Assembly: GCA_945890485.1 (NCBI GenBank)
Contig: CAMDCN010000021.1
Location: 62,001 to 126,000 of the forward strand
From: Candidatus Sulfopaludibacter sp. SbA3
Lineage (GTDB): Bacteria; Acidobacteriota; Terriglobia; Bryobacterales; Bryobacteraceae
Reading direction: 5' to 3'
Length of the DNA stretch: 64,000 nucleotides
The translations under genes and the position numbers were made by a program. Position 1 is the first letter of the stretch. The number at the start of each line of letters is the position of its first letter. Under the pieces are notes generated by a model. The model was given only the letters and a program-made list of their open reading frames with translations, had not been told where the DNA came from and searched no databases. Shown here piece by piece: positions 1 through 64,000 of this stretch.

Positions 1-441
1 CGTCAAGCTGATGCCATCCACCGCCACGCTTCCCTTTTCAATCAGATAGCGGTCCAGCGACGCGGGTACCTTGATCCGGAGCCACCAATTATCGCTCCCG
101 AGCGGCTCCAGAGCCAGGAACTCGCCAGTTCCGTCAACGTGGCCTTGCACCATATGGCCACCAAGCCGTCCAGACGGCGACAGCGGCCTTTCCAGATTCA
201 CGCGGTCGCCCGGCCGCAGATCGCCCAGGTTGGTCCGCGACAATGTCTCCGGCGCCAAATCCGCCGCAAACGATCCAACCTCCAAGTCGACAGCCGTCAG
301 GCAGACGCCATTAACGGCAATGCTCGCGCCGGCAAAAACATCAGTCAGCACCGTGCTTGCCCGAATGCGCAGGCGCGCTCCCGTAGGCTGGGGCGTGAAG
401 CTCTCGAGCGTTCCAAGCTCTTCAATGATTCCGGTAAACAT
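1..441 (-). CDS. ribE: Riboflavin synthase alpha subunit (3' end cut by window edge)
   Basis: Converts two molecules of 6,7-dimethyl-8-ribityllumazine into riboflavin and a pyrimidine. 147 codons are visible from the ATG at 439-441; the C-terminal quarter lies outside the window. The N-terminus [10 protein letters not shown] is the hallmark of the family. The first lumazine-binding barrel follows, with GVCLTA and [10 protein letters not shown], then the start of the second barrel ([13 protein letters not shown]). It starts 9 bp after the ribD stop, so the two riboflavin genes form one minus-strand unit. The family identification is firm; only the missing end cannot be assessed. Confidence 0.93.
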
Positions 442-450
442 AGGTAGGCA

Positions 451-1551
451 TTACCGCGAAGGACGAAGCATCCAAGCTTCCACCGCAAACTCATCGCTGC
501 TGATTGGATGCAACTTGACGTCCCGAAAGACCAGCGCATCGGAACGCCGGCGGCGGCCAATGCCGCCCGCCACAGGCAGCGACTGCGTCCCACCGAGAAT
601 CTTGGGCGCGTAGTAGAAAAAAATCTTATCCACCACGCCCGATTCGAGCGCCGCCCAGTTCACCTTGCTCCCTGCTTCGATCATCAGCGAAAGATAGTTC
701 CGCGAAGCCAACAGCTCGACGACGGCGCGCAGACTGGTGCGGCCGTCCGGGCCATCCAGCACGACCACCTCCACGCCCTTCCGTTCGAGCGCCGCCCGGC
801 GTTCCGGGCTTGCCGCCGAAGTGGTCGCCACCAGCACGTCATTCGAGCAAGTCTCCACCATGTTGGAAAATGGCGAGATGCGAAGCTGCGAGTCGACCAC
901 GATGCGCAGCAGCGGCCGGCTGCGGTCAGCGCCTGACCGGTCCGTCAACAAGCAATCATCCGAAAGGACCGTGCCAATCCCCGTCAAAATCGCGTCGGTG
1001 TGGTGCCGCAGCGACTGGACGTGCAATCGCGCCTGATCAGAAGTAATCCAGCCCGTATTGTCATCCGGGGCGGCGATCTTGCCATCAAGAGTCAGCGCAC
1101 TCTTCAACGTAACCAGCGGCCTGCGTTCCCGCATGAAGAAGCAAAACGGTTCGTTGAGGGCTTCGGCGGCAGCGGTGTAACGGTCGTCAACCTGCACGTC
1201 GATGCCAGCCTCGCGCAGCTTCAGAAATCCTTGCCCGGCAACCAGCGGATTGGGATCTTCCATCGCGGCCACCACGCGCGTCACGCCGGCCGCAATGATT
1301 GCGTCCACGCAAGGGCCCGTACGGCCAGTATGAGAACACGGTTCGAGAGTGACGTATAACGTCGAGCCTCGCGCCGCCTCGCCGGCATGCGCCAACGCCA
1401 CGATTTCAGCGTGCCGCATATCCGAATAGATATGGTGACCGCGCGCGATCACGACGCCGTCTTTCACAAGTAGGGCGCCGACGGAAGGATTGGGTGAAGT
1501 TCGGCCGAGGCCGCGGCGCGCTTGTTCAAGCGCCTGATCAAGAAAGTCCAT
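451..1551 (-). CDS. ribD: Bifunctional pyrimidine deaminase/reductase RibD
   Basis: Catalyses the deamination and the NADPH-dependent side-chain reduction after GTP cyclohydrolase II in riboflavin synthesis. 366 aa, normal for RibD. The N-terminal deaminase domain (about 1-145) has the zinc site: HAE at 47-49 and the Cys pair C72 and C81 in PCSHTGRTGPC. The C-terminal part is the RibD reductase domain (TLKSALTLDGKIA onward). The open frame extends 39 codons upstream inside ftsY, but the family N-terminus MDFLDQALEQARRG fixes the start at the ATG ending at 1551. This lies 4 bp downstream of the ftsY stop, indicating co-transcription. Confidence 0.95.
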   Translation of the reverse strand: MDFLDQALEQARRGLGRTSPNPSVGALLVKDGVVIARGHHIYSDMRHAEIVALAHAGEAARGSTLYVTLEPCSHTGRTGPCVDAIIAAGVTRVVAAMEDPNPLVAGQGFLKLREAGIDVQVDDRYTAAAEALNEPFCFFMRERRPLVTLKSALTLDGKIAAPDDNTGWITSDQARLHVQSLRHHTDAILTGIGTVLSDDCLLTDRSGADRSRPLLRIVVDSQLRISPFSNMVETCSNDVLVATTSAASPERRAALERKGVEVVVLDGPDGRTSLRAVVELLASRNYLSLMIEAGSKVNWAALESGVVDKIFFYYAPKILGGTQSLPVAGGIGRRRRSDALVFRDVKLHPISSDEFAVEAWMLRPSR

Positions 1552-1555
1552 GCAG

Positions 1556-2515
1556 TTAGTCGAAAAGGGAGGCGATGTAGGTTTCGGCGTTGAACGGAAG
1601 CAGGTCCGTGACCTTTTCCCCGACGCCAATGTAGCGGATTGGCAGGTTGAGTTCGCGAGCGATGGCAATGGCGACCCCGCCCTTGGCAGTGCCGTCCAAC
1701 TTGGTCAACACGATGCCCGTGACGCCGCCGGACTCGGTGAATTTCCGGGCCTGCTCCAGACCATTCTGGCCGGTCGTCGCGTCCAAAACCAGGAACACTT
1801 CATGGGGCGCATCCGGAATCACCCGAGCCGCCGTCCGGCGCATCTTTTCGAGCTCGGCCATTAAATGCTCTTTATTCTGCAGCCGGCCAGCCGTGTCGAT
1901 GATGACGAAGTCGGATTTGCGTGCGCGTCCGGCCTGCATCGCGTCAAAAATCACGGCGCTCGGGTCGGACCCCTGCGTCTGCTTAATAATGTCCGTCTCG
2001 GCGCGGTCCGCCCAAACCTGCAACTGCTCAATCGCCGCGGCACGGAAAGTGTCGGCCGCCGCCATCAGCACCGATTTCCCCTCATCCTGCAGCCGGCGGG
2101 CAAGTTTGCCGGTAGTGGTCGTCTTCCCAGCGCCGTTCACGCCCACCATCATGATCACCAGCGGCGGCGCGTCAACCCGCACCATCGGCCGTTCCGACGC
2201 CGAAAGGACCTCGAGCAGATGCTGCCGGATCAGCCCGCGGATCTCGCTCGCGTCGCTGACCAGATGCCGGTCAACCCGCTGGCGGATGGTTTCGAGAATT
2301 TCCGTCGCGGTGCGAACCCCGATATCAGCCGTAATCAGCGTATATTCGAGCTCTTCCAGCAGATCGGCGTCGATCTCTTTCTTGCCGTGGACGACATCCT
2401 CAATCTTGCTGACCAGACCCGCGCGGGTCTTCTCGATGCCGCTTTTCAGCCGCTCTAGCAGGTTTCCGCCGCCGTCGCCGGAACCAAATAACGAAGAAAG
2501 CATTGTTCCCTTCAT
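1556..2515 (-). CDS. ftsY: Signal recognition particle receptor FtsY
   Basis: SRP-receptor GTPase that docks ribosome-nascent-chain complexes to the membrane for co-translational insertion. 319 aa. The N domain covers about 15-110. The G domain has the P-loop GVNGAGKT (125-132), DTFRAAA (155-161), DTAGR (207-211) and a TKLDG motif near the C-terminus. The long acidic A domain of E. coli FtsY is absent, as in many bacteria. A second Met at residue 5 is an alternative start. It heads a minus-strand unit with ribD and ribE and is divergent from the kinase at 2563; only 47 bp separate the two start codons. Confidence 0.96.
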   Translation of the reverse strand: MKGTMLSSLFGSGDGGGNLLERLKSGIEKTRAGLVSKIEDVVHGKKEIDADLLEELEYTLITADIGVRTATEILETIRQRVDRHLVSDASEIRGLIRQHLLEVLSASERPMVRVDAPPLVIMMVGVNGAGKTTTTGKLARRLQDEGKSVLMAAADTFRAAAIEQLQVWADRAETDIIKQTQGSDPSAVIFDAMQAGRARKSDFVIIDTAGRLQNKEHLMAELEKMRRTAARVIPDAPHEVFLVLDATTGQNGLEQARKFTESGGVTGIVLTKLDGTAKGGVAIAIARELNLPIRYIGVGEKVTDLLPFNAETYIASLFD

Positions 2516-2562
2516 GATACGGGATTCCGGTAACGATTCCGCGTTAGAATACTGTATCGACC

Positions 2563-4317
2563 TTGGAACAGACTCCCCCGCGTAAAATAGGCCGCTACGT
2601 CATTCAGCAGGAGCTGGGACGAGGAGCTATGGGTGTTGTATACCAGGCTCAGGACCCTGCCATCGGGCGCACCGTCGCCGTGAAGTCCATCAAGATTGGC
2701 GAAATCGCGGATCCGCGCGAACAGCAGCGCGTCAAGGATCGTATTTTCCGCGAAGCCCAAAGTGCCGGGGTGCTCTCTCACCCGCATATCGTCACCATCT
2801 ACGACATCCAGGAAGAAGGCGACATCGCCTATATCTTCATGGAATACATCGAGGGTTCGACTCTCGAAAAGATTCTGCTCGACGAAAAGCCGCCCGAGAA
2901 AGAACAGATTCTCAATCTGCTCCGCCAAACCGCGGCTGCCATGGATTTTGCCCACTCCAAAGGCATCGTCCATCGCGACATCAAACCCGCCAACATTATG
3001 GTTCGCCGGGATTGGACCGCCAAGATCGCCGACTTCGGCATCGCAAAAATGCAGTCGCAGTCTTTGACGCAGACCGGCCTCGTGGTTGGCACCCCGAACT
3101 ACATGTCGCCGGAGCAGATTCAGGGCAAACCGGTGGATGGCAGGGCCGATCAGTTCTCGCTCGGCGTGATTGCCTACGAAGTCATGACCGGCGAAAAACC
3201 CTTCGTCGCTGACTCCCTGCCGACGCTTCTGTTCAAACTGGTCGGGGAGCCCGCCATGGCGGCGGTTCGATTGAACCCCACTCTCGATGTCTCCATCGAC
3301 GCCGTACTTCAGAAGGCGCTGAGCAAAGATCCCGCCCAACGCTGGGATTCGTGTTCAGCCTTCATTGCGGCCCTCGAAGAGCAGTGCCGGCGCCACCCGA
3401 ATTGGACGACGCAGACTCGCGGCCAAGCTCTCACCGCGGCTACGGAAGCAATCGCCGCGGTGCCTCCGGCCGCCCCGGTCTTCGCTCCTGCTCCTCTGCC
3501 CGCTCCCGTCCCGGTTGCCGCCGTTCCCCCTGCGCCAACACCTAAGCCCGCACCCGCCCCCGTTGCCCGCCCGGTCCCCCCTGCTCCGGAGCGTATTGAA
3601 AGATCCCAGCCGTCCCCGCCGGCCCCCGCGCCGAAGGGCAATAACACGATGATCATCGCCGCGGCCGGTCTCGTGGCCCTGCTCGTCATCGGCTTCGGCG
3701 CGATGAAGTTCATGGGCGGCCGCGAAGAGGCTACCCCCACGACCACGACGGAAAATGGCGATGTACCGGTTGCTCCGCCGCTCCCGAAATCGTTTGACCC
3801 GACGCCCAAGGCGACCACCAAGGCCCCGGAAACTCCGCCCACCACCACCCCCGTGCCCTCGGATCCTGGCGCCAATGTCCCCGGCCCCGCCAAGGGGCTT
3901 GTGGCCGTTAACATCCGCTCCACCCCGCCCGGCGCTAAAGTCATTGTTGACGATGGGAAAGCGGAACCCTGCACGGCCCCCTGTACCCTCGACTTGCCGG
4001 CAGGCCGCCACGTGCTCATCGCCCAACTCGACAAGTACGAAACGGCAAACAAGATTTTCATGCTGCCAGCCGAAGCGCAACTGAATATCACCCTTCGCCG
4101 GCAGACCGGCACGGTGGCTGTCAGTTCCAATCCGGTCGGCGCCCAAATCCTGGTCGATGGCATCGAGTACCCGGAAAAGACCCCGGCCATCCTCACCCTG
4201 CCCATCGGACGCCACAAGGTAACGGTAACCCTACCCGGCCGTGGCGAGAAGTCACGCGAGTTCAATGTCGACGACGGCGCGCAGCTCGACTACAGCGTGA
4301 ACTTCGGCGGCAACTAG
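2563..4317 (+). CDS. Membrane Ser/Thr protein kinase with two PEGA domains
   Basis: Predicted PknB/Stk-type transmembrane kinase, 584 aa, TTG start. The kinase domain spans about 11-275: glycine loop GRGAMG (19-24), VAVK with K41, HRD at 137-139, DFG at 157-159 and GTPNYMSPEQ. A Pro/Ala-rich linker (about 300-360) leads to one transmembrane helix (362-380) and a Thr/Pro-rich stalk. Two PEGA repeats follow (about 446-512 and 516-580), each with the S/TxPxGA core (STPPGAKV, SNPVGAQI), presumably outside the cytoplasm. The TTG is preceded by a -10-like TAGAAT (2545-2550) only 12 nt upstream and no Shine-Dalgarno, so the leader is probably very short. The substrate is unknown. Confidence 0.92.
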   Translation: MEQTPPRKIGRYVIQQELGRGAMGVVYQAQDPAIGRTVAVKSIKIGEIADPREQQRVKDRIFREAQSAGVLSHPHIVTIYDIQEEGDIAYIFMEYIEGSTLEKILLDEKPPEKEQILNLLRQTAAAMDFAHSKGIVHRDIKPANIMVRRDWTAKIADFGIAKMQSQSLTQTGLVVGTPNYMSPEQIQGKPVDGRADQFSLGVIAYEVMTGEKPFVADSLPTLLFKLVGEPAMAAVRLNPTLDVSIDAVLQKALSKDPAQRWDSCSAFIAALEEQCRRHPNWTTQTRGQALTAATEAIAAVPPAAPVFAPAPLPAPVPVAAVPPAPTPKPAPAPVARPVPPAPERIERSQPSPPAPAPKGNNTMIIAAAGLVALLVIGFGAMKFMGGREEATPTTTTENGDVPVAPPLPKSFDPTPKATTKAPETPPTTTPVPSDPGANVPGPAKGLVAVNIRSTPPGAKVIVDDGKAEPCTAPCTLDLPAGRHVLIAQLDKYETANKIFMLPAEAQLNITLRRQTGTVAVSSNPVGAQILVDGIEYPEKTPAILTLPIGRHKVTVTLPGRGEKSREFNVDDGAQLDYSVNFGGN

Positions 4318-4338
4318 AACCTCTACACTAAGAAGAGG

Positions 4339-5685
4339 ATGGCTACTCGACGGACATTGTTAGCCGGACTTGGCGCTTCCCTTCTCTGGGGCGGACCCAA
4401 AACCGGCATGCGGGTGCTTTCAAGCCGTCCCGAAGACTTCGAAATGCCCATGGAGGGCTTCGGAAGCTGGATCACTCCGCTCGACAAGTTCTTCATCCGC
4501 AGTCATCACTACACCCCCGATGTAAAGCTCCGCGACTGGAAGCTCAGCGTCGTCGGCAAAGTCTCGACACCTCTCGTCTGGTCGCTCGACGAGTTGAAAA
4601 AACTCCCCCGCGTCGAACTCGTCAGTGTGCTCGAATGTGCGGGCAACGGCCGCGCCCACCATGTCCCCCCGATGGCGGGCCTCCAATGGAAGTATGGCGC
4701 GGTGGGCAACGCCCGCTGGGCCGGTGTCCGCCTGGTCGACGTGCTTCGCAAAGCCGGCATCCAACCCGGCGCCGTGGAAGTGATGTTCGACGGGGCCGAC
4801 GTCGCCGTCGGGAGCCAACCGGAGTTCCAACGCTCCATCCCCTTGAAGAAGGCGCTCGACCCCAACACCATTCTTGCCTACGAAATGAACGGCGAGCCCC
4901 TCGACCCGTCCCACGGATTCCCCCTCCGCTTAGTCGTCCCAGGCTGGGCCGGCGATAGCTGGGTGAAATGGGTGATGAAGATCGAGGTGCGCGACACCGA
5001 ATTCGACGGATTCTTCATGAAAACGGCGTACCGGATCCCCAACCGTCCCGTCCGCCCCGGTGCCACGATCGACCCCGCGCTGATGACCCCGGTCACCAGC
5101 CTCAGCATCAAGAGCGTCCTCGCCAGCAACGCCGACGGTGACGAGGTACGTCCCGGGTCGCTCAGGCTCACCGGCGCCGCCTGGTCCCACGCAGCCCAAG
5201 TCGTCGCCGTCGAAGTCTCCACCGACACCGGCCGCACCTGGAAAGCCGCCACCCTTGGCAGCGACCGGGCGCCCTTCGCCTGGCGCCTCTGGGAGTTCAA
5301 CTGGACCCCGCCCGGCGAGGCCTACTACACCGTCCTCGTCCGTGCCAGAAACGCGCTCGGCGAAACCCAGCCGCTGCAGCCGGAATGGAACCCCTCCGGC
5401 TACAGTCACAACGCCGTCCAAGCCGTCCGCCTCCACGTCACCGCGAATCCGCAACCCGTCAGCGCCACCACTCCGGCGAGCAACATCGTCCGGCCGGCCG
5501 CCCTCGAACAAAGCTGCCTCACCTGCCACACCCTGGAGCCCATCGAGCAGCAACGCCTGACCCACGCGCAATGGGAACGCGAGGTGGAAAAGATGCAACG
5601 CTGGGGAGCCAAAGTCCGGCCCGAGCTGAAGGATGTTCTCGTCGACTTCCTGGCAAATCACTATGGCGTGCGACCCGTTCGATAG
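4339..5685 (+). CDS. Sulfite-oxidase-like molybdopterin protein with C-terminal haem-c motif
   Basis: Periplasmic molybdenum-cofactor oxidoreductase of the sulfite oxidase family, 448 aa. The N-terminus MATRRTLLAGLGASLLWGG has a twin-arginine and a hydrophobic stretch, compatible with Tat export of a folded Moco protein. The cofactor-binding Cys is C100 in LECAGNGR. The Moco domain (about 35-235) precedes a dimerisation-like domain (about 245-375). The last 57 residues carry a single CxxCH haem-c site at 393-397 (CLTCH), so electrons probably pass to a c-type haem in the same chain. A -10-like TACACT (4324-4329) lies 9 nt before the ATG. The substrate (sulfite or another) cannot be told. Confidence 0.85.
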   Translation: MATRRTLLAGLGASLLWGGPKTGMRVLSSRPEDFEMPMEGFGSWITPLDKFFIRSHHYTPDVKLRDWKLSVVGKVSTPLVWSLDELKKLPRVELVSVLECAGNGRAHHVPPMAGLQWKYGAVGNARWAGVRLVDVLRKAGIQPGAVEVMFDGADVAVGSQPEFQRSIPLKKALDPNTILAYEMNGEPLDPSHGFPLRLVVPGWAGDSWVKWVMKIEVRDTEFDGFFMKTAYRIPNRPVRPGATIDPALMTPVTSLSIKSVLASNADGDEVRPGSLRLTGAAWSHAAQVVAVEVSTDTGRTWKAATLGSDRAPFAWRLWEFNWTPPGEAYYTVLVRARNALGETQPLQPEWNPSGYSHNAVQAVRLHVTANPQPVSATTPASNIVRPAALEQSCLTCHTLEPIEQQRLTHAQWEREVEKMQRWGAKVRPELKDVLVDFLANHYGVRPVR

Positions 5686-5724
5686 TAGACTAAAGGTCTC
5701 CCCCGGCCTCCTTCCCAACCACTC

Positions 5725-6141
5725 ATGCAGCGCGCTGGACGCCTCGTCACCCGTTTGAAAATGAAGACCGCCTCCCTCAGTTCCGAAGAACTGGCCGCGG
5801 CCGCATGGCCCTCCGCCGTCGGCAAACGCTTGGCGGGACGTACCGGGCCCGTTCGCCTGTTTGGCCGGAAACTGGTCGTCGAAGTGGAAGACAGCACCTG
5901 GCAGCGCCAACTGATGACGCTGACCCCGCAGATCCTGCCCAAACTGCGAGCGATCCTGGGGCCCGAACTCGTCGAGCATCTCGAATTCCGCATCGGCGTC
6001 CCGCGGCGCGAACCCGCCCGCGCGGAAGTGGCGGAACCAAGAGCCGACGGCATCGAAGATCCAATATTTAAACTGCTGTATCTGAACTCGCGCGCGCGCA
6101 GCGAACGCGAACAGGAGCAGCGGGAGAGGAAGAGCGCTTGA
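5725..6141 (+). CDS. dciA: DUF721/DciA-family protein
   Basis: 138 aa with the DUF721 fold in about 15-105: AWPSAVGKRLAGRT, then LVVEVEDSTWQRQLMTL and ILPKLRAILG. Characterised DUF721 proteins (DciA) load or assist the replicative DnaB helicase in bacteria lacking DnaC/DnaI. That function here is inferred from the family, not visible in the sequence. The charged C-terminal tail (EREQEQRERKSA) ends in a TTGA overlap with the gatC start, implying translational coupling to the amidotransferase genes. Confidence 0.75.
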   Translation: MQRAGRLVTRLKMKTASLSSEELAAAAWPSAVGKRLAGRTGPVRLFGRKLVVEVEDSTWQRQLMTLTPQILPKLRAILGPELVEHLEFRIGVPRREPARAEVAEPRADGIEDPIFKLLYLNSRARSEREQEQRERKSA

Positions 6142-6437
6142 AACTGACAGAGGAAAACGTCCGGTACGTCGCCGGGCTCGCCAATCTCACCCTGAGCGAG
6201 CAGGAGATCCACCAGTACACCGAGGACCTCAGCGGCATTCTGACCCACATGGAGAAGCTCAATGAGCTCGACACCTCGAACGTCGAGCCCATGACCCAGG
6301 TTCTCTTCGCCGACGAAGAAAACGGCTCCCTCCGCGAGGACATCGAACACACGCCACTCTCGAATGAGGTCGCCCTGGCCAACGCGCCGGTTTCCGGCGC
6401 AGGGTACTTCAAAGTGCCGAAAGTGATTGAGCGGTAG
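6138..6437 (+). CDS. gatC: Asp/Glu-tRNA amidotransferase subunit C
   Basis: Small subunit of the GatCAB complex, which converts mischarged Glu-tRNA(Gln) or Asp-tRNA(Asn) to the amidated form. 99 aa, the usual size. Family landmarks are VRYVAGLANLTLSEQE, the region around LSGILTHMEKLNELD, and DTSNVEPM. The start is a TTG overlapping the stop of the DUF721 gene (TTGA), with a GAGAGG stretch just upstream as ribosome-binding site. gatA follows 4 bp after its stop. gatB is not in the window. Confidence 0.93.
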   Translation: MKLTEENVRYVAGLANLTLSEQEIHQYTEDLSGILTHMEKLNELDTSNVEPMTQVLFADEENGSLREDIEHTPLSNEVALANAPVSGAGYFKVPKVIER

Positions 6438-6441
6438 GCCC

Positions 6442-7884
6442 ATGAACATAGCGAAACTAACCATTCCCGAGGTGCAGGACGGACTGCGCCGCAAGCAGTT
6501 CACCGCCGTCGAACTCACCACCGAAGCGCTCCGCTTCGCCCAGGCGGAAAACCCGAAAACCAACGCCTATCTCACGTTCAGTGACGAACGGGCCCTGGCC
6601 GCCGCCGCCCGCGTCGACGCCAAACTGGCTGCCGGCGAACAGATCGGCTCCCTGGGCGGCGTCCCCATCGCCGTCAAAGACGTCATCGTCACCAAAGACG
6701 TCAAAACCACCTGCGCCTCGAAAATCCTCTCGAACTACATCCCGCCCTACGACGCCACCGCCGTCGAACGCCTCGAAGCCGCCGGCGGCATCATCCTCGG
6801 CAAAGCCAACTGTGACGAGTTCGCCATGGGCTCGTCCAATGAAAACTCCGCCTTCGGCCCCGTCCGCAACCCGGTCGCGCTCGACCGCGTCCCCGGCGGC
6901 AGCTCCGGCGGCAGCGCGGCCGTCGTCGCCCAAGGCACGGCGGTCGTCTCGCTCGGCTCCGACACCGGCGGCTCCATCCGCCAACCCGCCAGCTTCTGCG
7001 GCTGCGTCGGCGTCACCCCGACTTATGGCCGCGTCTCCCGCTACGGGCTCGTCGCCTTCGCCAGCTCTCTCGACCACATCGGCCCCTTCAGCCGCACCGT
7101 CGCCGACTCCGCCACCCTCCTCGGCGCCATCGCCGGCCGCGACGAACGCGACGCCACCTCCGCCCGCCACCCCGTGCCGGACTACGCCGCGCTCCTCGGT
7201 GACTCCGTCAAAGGTCTGAAGCTCGGCCTCCCCAAAGAGTACTTCGCCGGCCTCGCCCCCGAAACCGGCGACCGCATCATGGCCGGCGTCGAAATCCTGA
7301 AGCAACTCGGCTGCGAGGTCACCGAAGTCAGCCTCCCGCACACCGAATACGCCATCGCGACTTACTACATCATCTGCACCGCCGAAGTCTCCGCCAACCT
7401 CAGCCGCTTCGACGGCGCCCGCTACGGCGTCCGCTCCTCGAAGAGCGACACGCTCTCCGACATGTATAAAAACTCCCGCGGCGAAGGCTTCGGGACGGAA
7501 GTGAAACGGCGTATCATGCTCGGCTCCTACGTCCTCAGCCACGGCTACTACGACGCCTTCTATCTCAAAGCCCAGAAGGTTCGCAACCTCTTGACGCAGG
7601 ACTTCACGAAAGCCTTCGAGCAGGTCGACGCCTTAATCACCCCCGTTTCCCCCTTCCCTGCCTTCAAAATCGGAGAAAAGGTAAATGACCCGATACAAAT
7701 GTACCTCTCCGACATCTATACGATTACGGGAGACCTCGCCGGAATCCCGTGCATGAGCGTCCCCTGCGGGACCACCCCCGACGGATTGCCTGTGGGCATG
7801 CAGATTTTGACCAAGCATTTTGCGGAAGATGTAATGTTCCGTCTTGCGCACCAATACGAGAAAGCAGGCGGATTCACCGCCTAA
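6442..7884 (+). CDS. gatA: Asp/Glu-tRNA amidotransferase subunit A
   Basis: Glutaminase subunit of GatCAB, 480 aa. The amidase-signature triad is visible: K79 in VPIAVKDVI, S154 in GGSSGGS (152-158) and the nucleophile S178 in GSDTGGSIRQPAS. The frame also has an upstream TTG at 6427, but the ATG at 6442, just past the gatC stop, matches the family N-terminus. sodA follows after 17 bp and may be read from the same transcript. Confidence 0.96.
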   Translation: MNIAKLTIPEVQDGLRRKQFTAVELTTEALRFAQAENPKTNAYLTFSDERALAAAARVDAKLAAGEQIGSLGGVPIAVKDVIVTKDVKTTCASKILSNYIPPYDATAVERLEAAGGIILGKANCDEFAMGSSNENSAFGPVRNPVALDRVPGGSSGGSAAVVAQGTAVVSLGSDTGGSIRQPASFCGCVGVTPTYGRVSRYGLVAFASSLDHIGPFSRTVADSATLLGAIAGRDERDATSARHPVPDYAALLGDSVKGLKLGLPKEYFAGLAPETGDRIMAGVEILKQLGCEVTEVSLPHTEYAIATYYIICTAEVSANLSRFDGARYGVRSSKSDTLSDMYKNSRGEGFGTEVKRRIMLGSYVLSHGYYDAFYLKAQKVRNLLTQDFTKAFEQVDALITPVSPFPAFKIGEKVNDPIQMYLSDIYTITGDLAGIPCMSVPCGTTPDGLPVGMQILTKHFAEDVMFRLAHQYEKAGGFTA

Positions 7885-7901
7885 TTTGAGGAGATAACGA
7901 G

Positions 7902-8528
7902 ATGCCTTTTGTACTGCCTGAGTTGGGATACGCGAATGACGCGCTCGAACCGTACATTGACGCCGTGACGATGGACATCCACCGCACCCGCCATCACCAG
8001 ACCTACGTCACCAACCTGAACAACGCCGTGACGGCCAACGCTTCGCTCGAAGGAAAGACCCTCGAAGAGTTGCTCGCGAACAACCTCGCCATCGTGCCGG
8101 ACGCCGCCAAAGGCGCCGTACGGAACCACGGCGGCGGCCACGCCAACCACACCCTCTTCTGGGCGACCATGGCCCCGAACGCCGGCGGCGCGCCGGTCGG
8201 CACTTTGGCCGACGCCATCAACGCCAAGTTCGGCGACTTCGACGCCTTCAAGGCGGCGTTCAAAGCCGCTGCCGTCGGCCGCTTCGGCTCCGGCTGGGCG
8301 TGGCTCGTGAAGAACGCGGACGGCAGCCTGGAAGTCACCTCCAGCGCCAACCAGGATTCGCCGCTCATGGACGGCAAGACCCCCATTCTGGGCCTCGACG
8401 TGTGGGAGCACGCCTACTACTTGAAGTATCAGAACAAGCGGCCGGACTACATCGACGCCTATTGGAGCGTCGTCAACTGGACCGCCGCCGAAGGCCTCTT
8501 TACCGGTTCCTTGTCCCTGTCCTTCTAA
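7902..8528 (+). CDS. sodA: Superoxide dismutase, Fe/Mn family
   Basis: Dismutates superoxide to oxygen and hydrogen peroxide. 208 aa, cytoplasmic (no signal peptide). Metal ligands expected from the family are H27, H83 (in [11 protein letters not shown]), D166 and H170 (in DVWEHAYY). GGGHxNHxLFW and [12 protein letters not shown] resemble Mn-type enzymes more than Fe-type, but metal use cannot be read with certainty. A good Shine-Dalgarno GAGGAG precedes the ATG. The gene is followed by an 11-bp-stem hairpin (8539-8564). Confidence 0.93.
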
Positions 8529-8538
8529 GCCAAACTGG

Positions 8539-8564
8539 GGCCTGCCGCCACGCGGCGGCGGGCC
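8539..8564. terminator. Bidirectional terminator-like hairpin between sodA and the DHOD-like gene
   Basis: GGCCTGCCGCC (8539-8549), loop ACGC, then GGCGGCGGGCC (8554-8564): an 11-bp stem with one wobble pair. It lies between two convergent stop codons only 40 bp apart. The T-tract on the plus side is short (TTCCCT), so strict Rho-independence is uncertain. Confidence 0.6.
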
Positions 8565-8568
8565 TTCC

Positions 8569-9498
8569 CTAATCCGGCCAGCCGTGCAGTGTCCGGGTAT
8601 AGTTCAGCCGCTCCCAGGCATGAGGATCGGCAGTGAAACCGAAGCCGAGCTTGCCGCGGACTTCGGCGCTCGACTTGAACTTCTTGCTGTCGAGCCACCC
8701 CGAAAGCGCGTCGCGAATCACGCCGATGTGCCTCGGTCCATGCTCCAACAGCGCGGACGCCAGTTGCACCACGTGCGCCCCGCAGAGAATGGCCTTCGCC
8801 GCGTCCCGCCCGCCATGAACGCCTCCGGAACACGCCAACGACAACTTGGCAAACGGCGAAAGCAGCGCCAGCGCGTGCAGCCGCAAAGGCAGTTCCGCCG
8901 CCGTCGACGGCACCACCCGCCGATCCACCTGCAGCGTATCGAGCGAAATATCCGGCTGGTAGAAGCGGTTGAACACCGTCACCCCACGCGCACCCACCTG
9001 TTCAAGACGGCGTACAAACGCCGGCACCGAGGAGTAGAACGGAGAAATCTTCACCGTCACCGGTAGCCTTACCGCGGAAACCACCGCCGCCACCACATCC
9101 ACCTGCCGGAACTCCAGCTCCGCCCCGCCCTCCGCCGGGGAGGAAGCGACCTCATAGAGATTCAGTTCCAGCGCGCTGGCGCCGGCCGCCTCCAGGCTGC
9201 GGGCGTACTTCGTCCAGCCGCCCGGAGTCGTCCCGTTCAGCGACGCCACAATCGGCGCTTCCACGCGCTTCCGCAGCAACTCAATCTGCTGCACATACGG
9301 ATCCACCCCCGTGAACGGGCGCGGCGCCGATTGCTCCTCCATCAGGTCTTCTTCAAACAACGAGTACAAAACCACGGCGCCTGCCCCGGCTGCCACCGCC
9401 GCCCCAATCGCCTCGGCATCGTGCGACAGCGGGCTGGCCGCCACGACAAGCGGACTCACCAACGTCATTCCAAGCCAGGAGGTAGTCAGATCAGCCAT
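8569..9498 (-). CDS. Dihydroorotate-dehydrogenase-like flavoprotein
   Basis: 309 aa TIM-barrel protein of the class 1 DHOD superfamily. Visible features are the N-terminal strand region LTTSWLGMTLVSPLVVAASP, the central VTVKISPFYSSVPAFVRRLE, and the C-terminal phosphate/FMN-binding ACSGGVHGGRDAAKAILCGA. The insert VASLNGTTPGGWTKYARSLE precedes the ELNLYE strand. These 'DHOD-like' proteins are common outside pyrimidine operons and no pyr gene is nearby. A bona fide PyrD role is therefore unproven; another FMN-linked reduction is possible. Confidence 0.75.
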   Translation of the reverse strand: MADLTTSWLGMTLVSPLVVAASPLSHDAEAIGAAVAAGAGAVVLYSLFEEDLMEEQSAPRPFTGVDPYVQQIELLRKRVEAPIVASLNGTTPGGWTKYARSLEAAGASALELNLYEVASSPAEGGAELEFRQVDVVAAVVSAVRLPVTVKISPFYSSVPAFVRRLEQVGARGVTVFNRFYQPDISLDTLQVDRRVVPSTAAELPLRLHALALLSPFAKLSLACSGGVHGGRDAAKAILCGAHVVQLASALLEHGPRHIGVIRDALSGWLDSKKFKSSAEVRGKLGFGFTADPHAWERLNYTRTLHGWPD

Positions 9499-9554
9499 GC
9501 TCTCATCTCATACCCCGGTGCCGTTGAAGTCAAGCCGTTTAGTACTCTCGAAGG

Positions 9555-10835
9555 ATGCGTCCGTCTTTCCTCTTGTTCGTCCTCAGCGCCATCCTCCTGG
9601 CGCAAAACCCCACGGAAACCGCCATCCTCCAAGCCGTGGAAAAACAGGCGGAGCCAGCTATTGCGCTCCTCGAACCCATGGTGAACCAGAACTCCGGCAG
9701 CTTCAACCCCGCCGGCGTCCGCGCCATGGCAGAGCTGACACGGAAAGAGTTCGAAGCGCTCGGCTTCACGACACGCCTCGTCGAAATGGACGCCGTCAAT
9801 CGCGGCCCCCACCTCGTCGCCGAACGCAAAGGCAACGGCGGCAAACCCATCCTGCTCATCGGCCACCTCGATACGGTCTTCGAACCCGCCAGCCCCTTCC
9901 AGAAATTCGAGCGGAAGGGCCGCAGCGCCATCGGCCCCGGAACCGCGGATATGAAAGGCGGCATCGTCGTACTCCTCGCCGCCCTCCGCGGTCTGCAGGC
10001 CGCCGGTCAGTTGGATCAGCTGCCGCTAACGGTCATGCTCACCGGTGACGAAGAGGAGCCCGGCCGCCGCCCCGACATGCCCAACCACTCGCGCCTCGAA
10101 ATGGTCCGTCTGGCGAAGGAATCCCGCGCCGCCCTCAGCTTTGAAGGCGGCATCAAAGGGCTCGGTATGGACTACGCCACCACCGCCCGCCGCGGCTATC
10201 TCGGCTGGGAGGTCCGCTCCACCGGCAAGGTCGGCCACTCCGGCCAGGTCTTCACGGACCGCGCCGGTTATGGAGCCATCTACGAAATCAGCCGCGTCAT
10301 CTCGACTTTCGAACAAACCCTCAAGGAACCCAATCTGACATTTAACGTCGGCCTCCTCCTCGGCGGCGGCGAAGTGAAGGCCGATGCCGACGGCAAATCG
10401 ACGGCAGACGGAAAGCCCAACATCATCGCCGGCCAAGCTTTGGCCCGCGGCGAAGTCCGTGCCCTCGAACCCGCCCAGGTCAGCCGCATGAAGGACAAGA
10501 TGTACGCCATCGTCGCCAAAAGCCTGCCGGGGACGAAGTCGGAAATCACCTTCGTCGAAGGCGCCCCGCCCATGCCCCCCACCGCTGGCAACCGCCGCCT
10601 GCTTAAGGTGCTCGACGAAGCCAGCCGCGCCGCCGGCCTCGGCCCCATCGAGGAACTCGACCCCATGCAGCGCGGAGCCGGCGACATCTCCTACATCGCC
10701 GCCTACGTCGATTGCCTCGACGGCCTTGGCGTAGTCGGCGCCGGCACCCACGCCGTCGGCGAGTCCGTCGAACTCGATAGCATCGCCAAGCAAGCCAAGC
10801 GCGCGGCCCTGCTCATCTGGCGGCTCGGCCGCTAG
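9555..10835 (+). CDS. Secreted M20-family metallopeptidase (carboxypeptidase G2-like)
   Basis: 426 aa zinc peptidase that would remove C-terminal residues (often Glu) or hydrolyse related amides in the periplasm. An N-terminal signal peptide (1 to about 17) is followed by the M20 catalytic domain. Predicted metal and catalytic residues are H104 and D106 (GHLDTVF), D132 (GTADMKGG) and E166/E167 (TGDEEEPG). The dimerisation domain covers about 200-320. The last ligand is expected to be the His in AGTHAVGESVE. It converges on the D-aminoacylase-like gene with 3 bp between stops. The pairing of two secreted amide/peptide hydrolases suggests peptide scavenging. Confidence 0.88.
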   Translation: MRPSFLLFVLSAILLAQNPTETAILQAVEKQAEPAIALLEPMVNQNSGSFNPAGVRAMAELTRKEFEALGFTTRLVEMDAVNRGPHLVAERKGNGGKPILLIGHLDTVFEPASPFQKFERKGRSAIGPGTADMKGGIVVLLAALRGLQAAGQLDQLPLTVMLTGDEEEPGRRPDMPNHSRLEMVRLAKESRAALSFEGGIKGLGMDYATTARRGYLGWEVRSTGKVGHSGQVFTDRAGYGAIYEISRVISTFEQTLKEPNLTFNVGLLLGGGEVKADADGKSTADGKPNIIAGQALARGEVRALEPAQVSRMKDKMYAIVAKSLPGTKSEITFVEGAPPMPPTAGNRRLLKVLDEASRAAGLGPIEELDPMQRGAGDISYIAAYVDCLDGLGVVGAGTHAVGESVELDSIAKQAKRAALLIWRLGR

Positions 10836-10838
10836 CGC

Positions 10839-12455
10839 TTACTGCTTCGTCCCCGGTCCATAAAGAATCGCCCCCGGCCGGGCGCCGGTATGCTTGCCCT
10901 TATCGAGCACCACCGTGCCGTTCACGAGCACATACTCAATCCCCGTCGCATATTGAAACGGGTTCTCATAAGTTGCCTTGTCCGCAATCGTGAGCGGATT
11001 GAACACCGTCACATCGGCCCACATCCCCGGCCGCAGCACCCCGCGGTCAAACAGCTTCACTTTCGCCGCGTTGTGGGAACTCGCCTTCCGCACCGCCTCC
11101 TCGAGCGTCAGCACTTTTTCGTCCCGCACATACCGGCCCATCACCCGCGCAAAGGTCCCGAACGACCGCGGATGCGGCCTGCTCCCACCGCGCGAAGGGT
11201 CGGCCTCCATGGCGGAACCGTCCGAACCGAAGCTGACAAACGGGGCCTTCATCGCGCTCCGCATATCGTCTTCCCGGTGGTGGTAGTAAAGCGCCGGCAC
11301 GCGGCCCTTGTTGTCGATCAGCGTCTCAAACAGCACGTCCAGCCAAGGCTTGCCCTTCTCCGCGATCAATTCGCTCACCCGCTTGCCCACATACTTCCGA
11401 TACGCGGGGTTGGCCACCGAGACAATTTGGATCTTGCTCCAATCGCTCCCCACCGCCGTGTAGTGGTTGTACCAGCCGGGAATGCCCTGCGTAATATCTT
11501 TCTCGAGGCGCGCCCGCATCGCCGGATCCGCCAAGCGTTCCAGCATCTTCGGCATGCCGCCCTCGTGCGCCCACGGCGGAATGATGTTGCTCAGTCCCCC
11601 GTTCTGCCCAGCCGTATAGGGATAAATATGGGCTTCTACATTCACCCCCTGGTTCCGCGCGTTCTGGATCACCCCGAGCAGCTCCGGCATCTGGCCCCAC
11701 AGCTTGTGATGGGCAATCTTCAGATGGAGCAGGTCCACCGTCGTCCCGGCCCGCTTGGCGATCTGGATCGCCTCCGAGATTGAATCGAAAACCTCTTCGC
11801 CTTCGCTACGCGTGTGCGTGGCGTAGATGCCGCCGTTTTTTGCCGCGACCTTTGCCATCTCGACCAGCTCATCCGTCGAGATCCAGAACCCCGGCGTCTG
11901 GTGCAGCGAAGTGGAGACGCCCAGCGCCCCGTCCTCCATCGCCTGCTGAATCGTGTCCCGCATCTTCTGCACCTCATCAGGCGACGCCGGCCCCGGCTTC
12001 GAGCCATGGGCCCGTTGGAAGATCAGGCCAGAGCCAATGTAGGACCCGATGTTCGTCGAAGCGCCCTTTTCGAGCACCGCTTTCCAGTAGTCGCGAAAGC
12101 GTGGATATTCCACCGTGGGCGCGGGCGAAGAGCCTTCGCCGAGGATCATCGACGTGACGCCCATGCGGACCATACTCTCCGCGTTGCCTTCGCTGAGGAT
12201 GGAGGTATCGGAGTGGTTGTGCATGTCGATGAAGCCGGCGGCGATGACGAGGCCGGTGGCGTCGATCACGCGCGTAGCGGAGCGGCCGGAAAGGCTCCCC
12301 AGCGCCGCGATGCGACCGGCCTTGATGCCGACATCGCCGATGAAGCTGGGGTTGCCGGTGCCGTCAACGACGCGGCCGTTCCGCAGCAGGACGTCAAATT
12401 CTTGAGCAAACGCGGCGGCGGCCGCCAGGAGGAGGGGAATAAGGAGGCGGGGCAT
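10839..12455 (-). CDS. Secreted N-acyl-D-amino-acid deacylase-like amidohydrolase
   Basis: 538 aa protein of the amidohydrolase superfamily, D-aminoacylase group. Signal peptide 1 to about 17, then the small beta domain (FDVLLRNGRVVDGTG) and the metal-binding HxH motif at H79/H81 (GFIDMHNHSDTS). Further metal-ligand regions are GVSTSLHQTPG, IYATHTRSEGEEV and VDLLHLKIAHHKLWG. The C-terminal part carries VSFGSDGSAMEADP and the second beta-domain piece (GVLRPGMWADVTVFNP). Expected activity is release of D-amino acids from N-acylated forms; the exact substrate is unproven. Confidence 0.85.
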   Translation of the reverse strand: MPRLLIPLLLAAAAAFAQEFDVLLRNGRVVDGTGNPSFIGDVGIKAGRIAALGSLSGRSATRVIDATGLVIAAGFIDMHNHSDTSILSEGNAESMVRMGVTSMILGEGSSPAPTVEYPRFRDYWKAVLEKGASTNIGSYIGSGLIFQRAHGSKPGPASPDEVQKMRDTIQQAMEDGALGVSTSLHQTPGFWISTDELVEMAKVAAKNGGIYATHTRSEGEEVFDSISEAIQIAKRAGTTVDLLHLKIAHHKLWGQMPELLGVIQNARNQGVNVEAHIYPYTAGQNGGLSNIIPPWAHEGGMPKMLERLADPAMRARLEKDITQGIPGWYNHYTAVGSDWSKIQIVSVANPAYRKYVGKRVSELIAEKGKPWLDVLFETLIDNKGRVPALYYHHREDDMRSAMKAPFVSFGSDGSAMEADPSRGGSRPHPRSFGTFARVMGRYVRDEKVLTLEEAVRKASSHNAAKVKLFDRGVLRPGMWADVTVFNPLTIADKATYENPFQYATGIEYVLVNGTVVLDKGKHTGARPGAILYGPGTKQ

Positions 12456-13338
12456 GGGAGTGTCGCAGCGTAAGGGCGGATCAGATTAACGAAAGGTTAC
12501 CAGCCCCTGAGGCAGGAGCCCGCCGTCCGAGGCCGCCAGCCCCCGTTGCTGCCAAAATTATCGCTCCCATCGGCTGGAAGTTCCAACGGCACACTCGCGA
12601 AATCTGCCTCGCCGCCGTTGCCCAAGTATTGGGAATCCTGGCCAACGAACCCGAGCCACTGAGGCAATCTCCTGTGGAGGATGACGTGATCACGCCAAGA
12701 GCCGGCGAACCCAAGTGGCCGGCTTGAACACGCAAAGGAAACAGTTCAATTCGCACGCCTCTGCGTATCTCCACAAAAGGACATCGCTGGTGATCCAGTG
12801 CGGGAACAGGCCTATGAAGTAGAGGTCATCAACGCCGAAATCGCAAGAGAAGATCTACAAACCTCGGGCGAAGGTCGGGCTCACGCAACAAGAGCTTGCT
12901 TCGCGACTGGGGACCACGAAATCAGCGATCTCCCGACTGGAGGACGCCGAATACGAACGACACTCCCTTTCGATGATGAAGCGGATCGCCAAAGCTCTCG
13001 ACAAACGGATCCAGATTCGTTTCCTGCCATTGAAGCAGCTCAAGACCGCCTGACAGCTTTGGACTCCATACAGCACCTACCAAAACACATTAGTCCCAGA
13101 CGCCGCCATCGCTGAATCCTTGGATACCAGCATCATGCCCACTACCAAGGCCCGCGCAGCCAGCAGCCGGTGAAAGGGTTCCGAAAATGGAGGCTCACGC
13201 GATTCAGCCCAAGAAGCTGGAGTGGGCGGATATTGGGAGGCCACGCGGATGTGGCCGGGCGCCAACGCGGCATCCGTGCGGGCGGCGACTCGAGCGCATC
13301 TGCTGCGGATGCAGGTGCGGCGCTGAGCCGGCGTTGCT
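12456..13338. other. Gene-poor stretch holding a decayed XRE antitoxin
   Basis: 883 bp between the amidohydrolase and the TonB-dependent receptor with no intact gene. Besides the XRE remnant (12798-13053), the plus strand at about 12535-12727 has a short frame reading GWKFQRHTREICLAAVAQVL up to a stop. This may be the tail of another lost gene, but I do not recognise it. The remaining sequence up to 13338 shows nothing I can name. Confidence 0.4.
12798..13053 (+). pseudogene. Frameshifted XRE-family (HTH) antitoxin-like gene
   Basis: From about 12850 to the TGA at 13051-13053 one frame encodes a good XRE helix-turn-helix: GLTQQELASRLGTTKSAISR, then HSLSMMKRIAKALDKR and IQIRFLPLKQL. In that frame a TAG lies upstream at 12816-12818, so no proper N-terminus exists. 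The missing N-terminal part, with VREQAYEVEVINAEIARED typical of such antitoxins, is in the neighbouring frame from a GTG at 12798. A single-base frameshift around 12846-12870 therefore splits the gene. No cognate toxin is recognisable upstream. Confidence 0.65.
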
Positions 13339-16300
13339 TCAAAACATGTACTTCAGGGCGAACTGAACGCGGCGCGGGTCAGCGGCGCTCGTGATGCGGC
13401 CCGCAGCAGGCGACCCTATGAGAGTGACGGGAACTCCAAAGTTGGCCGTATTGGTAGCATTGAACGCCTCCGCACGAAACTGTAACGAATGGTTCTCCCA
13501 CGGCAGGACAAAGGAACGGCTGACCATCAGATCCAGGTTCTTCGTGCCGGGCCCGTAGATGAGATTGCGGCCGGCGTTGCCGATGGTTCCGGGGGCGTTG
13601 GCGGCGAATGCCGTCAGGTCAAACCAGCGATCGATGGTGCGATCGCCAACCGGGAGGTTCGGGTTGCGAACCCAGTCGCCACGGACGGCGCCGCCGAGGT
13701 TCTGATTGTTGACGTTGATCGAATGGGTAACTGGGAGCCCGGAATAGAGCGAAACGATGGCCCCGATCTGCCAGCCGCCGAAGAGCCAGTTTCCGGGACC
13801 GGATTCCAGGCGGCCCTTGCCTTTGCCCAAAGGGAGTTCATAGACAGAGGACAAGTTGTAGCTGAGTCGGCGGTCGAGTGTGGAATTGCCACGCTCCCGG
13901 CGCATGTCATAAGGGGTCACGACGCCGGTTGATCCGTCGAGCGAATCCTCATTGGCATAGTCGATGTTGTGACTCCAGGTGAAGGCGCTCAGGAAAGTGA
14001 AACCACGGGCAAAACGCTTCTCGAGTTTGACGGCCAGGGAGTTGTAACTCGAGTTCTGGCCGGTTTGCGCATAGATGACTGCGATGAATTCTGGACGGGT
14101 GAAGCGCTGATTGGCGGCCACGGTCGCCGACGGCGTCCGGGGCAGGTTGATGTTCTGGTTCCAGGCGAGGAAGCTACCTTTCGTTCCGTTGTAGCCGACA
14201 GTGAGGAGAGTATCGAACGGCAGGGTGCGTTGGACGTCGAAGAACCACTGATAGGCGAGGAGGTTTTCACGAAAGTCGGAAAAGATCGTGATACTGGAGC
14301 CGCGGGGGATCGTGTTACCAAAGGTGATGGTCGGGAAGCCCTGCTGCACGAAAACGCTGGTGGTTTCAAACGCGTTCTGAATGAGGATCTCAGTAGCCCG
14401 AGGCGCGCCGGGGACGAAGTTGGCGTTGTCCGTACCGAGGTTGTTCGGTTCTCCGTAGAAGAAGCCGGCGCCGGAGCGGATAACGGTCTTGGGCGTGGCG
14501 CTCCAAGCGAACCCAAGGCGCGGCGCATAGTTATTGAGATCGTTCTTGCAGGCGCAGGAACCGGCAGTCGGGAACGTAATTCTTTCGTCCGCGATGGTGG
14601 GAACGTTTACGCCCGCGAACAGATAGCGGGATACGCCCTGCTTGTCGGGATCCGGGAAAGTTGCTTTGTAAATCACTTCGTAGCGGAGGCCAACGTTGAT
14701 GGTGAGGGCGCGGGAGACCTTCCAATCATCCTGCACGTAGATGCCCCAGTACTTGTTGTTGATGTCTTCGCCCTGGTTGGTCCCGTAGCTGCCACCAGCA
14801 ACCCAACCGAGAACCAGGTCGGCAAACCCGCTACCGGTGTTCGCGCGGCTGGTGCCGACGTTTGGATTCTGCGAGGTGAAACGGCCATCGAAGGCAAACT
14901 GGCCGCGGCGGAAACGGGAGGCGTTGCGGAACTGATTCGTGTGCCGGTACTCGCCTCCGAACTTGATGCCGTGCCTGCCGCGCTGAACCACCGTGCCGTT
15001 GTTGAATAGGTAGGTATTGAGGTTGTTCACATTGGGCCAAAAGCTTCGCGGCCCGATCTCGACGAAGCCGGAGAGAGAAAAACGGGTCCAACCATTGTTC
15101 TTGAAGCCGTCGTTGAGATAATCGGCGGGAGCATTCTTGATGCCGAGGGTGGGGTTGTCCCAAGTGTCAAAGGGAATGTCGAGGATCGTATTGAATCGGG
15201 TCCAGCCGAAGCGAAGATCGTTGAAGACGCCGGGACTGAGGGTGGACGTTAACGAGCTGGCTAGGTTGTTGCCACGGAGGACGACCGACTGGCCCAGCCC
15301 GCCGGCAGCAGGATTGGGGAGGAAGCCGTTTTCCAGGCGGTCCTGAATCCGGCGGCTGAAGCGGGCAAAGAAGCGATGCCTTTCATTAAAGTTGTGGTCG
15401 CCGCGGAAGTCATATTGGTCGGCATCGTCGGGATCGGAGGGGCTGAAGAAGTAGTTGTAGGGCGCATTGTCCAGGCCCGGGATGTTGGAGGCGGGGTACA
15501 GGGAGACGACACGACCGACGACTGGGTCGAGTCGGGAGCGGGGGATTATGTTGTTGGGGAACTGAAGTCGGGCAGCAGCGGCGCCGGTCCCGCTGAGGGT
15601 CAGCGGATCAAAGATATTCCGGCGGACAGCGGGCTGTTGGCTGAAGTCAAAACGTTCGACCAGGTCGCGGCTGGGCACCGAAGAGATGAAGGAGCGCCCA
15701 TTGCGGATGCGGGTTCCTTGATAGGAGCCGAAGAAGAAGGTCCTGTTCTTGATGGCCGGTCCAGCGAAGGTAGCGCCGTACTGATTTTGACGGTACATGG
15801 GTTTTGGGGCACCCGAAGCGTTGGCGAAAAAGTTGGCGCCATCGAGCTTCTCGTTGCGCAGGAACTCATAAACCGAGCCGTGGAAACTGTTGGTGCCGGA
15901 CTTCGTCGAGACGAGAACCTTGGCGCCAGCACGGTAGCCATACTCCGCGCTCATATTGTTGGTGACGACCTTGAATTCCGTCACGGCATCGACGGGGGGC
16001 TTCACGGCTTGGGCCTCAGAACCAAGTTGGCCGCCAGAGGTGCGCGAGGAGTTGTCGTTGCCGTCGAGGAGCACGTTGTTCTGCGCAATCTGCATGCCCA
16101 CGGCGGCAAAGGCGCCTTCGGTGCGGGCACGTGAGCCTGCGGCGAGGTTGCCCCCAGGGAGAACGCCGGTAGTAAACAGCGCTAGCTGCAGATAGTTGCG
16201 GCCGTTCAGCGGCATCTCGAGGATCCGCTTGGAGTCGATGACTTGGCCGACTTCGCTGGTTTCGGAATTGATTAGAACGGCGGAGGCGGAGACGTCAATG

Positions 16301-16629
16301 GACTCGACCACGGAGCCGGGCTTGAGTTCGAAATCTAGGCGGGCGGTTTGGCCCGTTTCGAGCCGCAGTTCTTTGAGCTTTTGCGGGGCAAATCCTGCGT
16401 TGGACGCCTCAACCCGGTAGGTGCCTGGGGGGAGCAAAGGCACCGTATAGAATCCTTCCCCATTTGTACTGGCTGTTCGGGCCGTTTGTGTCGCGACGTT
16501 CGTTACAGTTACCGCGGCGCCGGAAATAGACGCTTTGGAGGCATCGGTAACGAGACCTTGGATGGCGGCGTGTTGTCCAAAGGCAACGCTTGCCAGCAGA
16601 AATAAATAAGGCAAGGTAAGGCGAGCCAT
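13339..16629 (-). CDS. Oar-like TonB-dependent receptor with carboxypeptidase-regulatory domain
   Basis: 1096 aa outer-membrane receptor. A signal peptide (MARLTLPYLFLLASVAFGQ) is followed by a carboxypeptidase-regulatory-like beta-sandwich (about 22-105; IQGLVTDASKASISGAAVTV). The plug domain comes next (NNVLLDGNDNSSRTSG, then GAKVLVSTKSGTNSFHGSVY), and the long beta-barrel ends in an aromatic residue (ALKYMF), as outer-membrane proteins do. It belongs to the large Oar/SusC-like family expanded in Acidobacteria, generally linked to uptake of polymers or peptides. The ligand is unknown. Upstream on the minus strand lies TATGAT (16659-16664), a plausible -10. The decaying plus-strand paralogue at 16728 is divergent from it. 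Confidence 0.93.
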   Translation of the reverse strand: MARLTLPYLFLLASVAFGQHAAIQGLVTDASKASISGAAVTVTNVATQTARTASTNGEGFYTVPLLPPGTYRVEASNAGFAPQKLKELRLETGQTARLDFELKPGSVVESIDVSASAVLINSETSEVGQVIDSKRILEMPLNGRNYLQLALFTTGVLPGGNLAAGSRARTEGAFAAVGMQIAQNNVLLDGNDNSSRTSGGQLGSEAQAVKPPVDAVTEFKVVTNNMSAEYGYRAGAKVLVSTKSGTNSFHGSVYEFLRNEKLDGANFFANASGAPKPMYRQNQYGATFAGPAIKNRTFFFGSYQGTRIRNGRSFISSVPSRDLVERFDFSQQPAVRRNIFDPLTLSGTGAAAARLQFPNNIIPRSRLDPVVGRVVSLYPASNIPGLDNAPYNYFFSPSDPDDADQYDFRGDHNFNERHRFFARFSRRIQDRLENGFLPNPAAGGLGQSVVLRGNNLASSLTSTLSPGVFNDLRFGWTRFNTILDIPFDTWDNPTLGIKNAPADYLNDGFKNNGWTRFSLSGFVEIGPRSFWPNVNNLNTYLFNNGTVVQRGRHGIKFGGEYRHTNQFRNASRFRRGQFAFDGRFTSQNPNVGTSRANTGSGFADLVLGWVAGGSYGTNQGEDINNKYWGIYVQDDWKVSRALTINVGLRYEVIYKATFPDPDKQGVSRYLFAGVNVPTIADERITFPTAGSCACKNDLNNYAPRLGFAWSATPKTVIRSGAGFFYGEPNNLGTDNANFVPGAPRATEILIQNAFETTSVFVQQGFPTITFGNTIPRGSSITIFSDFRENLLAYQWFFDVQRTLPFDTLLTVGYNGTKGSFLAWNQNINLPRTPSATVAANQRFTRPEFIAVIYAQTGQNSSYNSLAVKLEKRFARGFTFLSAFTWSHNIDYANEDSLDGSTGVVTPYDMRRERGNSTLDRRLSYNLSSVYELPLGKGKGRLESGPGNWLFGGWQIGAIVSLYSGLPVTHSINVNNQNLGGAVRGDWVRNPNLPVGDRTIDRWFDLTAFAANAPGTIGNAGRNLIYGPGTKNLDLMVSRSFVLPWENHSLQFRAEAFNATNTANFGVPVTLIGSPAAGRITSAADPRRVQFALKYMF

Positions 16630-16727
16630 ATTTCACCGGTGTTGAAGTTCCGAGATCATAACACACAGCCTGTGTGGGCACACCCATCTGACGCCCTGCC
16701 GTCAACTCTCTTCTCGATGTCGGAACT

Positions 16728-17741
16728 ATGTTACGTATCGCCCTTGTTTTCTTGCTCTCTGTCTTAGCAGTCACCGTTCAATCCATCGGCGCGGCTTCTG
16801 TTGTCGGCACGGTCACCGATTCCACCGGATCCGTTATGCCCGGCGTCAAGATAACCGTACGGAATCTGAGCACCCAGTTTGTCTGTACCGGGCAGACCAA
16901 CTCAGGGGGCGCGAACTACATTCCTAGCATGGCTTCACGCTCCTATGCTGTCGTCGTCGAGGCGGCCGGCTTCGAGAATTATCTACAGACGGGACTCATC
17001 CTACGTATCAACGAATCGCCTCGCGTCGACGTGCAACTGGAACTCGGAAATGTGACGGAGTCGGTCGAGTGAACGGCACCCCGCCGTTGCTGGAAAAGGA
17101 GCCGGCGGGCTCAGGCTAAGTGCTCGATGGGGAGGGGGTGGAGAAGCTGCCGGTGATGCAGAAGTTCGTTCAACGCGTGCTGCTCTGCATGACGGGTATG
17201 ACTAATATCGACGGGCAGCATACCGTAGAGCAGCGGCAGCGAGCGATTGGATAGTCGAGGGACGGGGTCAGCGGGAAGGAGCCGGCCGTGGGCCAACTGG
17301 GCGACTATCAACGGACGATGATCGCCTCGCTCGATTCCGTGTCGGGCACTCCGCAGTCGGACAGTTGAGCCGGGTATTTCAAGGCGGAGCGAACCATTTT
17401 TATAGCTCGCTCGAAGACAGGTGTGTTATCGCGCATCGGGGCGTTCGCCTATCACGAATGGGGCGCGACGGCGTCTGGCAAGTTCGTCAAGGACAAAACG
17501 TTCTCCTTCGGCGGCTTCCAGCAGGACTATCAGAAAGTGAGCGAGACCGCCCTTGTGACGGTGCCCAGCCTGGAGATGCTGGCGGGCAAATTCAGCGTCG
17601 GCGGGAGCGGCCTGCCCATCTACAACCCGCACACGACACGGTTGGTGGGCTCAACCTGGACCCAGGATCCGTTTCCCGGCAACATCATTCCGGCCAATCT
17701 ATCCGACCCGGTTTCCCGGAGACTGATCAACACAGGATGGC
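16728..17741 (+). pseudogene. Decayed Oar-like TonB-dependent receptor, 3' end deleted
   Basis: The first 114 codons encode a signal peptide and a carboxypeptidase-regulatory domain (ASVVGTVTDSTGSVMPGV, ending GNVTESVE). A one-base deletion near 17070 then brings a TGA. The next frame continues the family sequence (VNGTPPLLEKEPAGSG, then KLPVMQKFVQRVLL and GQLGDYQRTMIASLDSV), broken by in-frame stops at 17117-17119 (TAA) and about 17252 (TAG). Further on, plug and early barrel pieces appear (GHSAVGQLSRVFQGGANHFY, FVKDKTFSFGGFQQDYQ, PGNIIPANLSDPVSRRL). Homology stops abruptly at about 17741, where toxin-antitoxin sequence of the opposite strand begins. About three quarters of the receptor is missing. 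Confidence 0.85.
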
Positions 17742-17999
17742 GAGAGTGTCAAGTAACAGCTCCGCGGTCGTCCCAATCGACAGAGCATTCAGCTCTTCGT
17801 CGCTCGGGGCCGAATCCCAGCCATCGCTGCAGAGAACCGTGAACGCGGCTGAGCCCAAAACTCGCCTGGAAGCGGCTTCAATGCGAATTAGCCTTACCAC
17901 CGGTTTGTCAGCCTCGGCGATGATGATCTCCTCTCCCACCGTGGCACGCTCAACCAGTTGAGAAAGCTCAGTTTTCGCCTCATAGAGGTTCACTTCCAT
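17727..17999 (-). pseudogene. Phd/YefM-type antitoxin running into a truncated PIN toxin
   Basis: 90 codons from the ATG at 17997-17999. Residues 1 to about 48 are a typical Phd/YefM DNA-binding N-terminus (MEVNLYEAKTELSQLVERA, then EEIIIAEADKPVVRL). Residues 81-89 read LLLDTLAIL, the canonical first beta-strand of a VapC/PIN toxin (LLLDTHxLLW) with its first catalytic Asp, but in the same frame as the antitoxin. The frame stops after one more residue, exactly where the decayed receptor of the other strand begins. The antitoxin head may still be made; the toxin is gone. Confidence 0.7.
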
Positions 18000-18120
18000 C
18001 TCTTGACCGTAGCGCACCAAACCAACTGCTTCTAGTCGATTCTCGCGACATCGCACTTGCCCTCGAATGTCACCGGTCGGATTTCTCATCAAAAGCATTC
18101 TGCGCCATCTTTCACTTTGA

Positions 18121-18181
18121 GTGTCCGGTTTTTCGAGAAACCCTTGCTCTCTCTCCTGAAGGCCTACCAAGGAGAAAACCT
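18121..18181 (+). repeat. Leader repeat, copy 1 (shortened)
   Basis: Begins TGTCCGGTTTTTC, a 13-mer shared with copies at 19541 and 19869, followed by a GAAAC/TTGCT block, GAAGGCC, and an AAGGAG ribosome-binding site (18169-18174) 7 nt before the GTG of the chimeric gene. Compared with copy 3, about 75 bp of the middle is missing. Confidence 0.7.
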
Positions 18182-19426
18182 GTGCTCGCTAACAATAAGT
18201 GTTGGGTCATCCCAGTGCTCCGAGTTTCATTCAGTTTCCTCTGCGTGAACACGGCGAATGCTGCGGGTCCTCCGTGCTACTCCCTCGCCAGCCCGCAAAG
18301 CTCCCGGACGACGATTACCTGGAATAGAGTCCAGGTTAAACCGGCCTATGCCCAACGGTGTGGCGATGACAGCGGCAGGATGACGGGAATCTACGTCAGA
18401 AACCAATCTGTGGCCGGCAACGCAATCGGGATCAGCTTGATAGCGCAGGGCGACGCAACGTTTCGCACCGCCGCTACATTGTTCCCGGTGTTATTGCAAG
18501 TCGCTCCGCCGGACCGTTTAACGGAGTTGACTGAAGAACTGCGCCAGCTCACAATACGTGGCGACCACCAGTCCGCCGGGCGGCTGATGCCGAGCCTTCT
18601 GGATGAGATCGCGAAGGGCCACCCGGACGCCGCCCTGGCATGGAACCAGGCTGGAGTGTATTTCGCAGCGCAGGGGGAATACGCTGAGGCAGAGCGCGCG
18701 TATTTGAAGGCCTCGCGCCTGGTTGAACACCAGAAACACAACAATCATCTCAGAGCGCTCCTGCTTGCCAATCTGGCCACGTTGTACCTGGAGACCGGAA
18801 GGCCAGTCTTGGCCGAGCACTTCTCCCGCCGTTCGCTGGCTTCCGCTCAGGAGGCTGACTCTCCCTCCTCGCCGGAGTTATCGAATTCTTACTATCTCCT
18901 CAGCGCGGCCCGCCTGCAGCAAGGGGATGCCCGCGAAGGGAGAAAATACCTGGTCCAAGCCTTGGAGTTGGCGGATAGCAGTGGGGATCGAGACCGGCTG
19001 CGGGGCGAAGTCCTGATGAATCTGGCTGCACTCGAACGCGCGGAGCGGAACTGGGATCGGGCACGAGAACTATTTCTCGAAGCCCTGGCGATCACGGAGT
19101 CGTCAATGGGTTCGTCGCATCCTTACTTGATTCGGATCCACCTGAATTTAGGACGGATTTACGAGCAACTGAAACAGTGGGAGAAAGCAAGCGCCAGTCT
19201 GGCGAGAGCCCGGGAGATTACGGAACTACGCCTGGGCCCAGGCCATTTGCTCATGGCGGAGATCCTGAAGACCACGGCGTCCGTACTGCGGAAGACCGGC
19301 CATGGGCGCGAAGGGCGGGAACTACGCCGCCGGGCGGCCGCGATTGCCAAAGCGCAGCCGAAGGACTCGGGATCGGTATCGGTTCATGTCTCGGAGTTGG
19401 CGCCTCGCGCCCCAGGAAAGCGGTAG
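18182..19426 (+). CDS. Chimeric secreted TPR protein (small-secreted-protein head fused to a TPR body)
   Basis: 414 aa, GTG start with AAGGAG 7 nt upstream. Residues 1 to about 92 are a degenerate copy of the protein encoded at 20007. Signal peptide ending TANAAGPPC matches VNAADPQC, and MTGIYVRNQSV matches MTGIFVQNQPV, with LASPQSS and AYAQR also aligned. From about residue 95 (near nt 18465) the similarity ends and a TPR array begins (about 140-390): AWNQAGVYFAAQGEYAEAER, LLANLATLYLETGRPVLAEH, LNLGRIYEQLKQWEKASASL. The reading frame is open across the junction, so it may be a functional fusion rather than a pseudogene. The role is unknown; TPRs suggest protein binding, and the signal peptide suggests export. 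Confidence 0.7.
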   Translation: MLANNKCWVIPVLRVSFSFLCVNTANAAGPPCYSLASPQSSRTTITWNRVQVKPAYAQRCGDDSGRMTGIYVRNQSVAGNAIGISLIAQGDATFRTAATLFPVLLQVAPPDRLTELTEELRQLTIRGDHQSAGRLMPSLLDEIAKGHPDAALAWNQAGVYFAAQGEYAEAERAYLKASRLVEHQKHNNHLRALLLANLATLYLETGRPVLAEHFSRRSLASAQEADSPSSPELSNSYYLLSAARLQQGDAREGRKYLVQALELADSSGDRDRLRGEVLMNLAALERAERNWDRARELFLEALAITESSMGSSHPYLIRIHLNLGRIYEQLKQWEKASASLARAREITELRLGPGHLLMAEILKTTASVLRKTGHGREGRELRRRAAAIAKAQPKDSGSVSVHVSELAPRAPGKR

Positions 19427-19540
19427 GGCAGTTTTGTAAGGAACTGCGACAGCGACGCGAGGCCGCTCTTTTTCCTCCTTCGGTTCTTTCCCGTCTCTGG
19501 TCTCTCGTCGAAGGCTTTTTTCACCCACCCCGTATTCTGT
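19309..19540 (+). repeat. TPR-gene tail, copy A (includes the 3' end of the chimeric gene)
   Basis: The segment from CGAAGGGCGGGAACTACG runs through the last about 39 codons and stop of the TPR gene into roughly 115 bp of 3' flank, ending at leader copy 2. It is repeated, with substitutions and indels, at 19681-19868. Confidence 0.75.
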
Positions 19541-19680
19541 GTGTCCGGTTTTTCGCAAAGCGCTTGCTTTCCAATAGGAAGGCCCAATGGCGCTCCAATG
19601 GGTCCGCATGTTTTCGGTCTGTACGACCGTCTAAGGTGCCCTTCATGTTGTAGGAACAGATCAGTCGGGGGGAGATAACA
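19541..19680 (+). repeat. Leader repeat, copy 2 (orphan, no gene behind it)
   Basis: Starts with TGTCCGGTTTTTCGC and keeps GCGCTTGCTTTCC, GGAAGGCCC, CCGTCTAAGGTGCCCTTCAT and a GGGGAGATAACA Shine-Dalgarno-like end. Instead of a start codon and the small secreted gene it passes straight into the duplicated TPR tail (19681). The gene that should follow this leader has been deleted. Confidence 0.7.
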
Positions 19681-19868
19681 CGAAGGGCGGGAACTGCGCC
19701 GCCGGGCCACCGCGATTGCCAAAGCGCAGCCGAAGGACTCGGTAACAATATCGGTTCATGTCTCGGAGTTGTTGAACGGTGCCTGGGGAAGACAGCAGGA
19801 AAGTTCATAGGGAAACGCGACGGTGATGCGAGTCCGCTGGCTTTGCATCTTTCCGTCAGCTCTTCCGT
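19681..19868 (+). repeat. TPR-gene tail, copy B (fragment)
   Basis: Second copy of the 3' end of the TPR gene (CGAAGGGCGGGAACTGCG onward; GATTGCCAAAGCGCAGCCGA and ATCGGTTCATGTCTCGGAGT are identical to copy A), followed by leader copy 3. It has no start and no upstream TPR body, so it is a recombination remnant. Confidence 0.75.
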
Positions 19869-20006
19869 ATGTCCGGTTTTTCCCGAAACGCTTGCTTTCT
19901 TGTGGGAAGGCCCCATGACGCTCCAAGGTCCGCATTGTTGCGGCGCCTCCTACCGTCCAAGGTTCCTTTCATGTCGTAGATGCAGTCAATTAAGGAGACG
20001 AAACAC
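19869..20006 (+). promoter_or_regulatory. Leader repeat, copy 3, upstream of the intact small secreted protein gene
   Basis: Full-length version of the leader: TGTCCGGTTTTTC, GAAACGCTTGCTTTC, GGGAAGGCCCCATGACGCTCC, CCGTCCAAGGTTCCTTTCAT. It ends with AAGGAG (19992-19997) 9 nt before the ATG at 20007. Three related copies in 1.9 kb suggest a conserved promoter or structured 5' leader. I could not match it to a riboswitch class I know. Confidence 0.5.
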
Positions 20007-20516
20007 ATGCTTAACAAGAAGAGCTGGCTCGTCCCAGCAGTCCTCGTTTCATTCGGCTTCCTCGGCCCCGGCACCGTCAACGCCGCGGATCCGCAGTGCT
20101 TCACACTGGCTAGCCTGCAGGGCTCGTGGACGACAATCACCGAGTACGGCGCTAAGGTCGGTGTAGCCTATGCCCAACGGAACATCGATGAGAGCGGCAA
20201 TATGACGGGGATCTTCGTCCAAAACCAACCCGTCAACGGCGACCCCACTGGGGCTAGGTTGATCTCGAACGGCACCGCACAAGGCGTTTACAAGGTGAAT
20301 TGCGATGGCACCGGCACCATCACCCGCACGGTCACTTCATCCCTGGGCATCGTAACGTTTCCGGTCGATGACTTTATCATCACCAAGGCGATTGTCAAAC
20401 GGAAGCAGCTCGTGGCCACGGAGATCCTCGACGCCCAGAGAACCCCAAGCGCGCTCGTCCCGGGTGGCGTTTTCGTCACCCGGATTCCCAACCGGCCGGA
20501 GCCGGCAACGCCTTAA
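20007..20516 (+). CDS. Small secreted protein of unknown function
   Basis: 169 aa from the ATG with AAGGAG 9 nt upstream; an in-frame ATG at 19980 is less likely because it precedes that site. The signal peptide (MLNKKSWLVPAVLVSFGFLG, cleavage near VNAADPQC) leaves a mature protein of about 142 aa rich in beta-strand patterns (LQGSWTTITEYGAKVG, VYKVNCDGTGTITRTV, PGGVFVTRIPNR). Two Cys remain in the mature chain. The layout resembles small lipocalin-like acidobacterial exported proteins, but I recognise no named family. The head of the chimeric gene at 18182 is its paralogue. Confidence 0.7.
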   Translation: MLNKKSWLVPAVLVSFGFLGPGTVNAADPQCFTLASLQGSWTTITEYGAKVGVAYAQRNIDESGNMTGIFVQNQPVNGDPTGARLISNGTAQGVYKVNCDGTGTITRTVTSSLGIVTFPVDDFIITKAIVKRKQLVATEILDAQRTPSALVPGGVFVTRIPNRPEPATP

Positions 20517-20559
20517 TTTCCCGGCGGGCTTCTCGGTCTTCCCGAGCCCTCCCTTCCCG

Positions 20560-23500
20560 CTAGCGGCGAACCGGTCCCAGGTACTTGTCGAACCAGCCGA
20601 GGGACTCCCGCACAAGGTCTGCTTGGGGTATCCCGTGCCCGGTCTCGTAAATCAGATGCTTTTTGTCATGGACAGGTGTACCCAAAAACTGGAAGAACGG
20701 ACGTTGCGATGTCTCAACCGGAAAGTTTCCATCGTAGCGTCCGTTGAACATGAGCGTCGGAATTCGCACGTGTCTTATGAAGTTGAATGGGTCAGCCTCG
20801 GGTTGATGGCGCACCGAAACCTGAAGTCCGACGGCGTTCAGGACTTGCGCCTTGATACGCTTCTCTAACGCCGGCAGAATTGCCCCTTGTACCCCTCCAG
20901 CACTATCTCCGAAGTAGCCAATCTTTGAGGCATCGATATCCGATCTAGTCTCCAGGTAATCGAGCATTCGCCCCAAGTCCTTTACCCAGGCGATCTGGTG
21001 ATCGCGCAAGAATGCTGGAGGGTTCCGGCCCGGTATTAAGCCATCCAGCCGCTCGTACATTCCCTTGTAAATAGGAAAAACCAGGGCCCGGCCGCTATTC
21101 ACCAGGAAGCCGCGTGTTTGTTCAAAGCCTGGCAGATCAATTTTATCGTCCATAAACGAGAAGGCACCCGGAAAATAAACCACCGCCTGGTAAGGAGGAC
21201 GAGCATTCTTCGGCAAATAAAGATGGACGGCGAAGCGTTCGTGGCCGTACGCGGCATCGATAATGATCTTCTTGTGCGACCAAGCCGCGTTGTCCTCCAA
21301 CTGTTGGACCTCAGCGTTCGCCTCCCCCTTATCGTAAGCGTAGAGCGCTGAATACGCCTTTAAGACAGCATCCGGTACCGAAGTATCCTTCCAATAATCA
21401 CGCTCCGTTACCTCAATTTTTGCTGCGGCAATAGCGCCGGGCGGTGCGTCAAGCTTGGCGCAGCGGAAACCAGCATTCGCCGGCCGATCCCATGGCGACC
21501 TGGTATCGGCATGGTGGAACATATAATTCGGTTCGCCGAACCCTCCACCCATAATGAGCCGTTTCCCGTCTGCGGCTTCGTTCAGGCACCACTCCTTCAC
21601 ATTGCCGGCCATGTCGGTCGTGCCATGTCCGCTTAAGGCCGTGGCGTTCCCCACCGGCTGGGTTCCTTTGGCCGCAAAATTACTTCCCTGAGTAATTACG
21701 GCGGTAAACAGCGCCGATTGCGCCGCCCGAATCCAGTAGTATGCCGTGGGAAGCTGCTTCCCCACGAACTCCGCGTACGCTGCCGCTTCGTACCAGCTAA
21801 CCCCGGAAACCGGATGGTTCTCCTGCCCCTTGGGGAAATCGCCACCCACCCACGTTGAGGGTCCAGGTTGCCCCGTCGCATCGCGAAACGCGGCAACCCC
21901 CTCTTCCCAAGCAACAGGACGTCCGGCCCGCTCAAACGCCTGTTTCCAGTATCGCCGCTCCCGGTATCCCCCAGCCGCCACAAACCTCCGATACTCCTGG
22001 TTCGATACCTCATGACGATCTAGGAGAAAGTCGGCCACCGGTGCGAAAAGGGCAGTTCCAAATGGATAGGTAAGCCGGGCTCCTCCACCGGGCACGGCCA
22101 CCATGCCGGGCGGGATCTTCCCCTCCGGTACAAGGTTGACTGAAAAATTGAAGTCGGCGCGATACCCCGGCACACGCGGACCGGGCGGCCTCCCAAAGAA
22201 TGTGATCGGGGCGAATCCCGGCTTTACGATCCTCCAAACAAATGTGCCCCGCGGTATCCGAACAGCTTTTAGCGGCGTTTGCCCGACCGCCGTCCAGGCA
22301 TTCCCTTCCCCCGGATAAGGGCGCACCGCAACCTCGGCGCCGGCCGGCTGGCTGCCAATCGAAACCTCGCCCGTGGCGCGAAGCCACAACGTTGCCAGAA
22401 CAGGATCCGTCGGCACCACCGCACGTGCCTCTTTGATCAGCGCCGCTGCCTGGACGAACTCCCCGGCCTCCATCAACCTCGTGATTTCAGGCATCGCTGT
22501 CTCGTGTACCCATCGCTCGTTGTACCGCGCCAGACCAAACCAACCAGCCGCGACCGCGACGAGCAAACCCGCGGCGCAGATTCCAGCCCAGGCGTATTTC
22601 GACAGGCGGGACGGCGCCCGCTCCATCTCCAGTTCCTTTAGTTCGTCTAGAATTTGAGCCGCGCTCGAATAACGATCACTCGGCTCCTTCTCTAAAAGCT
22701 TCCGAATCATCGATTGGATCTTTCCCGCCACCGGCCTATCCCCGAAGTCGCGCGGTGGCGAGTGCTGGATGGCCTCGGCTACCTCCATCCGCGTACTTCC
22801 GCCGAATGGCCGCTGCCCGGTCAGCATCTCGTAAAGCAGCACCCCGAAGGCGAACAGATCCGTCCGGTGATCGACCGGCAGACCGCGAAGCTGCTCCGGG
22901 GACATGTAGCCGATCGTGCCCGCGATCGCACCCTCCATTTCGAGCGTGTCGATCTCCGCCTCCACCCGTTGATTGCGCCTCGCAATTCCGAAATCGAGCA
23001 GTTTGGCCTGACCTTGTCCGGTAACCATGATGTTGGCTGGCTTCAGGTCACAGTGGATGATGCCATTCGAATGAGCGTATTGCAGGGCCTCGGCGATCTG
23101 CCGGGCTATCTCCAGGGCCTCAGTTTCACGAAGCGGCCCGCTCTCCATACGCTTGGCGAGCGTCGAGCCTTCCACCAGTTCCATCGCAATTGCACGCAGG
23201 TCGCCTGATTCTTCAAGGCCATAGATTGCCGCAATGTGGGGGTGGTTCAGCGATGCCAAGACGCGGGCCTCGTGTTGAAACCGGGACATCCACTGAGCGT
23301 CATAGCTAACCGCCGCTGGCAATACTTTCAGAGCGACCTCCCGATGCAGCCTGTGATCCGTCGCGCGGAATACATCTCCCATGCCCCCAGAGCCCAGTTT
23401 GCCCGTAATTCGGTACTGAGCAACCCAGGAGCCCACCGAAAGCGGTTCCTGGGGCTCGATCTCTTCGGTGGTCGGACTAGGTTTCCAAACCGAACCCTCG

Positions 23501-23667
23501 AGCAGATCGTCTGCGCGCCCTTCATGGGCCAGCAGGGATTCCACTTCGCAACGCAAATCGGAATCATCCGCGCAGGCTGCCGCAAGGAATTCTGAGCGCT
23601 GAACCGCCGGCAGATTCAAAGCATCGTGAAAGAGATCCTGAACCCGCGTCCAGCGCTGCTCATTCAT
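20560..23667 (-). CDS. Ser/Thr kinase fused to an FGE-sulfatase-type domain and an alpha/beta-hydrolase
   Basis: 1035 aa. The kinase domain spans about 82-345: LGSGGMG (91-97), VALK with K114, catalytic loop HCDLKPAN (205-212), DFG 225-227. The loop is HCD, not HRD, so it is a non-RD kinase. A transmembrane helix (about 358-379) is followed by a PEGA-like stretch (SIGSQPAGAEV, 436-446). A formylglycine-generating-enzyme/sulfatase-modifying fold comes next (about 517-740: DRHEVSNQEYRRFV, HPVSGVSWYEAAAYAEFVGK, TTDMAGNVKEW, NAGFRCAKL). The C-terminus is a dienelactone-hydrolase/prolyl-peptidase-like alpha/beta-hydrolase (about 800-1035) with S922 in GDSAG, D979 and H1011 as the likely triad. It follows the ECF sigma gene by 49 bp. 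The three folds suggest coupling of phosphorylation to an extracytoplasmic hydrolase. Confidence 0.88.
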   Translation of the reverse strand: MNEQRWTRVQDLFHDALNLPAVQRSEFLAAACADDSDLRCEVESLLAHEGRADDLLEGSVWKPSPTTEEIEPQEPLSVGSWVAQYRITGKLGSGGMGDVFRATDHRLHREVALKVLPAAVSYDAQWMSRFQHEARVLASLNHPHIAAIYGLEESGDLRAIAMELVEGSTLAKRMESGPLRETEALEIARQIAEALQYAHSNGIIHCDLKPANIMVTGQGQAKLLDFGIARRNQRVEAEIDTLEMEGAIAGTIGYMSPEQLRGLPVDHRTDLFAFGVLLYEMLTGQRPFGGSTRMEVAEAIQHSPPRDFGDRPVAGKIQSMIRKLLEKEPSDRYSSAAQILDELKELEMERAPSRLSKYAWAGICAAGLLVAVAAGWFGLARYNERWVHETAMPEITRLMEAGEFVQAAALIKEARAVVPTDPVLATLWLRATGEVSIGSQPAGAEVAVRPYPGEGNAWTAVGQTPLKAVRIPRGTFVWRIVKPGFAPITFFGRPPGPRVPGYRADFNFSVNLVPEGKIPPGMVAVPGGGARLTYPFGTALFAPVADFLLDRHEVSNQEYRRFVAAGGYRERRYWKQAFERAGRPVAWEEGVAAFRDATGQPGPSTWVGGDFPKGQENHPVSGVSWYEAAAYAEFVGKQLPTAYYWIRAAQSALFTAVITQGSNFAAKGTQPVGNATALSGHGTTDMAGNVKEWCLNEAADGKRLIMGGGFGEPNYMFHHADTRSPWDRPANAGFRCAKLDAPPGAIAAAKIEVTERDYWKDTSVPDAVLKAYSALYAYDKGEANAEVQQLEDNAAWSHKKIIIDAAYGHERFAVHLYLPKNARPPYQAVVYFPGAFSFMDDKIDLPGFEQTRGFLVNSGRALVFPIYKGMYERLDGLIPGRNPPAFLRDHQIAWVKDLGRMLDYLETRSDIDASKIGYFGDSAGGVQGAILPALEKRIKAQVLNAVGLQVSVRHQPEADPFNFIRHVRIPTLMFNGRYDGNFPVETSQRPFFQFLGTPVHDKKHLIYETGHGIPQADLVRESLGWFDKYLGPVRR

Positions 23668-23716
23668 ATCGAAAAGCCTGTGTTAGCCGCTGAATCGGAC
23701 AGCCAATGCGCCTTCA

Positions 23717-24301
23717 TTATCCGGCACCTTGGCCCATCTCTCTGGCTAGCCAAGTCTTGACGAAGATCCAGTCCCGCCGGATCGTCCGCTCGGAAAGCTT
23801 GAGGACCGCCGCCGTTTCTTGAAAGTTCAGCCCCCCGAAGAAATGCAACTCCACCATTTGCGCTTTTCGGGCGTCGAAGCGGGCTAGCTCTTCCAAGGCC
23901 CGATTCAGTTCCAGAATCGCGACGTCGCCTTCCGACGAAGCGATCTCGGTGCCCTCGAGCGGGATCGTCTTCAGTACGCCGCCTCGCCGGCCGGTCTGCC
24001 GGGCGACCGCATGGGAGATGAGAATCCGCCGCATCATCCGGGCGGCGAGTGCCAGGAAGTGAGCCCGGTCGTGCCAAGTCACGTCTTGGGCCTTGAATAG
24101 GCGAAGAAACGCTTCATTGACCAGTGCTGTGGGTTGGAGTGTATGGCCTTTCCGCTCGTGCGCCATACAGCGCCGGGCGATTTGCTTCAGCTCAGCATAG
24201 AGAATGGGCACCAGTTGGCTCATGGCGTCCGCATCACCCGCGCTCCAGGCGTGCAATAAAACGGTCACATCACCGGCAGTTCCAGCTCCTAACGGCCTCA
24301 T
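23717..24301 (-). CDS. ECF-type RNA polymerase sigma factor (Sig-70_X6-like)
   Basis: 194 aa. Region 2 includes MSQLVPILYAELKQIARRCM, KGHTLQPTALVNEAFLRLF and AHFLALAARMMRRILI. Region 4 has the helix-turn-helix FGGLNFQETAAVLKLSERTI. The HTLQPTALVNEAYLRL signature is characteristic of the ECF group associated with Ser/Thr kinases in Acidobacteria and Planctomycetes. No anti-sigma factor is adjacent. The downstream kinase fusion is the likely partner, by analogy with kinase-controlled ECF groups. A TATCTT lies 9 nt before the ATG on the minus strand, so the mRNA leader may be very short. Confidence 0.88.
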   Translation of the reverse strand: MRPLGAGTAGDVTVLLHAWSAGDADAMSQLVPILYAELKQIARRCMAHERKGHTLQPTALVNEAFLRLFKAQDVTWHDRAHFLALAARMMRRILISHAVARQTGRRGGVLKTIPLEGTEIASSEGDVAILELNRALEELARFDARKAQMVELHFFGGLNFQETAAVLKLSERTIRRDWIFVKTWLAREMGQGAG

Positions 24302-25183
24302 GCTCGATAGAAGATATCAGATTCCATTTTTGTTGGCCAGGTTGACGGTTGACGCGTTAGCGGAAACTGGGTGGAAGCCCCGGAACGTCGTCTCCGCCCC
24401 CGCCGTCACCACTCCGGCGTGCCGCAGGGGCTTCGTTTCCGACCGTATCTCTTCGTCCAAGAACTCGTCGGCGGAAATCACTCGAAGAGAGGGTTCCGCG
24501 ATAGACCCCCATGCTGCCTCTCCACCGGCAAGCCGGAAGCCCCACCTTGATTTGACGAAGACGCTACTCAATCTTTTCTGGAAACAACCCAGGCATCCAG
24601 CGCCCAGCGAGCGCTGCAGGGAAAGCCAGCTTCAGGGGCGCGCGCGAACTCTCCGAGGTCAGAACCCCAGCATCGAGCAGAGCAGAAACGACGCGGCGTG
24701 CGTACGAAGCGCCCCCGCCAGGCTCGGGCGCATCATGCCGCCGAACTTTTCCCGTTTTTCCAAAACTATATTTCCCTTGCCTGCAATGACTTCCGAGCAA
24801 AGAAAGCAAGAATGGAAGAGTTCTTCTTTACCAGAATTCTTCCTTTCTCCTATGCTTGCCTCAGAGATTTATGTCGTCCAAGGTAACACAGCCAGATAAA
24901 CCAAATTGGAGGGCCGTCCAAGTCGAGGTCCCTCGCGAATTGTAGCCGCAGGTCCGTTCTGTCGCTGCCGCACGGGAGAATCCTATTCGCGAGTTTGTGA
25001 GCCAGTCGCTCGCTGCCTCCGTTGCGGCGTTCCGGGCTGGTATTCAGGCCGGTGATTAGATTGTCTTTGACATCGGAGCAAGCTGAGATGAGGAAGTTAC
25101 AAGGTAAGAGAACGCCCAACCCCATGATTTCCGAATCTGTCTGATTCTGCTCTCGTATAGGGAAGTGTTCCCGAAAACCCCGC
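24302..25183. other. Stretch without an intact gene, with a Fic-like remnant
   Basis: 882 bp between the ECF sigma gene and the IS66 remnant, less GC-rich than its surroundings around 24760-24900. Apart from the Fic-like fragment at 24564-24704, short frames exist on both strands but none has a ribosome-binding site, family motif or convincing codon pattern. It is best read as a graveyard of deleted genes. Confidence 0.4.
24564..24704 (-). pseudogene. C-terminal remnant resembling the Fic-family winged-helix tail
   Basis: The minus strand reads RRVVSALLDAGVLTSESSRA, then PLKLAFPAALAGRWMPGLFP and a stop at 24564-24566. This resembles the C-terminal 'RVVxxLLxxGVLxSESxxAPLRLxFP' tail of Fic/DOC-domain AMP-transferase proteins as I recall it. 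No HPFxxGNG active-site motif is present, so at most about 45 codons survive. The assignment is tentative. Confidence 0.4.
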
Positions 25184-25665
25184 TAGACCGCCGCCCAGCT
25201 TCTGGCGTGGCTCGCCGACTACCACTCCTGCGGAATGACCCGCGTGGCCTTCTACACCGCCCGCCGCCTTCCCTTCTCCACCCTAGACTCCTATCGCCGC
25301 CGAGCCGCCCCTTCCCTCCTCGAAGTCGACATCTCCTCCGTACCCTCCCCCAACGAATCCCTCCGCCGAACGCTCGCCCTCGTCCTCGCCGACGGACGAC
25401 GCCTCGAACTCCCCTTCCAAGCCATCCCCCACGCCGGGCCCCATCTCTCCCTCCTCCTCCGCCGCCTCCGCGAGGCCTGATCATGTTCGGCCTCACCACC
25501 GCCACCCGCAGCTTCCTCGCCCCTCATCCCATCGACATGCGGAAAGGCTTCGACGGCCGCCACGGCCTCGTTCGCCACCCCCTCGGCGAAGCCCCCTCAG
25601 CGGCCACTTATTCCTTTTCACCGATCGCCAACAAACCCGCCTCAAAGTCTTGCCCATACCGCAGG
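25184..25665 (+). mobile_element. IS66-family remnant (TnpA fragment and frameshifted TnpB fragment)
   Basis: The first part (to the TGA at 25478-25480) encodes an IS66 accessory TnpA tail: QLLAWLADYHSCGMTRVAFY, LDSYRRRAAP, LALVLADGRRLELPF. The frame is closed by a TAG upstream, so the 5' end is lost. The second gene starts at ATG 25483 with MFGLTTATRSFLAPHPIDMR and KGFDGRHGLVRHPLGEAP, the N-terminus of IS66 TnpB. A one-base deletion in the C-run near 25592-25596 then moves the family sequence (PLSGHLFLFTDRQQTRLKVL) into the next frame. It ends at about 25665. The large DDE transposase TnpC and terminal inverted repeats are absent. Confidence 0.8.
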
Positions 25666-25711
25666 CGGGCGTCCCGGTCGTCTTTCCATTTCAGTGTACG
25701 CTCCGCCGGAC

Positions 25712-25996
25712 TTAAGCCGCTTCCAAATCGAGGCGCACGCGGCGCCCGAGCGCGGTGCAGATGTTCACCAGCGCGTCCAGCGAAAAGCGAGACACCCTAC
25801 CCCGCAGCAGATCATTGATCCTTGGTTGCGTCACACCGCACCGGCGCGCGGCCTCAACCTGCGTCCATCCCTCTTGCTGGATGATCGCCGCGATCTTCTG
25901 CATCAGTTCGGAACGCGCTCGCAGATTGGCCGCCTGCTCCGGCGTATCCGCAATCGCGTCCCACACACTCGCGTAGCTCTCGATTTCGCTCATCAC
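25712..25996 (-). CDS. XRE-family antitoxin of a type II toxin-antitoxin pair
   Basis: 94 aa. The DNA-binding helix-turn-helix lies at about 46-75 (TQVEAARRCGVTQPRINDLL), followed by FSLDALVNICTALGRRVRL, typical of HigA/XRE antitoxins. The N-terminal helix (WDAIADTPEQAANLRARSEL) likely wraps the toxin. It starts inside the end of the toxin gene (4-bp ATGA overlap), giving the toxin-first order of HigBA-type modules. The length is normal and the frame intact. Confidence 0.85.
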   Translation of the reverse strand: MMSEIESYASVWDAIADTPEQAANLRARSELMQKIAAIIQQEGWTQVEAARRCGVTQPRINDLLRGRVSRFSLDALVNICTALGRRVRLDLEAA

Positions 25997-26316
25997 TCAC
26001 CTCTGAACAGTTGCGCAAAGCGTTTCTTTGCCACTTCAAGATCCCGCCGCGAAGTAGCCTGAGTCTTTTTTTGAAAAGCATGCAGCACATAGACCGCGCC
26101 GGCCCGCCTGGCAAAGTAGATCACACGATAGGCCCCAGTATCGTCCGCAATCCGAATTTCTTCGACACCTTGCCCAATAGCAGGCATTGGCTTGAAGTCG
26201 TCAGGCTGCTCTCCACGCTGCACTCTCTCCAATTGATAACCCGCATCGTGCCGCGCATCCTCGGGAAAGTCACGAAGACCTTGCAAGGAATTGCCGAGGA
26301 AACGGACGGGCCGCAT
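25993..26316 (-). CDS. RelE/HigB-like toxin (phage Gp49-like family)
   Basis: 107 aa. The sequence MRPVRFLGNSLQGLRDFPED, then VEEIRIADDTGAYRVIYFAR and AVYVLHAFQKKTQATSRRDL, is the signature of the HigB/Gp49-like branch of RelE mRNA interferases. These usually cut mRNA on the ribosome. The predicted basic C-terminal helix and the FQKKTQ loop are intact. It is followed by its antitoxin with an ATGA overlap. The start is backed by a TATACT box on the minus strand 6 nt upstream, suggesting a leaderless mRNA. This is the only complete toxin-antitoxin pair among three in this region. Confidence 0.85.
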   Translation of the reverse strand: MRPVRFLGNSLQGLRDFPEDARHDAGYQLERVQRGEQPDDFKPMPAIGQGVEEIRIADDTGAYRVIYFARRAGAVYVLHAFQKKTQATSRRDLEVAKKRFAQLFRGE

Positions 26317-26342
26317 TCAATCAGTATATCCAAAGCAGTATA
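26317..26342 (-). promoter_or_regulatory. Putative promoter/operator of the toxin-antitoxin pair
   Basis: On the minus strand TATACT (26323-26328) lies 6 nt before the toxin ATG. TATACTG is repeated 14 bp upstream (26336-26342), so two direct TATACTG copies flank CTTTGGA. Such repeats next to the start are a usual site for autoregulation by the antitoxin. No consensus -35 was seen. Confidence 0.45.
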
Positions 26343-26631
26343 CGAGTACGGCAAAGTCCCGGCCTGCCGCCTCCCCCAGGGGAGCCTCGGACCGTTCGTG
26401 AATTCGGGTCGCCCGTGCGCTTCCGGGTACCAGTGCCCGTTCAAGCACAATCTAAATTTTTTCCCTCAATAACCACGGCCCTCCCGCGCAACCCATGCCC
26501 GGACTCCCCTTCCCCGCCTGCCACCATGGATACGTCCAGGAGAACCTGTCCCCAGAGGAAGAAAGCGGCCCCTACCCATTTCCAAACTGACGCCAAGTAC
26601 TCGCGATTTCTCCCGGGAAGCCCAACCGGCT

Positions 26632-26666
26632 GCGGCCCGGCGGGGCGTCGAACCCCGCCGGGCCGC
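26632..26666. repeat. Perfect 14-bp GC hairpin
   Basis: GCGGCCCGGCGGGG (26632-26645), loop CGTCGAA, CCCCGCCGGGCCGC (26653-26666). The arms are perfectly complementary. No U-tract follows on either strand, so it is not a classical terminator. It could be a REP-like element or a processing/pausing structure. Confidence 0.75.
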
Positions 26667-26683
26667 CACGCACAAAATAACGC

Positions 26684-26732
26684 ATGAACCCAGGAAGTTA
26701 TTAAAACCAAATCACTTCCGCGTTGGGTTCAT
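26684..26732. repeat. Interrupted palindrome (9 + 6 bp arms)
   Basis: ATGAACCCA then GGAAGT (26684-26698), a 15-nt AT-rich loop (26699-26713), ACTTCC (26714-26719), a 4-nt bulge GCGT, and TGGGTTCAT (26724-26732). All 15 bp of the arms are complementary. The AT-rich loop contrasts with the GC-rich surroundings. Function unknown. Confidence 0.7.
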
Positions 26733-26796
26733 CCAAATTCCGTTCCCCATCGGGTTCTCCAGAACCCATAAAGGTCCCCATGCAACACCAAAATAC

Positions 26797-26828
26797 AAAA
26801 ACGGCCGCCAGCTTCCGCTGGCGGCCGT
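26797..26828 (-). terminator. Rho-independent terminator of the recO-glyQS-ppdK unit
   Basis: Read on the minus strand: ACGGCCGCCAGC, loop GGAA, GCTGGCGGCCGT, then TTTT. A 12-bp perfect stem with a tetraloop and U-run, 24 bp beyond the ppdK stop codon. Confidence 0.9.
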
Positions 26829-26851
26829 TCCTTGCCCTACTCTTTTACTAC

Positions 26852-29596
26852 TTACTTCGTGCGGTTGGATTCGGCGCTGTTCCCGCCCTTGCTCGCAATC
26901 ACGGCCTGCGCCGCAGCCAACCGGGCAATCGGCACCCGGTACGGCGAACACGAAACGTAGTTCATGCCCACTTTCACGCAGAATTCCACCGAACTCGGCT
27001 CGCCGCCGTGCTCGCCGCAAATCCCGACTTCCAGGTCCGGACGGGTCTTCCGGCCCAGCTTCACTGCCATGTCGATCAACTTGCCAACACCGGTCTGGTC
27101 CAGCACGCCGAACGGATCCGCTGCGAAAATCTTCAGGTCCTCATAATGCTTCGAGAACTTCGTATAATCGTCGCGGGAAAGTCCCATCGTCGTCTGCGTC
27201 AGGTCGTTGGTGCCGAAGCTAAAGAACTCAGCTTCCTTGGCCACTTCGTCCGCCGTCAGCGCCGCGCGCGGAATCTCAATCATCGTGCCGATCATGTAAT
27301 GCTGATCCGGCACGCCGGCCTTCTCAAACACTTCCTTGGCAATGCGCGTGGCAATCGCCTTCTGGTGCTCGAGTTCCTTCACGGAACCAATCAGCGGAAT
27401 CATCACTTCCGGCACAACCTTGATGCCCTTCTTGGCGACCTTCGCGGCCGCTTCGAAAATGGCGCGCACCTGCATCTCGGTGATCTCCGGATAGGTGATC
27501 CCCAGACGGCAGCCGCGGTGGCCCAGCATCGGGTTGAATTCGTGCAGCTCTTCGACGCGCTCGAGCAACTCGGGCAGCTTCTTCTTCAGCTCACCCACCG
27601 GAATACCGTAGGCCTTCGACATCTCCTTCTTCGCCTTGGCGTCGGCGTGCGGGAGCTTGGCGAGGTCCACCATCAGGTGCTCACGCTTCGGCAGGAACTC
27701 GTGCAGCGGCGGATCCAGCGTACGGATCACTACCGGGAAGCCGTTCATGGCCTTGAACAGACCCTCGAAGTCGCTACGCTGCATCGGCAACAGCTTCTTC
27801 AGAGCCACTTTCCGCGACTTCTCATCGCGGGCCAGAATCATCTCCTGCACGATCGGCAGACGCTCTTCGGCGAAGAACATATGCTCGGTACGGCACAGGC
27901 CGATGCCTTCGGCGCCAAACGCCCGGGCCACTTTCGCGTCCCGCGGAATGTCGGCATTCGCACGCACGCCAAAGCCGCCGCGGAACTCGTCCACCCACGC
28001 CATGAACTTGCCGAACTCGCCCGAATTCGGGTCGGGTTCGTTGGTCTTGGCCTGGCCGGCGTACACTTTGCCCGTCGTACCGTCAATCGAAATCCAGTCT
28101 CCAGCCTTCAGCGAAACCGACTTGCCGCCCGACTTCACAACGGCCGTGCCCTTGTGTTCGTCGATGACCAGGTCGCCCGCGCCGACGATGCAGGGCCGGC
28201 CCATGCCGCGCGCCACAACCGCCGCATGGGAGCTCTTGCCGCCGATCGCGGTCAGAATGCCCTTCGCCGCGTCCATGCCGGCGATGTCGTTCGGGGTCGT
28301 CTCTTTCCGGACGAGGATCACCGGCGACTTCTTCGCCGCTTCCACAGCCAGTTCAGCCGAGAACGCAATCCGGCCCACGGCCGCGCCGGGGCTCGCCGCG
28401 ATACCCGTCGTCAGCACGGGCAGCGTCTTCAGCGTCGCTGCGTCGAAAACCGGGTGCAGCAACTGGTCGAGCTGGTTCGGAGCAACGCGGAGAACCGCCT
28501 CTTCCTTCGAAATCAGACCCTCTTCGCACATTTCAACCGCAAGCTTCACAGCGGCCGGGCCGGTGCGCTTGCCGTTGCGGGTCTGCAGCATGTACAGCTT
28601 GCCTTCTTCGATGGTGAACTCGAAGTCCTGCATGTCGCGATACTGCTGTTCCAGCTTCTGCGTGGTTTCAAACAGTTGCTGATACACAGCCGGCATCACA
28701 TGCTCAAGCTCAGCGATCGGCGACGGGGTACGAATACCCGCGACGACGTCTTCGCCCTGCGCATTGATCAGGAATTCGCCGTAGAACACCTTGTCGCCGT
28801 TGCCGGGGTCGCGCGTAAAGCCGACGCCGGTGCCGGAGGTTTCGCCCAGGTTGCCGAACACCATCGCCTGCACATTGGCCGCGGTGCCGATCGAATCCGG
28901 AATCTTCTCCATCTTGCGGTAGTAGATGGCCTTGTCGTTCCACCAGCTCCGGAAGACGGCGTCGCGCGACATCTTCAACTGCACGATCGGGTCCTGCGGG
29001 AACGCTTTGCCGGTCTCTTTCTGCACCAGCTTCTTGTACTCGGCAACCACCAGCTTCAGGTCTTCCGCGTTCAGGTCGGTGTCGAGCTTAGCTTTCCGCT
29101 TGGTCTTCTGCGCATCGAAAATATGGTTGAACTTCTCCATATGGATTTCGAGCGCGACTTCGCCGAACATCTGGATGAAGCGGCGATAGCAGTCGTACGC
29201 GAACCGCTCGTTGCCGGTCTTGGCCGCGATGCCGACCACGGACTGGTCGTTCATGCCGAGGTTCAGAATGGTGTTCATCATGCCGGGCATGGAGAACTTC
29301 GCGCCGGAGCGGACGCTGAGCAACAGCGGATCCTTGGCGTCGCCGAGCTTTTTGCCGGTCTCTTTTTCAAGACGGGTCAGCGCGGAGGCCATCTGGTCTT
29401 CGATCTCTTGCGGAACGGTGTTCTTGTTCTCGAAGTAGATGTTGCAGACTTCGGTCGAAATCGTGAACCCCGGAGGACACGGAATCTCGGCCTTGCACAT
29501 CTCGGCAAGCCCGGCGCCCTTGCCGCCGAGGATGTCTTTCATCTTGCCATCGCCGTCGGTTTTTGTACCGAAGCTATAGACGTATTTCTTCATCAA
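26852..29596 (-). CDS. ppdK: Pyruvate phosphate dikinase
   Basis: Interconverts pyruvate + ATP + phosphate and PEP + AMP + pyrophosphate. 914 aa, standard length. The N-terminal ATP-grasp domain begins YVYSFGTKTDGDGKMKDILG. The swivelling phosphohistidine domain has GGKSSHAAVVARGMGRPC near residue 455 (catalytic His). The C-terminal PEP/pyruvate barrel shows GLCRTEHMFF, FSFGTNDLTQTTMGLSRDD and the catalytic-Cys segment GICGEHGGEPSS. A good AGGAG site precedes the start, and the glyS stop is 6 bp upstream. A strong terminator follows. Coupling to glycyl-tRNA synthetase genes is positional, not obviously functional. Confidence 0.97.
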   Translation of the reverse strand: MMKKYVYSFGTKTDGDGKMKDILGGKGAGLAEMCKAEIPCPPGFTISTEVCNIYFENKNTVPQEIEDQMASALTRLEKETGKKLGDAKDPLLLSVRSGAKFSMPGMMNTILNLGMNDQSVVGIAAKTGNERFAYDCYRRFIQMFGEVALEIHMEKFNHIFDAQKTKRKAKLDTDLNAEDLKLVVAEYKKLVQKETGKAFPQDPIVQLKMSRDAVFRSWWNDKAIYYRKMEKIPDSIGTAANVQAMVFGNLGETSGTGVGFTRDPGNGDKVFYGEFLINAQGEDVVAGIRTPSPIAELEHVMPAVYQQLFETTQKLEQQYRDMQDFEFTIEEGKLYMLQTRNGKRTGPAAVKLAVEMCEEGLISKEEAVLRVAPNQLDQLLHPVFDAATLKTLPVLTTGIAASPGAAVGRIAFSAELAVEAAKKSPVILVRKETTPNDIAGMDAAKGILTAIGGKSSHAAVVARGMGRPCIVGAGDLVIDEHKGTAVVKSGGKSVSLKAGDWISIDGTTGKVYAGQAKTNEPDPNSGEFGKFMAWVDEFRGGFGVRANADIPRDAKVARAFGAEGIGLCRTEHMFFAEERLPIVQEMILARDEKSRKVALKKLLPMQRSDFEGLFKAMNGFPVVIRTLDPPLHEFLPKREHLMVDLAKLPHADAKAKKEMSKAYGIPVGELKKKLPELLERVEELHEFNPMLGHRGCRLGITYPEITEMQVRAIFEAAAKVAKKGIKVVPEVMIPLIGSVKELEHQKAIATRIAKEVFEKAGVPDQHYMIGTMIEIPRAALTADEVAKEAEFFSFGTNDLTQTTMGLSRDDYTKFSKHYEDLKIFAADPFGVLDQTGVGKLIDMAVKLGRKTRPDLEVGICGEHGGEPSSVEFCVKVGMNYVSCSPYRVPIARLAAAQAVIASKGGNSAESNRTK

Positions 29597-29602
29597 TTTC
29601 TC

Positions 29603-31573
29603 CTAACTGTTTGCTGTAACGATTTCTGTAAAGTCAGCGATTCGCGAAAAATCGTTGAGAATGCTCCGAAGCAAGCCAAGACGATTCTCGCGGATAGCAG
29701 GATCCGGAGCGTTCACCAGAATCTTTTCAAAAAAGGCATCGACGACGGGCCGCATTGCCGCTATGTCCAACAGCTGTTGGTAGTAATCACCGCTCAGTTC
29801 AGCCCAGCGTCGCTTTTCGTATTCCTCAGCCAGTCGCCTTTCTTCCGGTTCAACCAAGAGTTCGACATTTATGCTGAACCCGACTCCGATTGGCGCAGCG
29901 GCAACAATATTTTTTATTCGCTTAAAAGAATTCGCGAGTGGTTCAAAGTTCGGAGTCGAACGCACCCGATGCAGTGCATCCAGTCGCTTTTCAAAGTCTT
30001 TAAGTTGCAGCCAAGGCGACGCCAGCACAGCAGCGACTTCGTCGCTGGCAAATCCTTTGATTTCCCGGAAGTAGTACCGAATCCGATCGGTGAAGAACTC
30101 GTGAAGTCTCTCGTCTCCTCCAAGCAGTTCTGGAAGACTCGGATTCAAATCACCTTCAACCAAAATCTTCACGACGCCCTGCGCGGCGCGCCGCAACGCG
30201 AACGGATCCTTCGACCCGGTCGGGACCATGTCCACCGCAAAGCAGCTCCGCAGCGTGTCGATCTTATCCGCTAACGCAACAGCCTGACCGGTCGCCGTCG
30301 ACGGGATCGAGTCTTCCATCGAGAGAGGTTTATAGTGCTCGTAAACTGCCTTCGCGACTTCCGGCTTGCCGCCCTGCGCGGCGATGTACAGCCCGCCAAT
30401 CATGCCCTGCAGGTCAGTGAACTCTTTCACCATCTCGGTCGTCAGATCGGCCTTGGCCAGATACGCCGCCTCGGCAGCCAATTCGCCGCCCAACTCCTGC
30501 GCCAGCGCCACCGTCCGCGAGGTCTTCTCCAGATACGACCCGATCTTGGCGTGGAACGTCACATTCGCCAGATCGGAAACCCGATCGAGCAGAGTCCTCT
30601 TCTGGTCCACATCGTAGAAGAAGCGCGCGTCGTTAAACCGCGCCCGCAGCACCCGTTCGTTCCCGCGCACCACATGCCCTTCCGGGTCATCCGGAATGTT
30701 CATCACTGCGATGAAGTTCGGCGCAAGCGTTCCATCCGCCGCGTTCACGGCGAAGTACTTCTGGTGGAACCGCATCACCATCGTCAACACTTCTTTCGGC
30801 AGCGTCAAATAGCTCGCATCAAATCCACCCAGAATGGCAGCCGGATACTCAGTAATAAACGTCAGCGTCTCAAGCAGCTTCGCATCCGTCTGTGCGTTGC
30901 CGAGCGCCGCTACTTCCCGTTCGATCTTGGCCCTTCGCGCCACGCTCGATCCGATGACGAAGTTCTTCTCGAGCTCTGCTTCGTAGTTCGCAATCGTCAC
31001 CGGGATCGGCCCGCGCACACCCAACCGCCGATGGCCATAGGTCTCGGAGCCCGACGACACGCCCGCCAGTTCAAACGGAACCACGGTCTCACCCAGCAGA
31101 GCGACAATCCAGCGAATCGGCCGGATGAACTTCGGGCCACCCTTGCCAGTCCAAAACATCGACTTCGGAAAATTCAGCTTCTGGATCAGATCGGGAAGCA
31201 GTTCAGCCAGCAACTCCACTGTCGCCCGGCCAGCCACCTGACGCCGGAACGTGTAGTATTCGCCCTTCGTTGTGGTCTCGACCTTCAGGTCGTCCACGCT
31301 CACACCGTTCTTCTTCGCAAAGCCCGCGATTGCATTCGGATTCGCGGCCTTCGGCGGACCACTCACGATCTCTTCGCTATCGGCCTGCCGCTCAATCAGG
31401 CCTTCGGCCCAGAGCACCAGACGGCGCCCCGTACCATCGGTCCGCGTAACACGGCCGCCCAGCTTATTCGCATCGAGCAGCGCCTGGAAGTCCTTGCCGA
31501 GCTGTTCAAGCGCAGCCGGAATCATCCAATCGGGGATCTCCTCCGCACCAACTTCGAGAAGGAAAGGGAGCAT
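29603..31573 (-). CDS. glyS: Glycyl-tRNA synthetase beta subunit
   Basis: 656 aa subunit of the alpha2beta2 bacterial GlyRS; it contributes tRNA recognition. Family landmarks are the N-terminus [46 protein letters not shown], and the C-terminal anticodon-binding/DALR region (FFEKILVNAPDPAIRENRLG). The frame is open upstream within glyQ, but the conserved N-terminus sets the ATG at 31571-31573. This ATG overlaps the glyQ stop (TAATG), implying coupled translation and equal stoichiometry. Confidence 0.96.
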   Translation of the reverse strand: MLPFLLEVGAEEIPDWMIPAALEQLGKDFQALLDANKLGGRVTRTDGTGRRLVLWAEGLIERQADSEEIVSGPPKAANPNAIAGFAKKNGVSVDDLKVETTTKGEYYTFRRQVAGRATVELLAELLPDLIQKLNFPKSMFWTGKGGPKFIRPIRWIVALLGETVVPFELAGVSSGSETYGHRRLGVRGPIPVTIANYEAELEKNFVIGSSVARRAKIEREVAALGNAQTDAKLLETLTFITEYPAAILGGFDASYLTLPKEVLTMVMRFHQKYFAVNAADGTLAPNFIAVMNIPDDPEGHVVRGNERVLRARFNDARFFYDVDQKRTLLDRVSDLANVTFHAKIGSYLEKTSRTVALAQELGGELAAEAAYLAKADLTTEMVKEFTDLQGMIGGLYIAAQGGKPEVAKAVYEHYKPLSMEDSIPSTATGQAVALADKIDTLRSCFAVDMVPTGSKDPFALRRAAQGVVKILVEGDLNPSLPELLGGDERLHEFFTDRIRYYFREIKGFASDEVAAVLASPWLQLKDFEKRLDALHRVRSTPNFEPLANSFKRIKNIVAAAPIGVGFSINVELLVEPEERRLAEEYEKRRWAELSGDYYQQLLDIAAMRPVVDAFFEKILVNAPDPAIRENRLGLLRSILNDFSRIADFTEIVTANS

Positions 31574-32478
31574 TACGCCACCTCCTTCATCGTCCGGAAC
31601 GGTTCCTGATCCACCCATGCCTGCGCAACGCCGACCGCGATCTTCCGCACCCGGGCGATGACACCCACGCGCTCCGTCACGCTGATCGCGCCGCGCGCGT
31701 CGAGCAGATTAAACAGGTTCGAGCACTTCAGCACCTGGTCGTATGCGCCCAACAACGGGAACCGCCGCTTCTCCGCGGGATCCTCCACCGTTTTATACGA
31801 ATCGATCAACCGCTGCGCCTCTGCCTCGTGGCGCCTCAGCGCTTCCCACAGCATGTCAACGTCGGCCGACTCAAAGTTGTAAACCGAAAGCTGCAGCTCA
31901 TCGAAGTAGCGCACCTCCGAATACGGCACACCCGGCGCCCATTCGATGTCGTACACCGACTCCTTCCCCTGCAAGAAGCTCACAATCCGCTCAAGCCCGT
32001 ACGTAATCTCCGCCGGGCACAAATCGAGGTCGATGCCGCCGCACTGCTGGAAATACGTGAACTGGGTGATCTCCATGCCGTCGAGCATCACTTGCCAGCC
32101 GATGCCCCACGCGCCGAGCGTCGGCGACTCCCAGTTGTCTTCTTCGAGCTTCAGATCGTGCTTCGACAGATCGATGCCGATCGCTTCGAGCGACCCGAGG
32201 TACTGCTCGATCACGTCCTTCGGCGTCGGCTTCAGAATGACCTGCAACTGCTGGTGCTTATACAGCCGGTTCGGGTTATCGCCGTAGCGCCCGTCCGCCG
32301 GCCGCCGGCTGGGCTGCACGTAGCCCACGCGCCAGGGCTTCGGCCCCAACACCCGGAGGAAGGTTTCCGGAGACATCGTCCCCGCGCCCACCTCAATATC
32401 GTAAGGTTCCTGGATCACGCATCCGCGGTCCGCCCAGTACTTCTTCAGCTTAAATACAGTTTCCTGAAACGAGTCCAT
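31573..32478 (-). CDS. glyQ: Glycyl-tRNA synthetase alpha subunit
   Basis: 301 aa catalytic subunit activating glycine. Class II motifs are visible: [20 protein letters not shown] at the N-terminus, [20 protein letters not shown], and [20 protein letters not shown]. It starts 2 bp after the recO stop and overlaps glyS by one base at TAATG. Confidence 0.97.
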
Positions 32479-32480
32479 AC

Positions 32481-33134
32481 TCAGAGGGTTTCGAGCATCT
32501 GCGCCGTAATCAAACGACGCTCCACTTGTTGTTCGATCGTTGTGATGAGAAAGCGGCGCAAGTCGCGGGAGGTAGTCCGGGTCCAGGTGCGGGGCGTAAG
32601 ACTGTGGATGGGGGTAGTCAACATTTCGCGGGCCAGATTTCGGGATTCGTCACTCACGCGCAGGTCGGGCAGAAAGCCGGAGAGCCGGACGGCCCACAAA
32701 GAGAAGTACTGGATGGCCGTCCAGGTCGCCTCTTCGGTTCGCTCAGTGGGCGCCTGTCGCATGTGCTCCAAAGTCGCCATCACCAGCCGGAAAAATCTTT
32801 CGTTGGGTTCGGCCGCGGGCAGAATCTGGTCGCAAACTTCCGCGATGAAATCCATTCCGATGCTGGCCGTGTAATTGTTGGCAAGAGCGAATTGAGACTG
32901 GAGCAGTTCACAGCCATCCATCTTGCAAAGTTCGACATTCTCCCGCTGGAAGTACTGCATATTGACCTGCGAGAGGCGTTCCAACCCGCTTCCGAAACTA
33001 CTTTTGGGCCGGCGCGCCCGGCGAGCTATGCCGCGCAACCTCCCTTGATCGCGTGTAAAAAAACTGACGATCAGGTCTGCTTCCCGGTAGGGATAGGATC
33101 GGAGGACGAATGCTTCGCTTACCTTTGACGGCAC
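32481..33134 (-). CDS. recO: DNA repair protein RecO
   Basis: 217 aa. N-terminal OB fold ([37 protein letters not shown]) and an alpha-helical C-terminal domain ([16 protein letters not shown]). RecO anneals single strands and helps load RecA through RecR in the RecFOR pathway. The CxxC zinc finger seen in some RecO proteins is absent here. It is first gene of the recO-glyQ-glyS-ppdK unit and divergent from the thioesterase gene at 33186. Confidence 0.88.
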
Positions 33135-33185
33135 CGGAACGGTGTTGAAGTTTCAGGTTACCATAGCTAAGCTAACCATCCTTAT

Positions 33186-33623
33186 ATGCCCCGGCTCATC
33201 GATTTGCTCGACATCACTTCCGTGCCCATTGCACAGACGTTGGGCATCGTCGAAGAACACCGCGCCCAAGGCCATGTCACCTTCAGCATGGAGGCGCGCC
33301 CGGAGCACCATAACCCGCTCGGCACCGTCCACGGAGGCGTCTACTGCGACCTCGCCGACATGGCCATGGGCATCGCGATGCTCACAACTCTCGACGACAA
33401 CGAAGCGATGACCACCATCGAACTCAAGATCAACTACTTTCGCCCCGTCATCACCGGACGCATCGTCGCCGAGGCCCGCGTGCTCCACCGCGGCCGCACC
33501 TCCGGCTTCATCGAATGCGAAGTCCGCGACGCCAACAACCGGCTGGCCGCGAAATGCACCTCGACGTGCGTCCTTCTGACTGGCGACCGAGCAGACGCCA
33601 TTTTCTCCCGCTACCGAACTTAA
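33186..33623 (+). CDS. PaaI-type hotdog thioesterase
   Basis: 145 aa hotdog-fold protein with the PaaI/YbgC-like motif HHNPLGTVHGGVYCDLADMA, where the acidic residue of the central helix should be catalytic. This is followed by TTIELKINYFRPVITGRIVA. It probably hydrolyses an acyl- or aryl-acyl-CoA; the substrate is unknown. The downstream membrane protein begins 12 bp later, so they may be co-transcribed. Confidence 0.85.
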   Translation: MPRLIDLLDITSVPIAQTLGIVEEHRAQGHVTFSMEARPEHHNPLGTVHGGVYCDLADMAMGIAMLTTLDDNEAMTTIELKINYFRPVITGRIVAEARVLHRGRTSGFIECEVRDANNRLAAKCTSTCVLLTGDRADAIFSRYRT

Positions 33624-33635
33624 ACTCTGCGGCCG

Positions 33636-35678
33636 ATGCTTTTCTACGCCCTTACGATCTTTCTCTCTTCCTTCCTGCTGTTCCAGGTGCAACCGATCAT
33701 CGCCAAGATCATCCTGCCATGGTTTGGCGGGTCGGCGGCCGTGTGGAACGCCTGCATGTTGTTCTTCCAGGCCGCACTCCTGGGCGGCTACACCTATGCC
33801 CATCTGCTCTTTGAACGGGTCCCGGCAAAGCGAGGCGCGCAGATCCATATCGCGCTACTCGGAGCCAGCCTGCTGGCGCTGCCGATTCTCCCAAACGCAT
33901 CGTGGAAGCCACAGGGTAGCGAGAACCCGGCCCTCCTCATCCTCGGCCTGCTCGCGGTGACCATCGGGCTGCCCTACTTCCTGCTCTCCACCACGGGCCC
34001 GCTACTGCAGGCATGGTACGCGCGAAACCACGCCGGCGCAGTCCCTTACCGGCTTTTCGCACTGTCCAACGGGGCCTCGCTGCTCGCCCTGCTCTCCTAC
34101 CCCACCCTCGTCGAACCGCGCCTCGACGTGCAAACCCAGGCTTGGGCCTGGTCCGGAGCGTTCGCTGTCTTCGTCGTCCTGTGCGCCTTGGTCGCGTGGC
34201 GCTCCCGCGGCGGCGAGCGCATAGCCGAAGAGACCGAGGAGGCGCCACCCCCGCCGCCCGCCTGGACGTTGCGCCTCCTCTGGATAGGCCTCGCCACGGC
34301 ACCCTCCATCCTCCTCCTGACCGTGACGACTCACCTCACCCAGGATGTCGCCGCGATTCCATTCCTCTGGATCGTGCCGCTGGTGCTCTACCTGCTAACG
34401 TTCATCCTCTGCTTCGAGACCACCAAGCTCTATTGGCGCTGGTTCTACATCGCACTGGCGGTAGCAGCGCTCGCAATGGTGGCATGGCTCCAGGTGGACG
34501 GCCACTCCGGAATGTCCCTGCAGAAGAGCATCGCCGGCTACGCCGCTGCCATGTTCGTCTGCTCGATGGTCTGCCATGGCGAACTCGCCAGTTTGAAGCC
34601 GCATCCGCGCTACCTGACTTCGTTCTATGTCTCGCTCTCCGTCGGTGGCGCGTTGGGTGGCCTGGTGGTTGGACTGCTTGCCCCCAACTACTTCGACGCC
34701 TTCTATGAATTCCCTCTGGGCTGGGTCTTCGCCGCATTGCTCGGCGTGGCCACGATGGTTTATCGCTACCAGACATTCTTCGGGACCATGCGGGGCTTCG
34801 CCGTTTCCATCGTCCTCGTGGCGTTGCTCGGGGGCTACGCGGGCTGGTGGGTTCATATTCAACAGAACCAAATCAGCGGATACCGCCATGTCCAGCGGAA
34901 CTTCTACGGGATGTTGCGAATTCAGGATGAAGGCGACTTTACCGACAAGTCGCGCGTGCGCCAGTTGCTGAACGGCGTCATCAATCATGGTCAGCAGTTC
35001 CTTCACCCGTTCCGGAAGAAAGAGGCAACGACGTACTACTGTGCGGAGTCTGGCGCCGGCCAGTCGATCCTCACCCGGAAAGAAGGTGTATCCCAGAAAG
35101 TCGGAGTCATCGGACTCGGCTCGGGGACACTGGTCAGCTACGGCCGCGCCGGCGACGACTATCATCTCTACGAGATCAACCCAATGGTGATCCAGTTTGC
35201 CGAAGGCGAGTTCAGCTTCCTTGGCGAGTCGGCGGCGAAGAAGGAGATCCACCTCGGCGACGCCCGCCTAACCCTGGAGCGGCAACCGCCCATGCAGTTC
35301 GATGTCCTGTTGATCGATGCGTTTTCCGGCGACTCGGTCCCCGTGCATCTGTTAACCGCCGAAGCCTTCGCTCTCTATTTCCGCCACCTGAAGCCAGATG
35401 GCCTGTTGGCCGTGCACATCTCCAACAAATATCTGAACTTGGAGCCCGTGGTGGCCACCAACGCTGAGCGCATGGGCGTGGCGGCCCTGACATTCGACGA
35501 CAACCGCCCCGACGCGGACGAAACCTGTTTCGGCTCGACATGGGTGGTCCTGCTCGCCAAAAGCACGCTGGGCGCCCGAGCCGACCTGGCCAAAATGGGC
35601 AAACCCCTTCCAGCAGCCCCCAACTTTCGCCCTTGGACCGATGGGTTCTCGAACATGTGGTCCATCCTCAAGAAATGA
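33636..35678 (+). CDS. Membrane-embedded spermidine-synthase-like protein (fused MFS/spermidine synthase type)
   Basis: 680 aa. The N-terminal about 430 residues are a run of hydrophobic helices (LFYALTIFLSSFLLFQVQPI; YFLLSTTGPLLQAW). About residues 480-650 form a Rossmann methyltransferase-like spermidine synthase domain: VGVIGLGSGTLVSYG, YEINPMVIQFA, HLGDARLTLE and LLIDAFSGDSVPVHLLTAEA. The Asp residues at these positions would bind decarboxy-SAM in true aminopropyltransferases. Function in this fused family is not established. Its stop overlaps the start of the small Cys-containing gene by ATGA. Confidence 0.85.
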   Translation: MLFYALTIFLSSFLLFQVQPIIAKIILPWFGGSAAVWNACMLFFQAALLGGYTYAHLLFERVPAKRGAQIHIALLGASLLALPILPNASWKPQGSENPALLILGLLAVTIGLPYFLLSTTGPLLQAWYARNHAGAVPYRLFALSNGASLLALLSYPTLVEPRLDVQTQAWAWSGAFAVFVVLCALVAWRSRGGERIAEETEEAPPPPPAWTLRLLWIGLATAPSILLLTVTTHLTQDVAAIPFLWIVPLVLYLLTFILCFETTKLYWRWFYIALAVAALAMVAWLQVDGHSGMSLQKSIAGYAAAMFVCSMVCHGELASLKPHPRYLTSFYVSLSVGGALGGLVVGLLAPNYFDAFYEFPLGWVFAALLGVATMVYRYQTFFGTMRGFAVSIVLVALLGGYAGWWVHIQQNQISGYRHVQRNFYGMLRIQDEGDFTDKSRVRQLLNGVINHGQQFLHPFRKKEATTYYCAESGAGQSILTRKEGVSQKVGVIGLGSGTLVSYGRAGDDYHLYEINPMVIQFAEGEFSFLGESAAKKEIHLGDARLTLERQPPMQFDVLLIDAFSGDSVPVHLLTAEAFALYFRHLKPDGLLAVHISNKYLNLEPVVATNAERMGVAALTFDDNRPDADETCFGSTWVVLLAKSTLGARADLAKMGKPLPAAPNFRPWTDGFSNMWSILKK

Positions 35679-35941
35679 ATCTGTTACACTATCGGTTTCC
35701 CAAAGACATGGCAGAAACCGACGCGAAGGTGAAAACCCGCCTGCTCCGCATGCGGGCCTGCAACGAGCGCACTACGGGGGACAAGTTCTGCTTGGGCCAC
35801 CTAAAACGCTGGTATGACTTTGGCGAAGACATTGCGGCCCAGTTCAGCCGGAATGCAGAGATTTATCGATGTGAGCGCTGCCACACGATATACCTGCCCC
35901 ATCCGGACGAAAAGCCTCGGACGGGCACACTAGCATTTTAA
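35675..35941 (+). CDS. Small Cys-containing protein coupled to the spermidine-synthase-like gene
   Basis: 88 aa from the ATG that overlaps the previous stop (ATGA). The Cys positions suggest a metal site: ACNERTTGDKFCLGH in the middle and YRCERCHTIY near the C-terminus (C, C/H, CxxC). The fold looks like a small zinc-ribbon-type protein, but I do not recognise a family. An in-frame ATG 11 codons downstream (MAETDAKVK) is an alternative start. Overlap with the membrane gene argues that the two work together. Confidence 0.65.
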   Translation: MNLLHYRFPKDMAETDAKVKTRLLRMRACNERTTGDKFCLGHLKRWYDFGEDIAAQFSRNAEIYRCERCHTIYLPHPDEKPRTGTLAF

Positions 35942-35978
35942 GAGAAAGGCCGTTCCTCCGACGAACCACTCTTAGAAA

Positions 35979-36026
35979 ACCGCATCGGAAAAGGGTGTTG
36001 TTATGAGAAACCTTTTCCGATGCGGT
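35979..36026. repeat. Perfect 16-bp inverted repeat
   Basis: ACCGCATCGGAAAAGG (35979-35994), a 16-nt spacer, CCTTTTCCGATGCGGT (36011-36026); the arms match at every position. No T-tract follows the right arm, so it is not an ordinary Rho-independent terminator. It lies 38 bp after the small Cys-containing gene and before a decayed minus-strand gene. It may be a transcript-end structure, a protein site or a mobile-element scar. Confidence 0.8.
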
Positions 36027-36108
36027 CACCCCTTGGGCCAGTTGGAGGAACTGTAGGGGCATCGGGACCATGCGCCGCGACGCGATTGGGGCAGAGTGTC
36101 CGCTTTGA

Positions 36109-36396
36109 TCACTCCGTTCCCAGCCAGGCCCGCGTCCAATCAAAATCCTGACTGAAAACGCCAATCGGTGCGCGGTACTCGGGGTCCAGGGGAGAGGTCG
36201 ATATGAATTCTTGGTTTGTTGGCGAACCGGAAGTAGCACCCGCCCAGAGAAAAAATTCCCTCTGATGCAATTTGCGTCAGATCAAAGGAGCGGTTCGAAC
36301 TTGTTACCGGCTCCCGCAAGCACGCTTACAGTCAGCCCACTCGCTTCAATCTGAATACCTATTGCCTCAGAGGGCGGGTTCAAAGGTGAACTTCAT
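36109..36396 (-). pseudogene. Unidentified decayed minus-strand gene(s)
   Basis: From ATG 36394-36396 the minus strand reads MKFTFEPAL and stops. One base out of frame it continues SEAIGIQIEASGLTVSVLAG, then AGNKFEPLL and a stop. After a 21-bp palindrome another frame reads REFFLWAGATSGSPTNQEFI, then DPEYRAPIGVFSQDFDWTRA and WLGTE before the TGA at 36109-36111. The protein-like composition suggests broken coding sequence. I recognise no family, and it could be chance in part. Confidence 0.35.
36261..36281. promoter_or_regulatory. 21-bp palindrome
   Basis: TCTGATGCAA T TTGCGTCAGA: two 10-bp arms with one mismatch around a single central base. The absence of a loop argues for a dimeric protein site rather than an RNA hairpin. 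It lies between the two pieces of the decayed minus-strand coding region. Confidence 0.4.
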
Positions 36397-36539
36397 CAAT
36401 TCATGTCAGTACCCAGCATGTGGATAGCCAACGTCTCTATTCCACCAAACCATTGAAAATAAATCAAGTCCGCACTGCACGAAACTTCCCGCCACGGCTG
36501 GATAACCCACCGGTGTGTCGGTGTGACACAATCGAGAGG

Positions 36540-37880
36540 GTGACCCGCCTTTCGCGCCGATCGCTTCTCGCCTTCCCTGCCGCCGCAGCCGCTCTGTGCG
36601 CCCAAAGCGACGAAGATTTTCAGGTCTACACAGAACACCCGCGCCTTCTGCTGCCCGCCCGGCGGCTCCGCCTGCTCCAGCGGGAACGGGAACGGACTTC
36701 GCCCCGGTGGCAGCAGTTTGAAACCCTGGTCGCCGGCAAGGTACAGATGCCGGAGCCGGGATTTGCTTGGGCGCTCTACGGGCAGTTGGCCAAAAGCGAC
36801 GACTTTGCCCGTCAGGCCGTCACTTGGGCGCTGAAAGCCAACGAGATCCGCCAAATAGCGATTGTCCTCGACTGGTGCCAAGCTGTCCTGAAGGAACCAG
36901 AGGCGGCAGCCCTCCAGGCCAAGCTCACCAACCTGTTGGCGACCCGCCCAGCAGCCAGGACGCTACCCGTCATGCGCGACCGCGCCTTCGCTGCCATCGT
37001 CCTTGGCGGCGACGCCGCCAAGAAAGAGCTCGAAGCCATCGTGAAGGGCTGGTGGCGCGCCGAAGTCGCCCCCGCGATTAAGGCGGGAAAATACCGCTAC
37101 TCCCGCGAAGAGAGCCACGCCCTCTTCGAACTGCTCCACGCCATCCGCGACAGCATCAACATCGACCTGCGCGAGGATGCTCCGAAGTACTTTAAGGAGC
37201 TGCCGGCCTATCACATCCTCAGCTACTACCCCGCGACGTTTCCCGCGGCGGAGAACGAGTACCGTATCCCCTTCTACGACGGAGGAGGCGAACCGGACCT
37301 GCGTGTCGCCGCCCTAGCCCGGGCCACCGACCTCAGCATGGTTGCCTTCGATACGAATGCCCAGGAGACCCAGTTCGTCCAAGGCTGGCTCATTCACGAC
37401 CGGTTCCTCATGCGCGGCACCTTCGGCATCCCCTATGAGCTACTCTGGGCGAACCCCTACCAGCCCGGTCTGAGCTATTACCATCTCCCGCTGGCGATGC
37501 ACCAATCCACCGCCGGCCGGCTGGTACTGCGCAGCAGTTGGGAAGATGACGCCACGTGGTTCCACTACGGCGACGGCAAGGTGCAGGTATTTGAAGAAGC
37601 AACAAGAAAAGACCGCAGCATGAAGTCGCCCGCCCCCATCGACATCGCCGGAACGGTGGTTCACTTCGGCCGTGACAACATGGAGTTCCGGGTGGAGAGC
37701 GACGAGTTGCAGAACATCTACGTCATCGGCCTCGAAGCGCACACCGGTTACGACGTCGAACTCGACGACCACGAGATCACCGAACACACCACCGACGCTG
37801 GCGGCATTCTCAACTTTCAGTTCACCAAGGAAGGCGACCGGGCCGTTCGACTGCATAAGCCGTTCCGTCTGAAGTCATAG
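36540..37880 (+). CDS. Secreted protein of unknown function
   Basis: 446 aa from the GTG at 36540. The frame also runs up to a GTG at 36420, but the signal-peptide-like VTRLSRRSLLAFPAAAAALC, cleaving before AQSDEDF, supports the shorter form. A twin Arg is present. The mature start TEHPRLLLPARRLRLLQRER, then helical segments (about 55-230) and a beta-rich C-terminal half (GRLVLRSSWEDDATWFHYGD), recalls heparinase II/III-type polysaccharide lyases. The resemblance is weak and no catalytic residues can be assigned. It converges on the TetR gene with a 6-bp overlap. Confidence 0.6.
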   Translation: MTRLSRRSLLAFPAAAAALCAQSDEDFQVYTEHPRLLLPARRLRLLQRERERTSPRWQQFETLVAGKVQMPEPGFAWALYGQLAKSDDFARQAVTWALKANEIRQIAIVLDWCQAVLKEPEAAALQAKLTNLLATRPAARTLPVMRDRAFAAIVLGGDAAKKELEAIVKGWWRAEVAPAIKAGKYRYSREESHALFELLHAIRDSINIDLREDAPKYFKELPAYHILSYYPATFPAAENEYRIPFYDGGGEPDLRVAALARATDLSMVAFDTNAQETQFVQGWLIHDRFLMRGTFGIPYELLWANPYQPGLSYYHLPLAMHQSTAGRLVLRSSWEDDATWFHYGDGKVQVFEEATRKDRSMKSPAPIDIAGTVVHFGRDNMEFRVESDELQNIYVIGLEAHTGYDVELDDHEITEHTTDAGGILNFQFTKEGDRAVRLHKPFRLKS

Positions 37881-38402
37881 GCCGGCAATCAAGGCAGTGA
37901 GCCCGCGTTCATACCCGCCGCGCGGCCCGCTCTGGCCAAACTGGCCCGCCGCTTCCAGCGTTGCAAATCCATGCAGGAAGGCCCATAGCGCCACGGCTGC
38001 CGCGGTATCGTCAGCCCGGCCAGTGACGGGCTCGATTACGGCCAACAGCAGGTTCCACAAGCGCTTCGACTGCGGTCCCGGCTTGGCCAGCAGCATGGCG
38101 AAGAGCGCAGGCTCCGCGCGGTTGAAGGCCAAGTACTCGCCCGCGATCGCTTTCAGTGCCGCCGCCCCGCGCCGGCCTTTCCGGGCCGACTCCATGCGGC
38201 CGGCCAGTTCCGCGGCCACCAGTTCGGCCACGGCGCCCTCTAAGCTCTCGCGGTCCGGATAGTAGCGGTAGAGACTGGGGGCCCGGACACCGAGGGCCGC
38301 GGCGAGCGGACGGAGCGAAAGCGCGTCCCGACCGCCGGAACGGACGAGTTCCAGGGCGGCAGCGGCGATGGCGGCGGGGTCAATACGGGCAGGAAAGGCC
38401 AT
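37875..38402 (-). CDS. TetR/AcrR-family transcriptional regulator
   Basis: 175 aa. N-terminal helix-turn-helix at about 8-55 (AAIAAAALELVRSGGRDALS; PLAAALGVRAPSLYRYYPDR), followed by an all-helical ligand/dimer domain. The C-terminal part (AVALWAFLHGFATLEAAGQF) fits TetR members with a WHG-type C-terminal domain. It is divergent from the DUF4260 gene. An inverted repeat ACACTGTA/TACAGTGT in the 53-bp spacer overlaps both -10 elements, so it probably represses both genes. The inducer is unknown. Confidence 0.88.
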   Translation of the reverse strand: MAFPARIDPAAIAAAALELVRSGGRDALSLRPLAAALGVRAPSLYRYYPDRESLEGAVAELVAAELAGRMESARKGRRGAAALKAIAGEYLAFNRAEPALFAMLLAKPGPQSKRLWNLLLAVIEPVTGRADDTAAAVALWAFLHGFATLEAAGQFGQSGPRGGYERGLTALIAGL

Positions 38403-38455
38403 GCCTTACACTGTACACCTTGACACCAGAGGCACAACGCCTTACAGTGTTAGCC
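38403..38455. promoter_or_regulatory. Symmetric divergent promoter/operator for TetR and DUF4260 genes
   Basis: Plus strand: TTGACA (38420-38425), 17-bp spacer, TACAGT (38443-38448), 7 nt, then ATG (38456). Minus strand: TACAGT (38410-38415), 7 nt, then the TetR ATG (38400-38402), with TTGTGC as a weak -35 16 bp further out. The half-sites ACACTGTA (38408-38415) and TACAGTGT (38443-38450) are exact inverted repeats and cover both -10 hexamers. With normal spacing both transcripts would start at or next to the A of the ATG, so both mRNAs should be leaderless. Confidence 0.75.
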
Positions 38456-38830
38456 ATGAAGACTAACAACGTTACTCTTTGGCTCCGCCTGGAGGCCGCC
38501 CTCCTCCTCGCCACCTCCGCCACGGCCTATTTCTGGCTCGGCGGAACCTGGATCCCTTTTGCCGCTCTCTTCCTCGTACCGGATCTGTCGATGATGGCCT
38601 ATCTCCGCGGCGCCGAGGCTGGAGCCCGCGCCTACAACCTGGCGCACAGCTACGCCGCCCCCGCTGCCGCTGCGTTGGCCGCCGCGGCGGCCACGGGCGA
38701 ACTGCCTTCGCCGCTATGGCTCATCTGGGTGGCGCACATCGCCTTCGACCGCGTCGCCGGCTACGGGTTGAAGCAATCGCACAGCTTCCACGCCACCCAC
38801 TTGGGCCCCATCGGGCGGGCTAGTCGGTAA
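38456..38830 (+). CDS. DUF4260-type small membrane protein
   Basis: 124 aa hydrophobic protein. Predicted helices are at about 7-27 (LWLRLEAALLLATSATAYFW), 30-48 (WIPFAALFLVPDLSMMAYL), 62-82 (YAAPAAAALAAAAATG) and 85-105 (PLWLIWVAHIAFDRVAGYGL). The VPDLSMMAYL, LAHSYAAP, AHIAFDRVAGYGLK and F-HATHLG motifs are those of DUF4260. Function is unknown. It is likely controlled by the adjacent TetR regulator. Its end overlaps the convergent CBM9-like gene by 11 bp. Confidence 0.8.
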   Translation: MKTNNVTLWLRLEAALLLATSATAYFWLGGTWIPFAALFLVPDLSMMAYLRGAEAGARAYNLAHSYAAPAAAALAAAAATGELPSPLWLIWVAHIAFDRVAGYGLKQSHSFHATHLGPIGRASR

Positions 38831-39497
38831 AGATCAATTGGCCAAAACGCTTCGGATTGTGCGGGTTCGGTTTTGCCATCTCCGAATCGGACCACTGGCT
38901 AAGGCGGCGAGCGGGCTCGGTTCCGTCCCACCGGTTCAGATTCGCGGTCCAGACATCGCCGCGCTTCGGCGGCCGCCCGGTGCCGAGCCCTTCAAAATCC
39001 GTCCAGGAGAGTGCCAATTCGAGCGACCAGCCCTTCTCTGTCCGCGCTGACTTCACCCGGACATCGGTAAAGTCGAGGCGTTTGAGCAGGAACTCCGGGA
39101 ACAGATAGAAGTAGTCGTAGAGGGTGCCGCGCGCATTCATTTCCAAACCGAAGTAGTTCGATTGCGATGGCTTCGGATTGATAAACAGTTCGACAGCATC
39201 GTCCCGATACGTCGGATCGTCGCGCTTGTCGAACTGCGCGGTAATCTCCGAATCGTCACATTCATAGGAGACGTACAGGTAGCGATCATCCCAGAGCAGA
39301 CGCGCCACCGTCTTCTGCTTGGCGCCTTTCTGGAACTCCCACGGGAAGATGAACTCGATGGGCGGCGCCATCTTCCACGTTGCCTCGTCAACCTTGCCAT
39401 CGATGGCGATGACGCCTGCCGAGCGCTTCACGTCATAGCGAAGCGGCTGCGTCCAAGCCGCCGATGCGATGAGGGCTAAGAGCACAAATGTCCGCAT
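38820..39497 (-). CDS. Secreted carbohydrate-binding family 9-like protein
   Basis: 225 aa with a signal peptide (MRTFVLLALIASAAWTQ). The rest is a CBM9-like beta-sandwich: IAIDGKVDEATWKMAPPIEF, VARLLWDDRYLYVSYECDD, DDAVELFINPKPSQSNYFGL, and the C-terminal FGQLIFTD. It would bind glycans or act as a module in carbohydrate sensing or uptake, though no catalytic partner domain is attached. The start overlaps the stop of the SBBP gene (TAATG), so the two are one transcript. Confidence 0.85.
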   Translation of the reverse strand: MRTFVLLALIASAAWTQPLRYDVKRSAGVIAIDGKVDEATWKMAPPIEFIFPWEFQKGAKQKTVARLLWDDRYLYVSYECDDSEITAQFDKRDDPTYRDDAVELFINPKPSQSNYFGLEMNARGTLYDYFYLFPEFLLKRLDFTDVRVKSARTEKGWSLELALSWTDFEGLGTGRPPKRGDVWTANLNRWDGTEPARRLSQWSDSEMAKPNPHNPKRFGQLIFTD

Positions 39498-42400
39498 TAT
39501 TGCACCGCCACCGTTACGTTCCCCCGGCTGCTGGCACTGCCGACGTTAACGACGATCGGCAGTTGTCCGCTCTGCACGCTCTGCGGAATCCGGACATTGA
39601 TTTGCATTACGCCGGCCACCAACCCCGGCGCGCCGCCGGCGTAAAGGATCTGCGCGTCGATGCCGCCGATACTCAAAGTAACGGGCAGTTTCGGCTGCGG
39701 CGCAGGGGAGGCGTTCGGCTTGCCATCGACCCCGGTGGGGTTCGTCGCGCCCTCGCCGGTGAGGTACAGGATCACGATGCTACCGCGGTCGGCCTGGTTC
39801 GATGCGGCGTTCAAGGTGCCGTTCTGGTTCAGGATCGCGCCTTGGCCGCGGCCCGAGGAATCGGCGGTGAACAGCGCCGGGGCGGCATTGATCACCGGCA
39901 GGGCGATTGTGTTCGAGCGGCGCCCTTCATACTCCACCTGCACCTGCGTCGTGGCGCGGCCTTCGATGCCGTAGGGAACTACGGCGGCCAATTGCGTCGC
40001 GCTCGTATAGATCATCGGAGCGGCCACGCCGTCAAAGAGCACGCGGGTACCGGCGAGCGAATTGGCGACCAGACCCGCGCCATCGAGGCGTAGCCCGGTC
40101 AACTGCGCCGGCCCCATATCCTGGCCGAAGAAAGTGACCAACTGACCCGGCGAGACGCCGCCCTGGTCGGTGGCGGAGCGGAAACTCGCCGCGTTGGTGA
40201 CTCCTTCAATCGAGATTTGCGGGGAGGCGGGGCCCAGAGGCGGCGAAAGCGTAATGGTGGCCGTGGCAAAGCGTTGCGAATCCGCCACGCTCGCGGCACG
40301 AACCGTTACCGTCGTCGGCGCGAAGATCACGCCGGGCGCGCGATAGAAGCCGGTGGCGCGGTCAATCTCGCCAGACTCCGGCGAAATCGTCCACGTTACG
40401 GCCGTGTTCGTCGAGCCCTGCACGGTCGCCGTAAACTGCTGGGTCTGGTTGGCAAACAGCGTGACGGCCGAAGGACTAACGGCAATTTGCACACGCTGCA
40501 CCAGCGTGACAATGGATTCGCCGATCTTCGTCCCGTCAGCCTGCGAAATGGCAGACACTGTCACGGTTTGCGTACCCGTGAAACTGGCGGGGGCCGTGTA
40601 CAGCCCGGTGGTGGAGATAGCCCCCAGCGCCGGGAAGATCCCCCAGCGGACCGCCGTATTGCTGGTGTTTGAGACATTGGCCAGGAACTGCTGGCTCTCA
40701 CCGGCGCCGAGCGAAATAGCAGCAGGGGTCACCTGCACGGTAATCTCGGAGTAGCGCACCACGAAACCGTCCGAGGCGCCTCCCAACCGGTTGGCGACAA
40801 CCCCGGCGGTAACCGGAAAATTGACCGATTCCGTGGACCCCGCGCCCCAGATCCGGCCACCAGCATCGATCGCAATGCCATTCAAGGAATCATTGCCCGC
40901 GCCTCCGATATGCGTCGAGAAGCCGAGCGCCGTGGCGCCAAAGTTCACCTTGGTCAAGAATCCGTCGTATCCACCCGCAAAGGCCGTCGCCGGAAGCGGC
41001 CCGTCGTTTCGCAAAGGGAAATTGGCCGAGTTTGTCTGGCCACCCACGTACGCTTCGCCAAGGCGGTTCACGGCAATCGTCAACCCGGTGTCCTCATTGT
41101 CGCCGCCCAGGTAAGTGCTATAGAACAGACTAGTGCCCTGCGGATTGAGCTTGGTCACAAAGGCATCGGGGGTGAGGGCCGGCGACCGCTGGTAGGCGAG
41201 CGGGGTCACCGGAAGTTGGGTGGAGAACGTTTGCCCGGTGAAAAATGCGTTGCCCGTCGCATCGACGGCCACGGCGTTGGCGGATTCCTGCGCCTCGCCA
41301 CCAAAGTAAGTGCAGTAAACCAAGCCGCTGCCATCGGGACGGACGCGGGCGACAAAGGCATCGGAACCACCACGGCGGGCCGTTTGAAACGCGCCTTCCG
41401 TCGTGGGAAAGTTCTCCGACCGGGACTCGCCAACCACAAAAGCAGAGCCCGTCGAGTCGAGCGCAACGCCATTGCCGACGTCGAGAGCAAAGCCTCCCAG
41501 CAAGAGCGAATACACAACGGCGGAACCGCTCGAGTTCAACTTGGTGATAAAGGCGTCGCCACCGCCGCGTGCGGGAAGGTTCTCGCGATTCGTGTTGACG
41601 AAGTCGGTGGAGTCGGTGCGGCCGGTTACGTAGACCGCGCCGGTCGAGTCGATTGCCAGGCCGCGGACCAGGTCGCTGAGCGAACCGCCAAGGTAAGTAG
41701 ACCAGGTCAACGCGCTGCCCGTGGGGCTAAGCCGGAACACCACGCCATCCGTGATGGCGCTCCCACCGCCCAGCACTCGCTGATAGGCGTTGTCAGAGAC
41801 GGGAAAATTAGTCGATGCCGTTGAGCCACCGCCGTAGACATTGCCTTGGGCGTCGACCGCGATCGCCAGACCAATATCGACACCCTGGCCGCCGAGGTAG
41901 GTGGCCCAAACCACGGCTGAGCCGGCCGGATTGAGCTTAGCGACGACGATGTCCTGTGAGCCGAAGGTCTGGCCGCGCGTAGTGCCAGGATAATCGGGCG
42001 AGGTGGAGGAGCCGATCACGTAACTATTACCTTCGCCGTCAACGGCGATCGCGCGGGCGTCATCCACCTGAGCGCCGCCCAGGAAGGTTGAGTAGCTGAG
42101 CACCGGATCGATCAGCAGGGGCCGGGACCGGTCGTAGTTGCCGAGGGCAAACCCGAACCGGCCGGGGCCGCGGGAAGAGTAGGCAACAGGAACGACAGTG
42201 TCGCCCTGCCATGCCACAGGGCGCTTCCAGGTGAAGCCGCCGGGCAACTGGAGTTCGCCAGAGGCTGAGAGGGTGGCGCCAGGCAGCGAAAACATGACCG
42301 CCGCGGCATCAGCGTGCGGCGCAAGTTCGAGGTCAAACTCCACCGCTCCAGCGCGGCTGTGATAGACAAGGTCGATGCCTGGGTAGAGTTGGAGGGCGCG

Positions 42401-42736
42401 AGCACTCGTGAAGGCCGGGACATCCCGGCGCCAAGCGGACCGATCCTTTCCACGCAGATCGTGGAGGACGGTTTTTGCGCGGGTCTCCCCTACCAATTGC
42501 GCCTCCGGTCGCGCACCCTGCCATTGGAGGGTGTTTTGCGATCCGTCGGTCAGGAGGTGAAGTTCGTGAGCAGAGAGTTCAAGGGCGAAGCTAGGGCCGC
42601 GAACCACGAATCGTCCGTGATCGCGGGCGGGTTCCAAGATTGTCGGGAAGGGACCGGCGAGGGCCGGCACCGCTCCAAGCCAGAGCAGCGGCAGGAAGGA
42701 CAAGGCAAGGGAGAAACGTAAGGCGATGGTCTTCAT
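39497..42736 (-). CDS. Secreted SBBP beta-propeller protein with Solibacter-type C-terminal domain
   Basis: 1079 aa. Signal peptide (MKTIALRFSLALSFLPLLWL to about 27) and an N-terminal domain (about 30-210; LQLYPGIDLVYHSRAGAVEF). At least eight SBBP repeats follow (about 210-665), each with the pattern YSTYLGG...IAVD..GNxYVxGxT..NFP (for example VVWATYLGGQGVDIGLAIAV). Two Ig-like Big segments (about 670-850; AISLGAGESQQFLANVSNTS) lead to a C-terminal domain (about 870-1079; NAASFRSATDQGGVSPGQLV, VPYGIEGRATTQVQVEYEGR, LFTADSSGRGQGAILNQNGT). That domain matches the roughly 215-residue C-terminal domain (TIGR03437) massively expanded in Solibacter. Presumably surface-exposed; adhesion or polymer binding are possible roles. 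Confidence 0.88.
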   Translation of the reverse strand: MKTIALRFSLALSFLPLLWLGAVPALAGPFPTILEPARDHGRFVVRGPSFALELSAHELHLLTDGSQNTLQWQGARPEAQLVGETRAKTVLHDLRGKDRSAWRRDVPAFTSARALQLYPGIDLVYHSRAGAVEFDLELAPHADAAAVMFSLPGATLSASGELQLPGGFTWKRPVAWQGDTVVPVAYSSRGPGRFGFALGNYDRSRPLLIDPVLSYSTFLGGAQVDDARAIAVDGEGNSYVIGSSTSPDYPGTTRGQTFGSQDIVVAKLNPAGSAVVWATYLGGQGVDIGLAIAVDAQGNVYGGGSTASTNFPVSDNAYQRVLGGGSAITDGVVFRLSPTGSALTWSTYLGGSLSDLVRGLAIDSTGAVYVTGRTDSTDFVNTNRENLPARGGGDAFITKLNSSGSAVVYSLLLGGFALDVGNGVALDSTGSAFVVGESRSENFPTTEGAFQTARRGGSDAFVARVRPDGSGLVYCTYFGGEAQESANAVAVDATGNAFFTGQTFSTQLPVTPLAYQRSPALTPDAFVTKLNPQGTSLFYSTYLGGDNEDTGLTIAVNRLGEAYVGGQTNSANFPLRNDGPLPATAFAGGYDGFLTKVNFGATALGFSTHIGGAGNDSLNGIAIDAGGRIWGAGSTESVNFPVTAGVVANRLGGASDGFVVRYSEITVQVTPAAISLGAGESQQFLANVSNTSNTAVRWGIFPALGAISTTGLYTAPASFTGTQTVTVSAISQADGTKIGESIVTLVQRVQIAVSPSAVTLFANQTQQFTATVQGSTNTAVTWTISPESGEIDRATGFYRAPGVIFAPTTVTVRAASVADSQRFATATITLSPPLGPASPQISIEGVTNAASFRSATDQGGVSPGQLVTFFGQDMGPAQLTGLRLDGAGLVANSLAGTRVLFDGVAAPMIYTSATQLAAVVPYGIEGRATTQVQVEYEGRRSNTIALPVINAAPALFTADSSGRGQGAILNQNGTLNAASNQADRGSIVILYLTGEGATNPTGVDGKPNASPAPQPKLPVTLSIGGIDAQILYAGGAPGLVAGVMQINVRIPQSVQSGQLPIVVNVGSASSRGNVTVAVQ

Positions 42737-42768
42737 CTAAGCTCTTCAGTATACTTTTCCACTGCGAT

Positions 42769-43803
42769 ATGCAACGTCGAAACTTTTTACTTTCAACCCT
42801 GGGCGCCGGCGGCGCCGCCTTCGCTCAGAAGCGGGACTGGTCTCAACCGGGCCGGTATCCCGATCCCGATCTCGTGTCGCTCGACAAGCGATTCGACAAG
42901 TATAAGTTAGGAAATACGCCGATTCGACGACTGTACACCGGCTGCCTCTGGGCTGAGGGACCGGCGTGGAACGGGGTAGGCCGCTATCTGCTGTGGAGTG
43001 ATATTCCGAACAATGTGCAGATGCGGTGGCTCGAAGAAAACGGCGCCGTTTCCACGTTTCGGCAGCCGGCCGGGAATTCGAACGGGAATACGTTCGATTA
43101 CGAAGGCCGCCAAATCGCCTGTGAGCATGGCACCCGGCGTGTGACGCGGTACGAATACAACGGCTCCGTTACGGTGCTGGCCGACAAGTACAACGGCAAG
43201 ATCCTGAACGCGCCGAACGACGCCGTCGTCCACCCGGTTGACGGAAGCATCTGGTTTACCGACCCCGGCTACGGATCCCTGATGAACTATGAAGGCAACA
43301 AGGGCGAACTGCTGCTAAAGGAAGCGGTCTACCGGATCGACGCCAAGACGGGACAGGTGACGCTACTGACCGACGAGATTTTTAAGCCCAATGGGCTCTG
43401 CTTCTCACCGGACTACAAGAAGCTGTACGTGGCCGACACCGGCGCGACCCACTATCCGCAGGCGCCGCGCGTCATCAAAGTCTGGGACATCGTCGACGGC
43501 AAGCGGCTGACGAATGGGAAGACGTTCTGCGCGATGAAGCTTGACGGGGTGGGCGACGGATTAGCGGATGGCATCCGGTGCGACACAGACGGCAACATCT
43601 GGGCGAGCGCCGGATGGGTGGGCGACGGGTACGACGGCGTTCATATCTTTGCTCCGGATGGGCAGCGGATTGGACAGATCAAACTGCCGGAAATCTGCTC
43701 CAACGTATGTTTTGGCGGGAGCAAGCGGAACAAGCTGTTTATGACAGGCAGCCAGAGTCTCTACATGGTGTACGTAGAGGCGCAGGGCGCGCACATCACC
43801 TAG
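42769..43803 (+). CDS. SMP-30/gluconolactonase-like secreted lactonase
   Basis: 344 aa six-bladed propeller of the SMP-30/gluconolactonase/LRE family. The N-terminus MQRRNFLLSTLGAGGAAFAQ is Tat-like. Expected metal ligands lie in WAEGPAWN (Glu), APNDAVVHPVDGSIWFTDPG (Asn, Asp) and LADGIRCDTDGNIW (Asp). The frame is open upstream, antisense to the SBBP gene, but the signal peptide fixes the ATG at 42769. TATACT lies 13 nt upstream and no Shine-Dalgarno is visible. Likely a sugar-lactone hydrolase. It overlaps the convergent truA by 8 bp. Confidence 0.87.
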   Translation: MQRRNFLLSTLGAGGAAFAQKRDWSQPGRYPDPDLVSLDKRFDKYKLGNTPIRRLYTGCLWAEGPAWNGVGRYLLWSDIPNNVQMRWLEENGAVSTFRQPAGNSNGNTFDYEGRQIACEHGTRRVTRYEYNGSVTVLADKYNGKILNAPNDAVVHPVDGSIWFTDPGYGSLMNYEGNKGELLLKEAVYRIDAKTGQVTLLTDEIFKPNGLCFSPDYKKLYVADTGATHYPQAPRVIKVWDIVDGKRLTNGKTFCAMKLDGVGDGLADGIRCDTDGNIWASAGWVGDGYDGVHIFAPDGQRIGQIKLPEICSNVCFGGSKRNKLFMTGSQSLYMVYVEAQGAHIT

Positions 43804-44575
43804 GCGAGTTCGACGGATAGGTCACCGATTCGAGGAAGAGTCCGCTGGCCGGAGCCGTCCACGCCGCGACATCGAGCTCTTTTCCACCTTGGCCCTGCAG
43901 CAGTGCTTCAAACTGTTGCAGGGTGACCTCGCCGGAGCCAACTTTGACGAGGACGCCCACGACCCGGCGCACCATGCGCCAAAGGAAATGGGACGCTTCG
44001 AGGCGGATGGTGAGCAGGTGGTCTTCGTCTGAAATCTCGGCCGAATCCACGACGACGATGGTGGATTCGTTCGGGCGTGAGGGATCCTTGGCGGCGAACT
44101 TTACGAAGTCGTGCCGGCCGGGGAGCAAGTTGGCGGCGGTCTGCATGGCGGGGATGTCGAGGGAGTCTTTGATCCACCAGACGTGCCGTTTGGAGAACGC
44201 TGATTTGCGGGTGGTGATCTGGTAGACGTAGGCGCGGGAGAGGGCGTCGTGGCGGGCGTGGAAGCGGTGGGGCGCCTCTTCGATGCCGAGGATGGCGATA
44301 TCGGCGGGGAGCCGATCGTTCCACTCCCGTTGGAGCTTGACGAGAGAAGGGTAGGTGGTTCGACGATCGGAGGCGGGCAGCTTGATATGCATCACTTGGC
44401 CGAGGGCATGGACCCCGGAGTCGGTCCGGCCGGCGCCCATCAGCTCGACGGGAGTGCCGAAGGAGGGTTCAATCACCTCGCGCAGGGCACCCATCACGGA
44501 GCGGGCGTTACGCTGCTCCTGCCAGCCATGGTACCGGGTACCGTCAAACTCGAGAGTTACTTTCCAGGTTTTCAT
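43796..44575 (-). CDS. truA: tRNA pseudouridine(38-40) synthase TruA
   Basis: 259 aa. Isomerises uridines 38-40 of the tRNA anticodon arm. The catalytic Asp is D52 in GAGRTDSGVHALGQ. Other landmarks are LEFDGTRYHGWQEQ, RFHARHDALSRAYVYQI and SHFLWRMVRRVVGVLVKVG. It starts 7 bp after cheB and so is probably read through from the chemotaxis genes. Confidence 0.96.
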   Translation of the reverse strand: MKTWKVTLEFDGTRYHGWQEQRNARSVMGALREVIEPSFGTPVELMGAGRTDSGVHALGQVMHIKLPASDRRTTYPSLVKLQREWNDRLPADIAILGIEEAPHRFHARHDALSRAYVYQITTRKSAFSKRHVWWIKDSLDIPAMQTAANLLPGRHDFVKFAAKDPSRPNESTIVVVDSAEISDEDHLLTIRLEASHFLWRMVRRVVGVLVKVGSGEVTLQQFEALLQGQGGKELDVAAWTAPASGLFLESVTYPSNSPR

Positions 44576-44582
44576 TCAGCGA

Positions 44583-45665
44583 TCAAGAATTGGTAGAGAC
44601 CAACTCTTGATGATAGGGCTTCGGGCGGCTCGAGCGGGAAAGCCCCTGCAGCATCGCGGCGCCGATCCTTTCGAGCGGCAGCACCTCACAGGCGGCTTCG
44701 GCTTCAACGGCGGCTAATGGCATCCCATAGACGACGCAGGTGTGTTCGTCCTGCGCGATGGTCCACGACCCGGCGTCGCGCATCTGCTTTAAACCAGCAG
44801 CGCCGTCCGAGCCCATGCCGGTCAGGATCACACCCAGCGCGTTCGACCCCGCGACGGCGGCAACGGAACGAAACAGGACGTCCACGGCGGGTCGCTGATA
44901 GTGGACCGGTGGCCCTTTGCGCAGACGCACACGATACTCGCTGCCTTGGCGGGCCAGGACCAGGTGGAGTCCACCAGGAGCGATCAACACGTGGCCGTCG
45001 GCTACCAGGTCGCCGTCCTCAGCCTCCTTCACACTGTGGACACAGCATTGATTCAGACGCTCGGCAAAGCTTCGCGAAAACACCGGGGGGATGTGCTGAA
45101 CCACCACAACACCGGGTATCGAAGCCGGCAATTGCTGCAGGAGACTCTCCACTGCCTGGGTGCCTCCGGTCGAGGCCCCCACGGCGAAGATACGGGAACT
45201 GGCCCGGCCAGGAAGCCCAGTCTTCGCCGCTGCCGTTACGCTGGGCGAAACCGGCCCCCGCAACCGCGCTCCCGCAGCTCCCAAGACCTTGAGCAACAGC
45301 TGTTGCCGGAACTCGGGAATCTCCCGCGCACCAGCAGGCTTCACGAGTGCCTCCACCGCGCCAAGCCTGAGCGCTTCGACCACCGCTTGCGAACCGCTCT
45401 GGCAAAGCGTACTCACGACAATCACCGGCATCGGCAACTTGGCCATCAGCTTACCGAGGAATGTGATGCCATCCATCCGAGGCATCTCGATATCCAACGT
45501 CAGAACATCAGGACGAAGGGCCACAATCAGATCCCGCGCCTCGTATGGATCGGCCGCGGAACCAACAACTTCAATCCTCGGTTCGCTGGATAAGGTCTCG
45601 GTCAGGAGGCGCCGCATATTCTGCGAGTCGTCCACCACCAGCACCCGGATTCGTTTGTTCACCAT
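44583..45665 (-). CDS. cheB: Chemotaxis protein-glutamate methylesterase CheB
   Basis: 360 aa. The receiver domain (about 5-125) has D58 as phosphorylation site (TLDIEMPRMDG). The linker (about 130-155) is followed by the methylesterase domain with triad S165 (GASTGG), H191 (VVQHIP) and D287 (GMGSDGA). It removes methyl groups from, and can deamidate, receptor glutamyl/glutaminyl sites, opposing CheR. It follows cheX in the minus-strand chemotaxis cluster, 44 bp downstream. Confidence 0.96.
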   Translation of the reverse strand: MVNKRIRVLVVDDSQNMRRLLTETLSSEPRIEVVGSAADPYEARDLIVALRPDVLTLDIEMPRMDGITFLGKLMAKLPMPVIVVSTLCQSGSQAVVEALRLGAVEALVKPAGAREIPEFRQQLLLKVLGAAGARLRGPVSPSVTAAAKTGLPGRASSRIFAVGASTGGTQAVESLLQQLPASIPGVVVVQHIPPVFSRSFAERLNQCCVHSVKEAEDGDLVADGHVLIAPGGLHLVLARQGSEYRVRLRKGPPVHYQRPAVDVLFRSVAAVAGSNALGVILTGMGSDGAAGLKQMRDAGSWTIAQDEHTCVVYGMPLAAVEAEAACEVLPLERIGAAMLQGLSRSSRPKPYHQELVSTNS

Positions 45666-45709
45666 GAGCTTGTTTCCCTTCTCCGGAGCGATAGCCTCCG
45701 GCCTGATTG

Positions 45710-46174
45710 TTAGGCAGCGTGGTTCAGACGGTCCCAGCTCAACGCCAGAACCATGTTTCCGTTGTCGAGTTGCAGCGACCGGCGCAAAGTCGCTATCTGC
45801 GCAGGCAGTACGGCCGCGGCCGCCAGAATTTCGGGCTTGGCCAGGTCAAACAACTCCTCCGACTCGTGTTTGCTCAGAAAAGAGCCGCAAACCATGTTGC
45901 CCAACTCGTTGACGACATCGTTCATCTGCTCCTCGGTCGGAGCTTCCCCCATCGGCAAACCAAGAAAGTTCGCCGCCAAGGCCTCGGCCGTCTCCCGTGG
46001 CATGCTCATGTGCAGCATTCCCGAACTGGCGCCCTGAAACTCTACCTTCACCGTCACCGGTTTCTCCGGCGGATCGGCAACAATATTGCCGTTCATCACG
46101 TCGGTAAAAAACATCATTCCCAGCACTTCGCTGGCAGCATCGACAAGATCCACATCAGCACAACGCGGCAGCAT
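45710..46174 (-). CDS. cheX: CheX-like chemotaxis phosphatase
   Basis: 154 aa. CheC/CheX/FliY-type fold with the segment EEQMNDVVNELGNMVCGSFL, whose E-xx-N pair is the catalytic motif for dephosphorylating CheY-P. The open frame begins at a TTG 8 codons upstream, but GGGAGGG precedes the ATG at 46172-46174, making this the preferred start. It overlaps the 3' end of the response-regulator gene by 20 bp. It probably terminates the signal of that neighbouring receiver protein. Confidence 0.82.
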   Translation of the reverse strand: MLPRCADVDLVDAASEVLGMMFFTDVMNGNIVADPPEKPVTVKVEFQGASSGMLHMSMPRETAEALAANFLGLPMGEAPTEEQMNDVVNELGNMVCGSFLSKHESEELFDLAKPEILAAAAVLPAQIATLRRSLQLDNGNMVLALSWDRLNHAA

Positions 46175-46568
46175 AGTCCCTCCCAAGAATTTGTTCAACC
46201 TTCAACCGGATCATCTCCGGCGCGCATGGCTTACTGATGTAACCCCGCGCTCCCAATTCCCGCAACCGCAGCACGCGCGTCTTGGTGGCGTCGGTGGAAA
46301 TTACCAGCACCGGCACCTCCCGTAATCGCTCCTCCAGTTGGAGCTGCGTCACAAACTCTTCGCCATTCATCACCGGCATGTTGATGTCAGTGAATACCAG
46401 ATCGATTCCCGCGCCCTGTAAGTGCTCCCGCTCCAGAACCGCGATGCCTTCCTTGCCATCGCCAGCCTCGAACACCGCACTCAGGGCCAGACCAGACATC
46501 TGGAGCGTTCGCCGGATGTAGAGCCGCATCGCCGGCGCGTCATCGACAATCAATACTCGAAGTGCCAT
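46155..46568 (-). CDS. cheY: CheY-like single-domain response regulator
   Basis: 137 aa receiver domain alone. Acidic pair D9/D10, phospho-acceptor D61 (FTDINMPVMNGEEF), Thr/Ser switch in VLVISTDATKTRV and Lys in GYISKPCAPEMI. It lies between cheD and cheX, as expected for the output regulator of this pathway. The target (flagellar motor or type IV pili) cannot be deduced because no flagellar or pilus gene is in the window. Confidence 0.88.
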   Translation of the reverse strand: MALRVLIVDDAPAMRLYIRRTLQMSGLALSAVFEAGDGKEGIAVLEREHLQGAGIDLVFTDINMPVMNGEEFVTQLQLEERLREVPVLVISTDATKTRVLRLRELGARGYISKPCAPEMIRLKVEQILGRDYAAALC

Positions 46569-46644
46569 ATCCAGTTTCCCTCTTACTTATCTTCATCGGA
46601 CAAACTCATCGTTTCTTGTAACTAAATCCAGATTCGCCAGCCGC

Positions 46645-47178
46645 TTACACAGCGATCGAGCCGGGCTCGGGCGACGTGACCCAAAACTCCCCGGTGCCAA
46701 TTGTCAAACCCAGGGTGCGTCCCTGGCCGCCCCCCACCGCTTCGCCTTCGAGCATCAGTCCATGACGCCACAAGAGCTTCCTGATGGCGAGATAGTTCTG
46801 CTTACCCACGCCCGTACCCTCTCCGGGGAACAACGGCCCGCGAAGACCAGGAATCTTCGGCCCGCCGATCATCTGCGCTCCGCCGGCAATCCGGATCAGC
46901 GTCCGCTTCGGGTCGCCTCCCAACCGGCTCATCTTACTCAGGAGCAGTTGCAGCCCGGTATCGGCAAACATAGCCGGATGGGACTCCGCCATCTCCCGGT
47001 CAAGCGCCGAATCCGGCAACTGAAAGTGCAGCAATCCGCCGACCCCAGAGCTCGGATCGAACGCCGCCAACCCGATGCAGGAGCCCAGCGCGTAAGTTAC
47101 AAGGTAACTATCCCGGTCCTTACTCGTGCGGCACTCCGACACCCCAATTACAATCGCATTCTTTCCCTTGGGTACCAT
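46645..47178 (-). CDS. cheD: Chemoreceptor glutamine deamidase CheD
   Basis: 177 aa. Catalytic C34 in ALGSCIGLAAFD and H51 in GGLLHFQLPDS. Further conserved segments are RIAGGAQMIGGP and IGKQN-like VGKQNYLAIRKLL. Deamidates Gln residues of receptors and, in Gram-positives, binds CheC. The start is 1 bp from the cheR stop; 76 bp separate it from the next gene. Confidence 0.94.
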   Translation of the reverse strand: MVPKGKNAIVIGVSECRTSKDRDSYLVTYALGSCIGLAAFDPSSGVGGLLHFQLPDSALDREMAESHPAMFADTGLQLLLSKMSRLGGDPKRTLIRIAGGAQMIGGPKIPGLRGPLFPGEGTGVGKQNYLAIRKLLWRHGLMLEGEAVGGGQGRTLGLTIGTGEFWVTSPEPGSIAV

Positions 47179-47179
47179 G

Positions 47180-48067
47180 TTAGCTCCTCTCGATTCCTCC
47201 CGGCGGTGGGCTTCCGCCGGCCAGCCGGTAAACCGACGGCTTCACGTAGTCCAACTGCGAGGCCAGTCCGTTTAAACTCTCGGCGTGACCCACGAATAGA
47301 TAGCCGCCCGGTTCGAGGCGCCCCCGCATCTGGTTCACGACCAGACCGCGCGTCGCCGAATTGAAATAGATCATCACGTTGCGGCAGAAGATCGCCGGAA
47401 ACGGCCCGATGGGCGGAAGTGGCTCAATCAGGTTCAGCCTCCGGAACTCCACCATGCGGCCAACCTCCGGCTTAATCCGGAAGTGACCGTGCCACTTGCC
47501 TTCCCCGCGCAGGAAATAGCGGCGTCGCCAAGCCTCCGGCAGAGGCGCCAACCGCTCCTCGCGGTAGACCCCCCGCCGCGCCTGCCCGAGAATCGACGGC
47601 GAAATGTCGGTAGCGAGAATCCGCACCTGGCGGTAGGCCGCCTCGCCCAACGCCTCCACGGCATACATAGCCATCGTGTAAGGCTCTTCACCGGACGAAC
47701 TCGCCGCACACCACACCGCCAGTTCCGGCCGGTGGCGCTGCGCGAGCAGAACCTCCTGTTGCCAAAACTCAAAGTGGCTCGCCTCGCGCAGGAAGTTCGT
47801 ATGGTTCGTCGTCAGGCAGTCAATGAACTCCAGCATGGCCGGTCCGTTCGGATCGCGCTTGACGTGTTGCATGTAGTCCCCGAGCGAGGCGAAGCCGCCG
47901 CGCCGCATCGGCTCGGCCAGCCGAAGCGTTACCAGCGATTCCTTGCCCGCCCGCAGTTCGATGCCCAGCCGCTGTTGCACCAAGGCGCAGATTTCCCGAA
48001 ACTCGGCCTCGGGAATGTGGGCCGGACTGCGGAGCTCCAGGCTGGCTGCCTCAGGCAGCGGCATCAT
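47180..48067 (-). CDS. cheR: Chemotaxis protein methyltransferase CheR
   Basis: 295 aa. The N-terminal helical domain (about 18-85; CALVQQRLGIELRAGKESLV) is followed by a SAM-binding domain with VWCAASSSGEEPYTMAM, ILATDISPSIL and FCRNVMIYFN. Methylates glutamates of chemoreceptors such as the MCP encoded at 51335. It overlaps the end of cheA by 17 bp; the second codon is also Met. Confidence 0.95.
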   Translation of the reverse strand: MMPLPEAASLELRSPAHIPEAEFREICALVQQRLGIELRAGKESLVTLRLAEPMRRGGFASLGDYMQHVKRDPNGPAMLEFIDCLTTNHTNFLREASHFEFWQQEVLLAQRHRPELAVWCAASSSGEEPYTMAMYAVEALGEAAYRQVRILATDISPSILGQARRGVYREERLAPLPEAWRRRYFLRGEGKWHGHFRIKPEVGRMVEFRRLNLIEPLPPIGPFPAIFCRNVMIYFNSATRGLVVNQMRGRLEPGGYLFVGHAESLNGLASQLDYVKPSVYRLAGGSPPPGGIERS

Positions 48068-50102
48068 AGCTCTCCTTCGATAACATGCCTTCCAGATCGA
48101 GGATCAGACCCACGCAGCCATCGCCCAGGATTGCCGCCCCGGAAACCCCCGGCATCGTTCCGAGATATTCCCCCAGGTTCTTGATCACCACCTCCTGCTT
48201 GCCCAGCAGCTCATCCACCAGCAGACAGTAGCGGCGTCCTTCCAACTCCGCGGCAATCAGAATCCCCGCGTAGGGATCGGTTGTTTCCGGCGTCCGGCCC
48301 AGCATCTGATAGAGCCGCAACAGCGGCACCACGCGGTCCCGGACCAGCACCACTTCCTGCGCACCGTTTACCCGGTAGATGGAATCGGCCACCGGGCGGA
48401 AGATTTCATGAACGCAGTGCAGTGGCAGGATGTAACGCTCTCCGGCCACGCGAACCGTCAGGCCGTCAATGATAGCCAGGGTGAGCGGGAATCGGAGCAG
48501 GAAGGTGGTCCCGGAGCCGGGCTCGGAGCGGATCTCAATCCGTCCGCGCAACTTCTGGATCTGCTTCTTTACTACGTCCATGCCTACACCGCGGCCGCTG
48601 ACATCGGAGATCTGGTCCGCCGTCGAAAATCCCGGCTCGAAGATCAGTTCGAGGATCTTGTCCACCGGTAGATTGGCGTCTTCCGGGATCAATCCCCGCT
48701 CGATCGCTTTCTTCAGAATCTTCGATCGGTTCAGGCCGCGGCCATCATCGGAGACTTCAATTAAGACATTGCCCGACTGATGAGAAGCGACCAGGCGAAC
48801 CTTTCCGGTGCCCGGCTTGCCGGTTTGCTCCCGCTCCCCGGGGCCCTCGAGACCGTGATCGACGGAATTCCGGATCATGTGCATCAGCGGGTCGGCCAAC
48901 TGCTCCACGATCGACCGGTCGAGTTCGGCGTCCTCACCCACCAGTTCGAGTTCAGCCTGCTTGCCCGACTTCTTCACCAGATCGCGGAAGGCGCGCTGCA
49001 TCCGCTGAAACGTCTGGCGGATCGGAACCACCCGCAACGACATGGCGATCTTTTGCAGGTCGGTCGTGATGCGTCCAAGCTGCGACAGATTGCGGCCAAG
49101 CCGCGGTTCACCCAGTTGCGCGAGCGATGGATCCTGTTGCACCAGTGACTGGGCGATCACCAGTTCGCCCACCATGTCGACCAGAAAGTCGAGCTTCGAG
49201 GTCTCCACCTTGACATGTGCGCCATTGGAATCGTTGGTCCGGCGCCGGAGCGATGGAGAATCGGAACCCTGAGTCACGGTTTCAAAAGAGGACAGGCCCG
49301 GGACTAACAGCTCCTCGACTGCCAGCGGAGCGACTGAGGCCATCGGTACACCAACGGCGGCCGGGGTGGCCGGTTCATCGTCGGGTGGCATCATCTCATT
49401 GCGGAGCCGCTCAAGCAGTTCCGAGTTGTCCGGCAGCGCAACGGAATTGCCGCCGCGATCCTCATCGAGCCGGTTGACGATCTCACCAAGACGATCGGCG
49501 CAGGCCAGCACCACATCGACCAGCGATGGGGTCGCCGGCAGAGCGCCGTTGCGCACCAGATCGAGCAGCGTCTCCACCTCGTGGGCGAAGTCACGGGTCG
49601 AAGTCAAGTTGAAGATACCCGCCAGGCCCTTGATCGTATGAAAACTGCGGAAGATGGCGTGAATCGGTTCCGCATTCTGAGGCGACTGTTCGAGCAGCAA
49701 CAGCTCCTGCTCAATCATTTCCAGATGCTCGCGGGCCTCGCTGATAAAATCGCCGATCATTGACAGATCCTGGAACACCTCCGCCGATCCGCCCGCGGCC
49801 ACTCGTTGCCGCGAGAGTAGCGCCGCCAGTTCGCTATCCGCGTTCATCTGCATCAGCTCAATCTGCTCCTCGAGCAGGGCGCTGAAGCCCGGGCCGGGCG
49901 AAGCGATCTGGCGGGCGAGCTCCTCGGCGCAAGCCGCAGTCTCCAACATCCCCAATTCGGTGGCGGCGGGCGCGATGCGGGCGCACAGGCCTGCCAGGGT
50001 CGCCATCCGGGCGCCTCCCGGCATCCCTTCTTCCGGGGAGAAGGCAAGGGTTTCGACGATGAGAGAATCTATCCAGGTGAGGAGATCAGCTTCTACAGAC
50101 AC
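48051..50102 (-). CDS. cheA: Chemotaxis histidine kinase CheA
   Basis: 683 aa. The N-terminal helical stretch (1 to about 100) has an unusual layout. The HPt domain (about 110-215) carries phospho-acceptor H155 in FRSFHTIKGLAG. The dimerisation domain (about 295-365; LDFLVDMVGELVIAQSLV) is followed by an HATPase domain with the N-box (MHMIRNSVDHGLE), G1 (VSDDGRGLN) and G2 (SGRGVGMDVVKKQI). The C-terminal CheW-like domain begins LLRFPLTLAIIDGLTVRVAG. Without an obvious P2 CheY-binding domain it is on the short side. Confidence 0.95.
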   Translation of the reverse strand: MSVEADLLTWIDSLIVETLAFSPEEGMPGGARMATLAGLCARIAPAATELGMLETAACAEELARQIASPGPGFSALLEEQIELMQMNADSELAALLSRQRVAAGGSAEVFQDLSMIGDFISEAREHLEMIEQELLLLEQSPQNAEPIHAIFRSFHTIKGLAGIFNLTSTRDFAHEVETLLDLVRNGALPATPSLVDVVLACADRLGEIVNRLDEDRGGNSVALPDNSELLERLRNEMMPPDDEPATPAAVGVPMASVAPLAVEELLVPGLSSFETVTQGSDSPSLRRRTNDSNGAHVKVETSKLDFLVDMVGELVIAQSLVQQDPSLAQLGEPRLGRNLSQLGRITTDLQKIAMSLRVVPIRQTFQRMQRAFRDLVKKSGKQAELELVGEDAELDRSIVEQLADPLMHMIRNSVDHGLEGPGEREQTGKPGTGKVRLVASHQSGNVLIEVSDDGRGLNRSKILKKAIERGLIPEDANLPVDKILELIFEPGFSTADQISDVSGRGVGMDVVKKQIQKLRGRIEIRSEPGSGTTFLLRFPLTLAIIDGLTVRVAGERYILPLHCVHEIFRPVADSIYRVNGAQEVVLVRDRVVPLLRLYQMLGRTPETTDPYAGILIAAELEGRRYCLLVDELLGKQEVVIKNLGEYLGTMPGVSGAAILGDGCVGLILDLEGMLSKESYDAAA

Positions 50103-50188
50103 GGGTACTCCTTATAGTCCTTGGCTTGGAGGCAGCAAATTTCAAAAAATAACCAAACAGCGCGCGAGCCAAACAGCCCGAGCGGCGT

Positions 50189-50716
50189 TTACAACAGTTG
50201 CTGCAGGTCGGCCTGCGAGAGCACGCAATCGAGGTCGAGCAGAATCTTAACTTTGCCCCGGATCTTGGCGACGCCCTGCACGTAGCCCGACGAAATCAGT
50301 CCGTGGCTAAATGTCTCCGTCTTTTCGATGTCGGAGCTCTGCACCGGCATCACCTCGCTCACCCCGTCGACGATCACGCCAATTAGATAGACACTCTTTG
50401 CCATCTCCGGCTGAACGACCACAATACAGGTGCGTTCGTCATACTCCACACTCGCGACGCCCAGCTTCAGCCGGAGGTCGATCACCGGGACGACCTTCCC
50501 CCGCAGATTGATAACTCCCCGAACATACTCGGCCGTGTGCGGAACCGGGGTAATTTCCAATAAGCCGATGATCTCCTTCACCTTGGCCACCGGCACGGCA
50601 AACTCTTCTTTGCCCAAGCTGAAGATCAGATGCTTACTGGGTCCCCGGGCGGCTCCCGGAGCCGCGGGCGGCAGCCCGCCGCGAATCTCAGTAGTCTGCG
50701 CACTCATAGTGTTCAT
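50189..50716 (-). CDS. cheW: Chemotaxis coupling protein CheW
   Basis: 175 aa. Residues from about 25 form the CheW double barrel: LIFSLGKEEFAVPVAKVKEI, TPVPHTAEYVRGVINLRGKV and VPVIDLRLKLG. The C-terminal KILLDLDCVL closes the fold. It links receptors to CheA. It is first gene of the minus-strand chemotaxis set, 86 bp upstream of cheA, and divergent from the TonB-like and MCP genes. Met at residue 4 is an alternative start. Confidence 0.95.
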   Translation of the reverse strand: MNTMSAQTTEIRGGLPPAAPGAARGPSKHLIFSLGKEEFAVPVAKVKEIIGLLEITPVPHTAEYVRGVINLRGKVVPVIDLRLKLGVASVEYDERTCIVVVQPEMAKSVYLIGVIVDGVSEVMPVQSSDIEKTETFSHGLISSGYVQGVAKIRGKVKILLDLDCVLSQADLQQLL

Positions 50717-50917
50717 GTCAGCCTCGCCAAGTTTGCTCGGGCATCACTCGCCCGTTGCTGACCATATCGGTAGCGCAGCGCGAGTCTGAGAAGAAAAATA
50801 CGACTGAATTCTCGCTAAAGCCGGCCCCCTCCTCTCCGATATGCCCCTTAGCGCCGGAGAAACGCCTCCAGCGTTGTCCTGCCCACCACGGGGCACTTTC
50901 AAAAAGGAATTCACACG

Positions 50918-51292
50918 ATGAAAAACACACAACCGCCTATCCCTTCTGCTCTGTCCCAAGCGTTCCGTCCGATCGTTACGCTCTGCCTTCTGATCGCACT
51001 GAGCAACGGCCTTGCTCAAGCCGAACTCCGCGTTTCTATGTCCGAGGCCCTGAAAGCCGCCGTCAAGCGTCCGAGCCCCACTTACAGCCCGATCGCCAAG
51101 CAGATGCGCGTGTCCGGGGACGTTGATGTCGAAGTGAGCATCTCGAAGGCCGGAGACGTTGAAAACGTGAAGGTACTTTCGGGTAACGCCCTGCTGACCG
51201 CCCCGGTAGTCAAAGCCGTCAAAGAGTGGAAGTTCAGCCCCTTTGCGAGCGAAGCCGTCACGCAGTTGAAGTTTACGTTTAAGCCGGAATAG
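50918..51292 (+). CDS. Secreted TonB C-terminal-like (energy transducer) protein
   Basis: 124 aa. N-terminal signal peptide or anchor (about 15-36; IVTLCLLIALSNGLAQA). The remainder is a TonB_C fold: PTYSPIAKQMRVSGDVDVEV, ISKAGDVENVKVLSGN, TAPVVKAVKEWKFSPF. There is no proline-rich periplasm-spanning linker, so it is not a full TonB. A good AAGGAA site precedes the ATG. Its position between cheW and the MCP is odd: it might be a receptor accessory or simply a neighbour. Confidence 0.75.
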   Translation: MKNTQPPIPSALSQAFRPIVTLCLLIALSNGLAQAELRVSMSEALKAAVKRPSPTYSPIAKQMRVSGDVDVEVSISKAGDVENVKVLSGNALLTAPVVKAVKEWKFSPFASEAVTQLKFTFKPE

Positions 51293-51334
51293 GGTCGCCC
51301 TATTCTCCGTTATCTACTTGAGGAGAGAAATCGC

Positions 51335-53011
51335 ATGTCCCAATGGTCTGCAGGAAAACGTCTGTCCGTCACCACCGCCCTTGTTGTCGGTCTCGCCGTC
51401 ATTCTCGGCATCAGCGCAGCGTGGGTTACCAGTCACCTGGGCAATCAACTCGATCGCGCCATTAACCAATTGGCTCGGCAACAGATGCTCGCCGGGCTTA
51501 TCAGCACGCGCGTCGGAGAGATCGATTCCCTGGAGCGCGGCGTCGCCATGGCGATGATGCTCCAGCAGACATCGAATGTGGAAGCCCTCCGTCAAAAGTT
51601 AAACGCGAAGGAGACAGAGGCCCGCAAGGCGCTCGAAGAACTTAAAGGAATCAGCACCGGCGCCTCCGCCCAGGACCTCCAGGGCATGAACTCCGACTTC
51701 GACGCCGCCTTTGACCTGCACGACCAGGTGGTGAGGGCGCTGAACGAACAGAAGATGGACGTCGCCATCGCTACCCTGAATGAGAAGCTCTTGCCGAAGC
51801 TGAGCCAACTCGGCGACCGCGGCCGCCATCTCGTCGACGAGCAGGCGCGGCAGTTGACGACTGTCGGCCAGGAAGCCGAAATCGCCCGCTCGCTCAGCTT
51901 CTTCAGCATGTTAGCGCTCGGCTTGCTCAGCGTCGTCGTCGGCCTCGCCGCCGTCATCAGCGTCCGCAGGATTCAGACGGTCCTCCGGCAATCGGTCGCT
52001 GACCTGAACGAAAACGCCCGTCGTCTGGCGAACACCGCCGGACGCGTCTCCGCCTCAAGCCAGTCCGTCTCCCATGCCGCCAGCGAACAGGCCGCGTCGC
52101 TTGAAGAGACCTCGGCCTCCACCGAAGAGATCCATTCGATGACCAAGCGCAACGCCGAAAACGCGGAATCGGCTACCCGCAAAACCAACGAGGCCTCGGC
52201 CACCATTCACGAGGCCAACCAGGCTCTCGCCCAAATGGTCAACTCGATGAACGAGATCACTACCTCGTCCAACAAGATCTCGAAAATCATCAAGGTCATC
52301 GACGACATCGCCTTCCAAACCAACATCCTGGCCCTGAACGCAGCCGTCGAAGCGGCCCGCGCCGGCGAGGCGGGTATGGGCTTCGCCGTCGTCGCCGACG
52401 AGGTCCGCAACCTCGCCCAGCGCTCAGCGCAGGCGGCTCGCGACACCACCCAACTCATCGAAGAGTCCATCACCCGGGCCGCCGAAGGCAAAGACAAACT
52501 CGACGAGGTCGCCCGCGCCATCACCGTCCTGACCAATAGCTCACTCCAAGCCAAGTCGCTCGTCGAAGAGGTCTACGCCGGCAGCCAGGAACAGTCCCGC
52601 GGCATCGCGCAGATCTCTCGCGCCGTCCTGCAGATGGAGCAACTCACGCAACAACTCGCCGCCACCGCCGAAGAAAGCGCCGCCGCCGGCCAAGGCTTGG
52701 CCACCCAAGCCCACCGCGTCGACGAAATCGTCGTGAACCTGCAGAAGATTGTCGGCTTCAACGATATGGCGCCCGCCGCCGAAATCCAAACATTCCGTCC
52801 CCCGACGGCTCCAGCCACCTCCGCGCCAACCCACGCGCCGAGCCTGAAAGCCCTGCGGCAAGCGACCGAAAATCGACCAGCTCCCACCACCCGTGGCGGC
52901 TACACCGATCAGTTCGATAAACCCGCCAACCTGCAGCCCGTCGCCGCCGGTCGTGACCGCGATCCGGAGTCGATCCTGCCGCTCGACGACAACGACTTCA
53001 AACCGTTCTAA
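51335..53011 (+). CDS. Methyl-accepting chemotaxis protein
   Basis: 558 aa receptor. TM1 at about 11-31, a periplasmic four-helix-bundle-type sensor (about 36-185), TM2 at 186-210. There is no obvious HAMP, only a short connector. The long coiled-coil signalling domain (about 225-460) has the hairpin tip [20 protein letters not shown] (from 321), then [20 protein letters not shown]. The unstructured tail ends DDNDFKPF, possibly a tether for CheR/CheB-type enzymes. A strong AGGAG site precedes the ATG. The divergent cheW-A-R-D-B set supplies its partners. The ligand is unknown. Confidence 0.94.
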
Positions 53012-53034
53012 CCTCCACTCCCGCTCCAACCCTC

Positions 53035-53070
53035 GCCCGGCTGCCCACCCGCAGCCGGGCTTTCGTTTTT
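53035..53070 (+). terminator. Rho-independent terminator of the MCP gene
   Basis: GCCCGGCTGC (53035-53044), loop CCACCC, GCAGCCGGGC (53051-53060), then TTTCGTTTTT: a perfect 10-bp stem and T-tract. It ends directly at the first ARG box, so the terminator and the arginine promoter share sequence. Confidence 0.92.
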
Positions 53071-53105
53071 GTATAATCATACAGGGCACTGAATAATCAT
53101 TCAGT
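53068..53105 (+). promoter_or_regulatory. Tandem ARG boxes and promoter of argF-argH-argR
   Basis: Two palindromes fit the ArgR operator consensus TGNATWWWWATNCA: TGTATAATCATACA (53070-53083) and TGAATAATCATTCA (53090-53103). As 18-bp boxes they are 2 bp apart, the classic ArgR hexamer spacing. A TATAAT (53072-53077) lies inside box 1. Alternatively TTGTAT (53069-53074), 17 bp, AATAAT (53092-53097) forms a promoter. Either way ArgR binding would block RNA polymerase. The repressor gene is the third gene of the operon. Confidence 0.88.
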
Positions 53106-53146
53106 GCCTTTCTTCTTTCCTGTCACCCGGAGGCCGTACCCGCAAC

Positions 53147-54064
53147 ATGCTCCTCGCCACTCCCCCGCTCCAGGCTCCCGACCTGCGTAGCGATCTTGAC
53201 CTGACCACCGAGGAACTCGTCCGCCTCATCGACCTCGCCGACCAGCTCAAGCGCGACCCCGCCGCCTATGCGCATGCTCTCGATGGCCGCTACCTGAGCC
53301 TCCTGTTTGAGAAGCCCTCCCTGCGCACGCGCTTCACCTTCGACCTCGCCATCCAGCAGCTCGGCGGCGGCGCCGTCACGCAGATCGGCCCCATCGGCGA
53401 TCGCGAACCCCTCGCCGACATCGCCCGCAACCTCGACCGCTGGACCAACGCCATTGTCGCCCGCGTGTTCTCGCAGAACACCATCGAGGAACTCGCCCGA
53501 TGGTCCCGCGTACCCGTCATCAATGCGCTCAGCGACCTCTATCACCCCTGCCAAATCCTTGCCGATGTCCAAACCATCCGCGAACGCTTCGGCCGTTGGG
53601 AAGGTCTGAAACTGGCTTACGTTGGCGACGGCAACAACATCGCCCACTCCCTTCTCCTCAACGCCGGACGCCTCGGCATCCATGTCGCCGTTGCTTCCCC
53701 GGCAACCCATTCGCCGCTGCCCGAAATTACTGACGCCGCGCGCGAAGCCGGCGTCCAATTCACTATCACACCCGATCCCCGCGAGGCCGTTGACGGCGCT
53801 CACATCGTCTATACCGACGTGTGGGCCAGCATGGGCCAGGAGAACGAAGCCCTCGAACGCCAACGCATCTTCGCGCCCTACCAGGTCAATGCGCCCCTGC
53901 TCGCCGCCGCCCGGCCGGAGTCTATCTTCCTCCACTGCCTGCCCGCCAAACGCGGCCAGGAAGTCACCGGCGACGTCATCGAATCCCCGCAATCAGCGGT
54001 CTTCGACCAGGCCGAAAACCGGCTTCACGCCCAGAAAGCGCTCCTCCTTCTCGTCGTCCGCTAA
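53147..54064 (+). CDS. argF: Ornithine carbamoyltransferase
   Basis: 305 aa. Makes citrulline from ornithine and carbamoyl phosphate. The carbamoyl-phosphate site reads FEKPSLRTRFTF (SLRTR rather than STRTR). Other motifs are the DLYHPCQ loop, YTDVWASMGQE and the ornithine/catalytic HCLPAKRGQEVT. HCLPA favours ornithine over acetyl-ornithine as substrate. Upstream are two ARG boxes; argH follows after 7 bp. Confidence 0.95.
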   Translation: MLLATPPLQAPDLRSDLDLTTEELVRLIDLADQLKRDPAAYAHALDGRYLSLLFEKPSLRTRFTFDLAIQQLGGGAVTQIGPIGDREPLADIARNLDRWTNAIVARVFSQNTIEELARWSRVPVINALSDLYHPCQILADVQTIRERFGRWEGLKLAYVGDGNNIAHSLLLNAGRLGIHVAVASPATHSPLPEITDAAREAGVQFTITPDPREAVDGAHIVYTDVWASMGQENEALERQRIFAPYQVNAPLLAAARPESIFLHCLPAKRGQEVTGDVIESPQSAVFDQAENRLHAQKALLLLVVR

Positions 54065-54071
54065 CATCTCT

Positions 54072-55472
54072 ATGTCCACATCTGACAAGGTTCAACTCTG
54101 GGGCGGCCGCTTCGCCTCCGGCCCCTCGGCCAACTTCGAGCAGTTCTCGGAATCACTCTCCTTCGATAAGCGCCTCGCCGACTGCGACATCCGCGGCTCC
54201 CAAGCCTTCGCCCGCGCCCTCGAACGCGTCGGCATCCTCTCGGCAGAAGAGTGCGCCGCCATGATCGCCGCCTTCGACGGCCTCCGGGAAGAGGCGCGCA
54301 CGCCGGAGTTTTACGCCGGCGCCACCGACGAAGACGTACACACTCTCATCATCCGGAAGCTGAAAGCCAAGGTCGGCGGCCTGGCCGACAAAATCCACAC
54401 CGGCCGCAGCCGCAATGAGCAAGTGTCGGTCGATACGCGCCTCTGGCTCCGTGAGCAGATCGACGCAACCACGGCCCTTCTCGTCGGCTTCCTCGACGAA
54501 CTCCTTGCCCTGGCGCGCCGCTATGAAACGGCCATCATCCCCGGCTACACCCACCTGCGCCGCGCACAGCCCGTCCTTTGGCCCCACTACTGCCTCGCCT
54601 ATTTCGAGATGTTCCTCCGCGACCTCGAACGGCTCCAGCAAGCCCGCGCCCGCGTCAATCTCTGCCCCCTCGGCAGCGGCGCGCTCGCCGGCTCCGGCTT
54701 CCCGTTCGACCGCCACGCCATCGCCGCCGATCTCGGCTTCGCTGGCATCACCCGCAACTCCATGGACGTCTCCGGCGACCGCGACTGGGCCCTCGACTTC
54801 CTCTACGCCGCCTCGACGGCCATGCTCCATCTCTCCCGCCTGGCCGAAGACTGGATTCTCTATTCCAGCGAAGAGTTCGGCTGGATGGACCTCGGCGACG
54901 GCGTCACCAGCGGCTCCAGCCTTATGCCGCAGAAGAAGAACCCCGATTCGCTCGAACTTATCCGCGGCAAGTCCGGCCGCGTCTTCGGCAGCCTCACCTC
55001 GCTCTACGTCACCGTCAAGGGCACGCCGATGACCTACAACCGCGATATGCAGGAGGACAAAGAGCCCCTCTTTCTCGCCGCCGACCAACTCGCCGGCTGC
55101 CTCGCCATGATCCGCGAAGTCACCGCCACCGTCGTGCTGAAACCAGCCGTCCCCGCCCTCGCCGCTGAAGAAAGCTGGACAGTTGCCACCGACATCGCTG
55201 AGGCCCTTGCGCGCTTCGGCACGCCGTTCCATCAGGCCCACAAACTCGCCGGCCGCCTTGTCCTTGAATCGCTCAACCAAGGCAAGAAGCCGCTCGATTG
55301 GACGCCCGGGGAACTCGCCGCCTTCTCCCCCGAATTCACCCCGGAGATGGCCGAATTCCTCCGCCCCGCCCGCGGCATGCAGAACCGTTCCGTGCCCGGC
55401 GGCACTGCCCCCAGCGCCGTCACCCAGGCACTCGCCGAAGCAGCCGAACGCCTAAACGGATTCCGGGTATGA
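54072..55472 (+). CDS. argH: Argininosuccinate lyase
   Basis: 466 aa. Splits argininosuccinate into arginine and fumarate. Motifs: LWGGRFASGPSANFEQFSES at the N-terminus, HTGRSRNEQVSVDTRLWLRE, and the superfamily signature GSSLMPQKKNPDSLELIRGK with the catalytic Ser. The frame is open far upstream in argF, but the conserved N-terminus sets the ATG at 54072. It ends in an ATGA overlap with argR. argG is not in the window. Confidence 0.97.
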   Translation: MSTSDKVQLWGGRFASGPSANFEQFSESLSFDKRLADCDIRGSQAFARALERVGILSAEECAAMIAAFDGLREEARTPEFYAGATDEDVHTLIIRKLKAKVGGLADKIHTGRSRNEQVSVDTRLWLREQIDATTALLVGFLDELLALARRYETAIIPGYTHLRRAQPVLWPHYCLAYFEMFLRDLERLQQARARVNLCPLGSGALAGSGFPFDRHAIAADLGFAGITRNSMDVSGDRDWALDFLYAASTAMLHLSRLAEDWILYSSEEFGWMDLGDGVTSGSSLMPQKKNPDSLELIRGKSGRVFGSLTSLYVTVKGTPMTYNRDMQEDKEPLFLAADQLAGCLAMIREVTATVVLKPAVPALAAEESWTVATDIAEALARFGTPFHQAHKLAGRLVLESLNQGKKPLDWTPGELAAFSPEFTPEMAEFLRPARGMQNRSVPGGTAPSAVTQALAEAAERLNGFRV

Positions 55473-55900
55473 ACAAGGCATTCCGGCAAGGCCAGATTCT
55501 GAAGCTCATCTCCTATCAGCAGATTCACACGCAGGACGAGATCGCCCAGAAACTGGCCAAGCTCGGGGTGCCCGCCACCCAAGTCACGCTCTCTCGCGAC
55601 ATCCGTGAACTTGGCCTCGCCAAGACACCACAAGGCTATCAGCGCCTAGCCGCCCCCGCTCCCGGCGGCCCCACGCTCACCACCATCCTTAGCGAGTACC
55701 TCCTCGATATCCGCGAGGCTCAGCAGCTGCTCGTCCTCAGGACGCCTCCCGGCCACGCCTCCACCCTCGCCGCCGCCCTCGACCGTGCCGCTTGGCCCGA
55801 ACTCGCCGGCACCATAGCCGGGGACGATACCGTCCTCGCCATCGCGCCGGACCTGGCCAACGCCCGCAAGCTCAAACGCCGCCTGCTCCGCCCCTCTTAA
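55469..55900 (+). CDS. argR: Arginine repressor ArgR
   Basis: 143 aa. N-terminal winged helix (about 5-70; FRQGQILKLISYQQIHTQDE, ATQVTLSRDIRELGLAK) and C-terminal hexamerisation/arginine-binding domain with GTIAGDDTVLAIAPD. With arginine it should bind the ARG boxes at 53068-53105, closing an autoregulatory loop. The ATG overlaps the argH stop (ATGA). Its own stop overlaps the convergent hpnD by 4 bp. Confidence 0.95.
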   Translation: MNKAFRQGQILKLISYQQIHTQDEIAQKLAKLGVPATQVTLSRDIRELGLAKTPQGYQRLAAPAPGGPTLTTILSEYLLDIREAQQLLVLRTPPGHASTLAAALDRAAWPELAGTIAGDDTVLAIAPDLANARKLKRRLLRPS

Positions 55901-56748
55901 AACGCCCCCGCCAGCTTCTTCGTCCCGGCCTCCACCACCAGCCAGACTTTCTCGAACGTCGACAGCCGGATCCGTCCATCGAGCACCCGGTACTGCTTCT
56001 CTTCAATTCGCTGCAGCAGCCGGGAGTAGATCTCAATCAACGCCCACAACGACGCCCGGCTTCCCCGCTCCACCATCCCGATCAGCGGCCGCGCCTCGTC
56101 GTAGTAAGCCCGCGCCCGTCCGGCCTCAAACTTCATCAGCTCGACGAACCCCGGCGTATACGCAATCCCCCGGGCATCCACGCCAAACCGGCGCAGATCC
56201 TCCGCCGGCACGTACATCCGCCCCAGTCCCGCATCCTCCTGCACATCGCGCAGAATGTTCGTCAACTGGAACGCAATGCCGCATTTCTCGGCCAACTCCA
56301 ACGCCTTCGGGTTCTCGAATCCAAAGATGTGAATGATCGTCAGCCCCACCACGGAAGCCACCCGATAGCAGTACTGATACAGGTCCGCAAACGTCTCCAC
56401 CGGCTTCGGCGTCAAGTCACTCGACACCCCGTCGATCATGTCGAAGAAGTACTGCCGCGGAATCCGAAACCGTTCCACCGTGTCATGGAATGCCGGCCAC
56501 ACCGGATGGTTGCCGTATTCGCCGCGCAGCGCCCGTTCCAGGTCGTTCCGCCACTGCGCCATGGTCTCCGCGGTCGTCCCTTCGATATCATCGCTCAAGT
56601 CGTCACAGTAGCGCATGAAAGCATACACGGCGCACATCGCGTCGCGCTGCTCCTTCCGCAGCAGTACAAACGAGTAGTAGAAGTTCTTCGCCCGGCTCCG
56701 CGCCACGTCCCGGCAGTAAGCGTAGGACTGTTCTACAGCCTTGGTCAC
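55897..56748 (-). CDS. hpnD: Presqualene diphosphate synthase HpnD
   Basis: 283 aa squalene/phytoene synthase-family protein. In the HpnCDE route HpnD condenses two farnesyl diphosphates to presqualene diphosphate. Both Asp-rich motifs are present (RYCDDLSDD; LTNILRDVQEDAGLGRMYVP), with ARSRAKNFYYSF at the N-terminus. The frame is open upstream, but a GTG overlapping the hpnC stop (GTGA, 56748) gives the family-consistent start. It is last gene of the hopanoid operon. HpnC and HpnD are close paralogues; the assignment rests on sequence style and order. Confidence 0.88.
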   Translation of the reverse strand: MTKAVEQSYAYCRDVARSRAKNFYYSFVLLRKEQRDAMCAVYAFMRYCDDLSDDIEGTTAETMAQWRNDLERALRGEYGNHPVWPAFHDTVERFRIPRQYFFDMIDGVSSDLTPKPVETFADLYQYCYRVASVVGLTIIHIFGFENPKALELAEKCGIAFQLTNILRDVQEDAGLGRMYVPAEDLRRFGVDARGIAYTPGFVELMKFEAGRARAYYDEARPLIGMVERGSRASLWALIEIYSRLLQRIEEKQYRVLDGRIRLSTFEKVWLVVEAGTKKLAGAF

Positions 56749-57644
56749 GCCGACACCCACAGCGCCTTCAGCAGCAGTCCCACCCGCTCCAACTTTCCGA
56801 TCTTCGGCCGCTCTTTCAACACATCCCATCCCTGCCGTGCAATCTTATCCAGCACCGCCAGCCCCCCCTCACTGAAGAGCCGCAGATCGAGCGCCAACCG
56901 CCGGTCCACCATGCCCGGCAGCGCCAGGCCCTCTTCGAACAAGCGTCGCGCCACCCCACAGGCTTCTTCCATCACGCGGGCAAACCCCGGCGTAAATCTC
57001 CGTTCGAAAAGGTCGGCGTCGGTGACCCCATGCCGCGCCATCAGGTCCTGCGGCAGATACACCCGATCCTTGCCCGTATCCACCGTCACATCCTGCCAAA
57101 AGTTCGCCAATTGCAGCGCCGTGCAGGTCTTGTCGCTCAGCGCATACCGTGCCGCGTCTCGATATCCACACAAGCCCAACACCAACCGCCCCACCGGATT
57201 GGCCGAATAAACGCAGTACTCCAGCACCTCGTCCCAATTGGCGTACCGCGTCTTCACTTGGTCCTGCTCAAACGCAAAAATCAGATCGGCAAACGTCTGC
57301 CGGTCCAGCTCATACTGTCGCACCGTCGGCCCCAGCGCTACGAACACCGGATGGCTCGCCGCCCCGGAGTACATCCGGTCCAACTCCTCGCGCCACCAAC
57401 CCAGCAACCGCAGGCTCTCCGCCACATCGCCAATCTCATCGCCCAAGTCGTCGGCCCACCGGCAGAACGAGTAGACGTTGTAGAAATCCTGGTGCAGCTT
57501 CTTTGGAAGCAGCACGCTCACCACGTGAAAATTCTCATAGTGCGAAGTCGCCAGCCACTTCGTATAAGCCAGGGATTCCGCCGCTGTCCAAACCCGACCC
57601 ATCGCCGCGGCGTCGCGAACAAAGTCTTTCGGCTGGAGATGCAC
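56745..57644 (-). CDS. hpnC: Hydroxysqualene synthase HpnC
   Basis: 299 aa, GTG start abutting the preceding dehydrogenase stop. Squalene/phytoene synthase family with SHYENFHVVSVLLPKKLHQD near the N-terminus and Asp motifs FCRWADDLGDE and LANFWQDVTVDTGKDRVYLP. HpnC converts presqualene diphosphate to hydroxysqualene. The third enzyme, the FAD-dependent HpnE that makes squalene, is not in the window. Confidence 0.88.
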   Translation of the reverse strand: MHLQPKDFVRDAAAMGRVWTAAESLAYTKWLATSHYENFHVVSVLLPKKLHQDFYNVYSFCRWADDLGDEIGDVAESLRLLGWWREELDRMYSGAASHPVFVALGPTVRQYELDRQTFADLIFAFEQDQVKTRYANWDEVLEYCVYSANPVGRLVLGLCGYRDAARYALSDKTCTALQLANFWQDVTVDTGKDRVYLPQDLMARHGVTDADLFERRFTPGFARVMEEACGVARRLFEEGLALPGMVDRRLALDLRLFSEGGLAVLDKIARQGWDVLKERPKIGKLERVGLLLKALWVSA

Positions 57645-58688
57645 TTAGGGAATAATAGCGGTTTTCATACGACCGCTCGAATTCATCAGGTACCGCAATA
57701 CCTCTTTGATCTTGTGAAGCGGCTCTTCGCCCACCACGAAATCACGCGCCCGAATGTCGCCCCGCGTCACCGCCAGCAACGCCTTCTGAATCAGCTTCGG
57801 CGTGTGATGGAAGCTAGCCTTGCACGTTAGCTCCGAGTAGTGCAGCAGGTTCGTATCGAGCTGAACTTGCGTCTCCGTTGGGCACCCTCCGAAGAAGTTC
57901 ACGGTTCCGCCTTTGCGTAGCATCCGTACAGCCAAGTCCCACACTTCCGGCTTGCCCACGGCTTCAATCACGACATCAGCACCCCGCCCATCGGTCAGCC
58001 CGCGCACCGCCCCAGGAACATCGTCGGTTTCCGCCGTCGAAATCAGCTCCGCCGCGCCCATGCGCTTGGCGTCGTCGAGCTGCACCTGCCGGCGCGCAAT
58101 CGCAATCACCCGCGCCCCCATCACCTTCAACATCCGCACGAACATGAGGCCGATGGGCCCAAGCCCAATCACAACCACGGTATCGCCCTTGCGAACATTG
58201 CTCTCTTCAATCCCACGCAGTACACAAGCCAGCGGTTCGGCCAGCGCCGCATCCACGTAGTCCACCTGTTCTGGAACCGCGTAGAGATTTTTCTCCACAA
58301 TCCGTCCCGGAATCCGGATGTATTCCGCGTAGGCGCCGTTGTTGAAGAGAAGATCCTCGCAGAGGTTTTCCAGCTCGCGCTTGCAATAAAAGCACTCCCC
58401 GCAAGGCGCGGAGTTTGCCGCCACCACGCGCTGCCCCGTCCGGAACTTCGAAACCTCCGCACCCACCGCTACGATATCGCCCGCCAACTCGTGCCCAAAT
58501 AGCGCCGGCGGCATAATCATCCGGGCATGGTAGCCCCGCCGAAACACCTTCACGTCGGTCCCGCACGTCAACGCCGCCTTCACCCGCACCAGCACGTCAT
58601 TCGGACCGAGCTTTGGTATAGCAACCCGCTCGATCTTTACGTCCTCTTTGCCGTATAGGACGGCGGCCGTCATTTGCTGATTGTTCAC
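57645..58688 (-). CDS. Zinc-dependent medium-chain dehydrogenase (first of two in the hopanoid operon)
   Basis: 347 aa from a GTG overlapping the previous stop (GTGA). MDR/sorbitol- and threonine-dehydrogenase-like. Catalytic zinc ligands are C42 (TCGTD) and H66/E67 (GHE). The structural zinc Cys are 96, 99, 102 and 110 (CGECFYCKRELENLC). Nucleotide-binding GLGPIG at 175-180 is followed by VIAIARR, which lacks an acidic residue after strand 2, so NADPH is possible. The substrate is unknown. Translational coupling on both sides to hopanoid genes suggests a role in polyol side-chain or terpenoid chemistry. Confidence 0.8.
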   Translation of the reverse strand: MNNQQMTAAVLYGKEDVKIERVAIPKLGPNDVLVRVKAALTCGTDVKVFRRGYHARMIMPPALFGHELAGDIVAVGAEVSKFRTGQRVVAANSAPCGECFYCKRELENLCEDLLFNNGAYAEYIRIPGRIVEKNLYAVPEQVDYVDAALAEPLACVLRGIEESNVRKGDTVVVIGLGPIGLMFVRMLKVMGARVIAIARRQVQLDDAKRMGAAELISTAETDDVPGAVRGLTDGRGADVVIEAVGKPEVWDLAVRMLRKGGTVNFFGGCPTETQVQLDTNLLHYSELTCKASFHHTPKLIQKALLAVTRGDIRARDFVVGEEPLHKIKEVLRYLMNSSGRMKTAIIP

Positions 58689-59743
58689 GAGCGGTAACCT
58701 TGGGGCTTCACTACAATTTTCAGTGATTCTGTCGTTGGATGCAACGCCAGTTCAAAACCGTCCATTATCTGTTCGAGCGGCACGCGGTGCGTCACAAGCT
58801 CTTCCACCGGCAGTGCGCCGCTGAAGACAAGATCGGCGGATTCGCGCTGTAAATCCACATCGGCGCTGTAGGAACCCAAAAGAACACGTTCCCCCATGCA
58901 GATGTCTTTGCCGGATAGCTCGATGCGCTCTTTGTCGGACGTCTGTGCAAACAATACTATTTTCGCACCTGGACGCGTCACGCGTATGGCCTCCTCCACC
59001 ACGCCCGGCGCCGACACCGCCACGAACACAATGTCCGCTCCCCGGCCTTCCGTCCTCGCGGCCGCTTCGGCCTGCAGGTTGTCCACCTTCGGGTCCAGCG
59101 CCTTTTCGGCCCCGAATCGTTCGCCCATCGCCCGGCGGCCCGCCATCCGATCCGTCACCAGCGTCCGTATGCCTTTGTGCTTCAGGATCATCGTGAAGAT
59201 CAACCCGATCGGCCCCTGACCCATCACAATCGCCAACTCGTCCGGCCGCGGCGCCGCGAGCGCTACGCCCTTTACGCAGGTGTTTACCGGCTCAACGAAA
59301 CTCGCGGCGTCAAAGCTAACGCCATCCGGAATCTTCTCCACCCCCCGCTCCACGATCCAATCCATCACCCGGATGTATTCGGCAAACCCGCCGCCCGCCG
59401 GTTCAAACCCCGCCGTAATCCCCACGCGCTTGTACCCCGGGCATTGCGCATACAGCCGCCGCGCGCAGTAGAAGCAGTTCGAACAGGGAATATGGTGGAA
59501 CGCCACCACGCGGTCGCCCACGGCGAACTTCGTCACGCCTTCGCCCACCGCCGCCACCACACCGGCCGTCTCGTGCCCGTAGATCCGCGGAGGCGTCAGC
59601 AGGTCGTATTCAATCTTTTTCAAATCGGTGTGACAGATGCCGCAGCTTTCCACGCGGACGAGCAACTCTCCCGGCCCTACCACCGGCGTCGGAATCTCCT
59701 CCACCACCACTTGGCTTTTCCCGCGGTACACGGCCGCTTTCAT
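58685..59743 (-). CDS. Zinc-dependent medium-chain dehydrogenase (second of two in the hopanoid operon)
   Basis: 352 aa from MKAAVYRGKS; the frame is open 8 codons further up, but that would overlap hpnG by 20 bp. MDR family with catalytic zinc residues C34 (CGICHTD), H57 and E58, structural zinc Cys 87, 90, 93 and 101 (CSNCFYCARRLYAQC), GQGPIG (175-180) and D198 after strand 2 (TLVTDRM), suggesting NAD(H). It lies 4 bp after hpnG. It is a distant paralogue of its downstream neighbour and differs in probable cofactor. The substrate is not known; a sugar or polyol alcohol is typical of the relatives. Confidence 0.8.
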   Translation of the reverse strand: MKAAVYRGKSQVVVEEIPTPVVGPGELLVRVESCGICHTDLKKIEYDLLTPPRIYGHETAGVVAAVGEGVTKFAVGDRVVAFHHIPCSNCFYCARRLYAQCPGYKRVGITAGFEPAGGGFAEYIRVMDWIVERGVEKIPDGVSFDAASFVEPVNTCVKGVALAAPRPDELAIVMGQGPIGLIFTMILKHKGIRTLVTDRMAGRRAMGERFGAEKALDPKVDNLQAEAAARTEGRGADIVFVAVSAPGVVEEAIRVTRPGAKIVLFAQTSDKERIELSGKDICMGERVLLGSYSADVDLQRESADLVFSGALPVEELVTHRVPLEQIMDGFELALHPTTESLKIVVKPQGYRS

Positions 59744-59747
59744 GAAT

Positions 59748-60413
59748 TCAGAGTTCACACTGGGCAAGAAAATCTCCTAAAGCTTCTGCTGCTTCCCGGC
59801 CGCGCCGAGCCATCCGAAGTAAGTCGCCAGGATGGCGAATTCCGGCCAGCGCGATCCGCGCCTTTTGAAACCGGCCGTCAGCATCCCGATAGCGATTAAA
59901 ATCCAACGCAAAATCCTCGGTGGCCAAATCGCTCACCACCCGGACAGCATAAAACGAACCGGCAAACCGTAGCCCGCCCGCTTCCATCTCCACCGCATCC
60001 GCCCCCCGCTGCCGCAAATCCGCCTTCTCAGCCGCCGTGCGAATGAAGCGGTCCCCAGACCACAAAACGCCCCGCCGCGCCGCCGGCATCTTCCGCGGCG
60101 CCAGCGCGGCACGGTCCCCCGCCTCCGTCCGCACTCCCAACGCCACAAACACATCGTTCAACTGCAGCGCCGGATCGAGCGCCCCGCACCACCCAATGCT
60201 CATCACGGCCGAAACCGTCTCCCGCTCGCGGGCCGCGGCCAATCCTGCCGCCGCCAACCGGGGCCCCGCGCCATTGGCGACCATCGTCAACGCCTGCCCG
60301 TTCCATTCGGCCTGCCACGCAAAGTCCACCGGCCAGTCCAGCTTCCGCACACCTTTGCAGTGGCGCAACCAGCCCGCGAACTCCATCCCATCGGAAGCGA
60401 CTGCCACAATCAT
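59748..60413 (-). CDS. hpnG: Hopanoid-associated nucleosidase/phosphorylase HpnG
   Basis: 221 aa nucleoside-phosphorylase-fold protein. HpnG removes adenine from adenosylhopane to give (phospho)ribosylhopane. Features: ANGAGPRLAAAGL, VMSIGWCGALDP, ADAVEMEAGGLRFAG (active-site MEAG region) and VVSDLATEDF. The long open frame upstream is antisense-like; the ATG at 60411-60413 overlaps the hpnA stop (ATGA). The radical-SAM gene hpnH, which makes its substrate, is not in the window. Confidence 0.85.
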   Translation of the reverse strand: MIVAVASDGMEFAGWLRHCKGVRKLDWPVDFAWQAEWNGQALTMVANGAGPRLAAAGLAAARERETVSAVMSIGWCGALDPALQLNDVFVALGVRTEAGDRAALAPRKMPAARRGVLWSGDRFIRTAAEKADLRQRGADAVEMEAGGLRFAGSFYAVRVVSDLATEDFALDFNRYRDADGRFQKARIALAGIRHPGDLLRMARRGREAAEALGDFLAQCEL

Positions 60414-61387
60414 GCGCAGTACCCGTTCGCCCGGAACCATTCCGCCGCCCGCTCCAGGCCCACCTTCGCCGGCGCCGGCGCGTAGCCCAACTCCCGCGCC
60501 GCCTTGGCATGCGTCACCCACATCTTCTTGCGCGCCATCTTCACCCCTTCGAGCGGCGCCCGCGGCGCCTCACCCGTCAAAGAGGCCCAGCCCGTGCTCA
60601 CCAGCGCCGCCACATACGCCACCGCATATGGCACCTGGAACTTCGGCGGATCGCCCAGCGCGGCAAAGATCTGCCGCAGCGTCAGGTTCTCACTCCCCAA
60701 GATGTACCGTTCCCCCACGCGTCCCTTCTCGGCCGCCAGCAAATGCCCCCGCGCCACGTCCCGCACATCGACCACGTTCAAACCCGTATCGAGATACGCC
60801 GGCATCCGCCCAGCCAGGAAATCGACAATCGTCTGCCCTGTAGGCGTCGGCTTGAAATCGTGGTCGCCCACCGGCGCCGTTGGGTTCACAATCACCACCG
60901 GAAAGCCGTCCGCCGCAAACTCCAGCGCCACCCGCTCGGCCAGAAACTTCGAGCGCTTATAGTGCCCGGTCATATCCTCGAGCTGCACCGGCAGCGACTC
61001 ATCCCCCAAGCCCCCGGCCACGAATTGAACACACCCCACCGTGCTCGTATAGACCACCCGCTCCACTCCCGCCGCCCGCGCCGCCGCCAGCAGGTTCCGC
61101 GTTCCTTCCACGTTCGACCGGTACAACTCCTCCGGCTCCTTCGACCATAGCCGGTAGTCCGCCGCCACATGGTACACCACACCGCACCCTGCCACGGCAC
61201 GGTCGAGCGAGGCCCGGTCCTGCAGGTCCCCCGTCACTACCGCGAACCCTGTGTACCGCTCCGGCAACTCCCGCACCGGGTTGCGGCCCCGCGTCAGCGC
61301 TCGCACCGCTATGCCACTTTCGGCCAATTGTTGGGCGACGTGCCAGCCCACAAATCCGGAAGCCCCGGTGACCAATGCCGGTTTCAA
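60410..61387 (-). CDS. hpnA: Hopanoid-associated NAD-dependent sugar epimerase/dehydratase-like HpnA
   Basis: 325 aa extended short-chain dehydrogenase. Rossmann motif LVTGASGFVGWHVAQQ at the N-terminus, NVEGTRNLLAAARAAGVERV and the YxxxK pair (YKRSK). The TTG start overlaps the shc stop (TTGA); extending upstream would run into shc. HpnA co-occurs with hopanoid genes, but its reaction is not settled. Confidence 0.88.
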   Translation of the reverse strand: MKPALVTGASGFVGWHVAQQLAESGIAVRALTRGRNPVRELPERYTGFAVVTGDLQDRASLDRAVAGCGVVYHVAADYRLWSKEPEELYRSNVEGTRNLLAAARAAGVERVVYTSTVGCVQFVAGGLGDESLPVQLEDMTGHYKRSKFLAERVALEFAADGFPVVIVNPTAPVGDHDFKPTPTGQTIVDFLAGRMPAYLDTGLNVVDVRDVARGHLLAAEKGRVGERYILGSENLTLRQIFAALGDPPKFQVPYAVAYVAALVSTGWASLTGEAPRAPLEGVKMARKKMWVTHAKAARELGYAPAPAKVGLERAAEWFRANGYCA

Positions 61388-63300
61388 CGCTCTGCTTTCA
61401 GGAACGTCGAAAGCGCCAGTAGCGGGAACGAGTTCCGGTAAAGGTGGTATCGCAGGTAGAACACATTTGGGAAGCCCGTACCCGTGGCCGCGTCTTCCGT
61501 CCAGGTGCCGTCCGCGTTCTGGTTCTGAATCAGGTACTCCACGCCGCGCTGCACGCTCGACGAATAGGTATCGCCACTCGCCAACAGGCCCATCACCGCC
61601 CAAGCCGTCTGCGAGGGGGTCGAAGCCGCCGCCACGAAACCGTTGCCCCGATAGCTTTCCGGGCTTTCGCCCCAGCCGCCATCCGCATTCTGGATCGAGC
61701 GCAGCCACTCGCCCGCCCGCAGCACGTGGACCTCACGGTCGCTTTCGCCCGCCGCCCGCAGCCCCCGCAAAGCAAAGCAGGTGCCGTAAATATAGTTCAC
61801 ACCCCAACGCCCTTGCCAGCTACCGTCGGCCTCCTGCGAATTCACGAGATAGGCCAAACCTTTGCGAATCGCCGCATGGTCAGTCGAGACGCCATGCAGT
61901 GCCAACGCCTCCACCACGCGCCCCGTAATGTCCGGGCACGTCGGATCGAGCATCGCATTGTGGTCCGCAAACGGCACATCGCTCAGAAACTGCCAGTTGT
62001 TGTCGACGTCAAACGCCGCCCAACCGCCATCGGTCGACTGCATCGCCAGCAGCCAATTCACCGCGCGCTTCTCACAGCTCGCTTGCGAAGCCGATTTTTC
62101 GCACTTCGAAAAATGCAGCCCCAGCAGCACCATCGCGGTATCGTCGATATCCGGATAGTGCTCGTTGGCGAACTCAAAATACCAGCCGGAGGGTTCCACG
62201 TCCGGACGCTTTACGCTCCAGTCGCCCTTCCGCCGCACTTCTTTCGTCAGCAGCCAATCACCCGCCCGAGTCATTACCTCTTTCGGCGCCATGCCGCTTT
62301 CGCCCAGCGCATGGGAGGCGATCGCCGTATCCCAAACGACGGAAAAGCATGGCTGGAAAAAGAAACGCTTCCCGTCGTCCACCATTAAATTGGCGAACTG
62401 ATTCTCCGCTTCCGCCCGATCCTGATGCTCCGGCCCGAAACCAAGCAGGTCCATCGCCATGATGGTGTACATCATTGGCGGGTAGATCGCGGCCAGCCCA
62501 TCGGTGTACCGCGTCCGCTCGGTGATCCAATCCATCGCTTTGCGGATAGCGCGCTGCCGGATCGCCCCGCTGCCATACTTCTCCCACCACTTGAAAACCT
62601 TGTCGATCCGGAGGAACGTGTTCCGACGGTTAAAGAAACCATCATCGCGAGGTAACTCCAACGTCACCCCGGGCACGAGAAGTTCCTCCAGCGAAAAGCT
62701 ATGCGGCACCGGCCGCGGCTCAATCGTCATCGCGTGAACGATCGACAGAGGAATCACAATTGCCCGCGTCCACGAGCTCATCTCGTAGATCACTTTTCCC
62801 AGCAGAATCAGCTCCGGAGGAATCGATGGTACATGCTGGCGCGGATACAATCCGAACAGGCTCAGGTTGATCTTCACGTAGCTGTTGGCGGCTTGTAATC
62901 CGCCCAGGCTCAGAATGCACTCGCGCAGCGACGCCATCCGCGGCTCGTCCACGGAAATCCCCGCCGTCTTCAGCGCGAAATAGGCCTTCACCGAAGCATT
63001 TACGTCCGGCGGGCCCCCCAGGAAGATGTTGAAACCGCCTCCCGGAAGTTGCCGTTCGAGAATCGAATGGACAGCCCGGTCGATCTGCATCCGCGTCGGC
63101 GGATTCCATTCGCCGTTGTGGGGAGGGTAGAGCCACAACTGCAGCAGAACGTAGTCTGACTCCAACGTGGTGTCGGCGGTCAGATCGCCCCACCAGTATC
63201 CAGCGTCATGCTGGTTGCCCACGAACCAGTCCACCGACCGGCGGGCAGCTTGCGCCGCGGAGGCCACCAGCGCGTCTGTTACTTGCAGGCTGGGGGTCAT
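61384..63300 (-). CDS. shc: Squalene-hopene cyclase
   Basis: 638 aa. Cyclises squalene to hopene and hopanol at the membrane. The DxDD acid motif is D384-D387 (DIDD). Several QW-type repeats are visible (QSTDGGWAAFDVDNNW; QEADGSWQGRWGVNYIYGTC; QNADGGWGESPESY; QNADGTWTED). The start (ATG 63298-63300) overlaps the ispH stop by ATGA, tying hopene formation to the MEP pathway enzyme. Confidence 0.97.
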   Translation of the reverse strand: MTPSLQVTDALVASAAQAARRSVDWFVGNQHDAGYWWGDLTADTTLESDYVLLQLWLYPPHNGEWNPPTRMQIDRAVHSILERQLPGGGFNIFLGGPPDVNASVKAYFALKTAGISVDEPRMASLRECILSLGGLQAANSYVKINLSLFGLYPRQHVPSIPPELILLGKVIYEMSSWTRAIVIPLSIVHAMTIEPRPVPHSFSLEELLVPGVTLELPRDDGFFNRRNTFLRIDKVFKWWEKYGSGAIRQRAIRKAMDWITERTRYTDGLAAIYPPMMYTIMAMDLLGFGPEHQDRAEAENQFANLMVDDGKRFFFQPCFSVVWDTAIASHALGESGMAPKEVMTRAGDWLLTKEVRRKGDWSVKRPDVEPSGWYFEFANEHYPDIDDTAMVLLGLHFSKCEKSASQASCEKRAVNWLLAMQSTDGGWAAFDVDNNWQFLSDVPFADHNAMLDPTCPDITGRVVEALALHGVSTDHAAIRKGLAYLVNSQEADGSWQGRWGVNYIYGTCFALRGLRAAGESDREVHVLRAGEWLRSIQNADGGWGESPESYRGNGFVAAASTPSQTAWAVMGLLASGDTYSSSVQRGVEYLIQNQNADGTWTEDAATGTGFPNVFYLRYHLYRNSFPLLALSTFLKAER

Positions 63301-64000
63301 ACGGGGGCGGGCATGCTGATCTGAGTGAGGCGCGCGCTATTCAACTCTGGAGGCAACTGGAACCGGACATCCTCTTCCCGGACTTCCAACTCTTCCACGT
63401 CGGCAAAACCGTTCTCTTTCAGGGAGTCCATAATCTGCTCAACCAAGTGCTCCGGCGCCGAAGCCCCGGCCGTGATCGCCACCGACTGCACCCCGCCCAG
63501 CCACTCCGTCCGCACGTCGGAGGCGTCGTCCACCAGATACGCCGGCACTCCAGAGTTCTGGCAAACTTCCACCAAACGCTGCGAATTCGAGCTGTTCTTT
63601 GAACCCACCACCAGCAGAAGATCGCACAGGGGGGCGACCGCCTTGACGGCCACTTGCCGGTTCTCCGTCGCGTAGCAGATATCCTGCGAATGCGGACCTT
63701 GAATCAGCGGGAAACGCTCCACCAAGCGCTTCACAATATGGCTGGTCTCATCCAGGCTCAGCGTGGTCTGCGTCAGATAGGCCATCTTGGACGGATCGGC
63801 CACTTCCAGGCGGTCCACGTCGTCCACGTTCGAAACCAGCTTCATCGCCTCAGGCGCCTCGCCCAACGTGCCGACGACTTCATCGTGGTTTTCATGGCCG
63901 ATCAGGACAATCGAGTATCCCTTGCGCGCAAACTTCACGGCCTCAAGATGCACCTTCGTTACCAGCGGGCAGGTCGCGTCGATCACCTGCAAGCTGCGCT
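63297..64000 (-). CDS. ispH: 4-hydroxy-3-methylbut-2-enyl diphosphate reductase IspH (5' end cut by window edge)
   Basis: Fe-S enzyme making IPP and DMAPP, last step of the MEP pathway. About 234 residues are visible; the N-terminus with the first cluster Cys is outside the window. Seen: DATCPLVTKVH (second cluster Cys), GHENHDEVVGT (His/Glu of the substrate site), DICYATENRQ (third Cys) and SKNSSNSQRL. The frame is still open at the window edge. It shares an ATGA junction with shc, so it leads or lies within the same operon. Confidence 0.95.
   Translation of the reverse strand, partial: RSLQVIDATCPLVTKVHLEAVKFARKGYSIVLIGHENHDEVVGTLGEAPEAMKLVSNVDDVDRLEVADPSKMAYLTQTTLSLDETSHIVKRLVERFPLIQGPHSQDICYATENRQVAVKAVAPLCDLLLVVGSKNSSNSQRLVEVCQNSGVPAYLVDDASDVRTEWLGGVQSVAITAGASAPEHLVEQIMDSLKENGFADVEELEVREEDVRFQLPPELNSARLTQISMPAPV

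Follow-up and report, generated by a model that had tools for sequence, protein, structure and literature searches.

Among the lipids of bacterial membranes, bacteriohopanetetrol and related compounds also serve as geological biomarkers. In the window analysed here (64,000 nucleotides of contig CAMDCN010000021.1 from Candidatus Sulfopaludibacter sp. SbA3), two genes for zinc-dependent medium-chain dehydrogenases, MDR1 and MDR2, lie between the hopanoid genes hpnG and hpnC, which raises the question of what such a pair contributes to a hopanoid operon. A sequence-only reading of this DNA had put forward a dehydrogenase placed after hpnG as a candidate for the reductase that turns ribosylhopane into bacteriohopanetetrol (BHT), and regarded that enzyme as not firmly assigned; the available passages of PMC12583986 (2025) and PMC5462960 state the same.

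The genes follow each other in the order ispH-shc-hpnA-hpnG-MDR1-MDR2-hpnC-hpnD (Table 1), with junctions that, read from the sequence, range from a 4-nt overlap to a 4-nt gap. Both the order claimed earlier (from shc to hpnD) and the tight junctions (gaps of at most 4 nt or start/stop overlaps) agree with these coordinates, but upstream of shc there is also ispH, whose end at 63297 overlaps shc, and this makes the operon longer than previously stated. The start of hpnA is a TTG at 61387 (a 4-nt TTGA overlap with the shc stop), hpnG overlaps the end of hpnA by 4 nt (ATGA), MDR1 starts with ATG at 59743 after a 4-nt gap behind hpnG, MDR2 starts with GTG at 58688 (a 4-nt GTGA overlap with MDR1) and hpnC starts with GTG at 57644, directly at the end of MDR2. 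The true start of hpnD is probably located near 56748, overlapping the hpnC stop. An alternative TTG start of MDR1 at 59767 would overlap hpnG.

Table 1. Genes of the hopanoid operon and their positions in the window.
Gene	Product	Position	Strand	Remarks
ispH	IspH	63297..63992	-	3' part (231 aa) within window; 4-nt overlap with shc; TIGR00216, above NCBIfam cut-off
shc (hpnF)	Squalene-hopene cyclase	61384..63300	-	Above NCBIfam cut-off
hpnA	Hopanoid-associated SDR epimerase	60410..61387	-	TIGR03466, above NCBIfam cut-off
hpnG	Divergent HpnG / PNP-family nucleosidase-phosphorylase	59748..60413	-	Below TIGR03468 cut-off
MDR1	Zn-dependent medium-chain dehydrogenase, NAD-type site	58685..59743	-	PF08240 + PF00107
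MDR2	Sister Zn-dependent medium-chain dehydrogenase, probable NADP	57645..58688	-	PF08240 + PF00107
hpnC		56745..57644	-	Above NCBIfam cut-off
hpnD		55897..56829 (ORF limits)	-	Below NCBIfam cut-off

Two of the neighbours score below their family cut-offs: HpnD (259.8 against 278.6 bits) and, by far, HpnG (88.6 against 187.1 bits for TIGR03468). The latter cut-off is reached by none of the 199 genomes in our sample of the phylum, and 6 of 14 control genomes give a match to the model as well (E <= 1e-10). The assignment of HpnG therefore rests on position and family.

Both dehydrogenases match PF08240 (90.7 bits for MDR1 and 90.0 for MDR2, gathering threshold 23.5) and PF00107 (69.0 and 97.7 bits, threshold 31.8). 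Their AlphaFold2 models (pLDDT 89.6 and 89.8) have the two-domain MDR fold: the 50 best Foldseek matches listed per protein are all MDR-type dehydrogenases (TMq 0.79-0.90), at identities of at most 30%. The catalytic (C37/H57/E151 in MDR1, C42/H66/E151 in MDR2) and structural zinc ligands (Cys 87/90/93/101 and Cys 96/99/102/110), which had been claimed to be complete in both proteins, are invariant in alignments of 22 MDR1 sequences (A1) and of 25 MDR2 and MDR2-like sequences (A2). The difference in cofactor position noticed earlier is likewise seen in the alignments: MDR1 (signature GQGPIG) carries D198, which is of the NAD type, whereas MDR2 has the non-acidic A198 (A198-R-R) and is probably NADP-dependent, judging from these residues. 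This split is conserved. A resemblance to polyol and threonine dehydrogenases had also been noted. L-threonine 3-dehydrogenase, the scyllo-inosose 3-dehydrogenase IolM and other polyol-type MDRs are the best NCBIfam matches of the pair (E-values 1e-42 to 1e-49) and share its fold and zinc ligands, but the scores of 145-169 bits stay far from the curated cut-offs (146-169 against 380-458 bits for TIGR00692 and NF003808, 145 and 169 against 450 bits for NF041097), and among the matches listed no NCBIfam cut-off is passed by either protein. By sequence and fold searches both belong with generic MDRs, and no substrate can be predicted from these results.

The sequence-only reading had suggested surveying the surroundings of hpnG in Acidobacteria, and the linkage proves not to be restricted to this genome, which would have spoken against the proposal. 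Among the best 80 of at least 564 confirmed MDR1 relatives in a scan of genome contigs (all with acidobacterial titles except L214), the order hpnG-MDR1-MDR2-hpnC is found in 71, eight are cut by contig ends and in one the gap behind hpnG is wider; no other gene order occurs, so that all 80 are consistent with the linkage. The arrangement is far beyond chance. In the phylum sample MDR2 is present in all 29 MDR1-positive genomes, even where the two are unlinked, and in 21 of them the nearest hpn gene ahead of MDR1 is hpnG. In g156 and g158 of family f68 (both HpnH-positive), hpnG-MDR1-MDR2 are the sole hpn genes found together (8/8 loci), and in g181 of f71 the cluster stops at MDR2 in both loci fetched. 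Linkage outside the Acidobacteriota was judged from four plasmid-borne hpn clusters (Pseudomonadota and Streptomyces, none from Methylobacterium), in which no MDR pair is located within 15 kb of hpnH. A search of plasmids with MDR1 gave 145 records, the 15 listed all being below 35% identity. In Roseomonas a lone zinc dehydrogenase of generic type (85 bits) is situated some 12 kb away from hpnH.

Presence of MDR1 also tracks HpnH. In a class survey of 299 genomes (at most 7 or 6 candidates scored per genome in the two lists, which were compared by hand), 249 have both, 32 neither, 11 only HpnH and 7 only MDR1 (18 discordant). At the genus level (n=115) the corresponding numbers are 88, 22, 4 and 1, uncorrected for the relatedness of species. 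Among the seven genomes with MDR1 only, G461 carries HpnH in split form, and this reaches the cut-off at a weaker E-value. Of the 32 genomes that have neither, 14 from families f70, f71, f74 and f75 were checked, and Shc (E <= 1e-40) is missing from all 14.

Genes at the same positions have been described before. Sinninghe Damste et al. (2017; PMC5462960) list ug1, after hpnA-hpnG, and ug2, a Zn-binding alcohol dehydrogenase of about 350 amino acids before hpnC, in acidobacterial BHP clusters, and we equate these with MDR1 and MDR2 by position alone. In the passages of that paper available to us a function is given to neither, ug1 is not called a dehydrogenase and a relation between the two is not drawn; relative to these passages the paralogy, the cofactor split and the survival without shc are new.

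By their sequences, MDR1 and MDR2 are old sister paralogues, one of the NAD type and one probably of the NADP type. From 117 proteins collected (matches shorter than 250 residues were dropped), 116 were used after omission of one row below 310 residues, and a quick tree, which carried long-branch warnings, yields two sister clades of 54 and 47 rows (SH-aLRT 97 and 99). Tandem pairs of MDR1-like and MDR2-like genes in other families have one member in each clade. These distant pairs lie apart from hpn genes (a weak HpnG-like match of 49 bits occurs about 8 kb off in G078 only), genes for housekeeping or transport flank them in f47, f34 and f60, where neighbours were identified, and give no functional hint, and in f34, f45 and f60 neither HpnH nor Shc is found at E <= 1e-60. 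It might therefore be argued that the pair has a general redox role, for instance on a small polyol, a sugar or a 5-deoxyribose-like aldose, which is older than hopanoids in the phylum, and that it was recruited to or parked in the operon and became co-regulated. The pair standing alone in G066 fits this as well. Nonetheless, the operon-type subclade is absent together with HpnH in four families, Shc is missing too in those 14 genomes that were checked, and the subclade seldom occurs where these proteins are lacking; we consider such a general role rather unlikely, albeit deserving serious attention.

A further argument for it comes from g159 of family f68, which also bears on a role at the level of squalene. 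In all three g159 genomes Shc (E <= 1e-40) and HpnH (E <= 1e-15) are not found, nor is hpnA in the fetched clusters, yet MDR1 and MDR2 are kept in a cluster MDR1-MDR2-hpnC-hpnD-hpnE (with hpnG a remnant in two of the three). Their relative rates equal those of one HpnH-positive relative (1.04 for MDR1, 1.04 for MDR2 and 1.03 for ispH). For the close pair G447/G463, dN/dS values, based on few changes, are 0.168 (MDR1), 0.495 (MDR2), 0.226 (hpnC), 0.257 (hpnE) and 0.094 (ispH); given that MDR2 of both genomes has an altered residue adjoining the catalytic Glu, slow decay of this gene is possible there. The enzymes could act on hydroxysqualene, the allylic secondary alcohol from HpnC, or on a prenyl alcohol that arises as a by-product. 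In line with this, MDR2 adjoins hpnC or hpnD in 28 of the 29 MDR1-positive genomes of the phylum sample and heads hpnC-hpnD(-hpnE) in the 12 where it is split from MDR1, and a gene cluster with one checked member of the squalene-synthase type is present in seven MDR-less hopanoid neighbourhoods. Several genomes make this doubtful: HpnE (E <= 1e-40) is not found in six f28/g40 genomes and G103, all of which have the MDRs, hpnC is not beside MDR2 in the five f28/g40 loci tested or in G139, and hpnG-MDR1-MDR2 stands away from hpnC and hpnD in g156, g158 and g181. The passages of PMC5462960 point the same way, as one reports that every SD1 and SD3 genome has ug2 and that hpnC and/or hpnE are missing from some SD1 genomes, although another has ug2 missing from SD3 clusters. 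The same paper proposes, in the parts considered, that HpnA forms BHT from ribosylhopane; the MDRs would then tailor the side chain (stereochemistry, penta-functionalised forms, or sugar and cyclitol head groups). The finding of hpnA in 15 of 17 shc-hpnH loci without MDRs (it is not in L044, and L068 ends before it) shows that hpnA is kept more widely in the phylum than the MDRs and agrees with that proposal. We hold it to be improbable, however, since the paper also cites hpnA as non-essential for BHT in Burkholderia cenocepacia and absent from Rhodopseudomonas.

The pairing within the acidobacterial hopanoid cluster is real and old. We tentatively favour (at a probability of roughly 0.4) a reading of MDR1 and MDR2 as zinc-dependent alcohol dehydrogenases that form a lineage-specific pair and would serve the acidobacterial hopanoid pathway, most likely at the C35 side chain. 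HpnG would remove adenine, after which the pair would act on the side chain or its free sugar form, with zinc polarising the carbonyl or hydroxyl and hydride passing to or from nicotinamide. MDR2, with its NADPH-type pocket, may act on the open-chain form of ribosylhopane and reduce its aldehyde, giving the terminal alcohol of BHT; MDR1, with its NAD-type pocket, may act on a side-chain hydroxyl in the opposite direction or be an accessory that is open to loss. A stronger version, in which the pair is the missing ribosylhopane-to-BHT step of the Terriglobia (the NADPH reductase MDR2 and its NAD partner MDR1 jointly setting the side-chain stereochemistry, with unrelated enzymes in other bacteria), appears unlikely to us.

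The earlier candidacy of an MDR after hpnG as ribosylhopane reductase is hence upheld as far as the conserved link to hpnG, the g156/g158 remnants and the tracking of HpnH go, but as the sole role of these enzymes it conflicts with several exceptions. If the pair were lost with hopanoid synthesis, its absence from the 14 checked genomes fits, whereas its retention in g159 does not. Nor is the pair present wherever HpnH and HpnG are: 21 HpnH-positive genomes of the phylum sample, from nine families and all with a match to the HpnG model, are without an operon-type pair, and in 16 of these hpnG is directly beside hpnA or hpnH. Here a different enzyme, or else the distant pairs in f32, f47 and f66, may take over the step. 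Likewise, HpnH is present and no MDR1 or MDR2 ortholog is found in g169/g174 of f71 (4/4 genomes), f73 (2/2) has hpnG-MDR2 without MDR1, and seven f28 genomes have hpnA-MDR1-MDR2 with hpnG not adjacent. These genomes break the expected pattern, and the enzymes are best regarded as candidates for the side-chain step.

Bodlenner et al. are said to have found, in 2015, a cell-free ribosylhopane reductase activity in Methylobacterium organophilum, which is the same reaction as proposed here for the MDR pair. Its gene is not established according to the part of PMC12583986 considered, and the acidobacterial pair is not the general bacterial solution for the conversion of ribosylhopane to BHT. Summarizing, with a conserved dehydrogenase pair beside hpnG the question of the BHT step becomes accessible to tests in acidobacteria that can be cultured. 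The exceptions that occur in nature (g159, f73 and g169/g174 of f71) provide ready controls, and they caution against an assignment of the step from gene neighbourhood alone.

Every junction of the minus-strand operon ispH-shc-hpnA-hpnG-MDR1-MDR2-hpnC-hpnD is an overlap or a gap of at most 4 nt. The tight gene order around the paired zinc dehydrogenases (MDR1 and MDR2), described in the sequence-only reading, is confirmed among relatives: a scan of genome contigs gave at least 564, and hpnG-MDR1-MDR2-hpnC is found in 71 of the best 80 (of the other nine loci, eight are cut by contig ends, and in the ninth the gap after hpnG is wider). MDR1 and MDR2 share a 4-nt overlap in 39 of 74 measurable loci, and hpnA-hpnG-MDR1-MDR2-hpnC is present in one further locus each of families f69, f70 and f72.

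In the phylum sample (199 Acidobacteriota genomes) MDR1 has 29 cleanly separated orthologs (E <= 2e-103, against 3.3e-63 for the next hit), and MDR2 orthologs, at E <= 3.4e-118, are found in just these genomes plus G132. MDR1 adjoins hpnG or hpnA and MDR2 adjoins hpnC or hpnD in 28 of the 29, the exception (G066) having the pair alone, away from hpn genes. In 21/29 the hpn gene that most closely precedes MDR1 is hpnG. The linkage is general in the lineage and not confined to the window's genome. The two genes lie apart in 12/29, MDR1 with hpnG (hpnA-hpnG in 11) and MDR2 at the head of hpnC-hpnD(-hpnE). G132, in which no HpnH, Shc or MDR1 ortholog was found, has an operon-type MDR2 ortholog (53%; L121) within a few kb of a gene for a multihaem cytochrome. 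Contig CALQCC020000014.1 (L214) carries the hopanoid operon; its record title, Bordetella parapertussis, is probably a mislabel.

Coordinates of the genes discussed
Feature	Location	Strand	Remark
MDR1	window 58685..59743	minus	
MDR2	window 57645..58688	minus	
hpnG	window 59748-60413	minus	88.6 bits, far under the TIGR03468 cut-off (187.1)
Second shc (L070)	G000:C5:378001-379875		same genome, apart from operon; 52% identity to window shc
hpnH	G000, contig C18		same genome, outside operon
hpnE	G000, contig C10		same genome, outside operon
Protein after hpnH (example)	L089:7326-7856		

IspH, Shc, HpnA and HpnC of the operon pass their NCBIfam cut-offs and HpnD is slightly under. The HpnG cut-off is reached in 0/199 phylum genomes, and at E <= 1e-10 the model also matches 6/14 control genomes; judged by sequence, HpnG of Acidobacteriota seems to form a divergent branch, a predicted nucleosidase or phosphorylase. 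Two shc copies are also reported for Ca. Solibacter usitatus (PMC5462960). After hpnH, 16 genomes (including the window's own, L069) encode a protein of ~142-186 aa, probably ug3 of that 2017 paper; one member was scanned and gave no Pfam or NCBIfam match.

Both dehydrogenases are two-domain zinc enzymes by domain search, with well-predicted models (pLDDT 89.6 and 89.8) and generic MDR relatives only among the PDB matches listed. As proposed from the sequence, both keep their zinc ligands (invariant in the alignments), and the cofactor difference is borne out by the NAD-selecting residue (D or E in 28/28 operon-type MDR1, non-acidic in 28/29 MDR2). A quick tree of 116 MDRs, for which the program warned of long branches, gives two sister clades, MDR1-like (54 rows) and MDR2-like (47 rows), with SH-aLRT 97 and 99. 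Because tandem pairs of f34, f45, f47, f60, f32 and f66 have members in both, the pair is an old duplication. Searches of f34, f45 and f60 at E <= 1e-60 turned up no HpnH and no Shc; in two f32 genomes (G096, G123) the two relatives are unlinked.

In the class survey (299 genomes, >=90% complete; scoring limited to 6-7 candidates per genome, lists matched by hand), MDR1 and HpnH occur together in 249 genomes, HpnH only in 11, MDR1 only in 7 and neither in 32. By genus (n=115) these counts are 88, 4, 1 and 22 (Fisher p 1.5e-18, kinship ignored), and in the phylum sample 28, 22, 1 (G113, which has Shc) and 148. Fourteen of the 32 'neither' genomes were examined and yielded no Shc (E <= 1e-40) and no full MDR2 ortholog (best E 6.7e-50). 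MDR2 is present in five of the 11 HpnH-only genomes (G203, G211, G307, G350 and G365, the last partial and at a contig start), and some HpnH-only cases can be attributed to assembly gaps, since in G007, G225 and G307 the contig that carries the hpn genes stops at the expected MDR1 site. The seven MDR1-only genomes comprise G461, whose HpnH is split but scores over the cut-off, and six that gave no HpnH at E <= 1e-15: G378, G439, G455 and three of genus g159.

PMC5462960, in the portion available, has ug1 following hpnA-hpnG, and ug2, described as a Zn-binding alcohol dehydrogenase, preceding hpnC; it gives neither gene a function and names HpnA as a suggested enzyme for the step from ribosylhopane to bacteriohopanetetrol (BHT); the accessible part of PMC12583986 (2025) calls the enzyme not established. 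A full-text literature search, mostly outside subscription journals, returned no title or abstract opening assigning a BHT-forming enzyme.

The proposal that the pair itself performs this step received mixed support. It is favoured by eight genomes of f68, seven from g156 and one from g158, all HpnH-positive, with hpnG-MDR1-MDR2 as the only hpn genes found (ten profiles, 14-20 kb), and by two f71/g181 genomes with shc-hpnH-hpnA-hpnG-MDR1-MDR2 and no hpnC/D following. Against it, however, both f73 genomes have hpnG-MDR2-hpnC and lack MDR1; all four f71 genomes of g169/g174 have HpnH (Shc in 3/4) and no MDR1 or MDR2 ortholog, with no hpnG in their hpnH-hpnA loci; an HpnG-model match occurs in 21 of 22 HpnH-positive phylum-sample genomes without operon-type MDR1 (16 of 21 beside hpnA or hpnH); and seven f28 genomes show hpnA-MDR1-MDR2-hpnD (hpnC-hpnD in G188) with no hpnG between or beside. 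The g159 genomes (L264, L265, L266; 93-99% complete) likewise tell against it: neither Shc (E <= 1e-40) nor HpnH was found, ispH-MDR1-MDR2-hpnC-hpnD-hpnE is retained without hpnA in the cluster, and the hpnG frame is open in one genome, with remnants of the gene in the other two. MDR1 and MDR2 evolve there as in one HpnH-positive relative with the full cluster (G386), given rate ratios of 1.04 and 1.04 against 1.03 for ispH (hpnC and hpnD 1.11); in the comparison of G447 with G459 the two genes have dN/dS values of 0.065 and 0.077, at near-saturated dS. A general pre-hopanoid role of the pair ranks next after a side-chain redox role and is rather unlikely.

Hopanoid genomes of f28/g40 (L072-L076, L079) have a single HpnD-type synthase next to MDR2, and hpnC is absent from the five loci tested (all but L074). 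In several other families of Acidobacteriota the hopanoid neighbourhoods (L041, L044, L047, L049, L054, L058, L063) contain a squalene-synthase-type gene, some with mevalonate-pathway genes, and no hpnC/D nearby (assignments from one member per gene cluster scored against models). A role of the pair at the level of squalene is weakened, because the MDRs are retained where no HpnE was found, in 6/6 f28/g40 genomes and in G103. Overall, a side-chain redox role is the likeliest single reading, at a probability of roughly 40%, and the MDR pair is part of the hopanoid gene set in its lineage.
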